Of a stretch of 39,832 bases of DNA, positions 1 to 39,832 are shown piece after piece. Position numbers and translations under genes: made by a program. Position 1 is the first letter of the stretch; each line of letters begins with the position of its first letter. The notes below the pieces were generated by a model that did no database searches, had not been told where the DNA came from, and saw only the letters and a list, made by a program, of their open reading frames with translations. The stretch is from Gallionellaceae bacterium (GTDB lineage: Bacteria > Pseudomonadota > Gammaproteobacteria > Burkholderiales > Gallionellaceae). Location of the stretch: positions 19,940 through 59,771 of the forward strand of contig VIKH01000001.1 of the NCBI GenBank assembly GCA_008080515.1, in the 5' to 3' direction.

Positions 1-2
1 GC

Positions 3-143
3 CCCAGCCATATTGTGATGCAGAAGAAACTCGATACCACCACGATTACCGTTCCGGTTCCCGATCATGCCGAGATACGCATCGGCACCTTGCTTTCTAT
101 CATTCGCCAATCTGGCCTTCCTCGCGCGGAATTTGAACGGTGA
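3..143 (+). CDS. HicA-family toxin, C-terminal end (partial)
   Basis: The reading frame is open from the window edge to TGA at 141-143 and encodes about 46 residues. The tail has the look of the YcfA/HicA mRNA-interferase family: a VPVPDH stretch, then GTLLSIIRQSGLPRAEF, which corresponds to the family's final strand and helix (GTLRSIIRQ-type). HicA proteins are small double-stranded-RNA-binding-fold toxins that cleave mRNA and are neutralised by HicB. The start and the catalytic histidine lie outside the window. No hicB-like gene follows, since scpA begins immediately downstream, so any antitoxin must be upstream or absent. The stop overlaps the GTG start of scpA (GTGA). The call rests on pattern recognition of a short tail. 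Confidence 0.6.
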   Translation, partial: PSHIVMQKKLDTTTITVPVPDHAEIRIGTLLSIIRQSGLPRAEFER

Positions 144-914
144 GCGACGCTCAATCCACTATTTATGCTGTCGCGCGCATCCACGGCGAACCGCTGCTGG
201 AGCTGCCGCAGGATTTGTATATCCCGCCCGATGCGCTGGAAGTGGTGCTGGAAGCTTTCCAGGGGCCGCTCGACCTGCTGTTGTACCTGATCCGCAAACA
301 CAATCTGGACGTGCTCGACATCCCGATGGCACAGCTCACGCAGCAGTACATGAGTTACATCGAGATGATGCAGAACAAGCGCATGGAGCTGGCCGCCGAA
401 TACCTGTTGATGGCGGCGGTGCTGATCGAGATCAAGTCGCGGATGCTACTGCCGCGCCCGCCCAGAACCGGCGAGGAAGAGAACGCAGAGGATCCGCGCG
501 CCGAACTGATGCGCCGCCTGATCGAATACGAGCAGATGAAACGCGCCGCGCAGAAGCTGAACGAGCTGCCGCAGGCCGGGCGCGATTTCGAGCTGGTGCA
601 GGTGTTGATCGAGCGCACCGTGGAACAGCGGTTGCCGGATGTGGCCGTGGAAGATTTGCGCCAGGCCTGGCTGGCGCTGCTGGCGCGCGCAAAACTGAAC
701 GCGCACCACAAGGTGCGGCGCGAGGAGCTGTCGGTGCGCGAGCGGATGACGCAGGTGCTGCGCCGCTTGCGCCACGGCGAATTCGAGCCGTTCGGGAATC
801 TGTTCGACATGGGCGACGGCATCGCGCAACTGGTGGTGACGTTCATCGCCATTCTGGAGCTGGCCAAGGAATCCTTGATCGAAATTACGCAAACCGAAAC
901 GTTGGGGAATATCT

Positions 915-1595
<681 letters not shown>

Positions 1596-1633
1596 GGGCA
1601 AGCGCGGAAGCCAACGCCGCGTGCCCGCCGCCA

Positions 1634-2846
1634 TCATGCGGGGGCGGGTGTGGCTTTCGCCAGAGCGCGCAGATACACGTTCCACGCGCGGATGAGGTTG
1701 GCGAGCAACAGCGCCCCGCCCACCAGCAACGCGCAACCGGCCACGTAGATCCACGAGTGCCATAGCGCGGCGGCAAGGCAGAGCGGCAGGCTGGCGATGT
1801 GGGTGCGCAAGTGCCGTCGTGCGGCAGCATCGGAAACGATGTCTTTCATGTTGGGCGCTTTCCCGGGCGGCAGTTTGCCTTGCAGGTGGAACCAGACCAA
1901 GAACGACACGATTTTGTACAGCATCCCTTGTATCACCGACAGTGCAAACCCGACGAGAAACAATACCCCCAGCGCCAGCGCAAAGAACGTGCTGTCGGCC
2001 AGCGCGCTGCTGGCTTGCCCGACCAGCCACAAAACGGATGCGGCGAGCAGGCTGATGAGGCCGACGCGCCAGAACGACAGGGTGATGTCTGGCACTTTCC
2101 TGCGCCGCTTGTGCTGCAAGCGCAAGGTGATGACGGAGAAGGCGGCGGCGGATGCGGCCAGTGCCGCCCAGCCAGCGCGCGACGGCTTTCGGGTAGGGCG
2201 GCGTAAGCTGGAACATCGGCACTACCTGGTAGGCCACCCCGATCACCAGCAGCGCTACCCACCCGAGCAACCCCCACCCCACGTGCAGCGCGGCGAGTTG
2301 CAGCATGGGCAAACCCAACAGGCCGGTTATGGCTGCGGCCAGCAGCAGGCCCAGCGCGACCGTGAATACCAGCGCCACCTGCGCCATCAGCATGGCGCGC
2401 GTGCTGGCGTTGTGCGCCTGCGCGCGCACCGCGAGGCTGTAAATGGATAGGGCGAGGAACACCGCGAAAGCGAAGATGAGCGGCGGGATGGCCGAGGTAA
2501 TCAGCACCGGGACGCTGAAATAGAGCCCGCCGCTCAACAGGGCGGAACCGGCCAGCAGCGGCAGATGGATGGCCCATGCCATGCCGCGCGGGTTGGGTAC
2601 GGGCGTGCCGGCCAGCACCGGCAGCAGTTGCAGCATGGCGCCAACCATCACCATGCCCATGGTGCCCAGAGTGAGCAGGTGGGTGATGCCGAGCAGCGCG
2701 GGCGTCCAGCGCGATTCCAGCGCCTCGGGGCCGGCAGCCAGCAGAGCGATGGCCGCCAGCAGCAGGAACAGCGGGGCGCTGAAGAAAAAACGGAACGGCA
2801 CCGAAATCGGCGGCGCTTGTTCCAGCGACAGGCTGGTGAGGCTCAT
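1634..2846 (-). pseudogene. Polytopic membrane protein (haem-copper-oxidase/NnrS-like look), broken by a frameshift
   Basis: The N-terminal part starts with ATG at 2846 (overlapping the preceding DUF2249 stop) and runs in one frame to about 2180. The rest continues in a frame shifted by one, ending at 1634. Joined, the product would be about 404 residues with roughly ten to twelve membrane segments. The join falls in a GC-rich run at about 2165-2185: downstream of it the second frame reads AALAASAAAFSVIT, restoring a membrane helix, whereas the first frame becomes Arg/His-rich. Histidines occur in HLLTLGTMGMVMVGAMLQLLPV and ALHVGWGLLGW, reminiscent of haem-ligand helices of the NnrS/oxidase superfamily, but I cannot name the family. 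Position at the end of a DUF2249-hemerythrin operon suggests a role in nitric-oxide or oxygen metabolism. The shift may be a real mutation or a sequencing error. Confidence 0.7.
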
Positions 2847-3067
2847 CGCCAGATCAGGATTTCGTAGCAGCCGTCGGGCAGTTGCGCGGTGCGGTAGGTG
2901 TAACCGCGCTCGCCGAGCGTGGCATAGAGCGGGAACGGCTCGCGGTGCAGCAGCAAACGCAGTTTCTCTCCCGGCCCCAGCGCACCCAGAGCCGCAAGTG
3001 CGCGCATCATCGGCTCCGGCGGTTCGAGAAAGCGCGCGTCAAGTTCGCGCACGATGTCTTCCGTCAT
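2843..3067 (-). CDS. DUF2249 domain protein
   Basis: This 74-residue protein has the compact DUF2249 pattern: an N-terminal LDAR, PEPMMRALAALGALGPGEKLRLLLHREPFPLYATLGERG in the middle, and a closing strand YEILIWR. DUF2249 proteins are small TusA/SirA-like folds often encoded next to hemerythrins and nitric-oxide-related genes in denitrifiers; their biochemical role is not established. The gene sits 10 bases after the hemerythrin stop and overlaps the next gene by four bases (ATGA), so it is co-translated with the membrane protein. A second DUF2249 gene opens the operon at 4406, and the two share only the general pattern. Confidence 0.85.
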   Translation of the reverse strand: MTEDIVRELDARFLEPPEPMMRALAALGALGPGEKLRLLLHREPFPLYATLGERGYTYRTAQLPDGCYEILIWR

Positions 3068-3077
3068 GGCTGGCCCG

Positions 3078-3512
3078 TTATTTTTTTTCCGACATTTGCC
3101 CGATGATGCCGCCCGGTTCGCGCAGGGCGCGGTCCGCCATCGGGTAGAGCATCTGCTCTTCCTTCATGTTGTGCTGCTGCATCAGGATCAGCAGGGTTTC
3201 CGACAAACCGGCGTAGGTGGCGGTGTCGCCCGCGTCGAGCGCGGCCTTCATTTCCGCGAACAGCTCGCGCATCTGCCCGTGTTCCATGCGCATCACGCTG
3301 GTCGGCCCACCCCGGCTGCCGGTCGCCTGCTCGAAAGCGGGAAACAGGATCGTCTCTTCCTTGGACAGGTGTTGCTCCATTTCCAGGTGGAAGGCGGCAA
3401 AGCTGGCCTGCGCGGCAGCCAGATCGTCGCTCGCCGCCGCAGTTTCCGCGTCGGCAAACAGGCTGTCGCAATGTTGGTGCTCCGCTGACATATATTGGGT
3501 GATGGTTTGCAT
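3078..3512 (-). CDS. Hemerythrin HHE cation-binding domain protein
   Basis: The 144-residue protein is a helical bundle with the histidine/glutamate pattern of HHE proteins: EHQHCDSLF near residue 10, FHLEMEQHLSKEE around 42-54, MRMEHGQMRELF around 73-84, and MQQHNMKEEQMLYP around 113-126. These residues would bind a di-iron centre that senses or handles oxygen or nitric oxide. A GAAGG ribosome-binding site precedes the ATG at 3512. It lies between an FmdE-like gene (21 bases upstream) and a DUF2249 gene. Related proteins take part in oxygen or NO response and iron-sulfur repair (YtfE/ScdA); this protein lacks an ScdA N-terminal domain, so a repair role is not supported directly. Confidence 0.9.
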   Translation of the reverse strand: MQTITQYMSAEHQHCDSLFADAETAAASDDLAAAQASFAAFHLEMEQHLSKEETILFPAFEQATGSRGGPTSVMRMEHGQMRELFAEMKAALDAGDTATYAGLSETLLILMQQHNMKEEQMLYPMADRALREPGGIIGQMSEKK

Positions 3513-3533
3513 AATAGCCTTCAGTTTTGTGGG

Positions 3534-4142
3534 TTATCGTTGCTTGAGCGTTACCAGCGCGGGGTCGTCGCAGTAATCTATCAGGATGCGGCGCACCCGT
3601 TCCTGCCACATTGATGCAAAAGCAGCCCGATCCCCCGGCTGGTCGGTCTGGCTGAGCAGCCCTTGCAGCAACGCGGACATGTTCCGGTCGGACAGCACCC
3701 GCTCCGGGTGAAAGTCGGTTTCCACCGCTCCGGCCCGATCGGTGCGCTCGTAGCGGATCATGCCCCCGATATCGGCGTTGAACGATAGCAGCCCGTTGCG
3801 CTTGTATTTCCCAGCCAGCCCCTTGAAGCCGCCCTCTCCGGCTGCTCCGGTAATCTGGCTGACCACGTTGGCGATGACGCCGGTCACCCCGCTGCTCTGG
3901 TCGTCGCGAAACGACACCCGGATGTTGCCCCGGACGGGAATGTCCTTGCCGTACAGCGCGGTCAGCGCCTTGAGCGTCATCAGGTAGGCACCGGCCACCG
4001 TGGGGCAGGAATGCCCCGCCAGCTTGACGGCATCGGTGAAGCCGTATTCCAGCAGGCCACCTTCGCTGGCTCCCAGCAATTCGGCCAGAGGGTCGTACAG
4101 GGTGACGGCGCGGACCGAGCCGAAAAATGCGGGATGCGTCAT
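3534..4142 (-). CDS. FmdE-like protein
   Basis: This 202-residue soluble protein contains KLAGHSCPTVAGAYLMTLKALTALYG at about residues 41-66, which resembles the HGHxCPG segment that opens the FmdE domain (named after formylmethanofuran dehydrogenase subunit E). The single Cys and His there could bind a metal. The C-terminal third is charged and lacks the zinc-ribbon seen in some FmdE proteins. Methanofuran chemistry is not expected here; stand-alone FmdE-like proteins in bacteria have unknown functions. It lies six bases after a DUF2249 gene and before the hemerythrin gene, so it probably shares their NO/O2-related regulation. No convincing Shine-Dalgarno precedes the ATG, in line with coupled translation. 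Confidence 0.6.
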   Translation of the reverse strand: MTHPAFFGSVRAVTLYDPLAELLGASEGGLLEYGFTDAVKLAGHSCPTVAGAYLMTLKALTALYGKDIPVRGNIRVSFRDDQSSGVTGVIANVVSQITGAAGEGGFKGLAGKYKRNGLLSFNADIGGMIRYERTDRAGAVETDFHPERVLSDRNMSALLQGLLSQTDQPGDRAAFASMWQERVRRILIDYCDDPALVTLKQR

Positions 4143-4148
4143 GGGTGA

Positions 4149-4406
4149 TTATTGGCGCGCGAAATCAATCACGATCTGGCCGGGTTCGCGCACCACATAC
4201 TTGATCGCGACCTTCTCGCCGTAGCGCTGTTGCAATTGCGCCAGCAGGGGCAGCGGGTCGTGGTCGTTGACGAAGCGCATGGTTTCGCCGCTGTTCAGCG
4301 CATCCAGCGCCCCGAAAATGGCAGCGTGGCGAAAACGTTTGGCGATGCCGCGCGCATCGAAAGGATAGAGGGCGTCGGGTTGCAGGTGGGTGTGGCATTG
4401 GGACAT
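4149..4406 (-). CDS. DUF2249 domain protein, first gene of operon
   Basis: The protein has 85 residues. ATG at 4406 follows AGGAGCC, a good ribosome-binding site. The product shows the DUF2249 features: PFDARGIAKRFRHAAIFGALDALNSGETMRFVNDHDPLPLLAQLQQRYG, a central strand KYVVREPG and a final strand IVIDFA. It contains CHTH near the N-terminus. It heads the run of five minus-strand genes ending at 1634 and is preceded by a 247-base spacer holding a hairpin. Function is unknown. The context (hemerythrin, second DUF2249, oxidase-like membrane protein, adjacent RegBA) points to redox or nitrogen-oxide metabolism. Confidence 0.85.
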   Translation of the reverse strand: MSQCHTHLQPDALYPFDARGIAKRFRHAAIFGALDALNSGETMRFVNDHDPLPLLAQLQQRYGEKVAIKYVVREPGQIVIDFARQ

Positions 4407-4460
4407 GGTTGGCTCCTGATTAAAATTAACGTAAATCGTGTAGCGATAACCAGCGACTTG

Positions 4461-4479
4461 CCCGGCGTTTTTTGCCGGG
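4461..4479. other. Hairpin between regA and the DUF2249 operon
   Basis: CCCGGC (4461-4466) pairs with GCCGGG (4474-4479) around a T-rich loop. It separates the regA stop (4654) from the DUF2249 start (4406). On the minus strand it is not followed by a T run, so it is a weak terminator candidate at best. The rest of the 247-base spacer has an AT-rich patch at about 4530-4575 that could hold a promoter; I found no clean FNR box there. Confidence 0.35.
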
Positions 4480-4653
4480 TTTAGCCGAATGGCTGGTAGC
4501 CGCATCAAACCTTGGCTGGTTGCGATGCGAGGGCGGGATTTTAATAATAATGCATTTAAAGTGCAAATTTTAAGATGCGGGGTTTTCCCAAGGATAAGGT
4601 TCGGGTTTATCCGTGCCGAGTTGCGGCGAATAGCGGTTATGGGAGGGTGCGCT

Positions 4654-5199
4654 CTACCCGCCTGACGGGCGCTTTGCCAGCTTGCGTTGCAGGGTGCGGC
4701 GGTGCATGTTGAGCGCGCGCGCCGTGGCGGAAATGTTGCCCCCGTTTTCCTGCAATATCCGGTTGATATGCTCCCATTCCAGGCGTTCCACCGAAGCGGG
4801 TTGCGCGTTGAGCGACAGGTCGGGGTCAGCCAGATGGCCGAACGCGGCGACGATTTCATCGGCGTTGGCCGGTTTGGAAAGGTATTGTGTCGCGCCCAGC
4901 TTGATGGCTTCGACTGCCGTGGCGATGCTGGCGTAGCCGGTCAGCACCACGATGCGCGTGGCCGGATCCATCTCGTGCAGAAGCTGGACCAGCGCCAGCC
5001 CGGAGGCGCCGCCCATTTTCAAATCCACCACCGCGTATTCCGGCGGGTTGGGCTGAACCAGCGGCAGCGCCTGCTCCACACTGTGCGCCACTGTCACCGA
5101 AAAGTTGCGTTTCTCCAAGGCGCGGCGCAACACGTCGCAAAAAGTGGCATCGTCGTCCACCAGCAGCAGGGAAAGTTGTTCGTTGGGCGCGGTGTTCAT
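4654..5199 (-). CDS. regA: RegA/PrrA/ActR-family redox response regulator
   Basis: The 181-residue regulator has a receiver domain with acidic pocket D15-D17, phospho-acceptor D59 (AVVDLKMGG), T87 and K109 (LSKP). A short C-terminal helix-turn-helix follows at about 155-175 (GGNISATARALNMHRRTLQRKL), typical of RegA/PrrA/ActR/RoxR. These regulators control respiration, carbon fixation and nitrogen-oxide genes in response to redox state. AAGGAAA precedes the ATG. The gene overlaps the end of the sensor kinase gene by four bases, the standard regB-regA pairing. It is transcribed toward the DUF2249 operon, a plausible target. A single-domain NtrC-like regulator is excluded because no AAA+ domain is present. 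Confidence 0.92.
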   Translation of the reverse strand: MNTAPNEQLSLLLVDDDATFCDVLRRALEKRNFSVTVAHSVEQALPLVQPNPPEYAVVDLKMGGASGLALVQLLHEMDPATRIVVLTGYASIATAVEAIKLGATQYLSKPANADEIVAAFGHLADPDLSLNAQPASVERLEWEHINRILQENGGNISATARALNMHRRTLQRKLAKRPSGG

Positions 5200-6527
5200 G
5201 CGGTTTCCTTTTTGTGTTCGTTCAGCGGCAGGATCACTTCCGTGGTTGCCCCCCCGCCCTCGCGGTTGAACAGACGCACCTTGCCGCCCATGCGCTCCAC
5301 TGTGGCGTTGGCGAGAAACAGGCCGAGCCCGCGGCCCTCCTGTTTGGTGGTAAAAAATGCGGAGCCGGCGCGGGCGGCAGCTTCCGCCGTCAGCCCCTGC
5401 CCGTGGTCGTGGATTTCCAGCGTGAAATTCCTGTCATCCCAATGCGCATGGACATCAATTTCGTCCGGGGATGCGTCGGCGGCGTTGTTGAGCAGGTTCA
5501 GCAGCGCGGCACGCAACGCCGGATCGGCGCGGAACTGCGGCGCAGGTTGCGCGCCGGACGAGCGATAGCGGCAATGCACGGTGGGGCGCAGCAACTGCCA
5601 CTCGTCCAGGGTGGCGGCCAGCAACTGATCCAGCGGCTGGATGGCTTGCGCATCGGCATCCTGCGCGTTGGCCAGCAGCTTGTCGAGGATGCGCTTGCAC
5701 GCGCGCACCTGCTCGTCCAGGGTGGTCAGGCTATCGCGCCATTCCGGCAATACGGCGTTGTCGCGCTTCAGCTCGCCGATGATGACCGAAAGCGTGGAAA
5801 GGGGTGTGCCCATTTCGTGCGCGGCACCCGCTGCCAGTGTGCCGAGCGCCACGATGCGCTCGTTGCGCAAGGTTTCTTCCCGCACCTTGGCCAAGGTTTC
5901 ATCGCGGTTGCGCACCGCATGCGCCATCTTGACCACAAAGTACGCCACCACCACCGCGCTGATGACGAAGCCCAGCCACATGCCGATCACGTGCATGTTG
6001 AAAGCATCATCCGGCGGCATGGTGTGGTGCGCCCCGTCGTGCTCGCCGCCGGTCGGCAGCGGCACATAGAATTTCATCAGCAGCGTGTAGCAGCCGGTGG
6101 TGATGCCCGTCATGGCCCAGGTATAGCCGTGCGGCAGCGTGGCGGCTGCAATCACCAGCGGCAGCAAAAACAGCGAAATGAACGGGTTGGTAGAGCCACC
6201 CCCGTAGTAAAGCAGCACCGAAAGCGCCAGCACGTCGGCGCACAGCTGCGCGAACAGCTCGAAATTGGAAACCGGCCGGTCGGCGCGCAGCCGCCACCAG
6301 GTGAGCAGGTTGAGCACCGCCAGCGCCGAAGGAACGGCGAGCATGGGCAGCCAAGCCAGCTGTATCTCCTGACGATACGCCACCGCCAACATGGCGCATT
6401 GGCCCGCGACGGCGATGGCGCGCAGCAGCACCAGGCGGCGCAGGTGGCTGTGGCCGGTTTGGGCGATGAGAGCGGAAGAAGGCATTGCGGCAGCGGTCAG
6501 GCGATGGGCGGCGGCGGCGCTTTGCAT
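5196..6527 (-). CDS. regB: RegB/PrrB-family redox sensor histidine kinase
   Basis: The 443-residue protein has about six N-terminal membrane segments followed by a HisKA/HATPase kinase core. The RegB quinone-sensing motif GGGSTNPF is at residues 109-116 and the phospho-acceptor H237 sits in HEMGTPLSTL. The redox-active cysteine of RegB proteins is matched by C277 in RACKRILDKLL. The N, G1 and G2 boxes appear as LLNLLNNAADA, DHGQGL and GRGLGLFLA. In the family, membrane quinone redox state and the cysteine's thiol state tune kinase activity. The first ATG overlaps the upstream DUF342 gene by 31 bases; an ATG at 6485 avoids this overlap, so the true start is uncertain. Confidence 0.92.
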   Translation of the reverse strand: MQSAAAAHRLTAAAMPSSALIAQTGHSHLRRLVLLRAIAVAGQCAMLAVAYRQEIQLAWLPMLAVPSALAVLNLLTWWRLRADRPVSNFELFAQLCADVLALSVLLYYGGGSTNPFISLFLLPLVIAAATLPHGYTWAMTGITTGCYTLLMKFYVPLPTGGEHDGAHHTMPPDDAFNMHVIGMWLGFVISAVVVAYFVVKMAHAVRNRDETLAKVREETLRNERIVALGTLAAGAAHEMGTPLSTLSVIIGELKRDNAVLPEWRDSLTTLDEQVRACKRILDKLLANAQDADAQAIQPLDQLLAATLDEWQLLRPTVHCRYRSSGAQPAPQFRADPALRAALLNLLNNAADASPDEIDVHAHWDDRNFTLEIHDHGQGLTAEAAARAGSAFFTTKQEGRGLGLFLANATVERMGGKVRLFNREGGGATTEVILPLNEHKKETA

Positions 6528-8467
6528 ACCCAGTTCAGGCTGCCTTCGGCATCCGAAAATATGCGGTCGCCCGGATTGCCGAAATGGCGCAACCTGACCT
6601 TGAGTTCGTGGCCGGGCAAGTCGTAAAAAATGGAAGCGCCGAGATTGGAATGCAGCTTCCTTACACCGGTGTCACCGAGGATTTTCCCGATTTCGCACAG
6701 TACGCCGTTCGCGCTGTCTTCGCGCTGCCGGGAAATCTGCGCGATTTCCTGCTCCATCGCCAACCTCTTTTCCGCCAGCTTGCTCTTTTCTGCCTCCAGC
6801 GCCGCCAGCTCTTTCAGCGGGCGCGAGAAGCGCGCGACCATCTGCTGCCAGTTCCCCTGTTGCGTCGCGGTCAGCTTGATCGCGCCGGACTGGAGGGTGG
6901 CGACAACAGAAAGGTATTTGGCGAACTCGGGCTCGGCGGTGGCCCTCCGGATTTCTTCTTCTTTGGCTTGAGCAATTTTTTCGGTTGCCGCCATATCATT
7001 CCTGATTCTGGCGATGTGCTGGTCAAATTCTGAAAAATCGGGCACCAGCATGGTGATGAAAGTTTCCTTGCCCTTGCGCGAACCTGAGGAAGCGACGCGC
7101 ACGGTTTTTCCGGCGATGGCGCAACCTTCCGCTGCTCCAAGATGCAGCTCCTCCGCAACGATTTCGCAGTTCACCGCATGCTCGATAGCGACGGATTTGC
7201 CGATAATCGTGCAGTTTTCGGCGGTCGGCACGGTGATTTTGCCGTCCCGCGCTTCCATGCTGGCGTTATAGGCGTGGCCCATGATGGAAATGTTGCCGCC
7301 ACAGCTCTGGGCGCGCCCGCCGGAAAGATTGCTTTTGAGCAAAATATCGCCGTGGTCGGATTGCACGGTGCCGAACACGGGAGACAGGAACGTCAGATGC
7401 TTGCCCTCGACCACTCTGCCTTCCTGCACCTCGCCATGCTCCACGAACTCATCCACGACAAGAAAAATGTCGCCGGTAGTTTTTACGCTGATCCCGCCCC
7501 GGTTTTCGACCTTTTCGGTGACCTCAATATGGTTCGAGCGGGTGTCGAAGACGAGAAAACCTTCCATGCCCGCCACGATGACTTCGCCGCTCCCTTTGCG
7601 TTCGATGCGGGTGCCAGGGCCGGCCAGCGCGTTCAGGTCCAGATCCGCCGGCAGTGGCGGCTCGATGATTTCCCCGGTTACCCGAAAACCTTGCTTACCC
7701 AGCACGCGCGGAATTTTCCGCAACAGCGGCATGTCTTTTGCGACTTGAGGAAATCGGTTTTTGAAACGGCGCAAATCGGCCTTGCCGTTCAACAGGATTT
7801 TGGGCGAATTATCCCGGTGCAGCGCGTCGGATTCCTCGCGGATTTCAGCGTCCATGCCGCTCGTCGGGTCGCGTTGAACTGCGATATCCAGACGGGTAGT
7901 CGCGCCGCTTTCGATGGTTTGGCGCACCGCAGCGGCATCAATACCGAAGCGCACCCCTTTGAGCCACATGTCAGCGATAAATTCGTCGAAGTTCAGGCGG
8001 GTGGGCTGCAAATGGGTCGTGCGCGTATAGCCGACGATAGCGCGGCTCCCGTCTTCTCCCGGCTCGCCGTACACCGGCTCTTCGCTGGCGACCTCGATGG
8101 CTACCGGCTCGAACAGGTATTCGGCCCGCTCCCCGCCACCGATAATTTTTACCCCCTTGTACAACGCGCGACGCTCGGGCGGAAAACGCACAATGCCGTC
8201 CGCAATACGTACTTCCGGAGTGTTCGGGTTGGCGGGCGACGCTTCGCCTGAACCATAAAGCAGATGCATGAAACAGGAGTAGTCCAGCCCCATGAAGCGC
8301 GTTTCGTTGCCGAACAAACGCTCGATAAACGGCTTCAGCCCGGTTTCCGGCGGAACGCGGGGGATGTTGATGTAAACGCCTTCCGGACGCAGGCTGACAT
8401 AAACCGGAAGAAGGAGTTCGCCCGCTTTGAGGTCGGCGATGTTGCCTGTGGGAGATGTGGACACCAT
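6497..8467 (-). CDS. DUF342/FapA-like polymer-forming protein
   Basis: The 656-residue protein belongs to the DUF342 (flagellar assembly protein A, FapA) family. It has an N-terminal alpha/beta domain, then from about residue 250 a parallel-beta region rich in Gly/Val repeats (VIVAGMEGFLVFD, ITVPTAENCTIIGKSVAIEH, CAIAGKTVRVASSG). A coiled coil lies at about 480-580 and a short C-terminal domain follows. The beta region recalls bactofilin-type right-handed helices. Family members affect polar localisation or flagellar number in some bacteria. No flagellar or chemotaxis genes are nearby; instead its 3' end overlaps regB by 31 bases, so it is co-expressed with a redox sensor, which is unusual. 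The start is the first ATG in an open frame (8467). Confidence 0.85.
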   Translation of the reverse strand: MVSTSPTGNIADLKAGELLLPVYVSLRPEGVYINIPRVPPETGLKPFIERLFGNETRFMGLDYSCFMHLLYGSGEASPANPNTPEVRIADGIVRFPPERRALYKGVKIIGGGERAEYLFEPVAIEVASEEPVYGEPGEDGSRAIVGYTRTTHLQPTRLNFDEFIADMWLKGVRFGIDAAAVRQTIESGATTRLDIAVQRDPTSGMDAEIREESDALHRDNSPKILLNGKADLRRFKNRFPQVAKDMPLLRKIPRVLGKQGFRVTGEIIEPPLPADLDLNALAGPGTRIERKGSGEVIVAGMEGFLVFDTRSNHIEVTEKVENRGGISVKTTGDIFLVVDEFVEHGEVQEGRVVEGKHLTFLSPVFGTVQSDHGDILLKSNLSGGRAQSCGGNISIMGHAYNASMEARDGKITVPTAENCTIIGKSVAIEHAVNCEIVAEELHLGAAEGCAIAGKTVRVASSGSRKGKETFITMLVPDFSEFDQHIARIRNDMAATEKIAQAKEEEIRRATAEPEFAKYLSVVATLQSGAIKLTATQQGNWQQMVARFSRPLKELAALEAEKSKLAEKRLAMEQEIAQISRQREDSANGVLCEIGKILGDTGVRKLHSNLGASIFYDLPGHELKVRLRHFGNPGDRIFSDAEGSLNWVCKAPPPPIA

Positions 8468-8747
8468 ACCGCAACCTTAAAGCACTTGGCCCCGGCTATC
8501 AAGTTAAGGAAGCGTTGTATTGGTGTTTGCCCCCAAACAGAATGCGGACGCTTGCTCCCGCACTCGCATCGCTCTGCGACAATATGCCGCATCCCTGTTC
8601 AGGCATGGAAGCCTTACCATACCGCCTGGCCAAGCAGGCGGCACGGATCCCCCAAGAAGCCTCCTCCCCTGGACGCTGCTGATCCGCTTACGCAGCTTGG
8701 CACTTTTTTATTTTCCAGCAAAAAATAACTTCAGGAGAGGAATTAAA

Positions 8748-11006
8748 ATGCAGCTCAAGCTCAAGCGTATTACCGTTTGCCTCGCGTTGGTTTTTACGCC
8801 GGGAGCATTCGCTGCCGAAGCAGGCGGGGATACTTTGCCAGAAGTCGAGGTAACTGGTGCAAGAATTCAGCCTCTGCCCGCCTTGAGCGATTCGGCGCTT
8901 GGTGGAGGCAACATCACCCATCTGCGTGCCGCCACCAGCGATACAGCAAAGCTGCTTGATGATCAACCGGGGGTCAGCCTTTATGGCGCTGGCGGTGTTT
9001 CCAGCCTGCCGGCCATTCACGGTATGGCGGATGATCGCGTGCGCGTCAAAGTGGATGGTATGGACTTGATTGCATCCTGCCCGAACCATATGAATTCGCC
9101 TCTTTCCTACATAGATCCATCCAACGTCGGCAGCGTCAAGGTATATGCCGGTATCACGCCGGTGAGTGTGGGCGGCGACAGTATCGGCGGTTCCATCGTA
9201 GTCGACATGCCTTTACCGGTGTTCGCCTCTCCCGGGAAAGGCAGCCTTACCAACGGTGAAATCGGTGCCTCCTACCGCAGCAACGGCAATGCGAAAGGCG
9301 GCAACCTGTCCGCCACCTATGCCACCGAGTCCATCAACCTGACTTACAACGGCGTAACTGCGGAATCCGACAACTACAAGGCGGGGGGGGATTTCAAGAC
9401 GAGAACGGATACCGGCGTTGCCGGGCATACCCTGCCGCTCGATGAAGTCGGTTCTACAGCCTACAAGACCAGAAATCACACCCTGGGTTTCGCGATGAAA
9501 GGCGGCAATCACATCGTCGAAGCCAAACTAGGCTTCCAGGACATCCCTTACGAGCTCTACCCCAACCAGCGCATGGACATGCTGGGCAATACCCAGCACC
9601 GCTTCAATCTGCGCTATCTCGGCCAGCTCGATTGGGGTGCGCTGGAAGCACGGGCATATCATGAGAAGGTCGATCACTTCATGGAATTCGGTCCCGACAA
9701 GAAATTCCTGTATACCGCTGGCAATACCACCCAGGGCATGCCGATGAACACACAAGGCGAGACGACGGGTGCCACCGTCAAGACCAGCATCATCCTGAAC
9801 GAGCAGGATCTCCTGCGTGTCGGCGGAGAATTCCAGAATTATCGCCTCGACGACTGGTGGCCGACCGTGGTCGGCAGCGCGGGAATGGGACCCAATCCTT
9901 TCTGGAACATCAACAGCGGCAAGCGCGACCGCACGGCACTGTTCGGCGAATGGGAAAAGAACCTGAACACGCGATGGATGACGCTGCTCGGCCTGCGCTA
10001 CGAACGGGTGAACACCAACGCCGGAATGGTTCACGGCTATAACCTGGCCACATTCCCGACCAGCGTCGTCGGCATGGACATGATGAACCAGAAACGCGAT
10101 GCGTCCGCCTTCAACAACCTGAACCGCGACAAGGCCGACAACAACTGGGACATGAGCGCCCTGGCGCGTTATACGCCGGACGACACGAAGGATATCGAAT
10201 TCGGCTTTGCCCGCAAGGTGCGTTCGCCGAACCTCTATGAACGCTACACCTGGTCCACCGCGAACATGATGTCGATCATGAACAACTTCGTCGGCGATGG
10301 CAACGGTTATATCGGCGATACCAACCTGAAACCGGAAAAAGCGCACACACTTTCGGCAACCTTCGACTGGCATGCTGCTGATCGGAATTGGGAGTTCAAG
10401 GCCACGCCCTATTACACACAAGTTACCGATTACATCGATGCCGTACAATGGAACGGCACGACCAATGCTGTGCGAACCCCATTGCTAACAAACCAGTTCG
10501 TGGTTTTGCGTTACACGAACCAGTCGGCACGGCTCTATGGCCTCGATCTCTCCGGCCACATACCACTGGCCAAGACTGGCGTGGGTGAACTCGGTCTCAA
10601 GGGCCTGCTTACCTACACCAATGGCAAGAATAACGACACGGGTGATGACCTCTACAACATCATGCCGCTCAACGCCAAGCTCACGTTGACGCAGAAGCTC
10701 GGGGGCTGGGATAACGCCATCGAGCTGGTGGCCGCGATGACCAAAGACAAGCTCTCCGATATGCGTAACGAAATCAGGACGCCGGGCTACGGTCTCGTCA
10801 ATCTGCGAGCGAGCCATTCCTGGAAGCAGGTGCGCGTTGATTTCGGTGTCGAAAACCTGTTCGACAGGCTCTATTCCCTGCCGCTCGGCGGTGCCTATGC
10901 CGGGCAGGGGACAACTATGATGATCAGCCCAGCCGACATGCCCTGGGGCATTCCGGTTCCGGGCGCGGGGCGTTCGCTTTACCTCGGTGCAACCTTGAAG
11001 TTCTAG
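8748..11006 (+). CDS. TonB-dependent copper receptor, OprC/NosA-like
   Basis: The 752-residue outer-membrane receptor has a signal peptide (cut after about AFA, residue 22), a short TonB-box region, a plug domain (about 45-160) and a 22-strand barrel ending in the C-terminal phenylalanine ATLKF. The plug segment IASCPNHMNSPLSYIDP matches OprC/NosA receptors. In OprC, copper is bound by a CXXXM motif and an HXM motif; both are visible here as C111-M115 and H310-M312. ATG at 8748 follows AGGAGAGG at ideal spacing; the frame is open further upstream but lacks a signal peptide there. It is a single-gene unit between divergent DUF342 and convergent ubiB. Likely substrate is copper, needed for copper oxidases or nitrous-oxide reductase. 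Confidence 0.85.
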   Translation: MQLKLKRITVCLALVFTPGAFAAEAGGDTLPEVEVTGARIQPLPALSDSALGGGNITHLRAATSDTAKLLDDQPGVSLYGAGGVSSLPAIHGMADDRVRVKVDGMDLIASCPNHMNSPLSYIDPSNVGSVKVYAGITPVSVGGDSIGGSIVVDMPLPVFASPGKGSLTNGEIGASYRSNGNAKGGNLSATYATESINLTYNGVTAESDNYKAGGDFKTRTDTGVAGHTLPLDEVGSTAYKTRNHTLGFAMKGGNHIVEAKLGFQDIPYELYPNQRMDMLGNTQHRFNLRYLGQLDWGALEARAYHEKVDHFMEFGPDKKFLYTAGNTTQGMPMNTQGETTGATVKTSIILNEQDLLRVGGEFQNYRLDDWWPTVVGSAGMGPNPFWNINSGKRDRTALFGEWEKNLNTRWMTLLGLRYERVNTNAGMVHGYNLATFPTSVVGMDMMNQKRDASAFNNLNRDKADNNWDMSALARYTPDDTKDIEFGFARKVRSPNLYERYTWSTANMMSIMNNFVGDGNGYIGDTNLKPEKAHTLSATFDWHAADRNWEFKATPYYTQVTDYIDAVQWNGTTNAVRTPLLTNQFVVLRYTNQSARLYGLDLSGHIPLAKTGVGELGLKGLLTYTNGKNNDTGDDLYNIMPLNAKLTLTQKLGGWDNAIELVAAMTKDKLSDMRNEIRTPGYGLVNLRASHSWKQVRVDFGVENLFDRLYSLPLGGAYAGQGTTMMISPADMPWGIPVPGAGRSLYLGATLKF

Positions 11007-11022
11007 CAGAAGCTTTTTCGTA

Positions 11023-11048
11023 GGGGATACGCGTGACGGCGTATCCCC
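11023..11048. terminator. Strong hairpin after the copper receptor gene
   Basis: GGGGATACGC (11023-11032) pairs perfectly with GCGTATCCCC (11039-11048), 17 bases past the receptor stop. There is no T run on either side in the right place, so it may act as a weak or bidirectional terminator, or as an mRNA 3' end stabiliser between convergent genes. Confidence 0.5.
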
Positions 11049-11136
11049 GCCTTATCCAACGACCAACGAACTGGCTAACCAAGGTCATCTGAAGCCGCCA
11101 TCAGCACGCGACCGCGATTCCTGAAACGCAGCTTAT

Positions 11137-12663
11137 TTATTGCCAAACCAGCGGCATCAACAGCAGCCCGCACGCCGACAGCGACGACAGCGCGATCAGC
11201 ATCAACCATAGATTCCTGCGCCGCTGCTGCGCCACCAGTTCGCGCAGGACTGCTTCGGCCTGCGCGCCGGATGGTTCACTCAAGCGCTGGTGTAATAGCC
11301 TCGGAAGCTGGGGCAGCAGGGTGGCGTAGTTCGGCGCTTCGCGGCGCATCGCTTTGAGGAAGCCGCGCCAACCCACCTGCTCGCTCATCCAGCGTTCCAG
11401 CCAGGGTTTGGCGGTTTTCCACAAATCCAGCTCGGGGTCGAGTTGCAGCCCCAAGCCTTCTATATTGAGCAGCGTTTTTTGCAGCAGCACGAGCTGCGGC
11501 TGGACTTCGATGCCGAACCGCCGCGAGGTCTGGAACAGGCGCAGCAGCACGCGCCCGAAGGAAACTTCGCGCAGCGGCTTGTCGAAGATCGGCTCGCATA
11601 CCGCGCGGATGGCCGCTTCCAGCTCGTCCACCCGGGTGTTGGCGGGCGCCCAGCCGCATTCGATGTGCGCTTCCGCCACCCGCTTGTAGTCGCGCTGGAA
11701 AAAAGCGATAAAGTTCTGCGCGAGGTAGTGTTTGTCGTTATCGGTGAGCGTCCCCATGATGCCGAAATCCAGCGCGATGTAGCGCCCGTCCGTTGCCACT
11801 TGCACGTTGCCGGGGTGCATGTCGGCATGGAAAAATCCATCGCGGAACACCTGCGTATAAAAAATCTCCACACCATTGGCAGCCAGCTTCGGGATGTCTA
11901 TGCCCAGCGCGCGCAGCGTATCCACGCGGCTCACGGGGATGCCGTTCATGCGCTCCATCACCATCACTTCGGAGGTACACCAGTCCCAGTACACTTCCGG
12001 TACGACCAGCAAGCCGGAATCGGCAAAATTGCGCTTGAGCTGGCTGGCGCAGGCGGCTTCGCGCATCAGGTCCAGCTCGTCGTGCAAATATTTCTTGAAC
12101 TCTTCCACCACCAGGCGCGGCTTAAGCCGCTTGCCGTCCTCCCACCAGTTTTCGACCAGGCCGGCGCAAATATCGAGCAGCGCGACATCGTGGGCGATGA
12201 CGCCGGTGATACCGGGGCGCAGGATTTTTACCGCCGCCTCGCGCCCGTCAGGCAGCACGGCGAAATGCACCTGCGCCACCGAAGCGCTGGCTATCGGCGT
12301 TTCGTCGAAGCTGCGGAACACCTCGGGCAGTTTCTTTTTATAGACCGTTTCCAGCAACGCGACCGCCTGCGCGGAGGGAAACGGCGGCACCTGGTCTTGC
12401 AGTTTGGCGAGTTCGTCGGCGAGGTCGGCGGGCATCAGGTCGCGCCGCGTCGAGAGCAGTTGCCCGAACTTGACGAATATCGGGCCCAGATTCTCCAGCG
12501 CGAGGCGCAATCTTTCCGCGCGCGGTGCGGACGTGTTGCGGAAAAATAACAGGAAATTGAGCGGGGCCAGCAGCCAGCGGGTGCGCGCGTGCGCGAGCAG
12601 GAACTCGTCCAGCCCGAAGCGCAGCACCACAAAGATTATTTTCAGCAGGCGTAGCAGTCGCAT
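11137..12663 (-). CDS. ubiB: Ubiquinone biosynthesis regulatory kinase-like protein UbiB
   Basis: UbiB is a membrane-bound ADCK/UbiB atypical kinase or ATPase needed for ubiquinone synthesis. The product (508 residues from the ATG) has the invariant KxGQ motif ([12 protein letters not shown]), AVKILRPG with the catalytic lysine, HADMHPGN, and the metal-binding DFGIMG. Two C-terminal membrane helices follow ([21 protein letters not shown]). A GTG directly before the ATG (12666) is also possible; neither start has a strong Shine-Dalgarno. In many betaproteobacteria ubiB follows ubiE and ubiJ; here those are not adjacent. Next upstream is a Tim44-domain gene 117 bases away. Confidence 0.95.
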
Positions 12664-12779
12664 CACTTGGAGCGGGAGCGAGTCAAGCCGTTGAGCTTAT
12701 AAAACAGCAGCCACGCGCGGACACGAATCAACGCGGATGAAGCAAATGAAACGCTCCGAGGCCCATTGCACGAACATAA

Positions 12780-13646
12780 CTACGCGATCTGCTGGATGCC
12801 AGATAGCAGCCACACCGATTTTTCGTCGCGCAGATTTTTCTGCACATGCCACACTTCGTCGAAATTTTCCGGGGTGCGGTTGTTTTCACGCAACTGGCCG
12901 CTCATGCGCACGCTGGCGACAGAGTGACCGTTATCCGCGACCACTTCCAGCAACGCGGCGTTGATCGCCACCACGTCGGTTTTCTGCGGTGCGCTGTCGC
13001 GCTCGCCCATTTGCATGGAGATTTCGGCGAACATTTCCGGCGTGGTGTATTCGCGGATGTCATCCAGATCTTTGCGGTCATTCGCCGCCTGCAAGCGGAT
13101 GAACGTGGTTTTGGCACTACGCAAAAATGCCTCTACCGGAAAATCGGCGGGGATATTCCCGCTTGCTGCCGGTGCCACGTCAGCGGCTGCGCCGCCTCCG
13201 AGCGGCTGCTGTGCGGGTGCTGGCTGCGGGAGGTAAGGAGCACCGCTACCGGCATATTGCACGGCGGGCTGTGCCTGCGGCTTGCGGAATCTGGCTATCA
13301 GGAACATGACCAACCCTACCGCCAGCAGCGCCATCAGGATACCGCCCATCGCTCCACCCAAGCCGCTACCCGCAAACAGCGCGCCCAGCCCGGCGCCGAT
13401 CGCCAGACCCGCTAAAGGGCCGAGCCACTTGTTGCCCTGCGGAGTGGCGGAAGCAGGGTTGGGTGCAGTCTGCGACGGCACCGCGTTTGGTGCGGCAGGA
13501 GCGGGTGCTTTCTGGATTTGCTGCGAGCTCATGTCGCGCTGCTTGCCGATGCTGCCACCGCCACCAAAGCGCTTGGCCTCGGCATTTGCCGCAAACAGCG
13601 AAAGACAGGTCAGGGTGACAGCCAAAATTTTCAGGAAATTTTTCAT
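12780..13646 (-). CDS. Tim44-like domain membrane protein
   Basis: The 288-residue protein begins with a signal peptide ending near ANAEA, then RFGGGGSIGKQ, a Gly/Phe-rich motif typical of bacterial Tim44-domain proteins. A Pro/Ala-rich stretch, two closely spaced membrane helices (about 75-120) and another Pro/Ala linker follow. The Tim44-like domain comes at about 165-288 (FLRSAKTTFIRLQAANDRKDLDDIREYTTPEMFAEI). The domain resembles the lipid-binding C-terminal part of mitochondrial Tim44; the bacterial role is unknown. GAGGAA precedes the ATG. It is commonly a neighbour of ubiB in betaproteobacteria, as here. It is separated from htpX by a clear terminator. Confidence 0.9.
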   Translation of the reverse strand: MKNFLKILAVTLTCLSLFAANAEAKRFGGGGSIGKQRDMSSQQIQKAPAPAAPNAVPSQTAPNPASATPQGNKWLGPLAGLAIGAGLGALFAGSGLGGAMGGILMALLAVGLVMFLIARFRKPQAQPAVQYAGSGAPYLPQPAPAQQPLGGGAAADVAPAASGNIPADFPVEAFLRSAKTTFIRLQAANDRKDLDDIREYTTPEMFAEISMQMGERDSAPQKTDVVAINAALLEVVADNGHSVASVRMSGQLRENNRTPENFDEVWHVQKNLRDEKSVWLLSGIQQIA

Positions 13647-13723
13647 GGTATTCCTCGTGTGCGGTTAATATGATTCAGGGTGGGTAGAGTATAACACCGG
13701 CGTGATTTCCGGATGATTCCGAC

Positions 13724-13755
13724 AAAAAAGGCTTGCGCCGCTGCAAGCCTTTTTT
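13724..13755 (-). terminator. Rho-independent terminator after htpX (may work both ways)
   Basis: A-run 13724-13729, stem GGCTTGC (13730-13736) with GCAAGCC (13743-13749), T-run 13750-13755. It lies 15 bases past the htpX stop. Because both flanks are A/T runs, it can also stop plus-strand transcription. Confidence 0.9.
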
Positions 13756-13769
13756 GCTGCTGCATCAAG

Positions 13770-14651
13770 CTATTTTCCGGAGCGTAACGCCTCGATGCGT
13801 TCGTCCAGCGGCGGGTGGGTCATGAACAGTTTGGAAAAGCCGCCGCCGCCCGAAATGCCAAAAGCGGCGATTTTTTCCGGAAGGGTGGCTTGTTCGTGGT
13901 TAACCTTCAGCCGCTCCAGTGCAGCGATCATTTTATTGCGCCCGGCCAGGCTGGCACCGCCCGCATCTGCCCGAAATTCGCGTTGGCGCGAGAACCACAT
14001 AACAATGACGCTGGCCAGCACGCCCAGCACCACCTGCGCCACCATTTCTGCGACGAAGGCGCCGATGCCGCGCCCGTTGCGCCCGTCGTTCTTGAGCAGC
14101 ACGCGATCCACGAGGATGCCGAACAGTTTGGCAAAAAAGATCACGAAGGTGTTCACCACGCCCTGGATCAGCGCCAGCGTCACCATGTCGCCGTTGGCGA
14201 CGTGGCTGACTTCGTGGGCCAGCACGGCTTCCGCTTCGTCGCGGCTCATATTGCGCAGCAGCCCGGTACTTACCGCCACCAGCGCGGCATTCCGGTTCCA
14301 GCCGGTGGCAAAAGCGTTCACGTCAGGGGCATCATAAATCGCCACTTCCGGCATACCGATACCCGCCGCGCTTGCCTGCCTGCGCACGGTTTCCACCAGC
14401 CAGCGCTCGGTCGGGTCAATCGGGTCGCTGATGGCATGGGCGCCCACCATGCGTTTCGCCGACCATTTGGACATGAACAATGAAACCAGCGAACCGGCAA
14501 ACCCCATCACCACCGACATGACCAGCAGTGCGTTGAAGTTGATGGCGCCACCCTGATCCAGCACCCGATCCACGCCGAGCAGGCGCAGGGAAATATTGAT
14601 GACAACCAGCACAGCCAGGTTGGTCAGTATGAAAAGGAATATCCGTTTCAT
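13770..14651 (-). CDS. htpX: Membrane metalloprotease HtpX
   Basis: HtpX is an M48 zinc protease of the inner membrane that degrades damaged membrane proteins. The 293-residue product has two N-terminal membrane helices, the zinc site H146-E147-xx-H150 in [11 protein letters not shown], two further helices, and the downstream EFRADAGGA segment that provides the third ligand. AGGAG precedes the ATG at 14651. In other bacteria it is stress-induced (for example by Cpx). Here a perfect 7+7 dyad lies 131 bases upstream and might be an operator. The gene is monocistronic, with a terminator directly after it. Confidence 0.96.
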
Positions 14652-14781
14652 TAACAGCTTCTCCTAAAAGCACGACACAGAAATCGCGGCGCACAGTTTA
14701 ACACCGTTGCCGCACCGGTTTGAATATGGGGGGGTTGCGTTGCTTTTCAACACTGGAAACTGCGCGGTCTTTAGCATCCAA

Positions 14782-14797
14782 GTTGACCGGGGTCAAC
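14782..14797. promoter_or_regulatory. Dyad upstream of htpX, candidate operator
   Basis: GTTGACC and GGTCAAC are separated by two bases (14782-14797). It sits in the 213-base spacer between the HD-domain gene stop and htpX, 131 bases before the htpX start. The compact two-base spacing looks more like a protein-binding site than a terminator, and no T run follows. The binding factor is unknown. Confidence 0.45.
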
Positions 14798-14864
14798 GGT
14801 GTCGGCAAATTTAAGGCCAAGGTGCGCCGGAAAAAGCGGATATTTCAGCCAGTTTGGCGGCAAG

Positions 14865-15818
14865 TCAGTTGAAGATTTTCGGCTGGCGTTTCAGGCGCGC
14901 AAAATCGTGGGTGGACAGGATGTTTTCCAGAAAGGATTGGTTGCGCCGGATGGCCTCTTCCCAAGGATTCTTGCCACCAGTGTGCAGTTCAAGCAGGTGA
15001 TATTCACCAAAAAACTCTTCCTCCAGTCGCTGGTGGAGAATTTTTGAAACAAAACCGGGCGTCATGGCCAACAACGTTTCTTTGTCTGGGTAGGGGCTGC
15101 CAGTCTTGCCGGCCAAGCCGAAGGCGCTGAACTCCACAAACAGAAAATCCCGGCATTTTTCCAGATAGCAGCGATCCGAGAACTGGCTCAATAAATCGGC
15201 CGTTGCTACCATGCCGGCAAGTTTTTTATCAGGGATGCTCCATGAGCTTGGCATGGTAAATATGAGCTTGGTTGCCATTATCAGCCTGGATTTTTCTGCA
15301 AGATGGGCCAGTTTTGTCCGCAGCAGATAGTCGCCCATGAACTCGACACCGCGTTCCTCGTGAACTGGCGTCAGCGCAGCCCCAAACAGATGCCCCTCCG
15401 ATTCACGCCTCAACAGCCCGATATCGTGGAACAAGGCCAGAAGCACCGCCAGCGAAGCGCGATCTCCATCAATCTGTTCGGGGCTATCAGAAGCCAAGGA
15501 TTTGGAGTGCCCGTCCAGCAGGCGCGCCGTGGTCAAACCGGCTTCGAGAGCGTGGCGCAAGTCATGGTAAAGCGTATCGCTGCTGAGCAGCCCGGGGTAA
15601 TCGCCGCGATATGCGCTCACCAGATCTCGAATCGCATCGGAAAGCAAAGAACCGTGGTATTCGCTGCCGTAGATCGAGTTCAGGATAGACCGGATGGTGC
15701 TTTCAACCGCTACCGGATCATCGAGATAAACCTCACCTGTGGGATCCAGTTGAGCCCAGCGGTCATCCTGCTTGTCAAGGCCATTCGTATTGGTCACAGG
15801 AATTGCAGTTACGCCCAA
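14865..15818 (-). CDS. HD-domain phosphohydrolase-like protein
   Basis: This 317-residue soluble protein carries HD-superfamily metal-binding features: YHDLRHALEAG around residues 84-94, and ALFHDIGLLRRESEGH around 127-142, where the HD pair would bind the metal. The arrangement YHxxxHA then FHDIG resembles class I cyclic-nucleotide phosphodiesterase and HDc enzymes, so nucleotide or phosphate-ester hydrolysis is likely, substrate unknown. The start is uncertain: the frame opens at TTG 15818 with no good ribosome-binding site, and a GTG eight codons later is equally possible. It lies alone between htpX and the terminator of the cytochrome operon. Confidence 0.75.
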   Translation of the reverse strand: MGVTAIPVTNTNGLDKQDDRWAQLDPTGEVYLDDPVAVESTIRSILNSIYGSEYHGSLLSDAIRDLVSAYRGDYPGLLSSDTLYHDLRHALEAGLTTARLLDGHSKSLASDSPEQIDGDRASLAVLLALFHDIGLLRRESEGHLFGAALTPVHEERGVEFMGDYLLRTKLAHLAEKSRLIMATKLIFTMPSSWSIPDKKLAGMVATADLLSQFSDRCYLEKCRDFLFVEFSAFGLAGKTGSPYPDKETLLAMTPGFVSKILHQRLEEEFFGEYHLLELHTGGKNPWEEAIRRNQSFLENILSTHDFARLKRQPKIFN

Positions 15819-15963
15819 ATGTCGAACGTGTCGTTATCATTTAATGCCGCCATATTGGGCGAGTTGCGCCAGAACTGCAAGTATTTCCATGAGCTGGTTT
15901 GGCGGGGTCACATGATGGCCGAACGGGGGATTAATACTTCACCCTGCCAGATCATTAGCCCGT

Positions 15964-15986
15964 AAAACCCCGGCGGGATGCCGGAG
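15964..15986 (-). terminator. Terminator of the bd-like/cytochrome c operon
   Basis: Stem CCGGC (15970-15974) with GCCGG (15980-15984), followed on the minus strand by a TTTT run (15967-15964). It is directly next to the stop of the last operon gene (15987), which supports the whole cluster being one transcription direction ending here. Confidence 0.7.
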
Positions 15987-16223
15987 TTATTTGATGGTCG
16001 TTTGAGGTATGACGATTTTTTGCGCGCCACGAACTGCACCGATAGCGAATATCACCGCACCCAGCACGATCAACAGAAGAAACTCGTAGGCAGGCACGCC
16101 ACCGCGCAAAGTCAACAGGCTGTCCATGACACCCAGCGCCATGATAATGAAACCGAATATCTTGGTTTTTACGCCCCGTCGGGTAGGCGGCAGCTCGTCT
16201 ACGCTGTCACCCTGCGTGACCAT
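15987..16223 (-). CDS. Small two-helix membrane protein, last gene of the cytochrome operon
   Basis: The 78-residue protein has a short charged N-terminus, then two hydrophobic helices at about 20-40 (IFGFIIMALGVMDSLL) and 46-66 (YEFLLLIVLGAVIFAIGAV), and a basic tail. No haem or metal motif is seen. Its ATG overlaps the stop of the cytochrome c/EB_dh gene (TGATG), so it is translationally coupled and probably belongs to the same complex. Possible roles are an accessory subunit or assembly factor. I do not recognise a named family. Confidence 0.75.
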   Translation of the reverse strand: MVTQGDSVDELPPTRRGVKTKIFGFIIMALGVMDSLLTLRGGVPAYEFLLLIVLGAVIFAIGAVRGAQKIVIPQTTIK

Positions 16224-17746
16224 CAGGCGGCCTTGTTGCCCGCGCTACGAGCCCACCACAGCAATCCGCCCGCAAACAGCGCCGCGATCACCAGCGCGGT
16301 CACCAGCGGCTTGGAGCCGGTTGCCGGTTTCAGCAACAGCCAGTACCAGGTCGTCATGGTGTGCTTGGAGCCTTTTTCGCTGTTGTTGCTGCCATCCCAA
16401 GCGGCAAACGCGACCGGGATGAACTTGCCCTCAACAAACTGCATGTCCTTGTCGGTGCTGGCCGTAGTGAGCGGGCGCACCATCAGCACCTTCCAGGTTC
16501 CATCGCTATAGCTCGACTTGGCCGTGAGTCCGGCGCTTGCCGCTTCGCGCTTCTCGATATCCTTGAAGCCTTTGCTGTTAAGTATGCCGACGGTTTCTGG
16601 CGCATCCTTGCCGCCGCTTTTCCAGTGCCAGACATTCACCGGGTGCGCCGCATCGCCCATGCCAAAGTAAGGTTTCTGCATTTCGGAAGGGATGGTGACA
16701 GGCAACTGCACCGCGACACCGTCTTGCTCGATCGGGGTATCGGCGAGCTTTCCTGCGCTGTCGTCCCCCGGGGTGCTTTTAGTGCGGTCATCCCACTCCA
16801 GCAGCATCGCCACCGCCTTGTCGTTATACATGGCACGCACCGTGATGGTGTCGCTGGAGGGCAGGAAGTAGCGCTCTTTGCCGATAATCTGTGGAACCAT
16901 GTAGAACGTGGTGGCCTCGGATTTCTCCCAGCGTGCATCGTCGGTAGCGGAAGGCAATTCCCCCTCAACCTTGCTTACTTTGACGACGGTGTTGTCGGCG
17001 CTGACTTTCTGGCCAGTCTGGGCCAGGGATGCCACATAGTTGGCGACGTGCCAGCGTTCTTCTATGGAGAGCTTCTTTTTGCTCTTGGGGTCGGCGAAGG
17101 ACGGCATCTCGGTGCCGGCAATGCCGGTGGAAATGCGCGAAAAAATATCTTTCGGCTCTGCGCTGCCACGGTAGGTCCAGGGTTTGGTCAAGTTGCGCGG
17201 CCAGGTGCGTTCGCCGGCCTCGCCTTTAAGCCGCTTGGAGGCACTGCCCTTGCCGCTCTTGCCGTGGCATTCCACGCAACGATCCCCTTCCTCGAACAGC
17301 TTTTTGCCTTTCTCGATACTCTCGGCGGAACTTGAGATCTGTGTACCAAAATCCACCTGCTTGGCGGGCGGCTTTTCGTAGCTGGCGAATTTTTTGACAT
17401 AGGCGACCAAGTCCCACATGTCTTGCTCTGTAAGGATGTCGCTCCAGCCCGGCATCGCCGTTCCCGGCATGCCATCGCGTATCATGCGGAAGATGTCGTC
17501 GTCGTTGGGTGTCAGGTCTTCAAAATCCGAAGTGCGGATTTTGTAGTTGCCCGAAGTGAAGTCGCGCGGCGGCGGATTGAGATGATCCTTGGCCGCACCT
17601 TTGCCATCGCCCTCATCGCCGTGGCACCAGGTGCAACGCATGTCATAAATTACCTTGCCCTTTTCCGCCGTTCCGGGTTTTGCCATCGCCGGTCCGACCG
17701 CAAATAGCGCGGAGCAAAGCGCCAGCAACGCGAATTTGTTAGCCAT
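16223..17746 (-). CDS. Dihaem cytochrome c fused to an ethylbenzene-dehydrogenase-type haem b domain
   Basis: The 507-residue protein is periplasmic and membrane-anchored. A signal peptide ends near AMA (residue 22). Cytochrome c domain 1 has C38-T-W-C41-H42 with likely axial M98; domain 2 has C157-V-E-C160-H161 with GTEMPSF. From about 240 to 470 follows a beta-rich domain of the EB_dh type (haem-b-binding gamma subunit of DMSO-reductase-family enzymes such as ethylbenzene dehydrogenase and NxrC-like proteins), then a C-terminal helix (PLVTALVIAALFAGGLLWW). I chose ATG 17746 because AGGAAA precedes it and the signal peptide starts there; the longer frame (17773) would overlap the upstream gene. 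No molybdopterin alpha or Fe-S beta subunit is in the window, so this domain apparently serves a different partner, probably the bd-like protein. Confidence 0.85.
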   Translation of the reverse strand: MANKFALLALCSALFAVGPAMAKPGTAEKGKVIYDMRCTWCHGDEGDGKGAAKDHLNPPPRDFTSGNYKIRTSDFEDLTPNDDDIFRMIRDGMPGTAMPGWSDILTEQDMWDLVAYVKKFASYEKPPAKQVDFGTQISSSAESIEKGKKLFEEGDRCVECHGKSGKGSASKRLKGEAGERTWPRNLTKPWTYRGSAEPKDIFSRISTGIAGTEMPSFADPKSKKKLSIEERWHVANYVASLAQTGQKVSADNTVVKVSKVEGELPSATDDARWEKSEATTFYMVPQIIGKERYFLPSSDTITVRAMYNDKAVAMLLEWDDRTKSTPGDDSAGKLADTPIEQDGVAVQLPVTIPSEMQKPYFGMGDAAHPVNVWHWKSGGKDAPETVGILNSKGFKDIEKREAASAGLTAKSSYSDGTWKVLMVRPLTTASTDKDMQFVEGKFIPVAFAAWDGSNNSEKGSKHTMTTWYWLLLKPATGSKPLVTALVIAALFAGGLLWWARSAGNKAA

Positions 17747-17765
17747 TGTTTTTCCTAAACGCCGA

Positions 17766-18551
17766 TTATTCATGTGACCACGACCTCGGTTGTCTGCCGG
17801 TATAGTTGTACAGGAACAGGATCACTTTCCAAATTTCATCTTCCGTCAGAAATTCCTGCCAGACCGGCATGGACGAAATCCACGGCGCCGCCTCGGCGGG
17901 CAGGCCCGGGCCGCCGGTGGCGATGCGCCAGAACAGGAAGGATTCCTGCAACTGCGCGATGGTGCCCACGTCCTGGAAGTTGAGCGGGGTGGGGTTCAAT
18001 CCCGAGGCATAAGGCCCCTTGCCGTCCAGCTTGTCGCCGTGGCAATACTGGCAGTTCTTGATGTAAACATCGCCGCCCTCTTTCACCAGCGCCTTGAACT
18101 TGGCCGGGTCTTCCTTCTCGAACTTGCGGTAAGGGTTCTCCAGCGTGGCCAGGTTGTAGCTTTTGCCGTAAGCCTTGAACTTGTTGGGTGGCGCGGGATG
18201 GATGGTGCGCAGCTCCACCGGCGCCTCGAAGCTGGGCAACATGCTGGAGTATGTGTAATAGCCGGCCAGCAATGGCACGATCACGAACACCACGTTGCGC
18301 ACCATCTTCCTGGACGGGTCTTCCACCAGAGCCTTGATCGGTCCCGCCAGTTCCTGCGCACCCTCCTCGGTGAAGGTAAACACCATCACCACGCCCGCCA
18401 CCACGAACACCATGTACATGGTGAGCAGGCTCTTGGGAATAAGCTGGCCCAGCAACACGTCAAACAGCAGGATGAAGCTGAAATATGCCCCGGCTATCAC
18501 CAGCACCATTTGCAACAGGCGGGGAATGACTCTTTTCGGTGTCGCGCTCAT
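17766..18551 (-). CDS. Membrane-bound monohaem cytochrome c
   Basis: The 261-residue protein has three N-terminal membrane helices (about 12-35, 42-60, 84-104) and then a periplasmic cytochrome c domain with C167-Q-Y-C170-H171 and a probable methionine ligand in SSMPVW near 229. It has no cleavable signal. The fold recalls membrane-anchored cytochromes such as CcoP-like or photosynthetic-type subunits but has only one CXXCH. ATG 18551 overlaps the preceding dihaem gene by four bases. In the operon it could pass electrons between the soluble cytochromes and the bd-like subunit. Confidence 0.85.
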   Translation of the reverse strand: MSATPKRVIPRLLQMVLVIAGAYFSFILLFDVLLGQLIPKSLLTMYMVFVVAGVVMVFTFTEEGAQELAGPIKALVEDPSRKMVRNVVFVIVPLLAGYYTYSSMLPSFEAPVELRTIHPAPPNKFKAYGKSYNLATLENPYRKFEKEDPAKFKALVKEGGDVYIKNCQYCHGDKLDGKGPYASGLNPTPLNFQDVGTIAQLQESFLFWRIATGGPGLPAEAAPWISSMPVWQEFLTEDEIWKVILFLYNYTGRQPRSWSHE

Positions 18552-19357
18552 TTTTTCAACCCCGCCATGTAGTTCAGCAGCATCTCCAACTCCTTGGCTT
18601 TCATTTGCTCGCCATAGTTCTTGGGCATCATCCCGGCGTTAAACCCCTTGGCGACCACCGCATCCGGATCCAGCATCGCTTGCCGCAAATATTCCTTGTT
18701 GCGCGTTGCGCCGATCTTGGTAAGGTCTGGCCCCATCTCTCCGGTTTGGCCGGCAATCTTATGGCAACCACCGCAGCCATACTTGGTCACGACTGCGTCA
18801 GGTGTGGTCAGCGGAGCTTCCTCGGCCTTGGCGGCACCTTCGGTCGGAGGCGCCATCTTGGGAATTTCCACCGTCACTTCGCTGCCGCTCGAATCCTGCA
18901 GATAGGCGATGACCGCTTTGGTCTCGACCTCGTTGAACCCGATACCGCCGCCGGTCACATCCGGCATCGGGCTTTCGGTATCGTTGGTGCCCGCTTTGCC
19001 GAATCCGGATACCACGAAAGCCGACGGCTTAACCAGCGACTCCATCAGGTATTCCTCGACCGTTTTGGCGGTGCCCTTGTAACGCGCATCCTTCAGGCGC
19101 TCTGCCGAAACGGTACCGATTTTGTCCAGCATCGGCGCGCGGCCCAGCGAGTTGTGGCACAAGGTGCAGGTGCCCTTGCCGTCGTAGTTTTTCTTGCCCA
19201 GCGCGATAAACTGCTCCATGGTCATGGCACCGAGATCCACCTTTTCTTCGACGGGTGGGTCAGCCGGTTTGATCTGTGGGATGCCGAAGTTGGAAAATCC
19301 CCAGAACCCGCTGATCACCAGCAGGCTAAAGGCGACAACCTTGAGAAAATTGGTCAT
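18548..19357 (-). CDS. Dihaem cytochrome c, membrane-anchored
   Basis: The 269-residue protein has an N-terminal helix (about 5-24) that serves as signal or anchor, then two cytochrome c domains: C64-T-L-C67-H68 and C195-G-G-C198-H199. Candidate methionine ligands are in ESPMPDV and AGMMPKNY. An acidic/Ala-Pro linker (about 165-185) joins the domains. The ATG overlaps the stop of the bd-like gene (ATGA at 19357-19354), so translation is coupled and a stoichiometric complex is likely. It is the best candidate for direct electron donor to the bd-like protein. Confidence 0.88.
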   Translation of the reverse strand: MTNFLKVVAFSLLVISGFWGFSNFGIPQIKPADPPVEEKVDLGAMTMEQFIALGKKNYDGKGTCTLCHNSLGRAPMLDKIGTVSAERLKDARYKGTAKTVEEYLMESLVKPSAFVVSGFGKAGTNDTESPMPDVTGGGIGFNEVETKAVIAYLQDSSGSEVTVEIPKMAPPTEGAAKAEEAPLTTPDAVVTKYGCGGCHKIAGQTGEMGPDLTKIGATRNKEYLRQAMLDPDAVVAKGFNAGMMPKNYGEQMKAKELEMLLNYMAGLKK

Positions 19358-21243
19358 GCCTGCTGCTCCTTCCAGTAACCCTTGGCAACGACGTGCCGCC
19401 CGCTGATCGTACTCAACCAGAATACGAAAATCACCATCGCCATGAACATGATCGTCCCAACCGAAACGACGCTGGCCACATAACCCAGCCCAGGCGTAAA
19501 GGCGTCAGGCGAACCGTCGCGGAAGATGTTGGAAATGTGCCAGTGCTGGCGGATGCCGGAGCGCACGTAACCCATCAGGCCCATCAGCCAGGTAAAGGAC
19601 ACCGCCAGCAGGAACAGCGCGTACTGGGAACGGGGAGGCATACGCCCCCAGTGCAACGGCGCTACATCTTTCGCCCCCTTGTACATGAACGCATCTATCA
19701 CCACGCTGATGATGATGATGACCAGCGTAGTCAACACTTGGGGGACGGAGGCTGCCACCTTGTACACGGTGTTGGTGAAATAGCCGTGGTAGACCCCCAG
19801 GATCGTGATGTTGATGAGACCAGCGGTAAACAGCGCGATCTGCGCCGCGTTACCTGCTGATGCCCACGATACGGTAGCGATTTTATTGGCGCGTCGGTAG
19901 AACATGAAGCTCAAGAAGGTAAACACCAGCAAATAGTTCACCGCCGTATTTTTCGCCGGCATGATACCCAATACACCGAGGTACTTGTGATATGGCCCGC
20001 CCAGATCCTTGAGCTCGGAGTTGGTAAGCACCAGCGTATGCGGCGTGAACCACACCAGGAACGCGATCACCAGCACGAAGGCGATATATTTGATTCTGGG
20101 GTTGTAGCGGTAAGCGCCTTCGCTGCGCCCCATGCCGCACCACAGGTAATAGTTGGCCGACAGGAACAGCGCGCCGATCAGCACCGCCTGGATGATGAAA
20201 ATCCATGCGAACACGCCGCCCATCAGGGTGATGCCCATTTGCTGGCTGTAGGCATACATTTCGGCGGTGAGGTAATAACCGGCGAAAGGCAGCGGCAGCA
20301 GCGCGGCAATGGCGATAAAGTTGGCGTTGTAGCCCATCCAGTCGTAGTGGGCGCGCTCTTCCTTCTTCTGCGCGCTGAGGAACTTGAACGCGGCATACGC
20401 GCCCACGACCGAGCCGCCATATGCCACGTTGGCGACTACGCGGTGGATGTTGATCGGGTTCCACAGGAAGTTGTGGATCGCCGCCCAGGTGTCGCCGTTG
20501 AATACGCCCGCTGCGTCCACCGCTGCGGGGCTCATCATGAAGGTGGTCCAGGCGTTAGCCAGGAACATGAGCTGGAGACCGACCGCATTGAGCAACAGCC
20601 CCAAGGTGAGGTGTACCCACTTCCTGTTTCCGCCCTGCAGCCAGTGCCAGCCGTAATAGTACATATACAGGACTGCGCTTTCAGCGAAGAACAGCAGCGC
20701 GTACGCCCACATGCTTCCCTTGAAAATCAAGGCCATGTATTTGAACAAATCGGGGTAGAACAGAATCATGCAGAAAGCCAGCAGGCCGCCCAGAATGGCG
20801 GTCAACGAATAAGCGGTGATGCTGACCTTGATAAACTCGTAGGCCATGTTGTCGTAGCGCTCATCGCGTGTCGCCATACCGATCACTTCGATGATGAACA
20901 CAAACATGGGAACCGCTACCACGAAGGCGCCGAACCACAGATGCAACTGGGCCACCAGCCAGATTGCCACCCTGGAATTCACGCCAGGAATCGTGGGGTA
21001 GTCGGATGCCGTAAGTTTGGGCGCAGGGGGAAAAACCACCGCTTTGGCGGCAGGTGCTGCGGGATTTGCCGGAGCGGCGGCAGCGGCTGCCGGAGCGGTC
21101 GCCGTAGCAGGGGCGGCAGCAGCCGATGTGGCGGCGGTCGGCTCGGATGCATTCGCTTCAGGTGCAAAAGCGGACAGCATGAACATGGCCGCCATAGCCA
21201 GCACAAATGCCCCGCAAAAATTTCTTATATTCTGTGTTAGCAA
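19354..21243 (-). CDS. Cytochrome bd-like oxidase subunit I (CydA-related), extended form
   Basis: The 629-residue protein starts with TTG at 21243, six bases after AGGAG. A hydrophobic leader (about 8-28) and an Ala/Pro-rich linker (30-70) precede the membrane part. CydA-like features are H101 in QLHLWFGAF (first haem ligand position), FFAESAVLYMYYYGWHW (about 185-201, conserved acidic helix) and H267 in INIHRVVANVAYGG (second haem ligand position). About five extra C-terminal helices make it longer than usual CydA (about 520). The GRQPW quinol-loop motif is absent and no cydB is nearby. bd-like proteins of this kind are known from Nitrospira and related chemolithotrophs, where a cytochrome c electron source has been proposed. 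Here it is flanked by cytochrome c genes, which fits. Oxidase activity is inferred. Confidence 0.82.
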   Translation of the reverse strand: MLTQNIRNFCGAFVLAMAAMFMLSAFAPEANASEPTAATSAAAAPATATAPAAAAAAPANPAAPAAKAVVFPPAPKLTASDYPTIPGVNSRVAIWLVAQLHLWFGAFVVAVPMFVFIIEVIGMATRDERYDNMAYEFIKVSITAYSLTAILGGLLAFCMILFYPDLFKYMALIFKGSMWAYALLFFAESAVLYMYYYGWHWLQGGNRKWVHLTLGLLLNAVGLQLMFLANAWTTFMMSPAAVDAAGVFNGDTWAAIHNFLWNPINIHRVVANVAYGGSVVGAYAAFKFLSAQKKEERAHYDWMGYNANFIAIAALLPLPFAGYYLTAEMYAYSQQMGITLMGGVFAWIFIIQAVLIGALFLSANYYLWCGMGRSEGAYRYNPRIKYIAFVLVIAFLVWFTPHTLVLTNSELKDLGGPYHKYLGVLGIMPAKNTAVNYLLVFTFLSFMFYRRANKIATVSWASAGNAAQIALFTAGLINITILGVYHGYFTNTVYKVAASVPQVLTTLVIIIISVVIDAFMYKGAKDVAPLHWGRMPPRSQYALFLLAVSFTWLMGLMGYVRSGIRQHWHISNIFRDGSPDAFTPGLGYVASVVSVGTIMFMAMVIFVFWLSTISGRHVVAKGYWKEQQA

Positions 21244-21312
21244 GATTGACTCCTGTTTATGCGCGCACGGGCGTTACCAGCAGGGGAATACCCTTGATGG
21301 GAACGCAAACCC

Positions 21313-21429
21313 TTAATGGTGATATATCAGCGTCAACCCCTGGAGTTTCATCATGGTGAAATCCAGGGCAAGAAATACGAGGCCAAACACAACAAATGCG
21401 CCGACGAACGGCAACAGATAAGCTTTCAT
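21313..21429 (-). CDS. 38-aa single-helix membrane peptide
   Basis: ATG at 21429, TAA at 21313-21315. The peptide has one helix (LLPFVGAFVVFGLVFLAL) and ends in LIYHH. AGGGCG precedes the ATG and lies in the end of the 41-aa gene, whose stop is four bases upstream. Gene order (just before the bd-like gene) parallels CydX/CcoQ-type small subunits of terminal oxidases, but there is no recognisable sequence similarity. The two terminal histidines could bind metal or haem. Confidence 0.7.
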   Translation of the reverse strand: MKAYLLPFVGAFVVFGLVFLALDFTMMKLQGLTLIYHH

Positions 21430-21433
21430 GTCG

Positions 21434-21559
21434 TTACGCCCTCAAGAACCACACAAAAAAGGCGGTTGTTGCAACCAGAACCGCGACAAAGAACGCAGGT
21501 CCCAACCACGGGTATTTTGATTCCCCGCACTCGTGTGTTTCGCATTTATCAGCAGCCAT
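21434..21559 (-). CDS. 41-aa membrane peptide with CxxHxC motif
   Basis: ATG at 21559, TAA at 21434-21436. The hydrophilic N-terminus holds C6-E-T-H9-E-C11, followed by one helix (WLGPAFFVAVLVATTAFFVWFL). GAAGG/AGGA sequences precede the ATG. The Cys-His-Cys cluster suggests metal binding, for example copper or iron delivery to the oxidase, although this is inference. It is the first gene after the internal terminator at 21601-21637 and four bases before the 38-aa gene. Confidence 0.7.
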   Translation of the reverse strand: MAADKCETHECGESKYPWLGPAFFVAVLVATTAFFVWFLRA

Positions 21560-21600
21560 GTCCTGCCCTTCCTTCATCTTTCGACGGCTCGACGCCGGTT

Positions 21601-21637
21601 AAAAATCTTCCCGGAAAGAGAAGATTCTCTTTCCGGG
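21601..21637 (-). terminator. Strong hairpin terminator inside the cytochrome cluster
   Basis: CCCGGAAAGAGAA (21610-21622) pairs perfectly with TTCTCTTTCCGGG (21625-21637). On the minus strand it is followed by AAGATTTTT (T run at 21605-21601). It lies 14 bases after the 34-aa gene stop and 41 bases before the next start, so it would split the cluster or set the ratio of upstream cytochromes to the oxidase. Confidence 0.85.
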
Positions 21638-21651
21638 CACATCTTGCCGAA

Positions 21652-21756
21652 TTACAAAACGTAGTAATACAGGATGAGGCAGACGAAAACGACGTTTACC
21701 AGCATCCCGGAAAAAATGACGCCATCGGCAAGATATTTTTTGCTCAAAAGCTTCAT
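21652..21756 (-). CDS. 34-aa single-helix membrane peptide
   Basis: ATG at 21756, TAA at 21652-21654. A short basic start (MKLLSKKY) is followed by one hydrophobic helix (VIFSGMLVNVVFVCLILYYYVL) that runs to the C-terminus. The ATG is nine bases after the stop of the monohaem cytochrome c gene, with GTGGA between. It resembles the small helper subunits of oxidases in size only. It is directly before the internal terminator. Confidence 0.65.
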   Translation of the reverse strand: MKLLSKKYLADGVIFSGMLVNVVFVCLILYYYVL

Positions 21757-21765
21757 GGGATCCAC

Positions 21766-22128
21766 TTATTTGCCCTTGCAGTTGCACATCTTGCGGATGT
21801 AGACCAGCAAGCCATCCACTTCGGCAGCCGTCAGGGTTGCGCCCCAGGGCGGCATCAGCGGCGATTTGCTGATGGAGGGCCCGCCGTCCTTGATTACGCC
21901 CCGGATGTCGTCGTCGGAGCGCTTTGCCATATCTGTTGTATTGGTGAAATCGCGCGGATCGGTGGCAAAATCCTTGGTGACGTTGATGCCTTTGCCATCA
22001 CCTTTTTCGCCGTGGCACTGGGCGCAATAAAAATCAAACACCTGCTTGGTATCCGCAGCCTGCGCCGCACCGCCCGCACTCAAAGCCAAACCAAGCGCCA
22101 CGGCAGCCGTCATTACAATTCTCGACAT
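21766..22128 (-). CDS. Periplasmic monohaem cytochrome c
   Basis: The 120-residue protein has a signal peptide (cut after about AQAA, residue 25) and a class I cytochrome c fold: C35-A-Q-C38-H39, the loop GEKGDGKG, and MPPWG with the likely methionine ligand near residue 92. A C-terminal MCNCKGK adds two unusual cysteines. The N-terminal half resembles domain 1 of the EB_dh fusion further down the operon, with similar CHGxxGDGKG and DPRDFT/PPRDFT segments, so the two may share a common origin. It lies 28 bases after the dihaem cytochrome gene. It likely acts as a soluble electron shuttle. Confidence 0.9.
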   Translation of the reverse strand: MSRIVMTAAVALGLALSAGGAAQAADTKQVFDFYCAQCHGEKGDGKGINVTKDFATDPRDFTNTTDMAKRSDDDIRGVIKDGGPSISKSPLMPPWGATLTAAEVDGLLVYIRKMCNCKGK

Positions 22129-22156
22129 GATTCTATCTCCGTTAATTTCGTCTGGT

Positions 22157-22798
22157 TTATTCGAAAGTGGCTACATATGCCGCCACAGCTTCCAAGTCCT
22201 TCGGATTGAGCACGCTGCCGAAGTCCGGCATGTCTCGAACCGGCTTGAAGTGTTTGATGTTCGCCAAGTAGGCGTAAACCCAGTCCGGGTTCAACCTTTT
22301 TGCGGCACCAACCAAGCTCGGCCCGCTTAACCCGCCACCCTTTTCGGTTGCATGGCATCCGCCGCAAGGCATTTTTTTGTTGAAGATTTGCTTGGCTTGC
22401 GGGGTCGCGGCGGGCTTGATTACCCCCGCCTTGACTTCAGGTGACGTCAGCCCCATCAAGTAATCGGTAAGCGCCGCCGCATCACCGGCTGACGACTTCG
22501 GGTGGTCACCCTTGTTCTTGTCGGTGAGCGAGTTGTATTTCAGCGGGCGGATCGGCTTGGGGTCCTGCAACCATGCCCCGAGCCAGGCCTTTTGAAACTT
22601 GCTGCCCGCATACCACAGTTCCGGGCCTTTCTTGGCCAACTGATCGGCAATCGTTTTCTCCTTGGCCGGGCCATCGGTGTAATGACAACTGGCGCAGCTT
22701 TTCTTGAAAATTGCATCTCCGCCAGCCGCGTAGCTGGGCGCTGTCGCCATAACCAGCATGGCCGCACCAATGGAAACAGTAACTGCAAGCAGTTTCAT
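22157..22798 (-). CDS. Periplasmic dihaem cytochrome c, first gene of the cluster
   Basis: The 213-residue protein has a signal peptide (cut after about SYA, residue 24) and two haem sites, C35-A-S-C38-H39 and C145-G-G-C148-H149. The second domain has VRDMPDFG as probable methionine ligand. The domain spacing differs from cytochrome c4, so I leave it unnamed. AGGAAGG-like bases precede the ATG at 22798. A long leader with a predicted FNR-type promoter lies upstream. It could collect electrons from outer-membrane or quinol-linked donors for the operon's oxidase. Confidence 0.9.
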   Translation of the reverse strand: MKLLAVTVSIGAAMLVMATAPSYAAGGDAIFKKSCASCHYTDGPAKEKTIADQLAKKGPELWYAGSKFQKAWLGAWLQDPKPIRPLKYNSLTDKNKGDHPKSSAGDAAALTDYLMGLTSPEVKAGVIKPAATPQAKQIFNKKMPCGGCHATEKGGGLSGPSLVGAAKRLNPDWVYAYLANIKHFKPVRDMPDFGSVLNPKDLEAVAAYVATFE

Positions 22799-22937
22799 AA
22801 TCGCCTTCCTTTCTATGGATTCAAAAAATGTTTTGGGAACTGCAACTAACTTGGATTTATTATTTTTTGCTTTATATTTATTTGGTTAATGCTTACAGAG
22901 GCAACCCGCTTTTTGCCCCCTTGTTAAGCTGCACTCT

Positions 22938-22960
22938 CGGCTATGGGTTAACCCTAGCCG
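22938..22960. other. Dyad in predicted leader of the cytochrome operon
   Basis: CGGCTA, T, GGGTT-AACCC, TAGCCG: an eleven-base-pair inverted repeat with a single bulged T. It lies 8-30 bases after the predicted start of transcription at about 22968. As RNA it has almost no loop, so a protein operator (as DNA) is at least as likely as a leader hairpin. Confidence 0.55.
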
Positions 22961-22967
22961 CTTTATG

Positions 22968-23015
22968 GCCGCGAAATATAGCATAAGCCCCCTCCATCTT
23001 GTTGATGTAGGTCAA
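22968..23015 (-). promoter_or_regulatory. FNR/DNR-type class II promoter for the cytochrome operon
   Basis: TTGATGTAGGTCAA at 23002-23015 (minus strand TTGACCTACATCAA) matches the FNR/ANR/DNR consensus TTGAT-N4-ATCAA with one mismatch. A TATATT hexamer lies at 22980-22975 on the minus strand. If transcription starts near 22968, the box centre is at about -40.5, the class II activator position. The 418-base gap 22799-23216 holds no gene I can support; it serves only the minus-strand cytochrome operon, since the next gene upstream (23217) ends there. Whether the factor answers to oxygen or nitric oxide cannot be told from the site. Confidence 0.65.
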
Positions 23016-23216
23016 TTAGCGGGCTATTGGAAAAGCTGGCACCTTCTCGCAGCGTGCGCGCCGAAAAATAACCGGCTCGCGCTGTTGGCATTTCTGTCTC
23101 CCGCCAGAACGGCAACCTGCCGCCGACCGCGAATGTGCCGATGCGGTGGCTGAAACGGGTGCTTTGCAACACGATTGGCCCGTCAAAAACAGTATTGGCT
23201 ATTGGTGCCAGATCAT

Positions 23217-23819
23217 TTAGAGCCAGCCCTCCGGAACATGCTGCAGGTCACCCGGCCCGTCAATATCGTGCAACAGCGGGCCAACCCCCAGCGACCAACC
23301 CAAGCGATGAACGCGCTCTATGGTCTCGCGCGCCACGCTCTCCGAGCCCCAAGAAATGCCGCAGAACAAATGCGAGTGAAATTTTGCAAGCCCCAGCAAT
23401 ACATATCCGCCATCGGCGGCGGGGTAAATGACGGCATCCTTCTGCTTGAGCGCCGCAGCTGCATCGCGCAACAGCGCCGCGCTCATTTCGGCGCAATCGG
23501 TGCCGATCAGCAACACGGGTTCTCCCTGCCCGATCAGGCGCTGCGCGGCGCGGGCAAGGCGCTCGCCGAGGTCGCCGCTCCCCTGATCCGTGATTTCTAT
23601 CCCTGGGCCGATTTCCGTGCCAACCCACTCGGGTGCAGTGATTTCCGGCGTTATGCGCAACTCTGTCTGGCCGATCGCTGCTTCAGCCGCGCATGACAAG
23701 GCGTGTTGCAACATCCGGTGCGCGAGCTTCGCCGCACCTTCCGGCCCGAGAGCCGGTATCAGCCGCGTCTTGGCAAACCCTGCCCGGGGTGCCTTGGCAA
23801 AAATAATGATTCTGGTCAT
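23217..23819 (-). CDS. DUF2064/TIGR04282-type nucleotide-sugar transferase-like protein
   Basis: The 200-residue protein has a GT-A-like start MTRIIIFAKAPRAGFAKTRL and the family segments LLIGTDCAEM and YPAADGGYVLLGL, which characterise the DUF2064 (TIGR04282) glycosyltransferase-like family. The ATG at 23819 overlaps the preceding gene stop (ATGA); a longer upstream frame is a shadow. These proteins are commonly paired with TIGR04283 glycosyltransferases and ArsS-like radical SAM enzymes, as here. Substrate is unknown; involvement in an arsenosugar-like product is inferred from context. Confidence 0.85.
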   Translation of the reverse strand: MTRIIIFAKAPRAGFAKTRLIPALGPEGAAKLAHRMLQHALSCAAEAAIGQTELRITPEITAPEWVGTEIGPGIEITDQGSGDLGERLARAAQRLIGQGEPVLLIGTDCAEMSAALLRDAAAALKQKDAVIYPAADGGYVLLGLAKFHSHLFCGISWGSESVARETIERVHRLGWSLGVGPLLHDIDGPGDLQHVPEGWL

Positions 23820-24502
23820 CTGTATAACCTGGCAAGCTCGCTGGCGGGCACCCCGCGCCAATACAGCCAGCGCAAGCGCCACATCAGCCAGATCGTTTCC
23901 CATACCCCCCGCGTTTCCCAGCGCCGCCCGGAAGTGGTCACTCGCTCTAACAAGCAGACTGGCCTGGACAACGCCAGCAATCGTTTGGACAGCTCGATAT
24001 CCTCCATCAGGGGTTGCTCCGGAAAACCGCCTGCCGCATCGAAAGCGGGGCGCGCCACAAACATGGCCTGATCGCCGGTGGCGATGCCGGTGAGGCGCGA
24101 GCGCCAGTTCATCAGAGCAGCGATCACCCGCAACATGAAATGGCTGCCTTGGATGCGCACATCAAAACGCCCCCACATATTTTCGGGGCGGCGCCCGTTA
24201 CGCCGGGTGGCGGCCTCGATTGCCTGCTCTGCGGAAGGGGGCAGCCGCGTGTCGGCGTGCAAAAACAGCAGGACATCGCCGCTGGCAGCTGTCGCGCCCG
24301 CGTTCATTTGCCGCGCCCTCCCGCGCCCGGCACAAACCAGCCGCACGCCCGCACCTGAAACAAGCTGCTGCGAGCCATCCTCACTCCCGCCATCTGCCAC
24401 GATCACTTCTGCGCCGATCGCATACAGCGGTACGAGATGCTCCAGCAAACCCGGCAACTCACCGGCTTCGTTCAGCACCGGGATAATGACCGAAAGCCGC
24501 AT
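23816..24502 (-). CDS. TIGR04283-type family 2 glycosyltransferase
   Basis: The 228-residue protein opens with MRLSVIIPVLNEAGELPGLLEHL, the GT2 nucleotide-binding strand. Then come VIVADGGSEDGS, the family-typical GRARQMNAGA, and LLFLHADTRLP with the DxD-like metal site. The C-terminal part has GDQAMFV and MEDIELSKRL. The ATG at 24502 follows GAGGAT; the open frame continues upstream but overlaps the TVP38-type gene. It is coupled to the DUF2064 gene downstream and lies four bases after the TVP38-type gene, so the four genes 26257-23217 look like one unit. Confidence 0.88.
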   Translation of the reverse strand: MRLSVIIPVLNEAGELPGLLEHLVPLYAIGAEVIVADGGSEDGSQQLVSGAGVRLVCAGRGRARQMNAGATAASGDVLLFLHADTRLPPSAEQAIEAATRRNGRRPENMWGRFDVRIQGSHFMLRVIAALMNWRSRLTGIATGDQAMFVARPAFDAAGGFPEQPLMEDIELSKRLLALSRPVCLLERVTTSGRRWETRGVWETIWLMWRLRWLYWRGVPASELARLYR

Positions 24503-24506
24503 ATCC

Positions 24507-25181
24507 TCAAGCGCGCCGCCGCCGAAGCGCTTGCCCGGCCCGCCTGGCCGCCAGGGGAAACGCGCCCAGCAAGGCGAATGACAGCAGCACCTCCGGCGCA
24601 AGGATGCCGGACAGGCTGTCAACGCGCCCCAGTTGCGTGCCCGCATTCACATATACCAGCGTGCCCGGCAACATACCGATCTGGCTGACCCAATAGAAGG
24701 TAACGGTGCGCACAGGCGTCAAGCCCATCAGCAGGTTGATCAGGAAAAACGGAAATACCGGCACGAGGCGCAGCATGAAAAGGTAAAAGGCACCCTCCCG
24801 CACCATACCTTCATTGACCCCTTTCAGCCTGTCGCCGAAACGTTGCTGCACCATGTCGCGCAGCAGGTAGCGCGAAGCCAGGAAAGCGAGCGTTGCGCCG
24901 ATGGTGGACGCAAAAGACACCAGCAGCACGCCGCCCCAGAAGCCGAACAATGCGCCTATCGCCAGGGACATGACCGTGGCGCCCGGCAACGACAGCGCGA
25001 CGACGCCAACATAGATCAAGAATGCTGCCAAAGCGGTCAGCCAGGGCGACTGCGCCCGCATGGCCGCAAACTGTCCCTGGCTCTCCTTGAGCGACTCCAG
25101 CGTCAGGTAGCGATCAAACCCCGTGCCGAAAAACAGGGCAACCACCCCGACCGCCAGCAAGATAACCACCGTTTTTCTCAT
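24507..25181 (-). CDS. TVP38/TMEM64 (VTT/DedA-like) membrane protein
   Basis: The 224-residue protein has about six membrane segments. The VTT-domain signature is visible: a central ALSLPGATVMSLAIGALFGFWGGVLLVSFASTIGATLAFLASRYLLRD (about 62-109), then LRLVPVFPFFLINLLMGLTPVRTVTFYWVSQIGMLPGTLVYVNAG. Members of this family are lipid-transport or homeostasis proteins, and they often accompany TIGR04283/DUF2064/ArsS genes. GGA precedes the ATG at 25181. There are 116 bases without a gene between it and arsS. Confidence 0.88.
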   Translation of the reverse strand: MRKTVVILLAVGVVALFFGTGFDRYLTLESLKESQGQFAAMRAQSPWLTALAAFLIYVGVVALSLPGATVMSLAIGALFGFWGGVLLVSFASTIGATLAFLASRYLLRDMVQQRFGDRLKGVNEGMVREGAFYLFMLRLVPVFPFFLINLLMGLTPVRTVTFYWVSQIGMLPGTLVYVNAGTQLGRVDSLSGILAPEVLLSFALLGAFPLAARRAGQALRRRRA

Positions 25182-25297
25182 CTCATTCCAGCTTTATTTG
25201 AAGGCAAACAAGACGGCGGCAACGAGCGAACAAAACAAGTGGCACAGCGAGGGGTGAGCGATGAAGCCAACGAAGTCTCACCGGTAAATGGAACGGT

Positions 25298-26257
25298 TCA
25301 GCCGTGCAGCGCGCCGCCGCAACTGCTGCCCTGGCCGGCCGTGCAACCGTAGCAGTGATCGGCGACCCGGACGATATTGCCTTCCAGGCCGGAATGCAGC
25401 AGATCGCGCAAGTGCGGGCGGCCCTTCCCCGGCAGAGCCAGCCCAAGCTGCTGGTTGAAATCGCAGTCGTAAAGATAGCCCTGCCAATCGGCGCTCACCA
25501 GATTACGGCACATCACGTTGCCGAGGTTGGCGGCGGAAAAGCTTCCCTTCAGCAGGCGCAGGTAATCGTTGAACTGCCCCCCGGAAACCAACGCACTGCC
25601 GAAGCGCTGAATCGGCATGTTGGTCATCACGTACAGCCGGTTGAACACGATGCGAAAGCGCTCGAATAATTCTCGCTTGTAATCCGCCTGCAGCGCAACT
25701 TGATCGGATGGCAGCGCCGGGCCTGACGGGTTGTAGACCAGATGCAGGGCAAGGCCGCTGCCTTCCTGCCCGTAGCCCAGCGCATTGAGCAGTTTGAGCG
25801 CCGCGATGCTTTTGTCGAACACGCCTTCCCCGCGCTGTTTGTCCACATTGGCGGAGGTGTAGCACGGCAGCGACGCCACGATTTCCACCCGGTGGTCGGC
25901 CAGAAATTCGGCGAGGCCGCCTTGCCCCGGCTCGAACAGGATAGTCAGGTTGCAGCGGTCAATCACATGCGCGCCCAGCACGGTAGCCTTGACCACCAAT
26001 TCGCGGAATCCGGGATGCAGTTCCGGGGTGCCTCCAGTCAGGTCGAGCGTTCCGATGCGGCGCGCTTCCAGCACGCGCGGAACCAGCCCGATCACATCCC
26101 CGCCCATGATTTCGGTGCGGTTGGGGCCGGCGTTGACGTGGCAATGCTGGCAGGACTGGTTGCACCGGTAACCCAGATTCACCTGCAAAATGTCCAGTTG
26201 ACCCCGATACGGCGCGGGAAATCCGGAGTCCTGAAGCAAGGGCAGGGTAGCGAGCAT
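25298..26257 (-). CDS. arsS: Radical SAM protein ArsS (DUF3641 family)
   Basis: The 319-residue enzyme has the radical SAM 4Fe-4S motif CxxxCxxC in YRCNQSCQHCHVNAGP (about 32-43), then LDLTGGTPELHP. The C-terminal DUF3641 domain has the cysteine-rich end DHCYGCTAGQGSSCGG. ArsS-type enzymes take part in arsenosugar biosynthesis after ArsM methylation; some homologues use selenocysteine at the C-terminal motif, but here all positions are ordinary cysteine codons. GGAG precedes the ATG at 26257. No arsM or other ars gene is nearby, so the arsenic link is by family only. Confidence 0.88.
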   Translation of the reverse strand: MLATLPLLQDSGFPAPYRGQLDILQVNLGYRCNQSCQHCHVNAGPNRTEIMGGDVIGLVPRVLEARRIGTLDLTGGTPELHPGFRELVVKATVLGAHVIDRCNLTILFEPGQGGLAEFLADHRVEIVASLPCYTSANVDKQRGEGVFDKSIAALKLLNALGYGQEGSGLALHLVYNPSGPALPSDQVALQADYKRELFERFRIVFNRLYVMTNMPIQRFGSALVSGGQFNDYLRLLKGSFSAANLGNVMCRNLVSADWQGYLYDCDFNQQLGLALPGKGRPHLRDLLHSGLEGNIVRVADHCYGCTAGQGSSCGGALHG

Positions 26258-26462
26258 AATGTTGTTCTCCGGCAGTAGCGGTCGGCCCGCATTTTAACCC
26301 GCTCCGCGACAAATCGCTCCGACAGTTCCGGCGGGTCGGCAAAAAGCGCGCGCTGGATTTTCCGGGCCGGACAGCGGGTTCCCAACGGCCCGCTGCACGC
26401 GCTGTCACGCGCGTTTCGTGGTATCTTGCACGAGCCCGACGCACGCACCGACCCCCTAAAAC

Positions 26463-27401
26463 ATGAGCCTGTTTTCCCTGATTGCCGCCTTGCTGCTCGA
26501 GCAATTGCACCCTCTTGCTTCGCGCGCATTCCCGCATTCCTGGCTGAATGGTTACACGCAATTTTTTCAGCACCATTTCAACGCTGGGGAACGCAAACAA
26601 GGCCAGCTCGCGTGGCTGATCGCGGTGCTGCTGCCGCTATCCGCGTCAGCCGCGCTGTATTGGCTGCTGTACCGCGCCCACCCGGTGTTCGCTTGGGCGT
26701 TTTGTGTGCTGGTGTTGTACGTTACCCTGGGGTTTCGCCAGTTCAGCCACTACTTTACCGACATTCATCAAGCGCTGCGCGACGGCGACCTGGAAAAGTC
26801 GCGCGCCCTGCTTTCCGGATGGCGCGGTGCGCCAAGCCACGAGTTGAGTCCCGGCGAAGTGGCGCGGGTCGCTATTGAAGAAGCGCTGCTCGCCTCGCAT
26901 CACCACGTATTTGGCGTGACGGCCTGGTTCGTGATCACCATGTTGCTGGGGCTGGGGCCGTCTGGGGCGGTGCTGTACCGGCTGGCGTTTTTCCTCAATG
27001 CGCGCTGGGGAAGGCAAGATGATGCCGACCTTTGTGCGTTCGGCGCGTTCGCACATCAGGCTTACCGCTGGCTAGAATGGTTGCCGTTGCGCTTGACTGC
27101 CGCGACCTTCGCCATTGTCGGCGACTTTGAGGATACCGTCTATTGCTGGCGCACCCAGGCGCAAAGCTGGCCTGACCCGGAAGCGGGTATCGTGCTGGCC
27201 AGCGGGGCGGGCGCGCTCGGCGTGCGCTTGGGGCAACACATCCCGCAAGGCGGTTTACCGCTGGATCGCCCGGAGATGGGAATCGGCGAAGAAGCCGACG
27301 CCGACTTCATGCAAAGCACGGTGGGGCTGGTGTGGCGGGCGCTGGTGTTCTGGATGATTCTGCTGTTATTGCTGGGGCTGGCGAGCCTGGCAGGCGGGTA
27401 A
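26463..27401 (+). CDS. CobD/CbiB-family membrane protein
   Basis: The 312-residue membrane protein resembles CobD/CbiB, which attaches the aminopropanol arm in cobalamin synthesis. Visible family features are the N-terminal LLLEQLHPL helix, an AxEEALLASHHHVFGVTAWF segment near 137-156 (compare VEAxAENxxDGVxxP in true CbiB), and the C-terminal region GALGVRLGQ. The signature is degenerate, and no other cobalamin gene is nearby; such divergent homologues are common in betaproteobacteria and may have another role (AmpE-like). The gene is divergent from arsS across a 205-base spacer. No clear Shine-Dalgarno precedes the ATG. Confidence 0.8.
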   Translation: MSLFSLIAALLLEQLHPLASRAFPHSWLNGYTQFFQHHFNAGERKQGQLAWLIAVLLPLSASAALYWLLYRAHPVFAWAFCVLVLYVTLGFRQFSHYFTDIHQALRDGDLEKSRALLSGWRGAPSHELSPGEVARVAIEEALLASHHHVFGVTAWFVITMLLGLGPSGAVLYRLAFFLNARWGRQDDADLCAFGAFAHQAYRWLEWLPLRLTAATFAIVGDFEDTVYCWRTQAQSWPDPEAGIVLASGAGALGVRLGQHIPQGGLPLDRPEMGIGEEADADFMQSTVGLVWRALVFWMILLLLLGLASLAGG

Positions 27402-27550
27402 GCCAAACTTACATCACATCTTCGCCCCCGTCTGTTTATTGCGATTTTGGCTACCGGCATCCCGCCACTGGTTCAGTGCTCAACAGCAAGGAAAGCTGGT
27501 AGCATGAAACGCGCTCCGGAAAACTAAAACCGGTGAAAGATCACAACGAC

Positions 27551-28666
27551 ATGACAACACCAGCATTACCCACACAGCCAAAAATCGAGGAATTGGAGAG
27601 CATACGGGGATTGGCGGCACTGCTTATAGTCTTTGTCCATATTCCCAAATGGAATCCGATACTAGAGATAGGTATCATCTCTAACGGCTATTTGATGGTC
27701 GATCTGTTTTTTGTGCTGTCCGGATTTGTAATGTTTAGCGTTTATTCAAAAAAAATTAAATCAAAGACTGACTTGTTTAGGTTTCAGTTTTTGAGATTTG
27801 GTCGGCTATATCCGGTTCACATAGTATTTTTGTTGATATTTTTAGGCATTGAGATATCAAAATATATAGCGGTAGCCAAGCTTGGAACGCCAGATATAAG
27901 ATCGGTGCCGTTCGGCGAGAACAGTGTTACTGCGTTAATGCAGCAAGTGTTTTTACTGCAAGCGATTGGGCCGACCGGGAACATTTTAACTTTTAACTTT
28001 CCAGCCTGGTCTATCAGCGTTGAGTTCTACACCTATCTTTTGTTCGGGTTGACTATCCTTCTGCTCGGTAAAATTAAGAACGCCGTCTTTGGTCTGTTAG
28101 CGCTTGTCGCAGTATTGCTGCTAGCGACAAAAACAACATTTGGGTTTGAAGTATTGCTCCGCTGCATTGCCGGTTTTTTTATTGGGTGCCTGTCGGCAGG
28201 CTTCATCGATAGAGCGAGGATAAATATTTCAACCTACATGCCGCTCCTGTTTGCCTTTGCGATAATCGCTTTTCTTCAAATAAAAACCACTAACGATTTT
28301 GACGTTGCCATTTTCTTTCTAACGGCAGGGCTAATTTTGTCGCTCATGCTATCCGGCGGCGGAATTTTAAAACAAATTCTAAATAACAAAATACTTACCT
28401 GGCTGGGCCTGATATCGTATTCCATGTATATGAGCCACGCTCTCGTTTTGTGGATTACTAAAAATATATTCAAGCGGCTTCTCGACATGCCAGAAACGCA
28501 AAGAGCGGATGGCAAATGGGTGCTATCTCTTCCGGTACCGGAAGCAATAGCAGGTACTATTTTCACAGTTCTTCTTGTGCTGGCTGTTAGTCAAATAACG
28601 TACTCTTTTATCGAAAAGCCGTTAAGAGAAAAATCCCGCCGCTTCGCGTTTAGCAAATTAATGTAG
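27551..28666 (+). CDS. Acyltransferase 3 family membrane O-acyltransferase
   Basis: The 371-residue protein has about ten membrane helices. It begins with the acyltransferase-3 signature ESIRGLAALLIVFVHI (about 14-29), where R and H are the conserved residues, and has YSMYMSHALVLWI near residue 290. Such enzymes acylate surface sugars or periplasmic glycans. Base composition is clearly different from neighbours: many ATA, AAA, TTT and TTA codons against a GC-rich background, a sign of recent transfer. The frame also opens at GTG 27533, but ATG 27551 gives the usual start; neither has a good ribosome-binding site. It stands alone, with no polysaccharide genes next to it. Confidence 0.85.
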   Translation: MTTPALPTQPKIEELESIRGLAALLIVFVHIPKWNPILEIGIISNGYLMVDLFFVLSGFVMFSVYSKKIKSKTDLFRFQFLRFGRLYPVHIVFLLIFLGIEISKYIAVAKLGTPDIRSVPFGENSVTALMQQVFLLQAIGPTGNILTFNFPAWSISVEFYTYLLFGLTILLLGKIKNAVFGLLALVAVLLLATKTTFGFEVLLRCIAGFFIGCLSAGFIDRARINISTYMPLLFAFAIIAFLQIKTTNDFDVAIFFLTAGLILSLMLSGGGILKQILNNKILTWLGLISYSMYMSHALVLWITKNIFKRLLDMPETQRADGKWVLSLPVPEAIAGTIFTVLLVLAVSQITYSFIEKPLREKSRRFAFSKLM

Positions 28667-28870
28667 TGTCGCGCTCTTGGCGGCACATATGCGCAATCCT
28701 TTTTAGATCGGACTGTGTCAATTTGCACGAGCAAAGCGAAGTAGCAAATTGCCTGACTTTGTTATTGGCCAGGCATGCCGGGTTGAACCCGACCCACACA
28801 ACGCCCTGGCGGTCCGCATCAACTCCAGATAGCGTGCAACCCTGCGCCGGGCAAGAAATCGCGTAGCGCG

Positions 28871-29542
28871 CTACTCGCATGCCACCGCTTTCAGTTCGCT
28901 GCCTGGAAATTCGCTTTGCAGCTCCACCATTTTTGCGGAGATTTCCGCTTCCGGGTTGCTCAGCGTGAACAGGGCTAGTGTGAGCTTGCCGGCGCGTTCG
29001 CCCACCGTGGCGGATTTCACTCCCTTATCGCGTATTTTCTCCAGAAATTTCTGGGCGGCATCCTCGGTTTTAAATACGCCCAAAGAAATGGCGTGCTGCC
29101 ATTTCCCGGCATCCTGCACAATGAAGTATTCCTCGATGCCGAGAGATTTGAGCTGGGCAACTTTTTTATCGGTCTCTGCGCGGCTTTGCCGGGGCGGGAT
29201 GTAGACCCAATAACTGCTGTTGCGCTCCACCTGCCGCTGGGTGACCATGGTGCCCAGGTTCAATCCGTCCAGCGCGGCGGCGGCACGCGCGAGATCGCCG
29301 CCGGAAAACTCACCCCATTCCAAACACGGTGACGCGGCTGCGGCAGGCACGGCGGCAAGCGACGAAGCCGGGGCAAGCGCGATGTATGCTTGCGGAGCTT
29401 TCAGCAGCTTGATTTTTTCCTCGTTGAGCGGCAGGCGGGGTCGCAGATGTGCGCCATCACCCATCAATGCATCGCCCCAGCGCATGAAAACAAGAAAGCC
29501 CGCGCAGGCCAGCAGTAATAACCCGAACAGCATCTTCATCAC
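28871..29542 (-). CDS. SPOR domain protein
   Basis: The 223-residue protein has an N-terminal membrane helix (about 3-20), an Ala-rich periplasmic part, and a SPOR domain at about 105-180 (SYWVYIPPRQSRAETDKKVAQLKSLGIEEYFIV and HAISLGVFKTEDAAQKFLEKIRDKGV). SPOR domains bind denuded septal peptidoglycan. The GTG start overlaps the coaX stop by four bases, and birA-coaX-SPOR is a common betaproteobacterial order. The 204-base gap downstream (28667-28870) contains a short palindrome CGGGTTGAACCCG and no gene that I can support. Confidence 0.9.
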   Translation of the reverse strand: MMKMLFGLLLLACAGFLVFMRWGDALMGDGAHLRPRLPLNEEKIKLLKAPQAYIALAPASSLAAVPAAAASPCLEWGEFSGGDLARAAAALDGLNLGTMVTQRQVERNSSYWVYIPPRQSRAETDKKVAQLKSLGIEEYFIVQDAGKWQHAISLGVFKTEDAAQKFLEKIRDKGVKSATVGERAGKLTLALFTLSNPEAEISAKMVELQSEFPGSELKAVACE

Positions 29543-30258
29543 AACCCCGTTTCCCGCCCGATTATATGCAATCCGCGCAGCACCAGATTATCCACCCGCT
29601 CCAGAGGCAGATCGAGATGCGGTTGCACCTCTTCCGCCGCGCCGCCGGAAAGCAGGCAGCGTGCGCCGCTTTCACCGAGCAAAGCATATTGCTGCCGGAT
29701 GGCACCTGCCGTGGCCTGGATCGCGCCGCTATGGATGGCATCGGCGGTATTGCGTGGAAACTCCTGCCATACCCCGGCAGCCGGCTTGAGGATGGCTGCC
29801 CCTTCGGACACGCTGCGCCGCATCATGTCAACGCCAGGCAAAATCAGGCCACCGATGAATTCACCCTGTGCCGATAGGGCATCCACCGTGGTCGCGGTGC
29901 CGCAGTTCACCACCAGGCAAGCCGCGCGCTCCCGATGCCACGCCGCGACCAGCGCCGCCCAGCGGTCGCTGCCCAACCGGGCTGGCTGATTGTAGCGGTT
30001 GCGCACACCGCTTTGTCCGGCTACCGCCACGATGAATTCAAGCGGGCAAGGCCATGGCGCGCACGCGAAGCGGATGCGCTGCTCCGCTTCTTTACCCGCA
30101 ACGTTGGACGCAACAATTTTGCTCGGCGGCGGCAAGGTCGCAAACGCCTGCAGCAAGGCCGTCGCGTCAGCCTGGCCGACCACGCCTTGCCGCAACCAGC
30201 TTTCGCCTTCAACCAGCGCCCACTTGATACGGCTGTTGCCGGAATCAATCAGCAGCAT
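29539..30258 (-). CDS. coaX: Type III pantothenate kinase
   Basis: CoaX phosphorylates pantothenate, the first step in coenzyme A synthesis. The 239-residue product has the phosphate-binding start LLIDSGNSRIKWALV, the GSDRWAALVAAW segment (about 97-108), the NCGTATTVDAL motif (about 119-129) and GGLILPGVDMM, all characteristic of type III enzymes. ATG 30258 lies within the end of birA (14-base overlap), as is common for this pair. It is coupled to the SPOR gene downstream. Confidence 0.96.
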   Translation of the reverse strand: MLLIDSGNSRIKWALVEGESWLRQGVVGQADATALLQAFATLPPPSKIVASNVAGKEAEQRIRFACAPWPCPLEFIVAVAGQSGVRNRYNQPARLGSDRWAALVAAWHRERAACLVVNCGTATTVDALSAQGEFIGGLILPGVDMMRRSVSEGAAILKPAAGVWQEFPRNTADAIHSGAIQATAGAIRQQYALLGESGARCLLSGGAAEEVQPHLDLPLERVDNLVLRGLHIIGRETGL

Positions 30259-31276
30259 TCACGCCCCCAGTCGCCCTCAAGCTGACCTCACCCACATTGA
30301 ACTTCCGTATTTCCTGCGCCATTTCCAGTTCGAGCGAGCCGTCTGCGGCCACGCCACGTGCAATACCCGCCACCTTGCTACCGTCTGGCAGCAGCAACCG
30401 CACTTGCTGCCCGCGCGCGCCGTGGTAGCTTTCCCATTCTGCGCGCAAGGCGGCAAAACCGTTTCTGGAAAACACCTCCAGTACGCCGCACAGTTCGCGC
30501 AATATTGCCGCAAGCAGAAGATTGCGTTCCGGCACGACAGTTATCATTTCCTCCAAACTGGTTGCGGGCTGCCCGATCCGGCTTGTTGGCGTACCGGAGA
30601 ATGACAGGTTGAGCCCGATGCCGATCACCACCGCGCTTGGCCCCAGCACGTCACCTTGCGCCTCAACCAGGATGCCCGCCAATTTCCCGTGCGCGCCGAG
30701 CACGTCATTCGGCCATTTGAGGGTAACACCCTTCACGCCTAACCCGTGCAGCGCACGCACCAGCGCCACACCTACCGCCAGGCTCAAGCCGGACAACGCC
30801 GCCAGGCCGCATTCGAAGCGCCACAGCAACGAGAAAGTCAGCGCGTTCCCCAAGCCGGAGCGCCACGCTCGCCCCATGCGCCCGCGCCCGCCGCTTTGCC
30901 ATTCCGCCGCCAGCACGCTGCCGGATGGTGCGCCGCGCGCGGCTTGCCCCATCAGCAGGGTGTTACTGGAAGTCGCGCTATCGAGTATTTCGATCCGGAA
31001 GTGCCTGCCGGTTTCGCCCAGACATTCACCGATGCGCGCAGCATCCAGCCATTGCGGGGGGTTGGCCAAACGGTAGCCGCGACCCCGTACACTGTGCAGG
31101 ATCAAGCCGTATCCGCCCGCTTCCCGCAATGCGTTGTGTACGCTGGCGCGCGACAATCCCAGCTGCTTCGCCATGGCTTCCCCGGAATGAAATTCACCGT
31201 CGGCCAGCAGGCGCAGCAGAATGAAAGTCAGCACTCCCGGTGCGTTCTGTTGCGGCGCGCTCACGGGGGTATTCAT
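30245..31276 (-). CDS. birA: Biotin-protein ligase and biotin operon repressor
   Basis: BirA attaches biotin to acetyl-CoA carboxylase and represses biotin genes. The 343-residue protein has an N-terminal winged helix (about 17-70, GEAMAKQLGLSRASVHNALREAGGYG), the ATP/biotin loop GGRGRMGRAW (about 130-139), LKWPNDVL (about 185-192), and a C-terminal SH3-like domain. It is thus the bifunctional class. The ATG at 31276 has no strong Shine-Dalgarno. It heads the birA-coaX-SPOR operon. Confidence 0.96.
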   Translation of the reverse strand: MNTPVSAPQQNAPGVLTFILLRLLADGEFHSGEAMAKQLGLSRASVHNALREAGGYGLILHSVRGRGYRLANPPQWLDAARIGECLGETGRHFRIEILDSATSSNTLLMGQAARGAPSGSVLAAEWQSGGRGRMGRAWRSGLGNALTFSLLWRFECGLAALSGLSLAVGVALVRALHGLGVKGVTLKWPNDVLGAHGKLAGILVEAQGDVLGPSAVVIGIGLNLSFSGTPTSRIGQPATSLEEMITVVPERNLLLAAILRELCGVLEVFSRNGFAALRAEWESYHGARGQQVRLLLPDGSKVAGIARGVAADGSLELEMAQEIRKFNVGEVSLRATGGVNAAD

Positions 31277-31437
31277 TAAAATTCAGTTGCCCGCGAAGCG
31301 GTTCTCGCAGGGATATTGCCCAAAGGCAATAACTTGCAATATCACAAAAAACACGAACAAATTCAAAAAAATTTCCCGTGGCCGCGCGATACCTGATGAG
31401 TGAGCCGCCATAATCTGACAACCGGTGGATTTATTTG

Positions 31438-31463
31438 GGGCCATTCGCGTTTTTCGCGGGCCC
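31438..31463 (-). terminator. Hairpin after the patatin gene
   Basis: GGGCC (31438-31442) pairs with GGCCC (31459-31463), with an inner CGCG/CGCG stem around a T-rich loop. It lies 17 bases past the patatin stop. On the minus strand it is followed by CAAATAAAT, so it is only a moderate terminator. The remaining bases up to birA (31276) are AT-rich and probably hold the birA promoter. Confidence 0.5.
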
Positions 31464-31479
31464 ATTACAGTTTTTGGGT

Positions 31480-32649
31480 TCATTGCGGTAAGCTGGCCGC
31501 CGCATCAATCTTGAATTCCGGATCGAGAAACGCGCGTATTTCCTCTTTGCGTTTCATTGCATCCTGATAACCCAGTTCGATCAGCGCGCGACAGAACTCT
31601 TTTTCGAACAACAGATAGCTGACCAGATTGGCCCCGCTGCGCCGCATCGCGCCCATGCTGCGCAGCAGGAGGCGGATAGTCCACGGCAAACGGCTGGCAT
31701 ATCGCTCCGCGATGGCATCTATGGGTTGGCTCGGCTCGATCAGCAGTACGTCAATGTGACGCAAATTGACTGCCTCGCGGGCACCTTCATGCATCATGGA
31801 AACGGTGCGGTTGATGCGGCGCAAGCGTTCCAGATCCACTTCCATACTGTCAAGAAAGATGCTGTTCAGCGCGTGGCCGGCGATATGCGCCAGCGACGGA
31901 TAATCATTCAGTTGCCCGTGCCTGGGCTGCTCCGGACTACCCTGTCCGAGCCCGATTATCAGCACGCGGCTGGCCCCCAGATGCAGAGCGGCGCTGATGG
32001 GGGCGATCTGGCGCATCGAGCCATCGCCGAAAAATTCGCGGTGGATATGCACCGCCGGAAACAGAAATGGGATGGCCGAAGAGGCCAGCAAATGGCTGGC
32101 ATCAATTTTTACCGGAGCGCTACGCCGCCGCGCCCGCTGCCACGGCTGTATGTCTTTTGCGCCCTGGTAGAACGCCACGGAATGCCCCGTACCGTAACCC
32201 GAAGCCGTGATGCTGAGCGCATGCAGCAGCCCGGCGTCTATACTTTCCTGGATTTTTTCGCACGGCAGGGTTTTGTTCAGCAAATCAACCAGCGGCGCGT
32301 TGTCCAGCAGGGACACCTGGTTTAGCTTGTTGATACCTACGGTGCCCAATATCACACCGATAAACCAGCGGATGCTGTTGCCGAATACCCCAACCGGATC
32401 CGCGCGATAAACGTCCCCTACCTGAAAGTTTTTCCAGATATTGCTGAGATATTGCACGCCCTTGCGGAAATTCTGCGCGTTTACCGCCAGCGTGGCCGCA
32501 TTCAGCGCGCCAGCCGAGGTGCCGCAAATAATGGGAAAGGGGTTGTGTGCGTCGCGCGGCAGTATTCCGGCAATGGCCCTCAACACCCCGATCTGGTAAG
32601 CGGCGCGCGCGCCACCGCCGGATAAAATCAAACCCAGTTTAGGCTTCAT
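31480..32649 (-). CDS. Patatin-like phospholipase
   Basis: The 389-residue protein has the patatin catalytic pieces: the oxyanion loop SGGGARAAYQIGVLRAI (about 10-26), the nucleophile elbow GTSAG (near residue 46) and the catalytic dyad aspartate in GDGSMRQ (near 202). It should hydrolyse lipid acyl chains. It lacks an obvious signal peptide or barrel domain, so it is cytoplasmic or peripheral, unlike PlpD. I chose ATG 32649 because the family begins MKPKLGLILSGGG there; the longer frame runs into the upstream gene. Its start is 19 bases after that gene's stop. Confidence 0.92.
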   Translation of the reverse strand: MKPKLGLILSGGGARAAYQIGVLRAIAGILPRDAHNPFPIICGTSAGALNAATLAVNAQNFRKGVQYLSNIWKNFQVGDVYRADPVGVFGNSIRWFIGVILGTVGINKLNQVSLLDNAPLVDLLNKTLPCEKIQESIDAGLLHALSITASGYGTGHSVAFYQGAKDIQPWQRARRRSAPVKIDASHLLASSAIPFLFPAVHIHREFFGDGSMRQIAPISAALHLGASRVLIIGLGQGSPEQPRHGQLNDYPSLAHIAGHALNSIFLDSMEVDLERLRRINRTVSMMHEGAREAVNLRHIDVLLIEPSQPIDAIAERYASRLPWTIRLLLRSMGAMRRSGANLVSYLLFEKEFCRALIELGYQDAMKRKEEIRAFLDPEFKIDAAASLPQ

Positions 32650-32668
32650 GCCCCGATGCGCCGGCCTT

Positions 32669-32935
32669 TCAAGAGATTTCCAGGTCGCTCGGGTCAACTT
32701 TGGCCTGTACGCTTTCGAGCGCTTCCAGCAAGGTTTCTTCGGGCAGATCGTTCACTAGCTTGGACAGCAGTTCCGCCGCTTCGGCCGCTTCGCCCGGAAG
32801 GTCGCGGCCATCGGTATTGGCTACCAGAGCGGCGGCGGCCCCTACCACTTTCAGCAATTCCGCGCGCTCGCCCATCAATATTTCCATCTCTTCGCGCAAC
32901 ATGGCGGTTTCCTGCTTATTCAACTGGTCAAGCAT
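32669..32935 (-). CDS. Small acidic helical protein, unknown
   Basis: The 88-residue protein is mostly charged helix (EMEILMGERAELLKVVGAAAALV, then EAAELLSKLVNDLPEETLLEALESV), with a clear acidic bias. No known domain is recognised. ATG 32935 has GGGAG five bases upstream, which decides it over the ATG four codons earlier. It is directly upstream of the patatin gene and probably co-transcribed. It may be a regulatory or scaffold partner, but nothing in the sequence proves it. Confidence 0.7.
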   Translation of the reverse strand: MLDQLNKQETAMLREEMEILMGERAELLKVVGAAAALVANTDGRDLPGEAAEAAELLSKLVNDLPEETLLEALESVQAKVDPSDLEIS

Positions 32936-32970
32936 GTCAGCTCCCATCCGTTAGCTTCTGAAATCCCGGT

Positions 32971-33004
32971 AGGGTGGATGCGGCCTGCGGCCTTTATCCA
33001 CCCT
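32971..33004. repeat. Palindromic repeat of the GTAGGGTGGAT type
   Basis: AGGGTGGAT (32971-32979) pairs with ATCCACCCT (32996-33004), with GCGGCC/GGCC pairing inside. This form of repeat (GGGTGGATGCGGC...TTTATCCACCC) is widespread between genes of many proteobacteria. Here it sits between hrpA and the small-protein gene and may also act as a 3' end for hrpA or as a transcript boundary. Confidence 0.75.
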
Positions 33005-33045
33005 GCATTATTTTTGCGTCTGCCAAAATTATACATGGTGTTTCC

Positions 33046-36000
33046 TCACACCCCTTCCCACACTTTCTGCAAGCGCTTCACCGACACGATCACCGGCGTC
33101 TTCAGCTCCTGTGCGAACAGCGACACGCGCAGTTCCTGCAACAGCCAGCCGAAATCTTCCAGCCTGGTGTCGTGCTCGCCCTGCTGCCACCCTTGCAGCC
33201 TGCGCTGCCACTGCTGCTGCAAGGGAAGCAATTGCGCCAGTTGCTGGGGGTCGCGCGCGGAATTGGCGCGCAGCTTTTCCAGCCGCACGACGATCGCCTT
33301 GAGGTAGCGCGGGATATGCTGCAAGCGCTGGTAGGGGGTCTGCGCGATGAATTCTTTTCCCAGCAGCCAGCCGCATTGCGTGCGGATGTCCTGAACGGCC
33401 TGTCCGTGCGCTTTGGCGGCTTGCAGGTTTTTTTGCACCAACTGGTATTCGGCTAGGATGGCTGCGGCCAGCCGCGCGATTTCCTGCGCCACCAACGCCA
33501 GGCGACCTTTTGCTTCCTTGCAGCGCGCGGCAAACTCTTTTTCGTTGGCGGGCCAGGGCTCCATCAGGCAGCAGCGATCAAAGGTCACGGACAGAATCTG
33601 CCGCAACAAATCCTGTTGGCTGCCGAAGGGGAGGAATTGCATCGCCATTGCCTGCAAGCCCGGCAGGTTTTTCTCCAGAAATTTGACCTGCTCTTTCAGC
33701 GCCAGCATGAACAGGCGCGTGAGCCCCTTACGGTGTAGGGTGTGCGCCTCTTCGCGGGTGTCGAAGGCTTGCAGCGCGACCGCATCTTGCCCGTCCACCA
33801 GCGCATTGAATACCGTGACATTCTGCCCGGCGCGTCGCACCTGCAAGGTTTCGGTAAAATCGCCGAAGTCCCAGGAGGTGTGGCGCGTCGCGTTTGGCGC
33901 ATCCGTTCTCCCCCCGGCTTCCTCCCGGGGGGAGAGGGAGCCAGATGAGCTGGGCGCGGAAAGCAGCCCCTTTCTCTCCGGGGGAGAGGAAGGGGCGTAG
34001 GTTTGCGGCGGCACCTCTCTTCTTGGTGCCCACTCACCGCGCAACTGGGCAAAATTGCGCGACATACCCAACTGCCTGCCGTGTTCATCCACCACGCGAA
34101 AATTCATCGCGAGGTGCGCGGGCAACTGCTCGAAACGAAACGCGTCCAGCGGTACTTCAAGCTGTTTCTGCTGGCGGACATGGCGGGCCAGCGCGTGCAG
34201 CAACGGCGTATCGGAAGGCGCAACCTCGCGACAGAACCCGGCGGCAAATTCCGGCACCGGCACCAGATGGCGGCGCAGTTTCTGCGGCAGGGTTTTCAGC
34301 GTTTGCACCACTTTTTCCGCCAGCAGGCCGGGAACCAGGTACTCGCACCGCGCCGCAGCTACCTGATTGATAAGTGCTTGCGGCACGGTCAGCGTCACGC
34401 CATCGTCCTTTTGCCCGGGCGCGAAATGGTAGGCCAGCGCGTAGCTGACGTTGTTCATCAGCAGCTGCGGCGGAAACTGGTCGGTGGTGATGCCCGCCGC
34501 CTGGTGGCGCATCAGGTCGTCGCGTTGCAGGTAAAGCAGTTTTGGCGCATCGCGCTCCGCGCCCTTGCGCCACGCCTCGAACGCCGCGCCGTTGTGGACG
34601 TGAGCCGGGATGCGGCTGTCGTAAAAGGCGAAGATCAGCTCGTCGTCCACCAGTACGTCCGGGCGCCGCGCCTTGTGCTCCAGCGCCTCGATGTCGCGCA
34701 CCAGTTTCTGGTTGTGCGCGAAAAACGCCGCCTGCGTGTTGAACTCTCCCGCCACCAGCGCCTGGCGGATGAAAATCGCGCGCGATTCCTCCACGTTCAT
34801 CGGCCCGTAATGCACGCGTTTTTTCGGGTTGATGACCAGACCGTACAGCGTGCTGCGCTCCCACGCCGCCACCTGCGCCGCCTTTTTTTCCCAGTGCGGG
34901 TCGTAATAGTGCCGCTTGATGAGGTGCGCACCGACCTCTTCCAGCCATTCCGGTTCGATACGCGCGGTGCAGCGGGCATATAGCCGCGCCGTTTCGACGA
35001 TCTCGGCCGCCACCACCCATTTCGCCCCTTTCTTCGCCAGCACCGAATTGGATGCGATGAGAAACCTGATTTCGCGTGCGCCGAGATAATGTGCGTCCTC
35101 CGCGCTCCTGCTCCCGATATTGCCGAGCAAGCCGGCCAGCAAGGCTTTGTGTATCTGCTCGTAGCTGGCAGGCTGCTCGTTCGGTTTCATGCCCATTTCA
35201 GCCACTTGCGCGTGCAGTTGCTGGTGCAGCTCGTGCCATTCGCGCAGCCGTAATGGCGACAGGAATTTTTCGCGACACCCTTCCGCCCACAGGCGGTTGG
35301 ATTTTCTGTGTTTCACCGCCTCCTGAAACCACGCCCACAATTTGAGGTAAGCCAGGAAATCCGAGCGCTCGTCGTTAAAGCGCTGGTGCGCTGCATCCGC
35401 CGCCTCGCGCCGCTCGGCTGGGCGGTCGCGCGGGTCTTGCAGCGACAGCGCACCGGCGATGATAAGAATTTCCGTCAGGCAGTTATATTGCCGCCCGGCC
35501 AGCAACAGGCGGGCGATTTTCGGGTCGAGCGGCAGTTTGGCCAATTCGTGGCCCAGCGGGGTCAATTGCCGCTTCTCGTCTATCGCTCCCAGCTCCGCCA
35601 GCAACTGGTAGCCGTCCGCAATCGAGCGCGAGCCGGGCGGCTCGATGAACGGGAATTGCTCGATTTCGCCGAGATCGAGCGCAGCCATGCGCAAGATTAC
35701 CGTCGCCAGCGACACGCGAAAAATTTCCGCGTCGGTATATTCCGCTCGTTCCAGAAATTCGATTTCATCGTACAAACGCACGCAGACACCGCTCATCACG
35801 CGGCCACAGCGACCGGCGCGCTGGCTGGCGGAGGCGCGCGAAATTTTCTCGACGCGCAACTGCTCCACCTTCTGCCGGATACTGTAGCGGTTGATACGCG
35901 CAAGGCCGCTGTCTATCACGTAGGCGATATTGGGCACGGTGAGTGAAGTTTCCGCGACATTGGTCGCCAGCACGGCGCGGCGCATCCCGGAGGCTGACCG

Positions 36001-36864
36001 GAACACGCGATCCTGCTCTGCCACCGACAGGCGCGAGAACAGCGGCAGGATTTCCACACCCTTCGGGTGATGCTTGCGCAAGGCTTCCGCCGTATCGCGG
36101 ATTTCGCGTTCGCCCGGCAGGAACACCAGCACATCGCCGCGCAGGCCGCCGATGGAAAGCTCGTCCAGCGCGCCGCATATCGCCTGCGGCAAATCTGGCA
36201 TTTCCCCTTCCTCGTCCTGCTGCGGCGGGCGATAGCGTATTTCCACCGGGTAGCTGCGGCCCGATACCTGGATGATCGGCGCACCGTTGAAGTGTTTGGC
36301 GAACCGCTCCGCATCCAGCGTGGCCGAGGCGATAACCAGTTTCAAGTCGGGCCGCTGCGGCAACAGCCGCTTGAAATAGCCCAGCAGAAAATCAATGTTG
36401 AGCGAGCGCTCGTGCGCTTCATCTATGATGAGGGTGTCGTATTTTTTCAGCAGCGGATCACCCTGGATTTCCGCCAGCAGAATGCCGTCGGTCATTAGCT
36501 TGACGCAGGTGCAGTCTGAAACCTTGTCGTTGAAGCGCACCTTGTAGCCAACTATACCGCCAAGCTCGATTTTCAGCTCGTGCGCGATGCGGGCAGCCAC
36601 CGAGCGCGCCGCCACTCTTCTCGGCTGGGTATGCCCGATCATGCCTTGCACCCCGCGACCAAGCGCCAGGCAGATTTTCGGCAGCTGCGTAGTTTTGCCC
36701 GACCCCGTTTCGCCGCATACGATGACGATCTGATGCTCGCCGATAGCACGCGCCAGATCATTGCGGCGCAACACCACCGGCAAATCGGCGGGGTATTCGA
36801 TGGGTTGGATCTGCTCGATGCGCGCCGCGCGTCGCGTCTGCGGGGAATTATGCGGGGTAGTCAT
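33046..36864 (-). CDS. hrpA: ATP-dependent RNA helicase HrpA, with repeat insertion
   Basis: HrpA is a DEAH-box RNA helicase acting on mRNA and stalled ribosomes. The 1272-residue protein has Walker A GETGSGKT (51-58), DEAH (148-151) in LIIDEAHERS, SATLD, and motif VI QRAGRCGR, followed by the HA2/OB region and the long HrpA-specific C-terminal DUF3418 part. The ATG at 36864 is where the family N-terminus begins; the longer frame is a shadow. At about residues 955-990 a Pro/Ser/Arg-rich stretch (YAPSSPPERKG...REEAGGRTDAP) is encoded by a palindromic repeat (33907-33995), related to the one in scpB and in frame. Without it, length is close to E. coli HrpA (1300). Confidence 0.94.
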   Translation of the reverse strand: MTTPHNSPQTRRAARIEQIQPIEYPADLPVVLRRNDLARAIGEHQIVIVCGETGSGKTTQLPKICLALGRGVQGMIGHTQPRRVAARSVAARIAHELKIELGGIVGYKVRFNDKVSDCTCVKLMTDGILLAEIQGDPLLKKYDTLIIDEAHERSLNIDFLLGYFKRLLPQRPDLKLVIASATLDAERFAKHFNGAPIIQVSGRSYPVEIRYRPPQQDEEGEMPDLPQAICGALDELSIGGLRGDVLVFLPGEREIRDTAEALRKHHPKGVEILPLFSRLSVAEQDRVFRSASGMRRAVLATNVAETSLTVPNIAYVIDSGLARINRYSIRQKVEQLRVEKISRASASQRAGRCGRVMSGVCVRLYDEIEFLERAEYTDAEIFRVSLATVILRMAALDLGEIEQFPFIEPPGSRSIADGYQLLAELGAIDEKRQLTPLGHELAKLPLDPKIARLLLAGRQYNCLTEILIIAGALSLQDPRDRPAERREAADAAHQRFNDERSDFLAYLKLWAWFQEAVKHRKSNRLWAEGCREKFLSPLRLREWHELHQQLHAQVAEMGMKPNEQPASYEQIHKALLAGLLGNIGSRSAEDAHYLGAREIRFLIASNSVLAKKGAKWVVAAEIVETARLYARCTARIEPEWLEEVGAHLIKRHYYDPHWEKKAAQVAAWERSTLYGLVINPKKRVHYGPMNVEESRAIFIRQALVAGEFNTQAAFFAHNQKLVRDIEALEHKARRPDVLVDDELIFAFYDSRIPAHVHNGAAFEAWRKGAERDAPKLLYLQRDDLMRHQAAGITTDQFPPQLLMNNVSYALAYHFAPGQKDDGVTLTVPQALINQVAAARCEYLVPGLLAEKVVQTLKTLPQKLRRHLVPVPEFAAGFCREVAPSDTPLLHALARHVRQQKQLEVPLDAFRFEQLPAHLAMNFRVVDEHGRQLGMSRNFAQLRGEWAPRREVPPQTYAPSSPPERKGLLSAPSSSGSLSPREEAGGRTDAPNATRHTSWDFGDFTETLQVRRAGQNVTVFNALVDGQDAVALQAFDTREEAHTLHRKGLTRLFMLALKEQVKFLEKNLPGLQAMAMQFLPFGSQQDLLRQILSVTFDRCCLMEPWPANEKEFAARCKEAKGRLALVAQEIARLAAAILAEYQLVQKNLQAAKAHGQAVQDIRTQCGWLLGKEFIAQTPYQRLQHIPRYLKAIVVRLEKLRANSARDPQQLAQLLPLQQQWQRRLQGWQQGEHDTRLEDFGWLLQELRVSLFAQELKTPVIVSVKRLQKVWEGV
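33907..33995. repeat. Two-stem GC-rich palindromic repeat inside hrpA (copy 2)
   Basis: Stem 1 pairs 33907-33917 with 33925-33935 (11 bp). Stem 2 pairs 33967-33979 with 33983-33995 (13 bp with one T-G). GGGGGAGAGGGAGCCAG at 33928-33944 is identical to 981-997 in scpB. The same order (stem, 17-mer, spacer, stem) in both copies shows they are the same element. Reading frame is kept through the insertion. Confidence 0.8.
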
Positions 36865-36901
36865 GGTGCGCGATTTTACCTGCCGCACATTTCGGGCGCA
36901 C

Positions 36902-36929
36902 AAAAAACCGGGGAGGCCGAAGCCTCCCC
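36902..36929 (-). terminator. Rho-independent terminator after the Cyc2-like gene
   Basis: Stem GGGGAGGC (36910-36917) with GCCTCCCC (36922-36929). On the minus strand the loop is the stable TTCG tetraloop and is followed by a TTTTTT run (36907-36902). It lies 36 bases past the stop of the cytochrome-porin gene and before hrpA, so the cytochrome-porin is transcribed separately. Confidence 0.93.
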
Positions 36930-36964
36930 TGCTGGTATTGTTTGCTTTTGCTGCGCGAGCTGGC

Positions 36965-38335
36965 TTACCACGCACCTTCCAGCAAGAGCAGCGTCTGATT
37001 GGTCTCAACACCGTTAAGGTGGGCATTGCCGCTATAGTGGGTATAGTTCAAATGCAATGCGATATTCTGCGCCAGATCGTACACGGCAGTCAGCGTAGTC
37101 GCATCGTCACCATTGGCGGTGGCAGCCTTGCCATTTTCAGCTTTGCGGTAGGCCAAACCAAGGCTTAACGCATGCGGGATCACACTGTAATCGGCACCAA
37201 CGGTCCAAGCCTTGCGGTCGCCGGACGTAGCTGCGGTTTCGCTGTTATAGACGTTTTTCTTGGTCGCGGTACCTTTAGGAGCTTTAGCATGTTGCACGTA
37301 TATACCTAACTCTTTGCCGGCCACTTCACCCTGCGCCTGAAAATCGAAGAAAGTTTGATCAGAGGCAACTTCAGTGCCAACGCCAGTAGTAGCGGCTACG
37401 TTCGACCAAGATGACCCGGACATTCTGCCCCCGCCAATCTGCATCGCCCAATCGCCCATGGTTGGGGTAGCGGCGATACGGAAATAATTATTGCCAAACT
37501 TCGTAGATGCATAACCTTGCCCGTTACCACCCGGCAGGAACGACGGCGACCACTTGGTGAAGGCGATATATCCGAAGTCGTTTTGCGCGGCGAAAGCGAA
37601 ACCAGTAGCCGCACCACAATCACCTCCGCCAACGTCAGCTGCTGGGGTAGTGCCGCCACTGAAAGCCTTATTGCCGGCCGTGCAGTTACGGTCGGCGTTG
37701 TACTGAACGGCGGAAATCTCGCGGCGCGATTCTGCCCATCGGTTGGAACGTAACACGCCGCTGCTCGATTGTTCGTAGCCTAATTGCGGCCCCATCGCAT
37801 CAGTAGAGAACGGGACGACGCTCAACTTGGCTCCGCCCACGTCGAACACAAACGGCATCCTGAAGCCGGCCATCAACTGGCCACCGCTCACCACGTTGCC
37901 CTCAAAGATGAAACCGACATTTTCCGACACGCGACCACCAAAAAACAGGCTGAATTCATCGCCGAATTGCCACTGGCCATCGCTAGTTGTCGTGCGTGCG
38001 GTATCGCCAGCACCAGCAATAGGTCCTTTTTCAGCGGCACCAGCATTTGCTATGCTGTTATTGTCCTTTACGTGGCGAAGCTTGAACAGCATGGATGCGT
38101 TCAGCGTGTTGGGAATGGACAGGTGTTCGCCTTCAATCTGCGGCTGGGCGCCCATCATGGTGTAGCCGGATGCCTTGAAGGCGCGACCGAAACCGTTCAA
38201 AACCGGAAAGTGTTGCGCGTGGCAGGCGCTGCAGGCCATGCCGACCTGGCGTGCGAATGCCGGAATGGCGGAGGCTTCCGGCGCGAAAGCCGCCGCTGCC
38301 AACAAACCTGCCAGTGATAGGACTGATTTTTTCAT
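36965..38335 (-). CDS. Cyc2-like fused monohaem cytochrome c and outer-membrane porin
   Basis: The 456-residue protein has a signal peptide (cut after about ASA, residue 23), then PAFARQVGMACSACHAQHFPVLNGFGRAFKASGYTM. A single haem site (C35-S-A-C38-H39) is thus embedded in the FARQ...CxxCH...LN.FGR.FK..GY pattern of Cyc2-type proteins. From about residue 75 to the end the sequence alternates as in a beta barrel (about 14-18 strands) and ends in an aromatic residue (GAW). Cyc2 oxidises Fe(II) at the cell surface in iron oxidisers; length (about 400-480) fits. Similar cytochrome-porins also occur outside iron oxidisers, so iron oxidation is inferred. Two further cysteines in loop regions may form a disulfide. 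GGGGGAGAA precedes the ATG; the gene is monocistronic. Confidence 0.75.
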   Translation of the reverse strand: MKKSVLSLAGLLAAAAFAPEASAIPAFARQVGMACSACHAQHFPVLNGFGRAFKASGYTMMGAQPQIEGEHLSIPNTLNASMLFKLRHVKDNNSIANAGAAEKGPIAGAGDTARTTTSDGQWQFGDEFSLFFGGRVSENVGFIFEGNVVSGGQLMAGFRMPFVFDVGGAKLSVVPFSTDAMGPQLGYEQSSSGVLRSNRWAESRREISAVQYNADRNCTAGNKAFSGGTTPAADVGGGDCGAATGFAFAAQNDFGYIAFTKWSPSFLPGGNGQGYASTKFGNNYFRIAATPTMGDWAMQIGGGRMSGSSWSNVAATTGVGTEVASDQTFFDFQAQGEVAGKELGIYVQHAKAPKGTATKKNVYNSETAATSGDRKAWTVGADYSVIPHALSLGLAYRKAENGKAATANGDDATTLTAVYDLAQNIALHLNYTHYSGNAHLNGVETNQTLLLLEGAW

Positions 38336-38513
38336 GAACTTCTCCCCCGATGATTATTTAAGTTGGAAGGTAGCCAATTCTGGCCACTGGAGCCAAATTG
38401 CAGGGATTTATATGCCCGCAACCGGCGCCATAATGCGTCTATCGGAAGAATGCGGGAAAACTTTAGGGCGATTTTCAAAAAGTTATTGATTCGGCCAGCA
38501 AATAGTAGCAACG

Positions 38514-38600
38514 CCATACCGGCGAAAGCCGGTATCCAGTGGCGCGAAAAGCGCGCCGATATTGATTATTGCTGGACTCCGGGTCAAGCCCGGAATGACG
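38514..38600. repeat. Dispersed-type palindromic repeat upstream of the Cyc2-like gene
   Basis: Three hairpins in a row: ATACCGGC with GCCGGTAT (38516-38535), GGCGCG with CGCGCC (38541-38557), and TCCGGG with CCCGGA (38578-38594), ending in AATGACGAATTT. The outer parts (CCGGTATCCAG ... CTGGACTCCGGGTCAAGCCCGGAATGACG style) belong to a very common proteobacterial intergenic repeat. The rest of the 390-base gap 38336-38725 holds an AT-rich stretch near 38460-38510 and no gene that I can support. Confidence 0.75.
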
Positions 38601-38672
38601 AATTTATAGTGTTTGCTTGCCGGCTCAATAGCTTGGGCAAATTGCCTACCCGGCAGTTAAGTAGGAGAAAAC

Positions 38673-38700
38673 AAAAAACTAAGGGGGCTTGCGCCCCCTT
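38673..38700 (-). terminator. Rho-independent terminator after erpA
   Basis: AAGGGGGC (38681-38688) pairs with GCCCCCTT (38693-38700) around TTGC; on the minus strand a TTTTTT run follows (38678-38673). It is 26 bases past the erpA stop. Confidence 0.93.
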
Positions 38701-38725
38701 GTCCGGTCCATGTACCTCTCCTCCG

Positions 38726-39076
38726 TCAAACCGAGAAGGACGAGCCGCAACCGCAGGTAGTCTCGGCGTTGGGGTTACGGATCACGAACTGCGACCCTTC
38801 CAGGCTTTCCTGGTAATCAATCTCGGCCCCTGCCAGATACTGGAAGCTCATCGGGTCGATCAGCAGTTGTACGCCGTTTTTGTTCAGCACGGTGTCGTCC
38901 TCGTTGGCCGCTTCGTCGAAAGTGAATCCATACTGGAAGCCGGAGCAGCCGCCGCCGCTGACAAAGACGCGCAGTTTCAAATCCTGGTTACCTTCTTCCT
39001 CGATCAGCTGCTTTACTTTGTTGGCCGCGTTATCGGTAAACAACAGCGGGTCTTGCGTTTCGGTTACAGTGTTCAT
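38726..39076 (-). CDS. erpA: Iron-sulfur cluster insertion protein ErpA
   Basis: ErpA is an A-type carrier that delivers Fe-S clusters to target proteins. The 116-residue product has the three conserved cysteines C44 ([11 protein letters not shown]), C108 and C110 (TTCGCGSSF). ATG 39076 follows GGAGA, and the protein then has normal length; the longer frame is rejected. It is 19 bases after the bactofilin gene and ends the DUF6776-bactofilin-erpA run, a common betaproteobacterial order. Confidence 0.96.
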
Positions 39077-39095
39077 CGTCGTCTCCATAAATAAA

Positions 39096-39515
39096 TTAAT
39101 TGCCCGTTGATTCGGTTCCACCCAGCTTGAACGCCACTACCTTGTCAGACACCGCTTCCGCAAGGTGCATCAGCCTGCCCTCGACTATCGCGCCCAGCTG
39201 GATTTCCAGTGTTTTATAGTAAACATCCCCTACGACTCGGGCCTTGCCTTGCAGTTCCAGGTAATCCGCCGCATGCACCGGGCCTTCCACCGATCCGTTT
39301 ACCACCAGATGCGTCACGTTGATTTCGCCGTTAATGCGACCGTGCTCGCTCAACACCAGCGTGCTGGGCTTGCCAGGTGCGGCGATGACGTTGCCGTTGA
39401 TCACCCCATCCACCCGCAAACCCCCGGAAAAACTCAAGTCACCATCCACCCTGGTTTCCGCGCCGACCAGCGAATCAATGCGGTTCTGCGGTTTGCTGTG
39501 CCGTTTGCCAAACAT
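39096..39515 (-). CDS. Bactofilin
   Basis: Bactofilins polymerise into cytoskeletal filaments that act in cell shape or polar localisation. The 139-residue protein has a short basic N-terminus ([18 protein letters not shown]) and a DUF583 beta-helix with regular hydrophobic repeats ([58 protein letters not shown]). ATG 39515 follows AAGGGA with good spacing; an ATG two codons upstream is also possible. It lies 16 bases after the DUF6776-like gene. Confidence 0.93.
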
Positions 39516-39531
39516 GCTCATTCCCTTGTTC

Positions 39532-39832
39532 TCAAGATAGGCCGAAATCCTGCTTGATCTTTGGCTCGCGTGCCCCTTCTTCAAAGACCCTCACTTGGAC
39601 GTTCTCGATCTGCATCTCGGGCGGCAACTGGAAGCTGCGTTCGATGCGCTGATAATACTTGAATTTTATCTGGTACGCCGTATCAACAGGCGCGCTTTTT
39701 GATAGCAGCTCCTCTTGCGGGAATACCACCACCTTTTTTTCTCCATTATGCTGCACGTTGACCAGCAATTGCAGGTTACCCTGGAATTCTTTAGCGCGCA
39801 GTTGGCCGTTGCGAACCAGCAACATACGGTAG
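39532..39832 (-). CDS. DUF6776-like protein, C-terminal part (partial)
   Basis: The frame is open to the window edge and encodes about 99 residues of the C-terminus. It is a beta-rich domain (NLQLLVNVQHNGEKKVVVFP, YQIKFKYYQRIERSFQLPP, ENVQVRVFEEGA) of the kind found in DUF6776 proteins, which usually start with a membrane helix and a coiled coil; those parts lie outside. It precedes bactofilin and erpA in many betaproteobacteria, which supports the call. Function is unknown. Confidence 0.65.
   Translation of the reverse strand, partial: YRMLLVRNGQLRAKEFQGNLQLLVNVQHNGEKKVVVFPQEELLSKSAPVDTAYQIKFKYYQRIERSFQLPPEMQIENVQVRVFEEGAREPKIKQDFGLS

Follow-up and report, generated by a model that had tools for sequence, protein, structure and literature searches.

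A ten-gene operon for a cytochrome bd-like protein and five c-type cytochromes in a Gallionellaceae bacterium, with a partner cassette of putative tetrapyrrole type

A run of ten genes was found on the minus strand at 15987-22798 of the window (the whole stretch of DNA analysed, 39,832 nucleotides), at the coordinates and on the strand that the initial annotation had given for an operon. Its title spoke of nine genes, a miscount, as its own list of one CydA-like protein, five cytochromes, and four small proteins sums to ten. The genes, all on the minus strand, are arranged in the order c1, c2, S1, S2, S3, CydA-like, c3, c4, c5, and S4. The first, c1 (22157..22798), encodes a 213-aa dihaem cytochrome c with 2 CXXCH motifs, syntenic homologues, and a start that on inspection resembles a signal peptide; it is followed by c2 (21766..22128), a 120-aa monohaem cytochrome c, and by three small proteins with one hydrophobic stretch each, S1 (21652..21765; 37 aa, GTG start), S2 (21434..21577; 47 aa), and S3 (21313..21429; 38 aa). 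Next come the CydA-like gene (19354..21243), which has a TTG start and encodes a 629-aa membrane protein, and three further cytochrome genes: (i) c3 (18548..19357), a 269-aa dihaem cytochrome c with a hydrophobic N-terminus; (ii) c4 (17766..18551), a 261-aa monohaem cytochrome c with hydrophobic N-terminal stretches (both features by inspection); and (iii) c5 (16223..17773), a 516-aa protein of alt_NxrC type with two haem-c domains, then an EB_dh domain and a hydrophobic C-terminal stretch. The last gene, S4 (15987..16223), encodes a 78-aa small hydrophobic protein. The five c-type cytochromes hold eight CXXCH motifs, divided 2+1+2+1+2 from c1 to c5, and these counts, like that of the four small proteins, agree with the initial annotation. 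Calculated from the coordinates, the nine junctions comprise overlaps of 4, 4, 8, and 1 bases, one zero gap, and gaps of 4, 28, 74, and 69 bases; the description of the junctions as overlapping or only a few bases apart is accurate for six of the nine and fails for the gaps of 28, 74, and 69. Four minus-strand genes lie before the operon in the window (23217-26257) and still adjoin it in the family loci L045, L046, L047, L050, L051, L054, and L057.

The four small genes were compared by codon position in 17 of 20 loci, 15 from the window's family and two from other families, with S2 and S3 present in all 17, S1 in 16, and S4 in 15. Differences at the third codon position dominate in each of S1-S4, with S1 showing 98, 62, and 207 at positions 1, 2, and 3, respectively. 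S1-S4 evolve as coding sequence and do not represent chance reading frames. S1 homologues were also detected in the same place on the opposite strand in alphaproteobacterial loci, where the gene is inverted relative to the operon (L071:9373-9456, L073:9405-9503, and L074:9471-9554, minus strand).

The CydA-like protein was found to have the CydA fold and the N-terminal haem residues of the cytochrome bd superfamily. The Pfam model Cyt_bd_oxida_I matched above its cut-off at residues 90-338 only, and NCBIfam models gave no match to the protein at an E-value of 0.001. A full-length structure model displayed 14 long helices after a signal-like first helix, with H101, H267, and E188 at the canonical haem-site positions. 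Conservation of the two haem ligands, which had been proposed as a check, was examined in an alignment of 92 type-A and 21 A′ rows (A′ being the tandem paralogue described below) derived from 120 matches, with L042 shown apart, L127 excluded by score, and 5 identical sequences dropped; H101 was conserved in 90 of the 90 type-A rows with a residue at that position, and H267 in 92 of 92. The quinol-loop motif GRQPW is absent from the 629-aa translation and present in the canonical CydA of another genome (L037). The window's genome is a 2.91-Mb draft of 90.49% completeness, and profile searches of it recovered one match to PF01654, three to PF00115, and none to CydB (PF02322), a model that was positive in 10 of 14 controls. 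The claim of a 629-aa CydA-like protein devoid of GRQPW and cydB is borne out by the translation and the PF02322 search, and neither a complete Q loop nor a separate cydB came to light elsewhere within the searchable data of this 90.49% complete genome. The operon is supported as encoding a bd-superfamily membrane protein that has neither the Q-loop motif nor a CydB partner and that adjoins c-type cytochrome genes.

The reported fusion of EB_dh to a cytochrome with two haem-c sites was likewise upheld by Pfam, which places the EB_dh domain of c5 behind two haem-c domains. This EB_dh domain is like nitrite oxidoreductase subunit C (7b04_C) and the ethylbenzene dehydrogenase gamma subunit (2ivf_C); unlike in these proteins, two haem-c domains similar to 6h5l_B are joined to it in the same chain. 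Met372 and Lys470 of c5 align with the Met and Lys of both 7b04_C and 2ivf_C, a pair present in only 22 of 89 homologue rows.

A scan of named genomes identified at least 552 confirmed relatives, and the loci were analyzed for the best 80 of these 552. Strong CydA-like matches were found in 21 of 159 family genomes (a 22nd match, in G110, was weak at 22.8 bits), while a draw of 398 genomes from the phylum gave 9 matches at an E-value of 0.001, 4 of them strong, including the window's own genome. Among the matches listed, the nearest named loci belong to Gallionellales and Gallionella records, and the host is probably an iron oxidizer, judging from its kinship with Gallionella-type bacteria. 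Hosts among the best 80 of 552 include Gallionella-type bacteria, Mariprofundus, Rhodospirillales, Hyphomicrobiales, Acidiferrobacteraceae, Thiotrichales, Sedimenticola, Thiodiazotropha, and ‘Deltaproteobacteria’, Nitrospinae, and Nitrospirae records, among others; the Nitrospirota and Nitrospinota loci in this set, none labelled as genus Nitrospira or anammox, are 56-65% identical. Locus L101 comes from a record named Dehalococcoidia; in the tree it clusters with Acidiferrobacteraceae and is therefore probably from a mislabelled bin.

Gene order downstream of the CydA-like gene is highly conserved. The best 80 of 552 include 55 loci with 4.5 kb of downstream sequence; all 55 have c3 and c4 behind the CydA-like gene, and 54 also have c5, which in the exception, L090, lies further away. 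The suggested gene-neighbourhood search with the 629-aa protein therefore returned the core of CydA-like, c3, c4, and c5 together in 54 of 55 loci, and homologues consistently devoid of adjacent cytochrome c genes, which were to count against the annotation, were not what was observed. The genes upstream are less widespread: of the 53 loci among the best 80 of 552 that have 3 kb upstream, 28 contain c1 and 32 contain S3. A second set, A′, c3′, c4′, and c5′ (about 45% identical), precedes the first in 21 of the best 80 of 552 loci. The 21 A′ rows split from all other rows in the tree (read as unrooted), and the Lys that L041 has at position 101 of its A′ protein occurs in only 2 of the 21. The tandem A′ protein is longer, with frames of about 715-785 aa in these 21 loci, which lie between L067 and L114.

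Two types of reductase gene were found beside the operon in some relatives. A gene of the lactonase-type nitrous oxide reductase (L-NosZ, clade III) adjoins it in several Gallionella-type and Mariprofundus loci, with the L055 protein scoring 750 bits against NF052460 (cut-off 700); within the best 80 of 552, such a neighbour was counted in 3 loci. In the window's own genome, an L-NosZ-like gene is located on another contig, C45 (L149; 11608-13365, minus strand), where the tblastn alignment includes a single stop at the edge of the frame and an ATG-started 585-aa ORF is open. Of the 159 family genomes, 12 have a strong L-NosZ match, and CydA is present in 10 of these 12. The available portion of a Gallionellaceae pangenome study reports nosZ in none of its genomes (PMC10734462). 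Seven of the best 80 of 552 loci (L116, L117, L119, L122, L126, L135, and L140) carry, behind c5, genes for MauG-type peroxidases, for a Rieske protein, and for a Mo subunit like that of arsenite oxidase; similar sets in L041 and L042 are partly cut by the locus end. The Mo subunit scores above the cut-off of an arsenite-oxidase model, and the peroxidase, Rieske, and Mo-subunit combination matches the idrABP1P2 genes of iodate reduction as presented in the accessible text of PMC8692401, which states that arsenite-oxidase loci lack the peroxidases found with iodate reductase genes. By gene content, these neighbours look like iodate-reductase sets. Large HEAT-repeat proteins and fn3-like proteins of 244-261 aa also recur near the clusters in alpha- and gammaproteobacterial loci (L079:125-2119, L073:1674-2459, and L119:5558-8921), and one deltaproteobacterial locus has a gene of cytochrome b type downstream of c5 (L089:14677-15846).

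Clustering of the genes that neighbour the relatives' loci, followed by annotation of representatives, revealed a three-gene partner cassette encoding (i) a 592-745-aa protein that combines two Usp domains with PCP_red (Usp-PCP_red); (ii) a radical-SAM/SPASM protein, also containing PCP_red, for which AhbD and NirJ2 are the closest models although it scores below the cut-offs of both, and in which CX3CX2C was present in the window's genome and the six relatives checked; and (iii) a flavoprotein above the cut-off of a protoporphyrinogen-oxidase model. In the window's genome, the cassette lies outside the window, on C45 behind the L-NosZ-like gene; several Gallionella-type loci have the same run of L-NosZ-like gene and cassette behind S4. 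Alphaproteobacterial loci have the cassette after S4 or c5, and in gammaproteobacterial ones it is often divergent. Around the best 80 of 552 loci, any cassette gene was detected in 44 of 80 and all three in 20 of 80, and any cassette gene in 35 of the 49 whose flank is long on one side or both and in 11 of the 15 where it is long on both.

Genome-wide co-occurrence was counted for Usp-PCP_red only. Based on strong matches, the 159 family genomes include 21 with CydA, 19 with Usp-PCP_red, and 16 with both; the weak matches left out concern 1 of 22 CydA genomes (G110), 14 of 33 for Usp-PCP_red, and 21 of 33 for L-NosZ. In high-quality family genomes, Usp-PCP_red was found in 10 of 10 with CydA versus 2 of 85 without (Fisher 6.5e-12, uncorrected for relatedness), and the five CydA family genomes with no strong Usp-PCP_red match are all less than 90% complete. 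For a wider sample, 50 of the best 80 loci were picked (39 without a nearby Usp-PCP_red and 11 with) and, minus L069, gave 49 CydA-bearing genomes from several phyla. Usp-PCP_red was present at 140 bits or more in 45 of these 49 (L086 being a partial match; L062, L078, L110, and L139 the misses), including 34 of the 38 genomes that lack the gene near CydA, where it may sometimes lie just beyond the compared flank; the contrast of genomes with and without CydA covers the family only.

The best explanation, to which we give slightly less than an even chance, is that the operon encodes a multi-haem bd-superfamily complex (OR-N-like, alt_NxrC type) acting as a cytochrome c-linked terminal reductase, most likely of O2, and probably needing a tailored tetrapyrrole. 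Electrons would be brought by c1 and c2 on the periplasmic side and handed by c3, c4, and c5 to the haems bound at H101 and H267 of the CydA-like subunit, where a small acceptor, most likely O2, would be reduced. S1-S4 would be structural microproteins, as CydX is in canonical cytochrome bd, and the tetrapyrrole would probably be made or handled by the separate cassette of AhbD/NirJ2-like radical-SAM protein, Usp-PCP_red, and protoporphyrinogen-oxidase-like flavoprotein. A broader proposal, possible and for now rather doubtful, is that this branch carries a haem undescribed in the bd superfamily, made or installed by the cassette, and forms an exchangeable cytochrome c-linked module for iron, nitrite, sulfur, N2O, and iodate metabolisms.

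The cassette may serve something else, such as L-NosZ or other cytochromes, and merely travel with the operon, a reading compatible with the others that we consider unlikely, though with an appreciable chance. Consistent with it, all 12 family genomes with strong L-NosZ have Usp-PCP_red, two of them without CydA (G100 and G103, which have no PF01654 match; the G100 contig stops some 1 kb past the cassette), and the radical-SAM protein falls short of both model cut-offs. Against it, Usp-PCP_red is kept with CydA but without L-NosZ in G013, G063, G070, G101, G117, and G133, adjoins the operon in L052, L053, L056, and L159, and accompanies CydA across phyla in the 45 of 49 genomes. As to the reaction, a terminal reductase fed by cytochrome c, with O2 as first candidate, is favoured over its main rival, a quinone:cytochrome c oxidoreductase running backwards for NADH supply in lithotrophs fed at cytochrome c, or forwards to periplasmic iodate or N2O reductases. 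This role, which we judge unlikely, has been suggested for the Nitrospira/Nitrospina bd-like cluster in the consulted parts of PMC6606698 and PMC3578206; it is also in keeping with the several hosts that belong by name to lithotrophic lineages, with the adjoining periplasmic-type reductases (iodate-reductase-like in 7 and L-NosZ in 3 of the best 80 of 552), and with the likeness of the structure model to alternative complex III and PsrC chains. A bd-superfamily NO reductase passing N2O to a neighbouring L-NosZ would fit the L-NosZ genes beside the operon in Gallionella-type and Mariprofundus loci and on the other contig here, but is improbable, as L-NosZ occurs in only 10 of 21 CydA family genomes and in 3 of the best 80 of 552 loci, none of them iodate-type or alphaproteobacterial. 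Decay of an orphan canonical CydA, to which the N-terminal-half Pfam match might point, is refuted by conservation (at least 552 confirmed relatives, conserved gene order, and a full-length model) and has next to no chance of being correct.

New in this analysis are the ten-gene form with conserved microproteins, the partner cassette, and the position of some relatives beside iodate-reductase-like or lactonase-type N2O-reductase genes. In openly licensed literature, screened by titles and abstract openings, no report was found that connects this cassette, iodate reductase, or L-NosZ to a bd-like oxidase. The composition and function of OR-N lack experimental confirmation according to the text available from PMC10839748. 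Which acceptors and haems these OR-N/bd-like complexes use is the question that the cassette link addresses: a tetrapyrrole-type gene nearly always in the same genome provides a direct approach to the cofactor that can be put to the test, and this link is the part most worth following.

Compared with canonical CydAB, the system has no Q-loop motif, no CydB, 14 helices where canonical CydA has 9, and c-type cytochromes in place of quinol. The structure model resembles chains of PsrC and of alternative complex III, the subunits of which are ActA-F, with the latter likeness limited to the membrane-subunit fold. Such bd-like proteins are assigned to OR-N (Murali, Gennis and Hemp 2021) in the excerpts of PMC10839748 and PMC12342949, which describe a CydA-like protein with a putative cytochrome c donor replacing quinol; both OR-N features, a missing quinol-loop motif and adjacent c-type cytochrome genes, are present here, while the cassette goes unmentioned in those excerpts. 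The closest published likeness, by its description in the accessible parts of PMC6606698 and PMC3578206, is the bd-like_3/alt_NxrC_2 cluster, which is described in Nitrospira moscoviensis and stated there to be conserved also in Nitrospina and in anammox bacteria. It combines a bd-like oxidase, mono- and dihaem cytochromes c, and an alternative NxrC that contains a haem-b domain, membrane helices, and two haem-c sites. The Nitrospina oxidase is described there as having 14 helices, with three helices where the Q loop would be, and the cluster's suggested roles are an NXR anchor or a reverse-electron-flow complex; the duplicate near it in Nitrospira, bd-like_4, recalls the tandem A/A′ sets seen in 21 of the best 80 of 552 loci. 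Since the core matches this cluster, the EB_dh fusion is already known, as alt_NxrC, and the initial view of the gene set as undescribed is not supported for the core of bd-like oxidase, two c-type cytochromes, and alt_NxrC. The published cluster accompanies NXR, and no molybdopterin oxidoreductase was found among the 17 window proteins scanned. The wide distribution and the iodate- or N2O-reductase-like neighbours of some relatives suggest that the module can occur independently of nitrite oxidation, and to the published core the operon described here adds c1, c2, and four microproteins.
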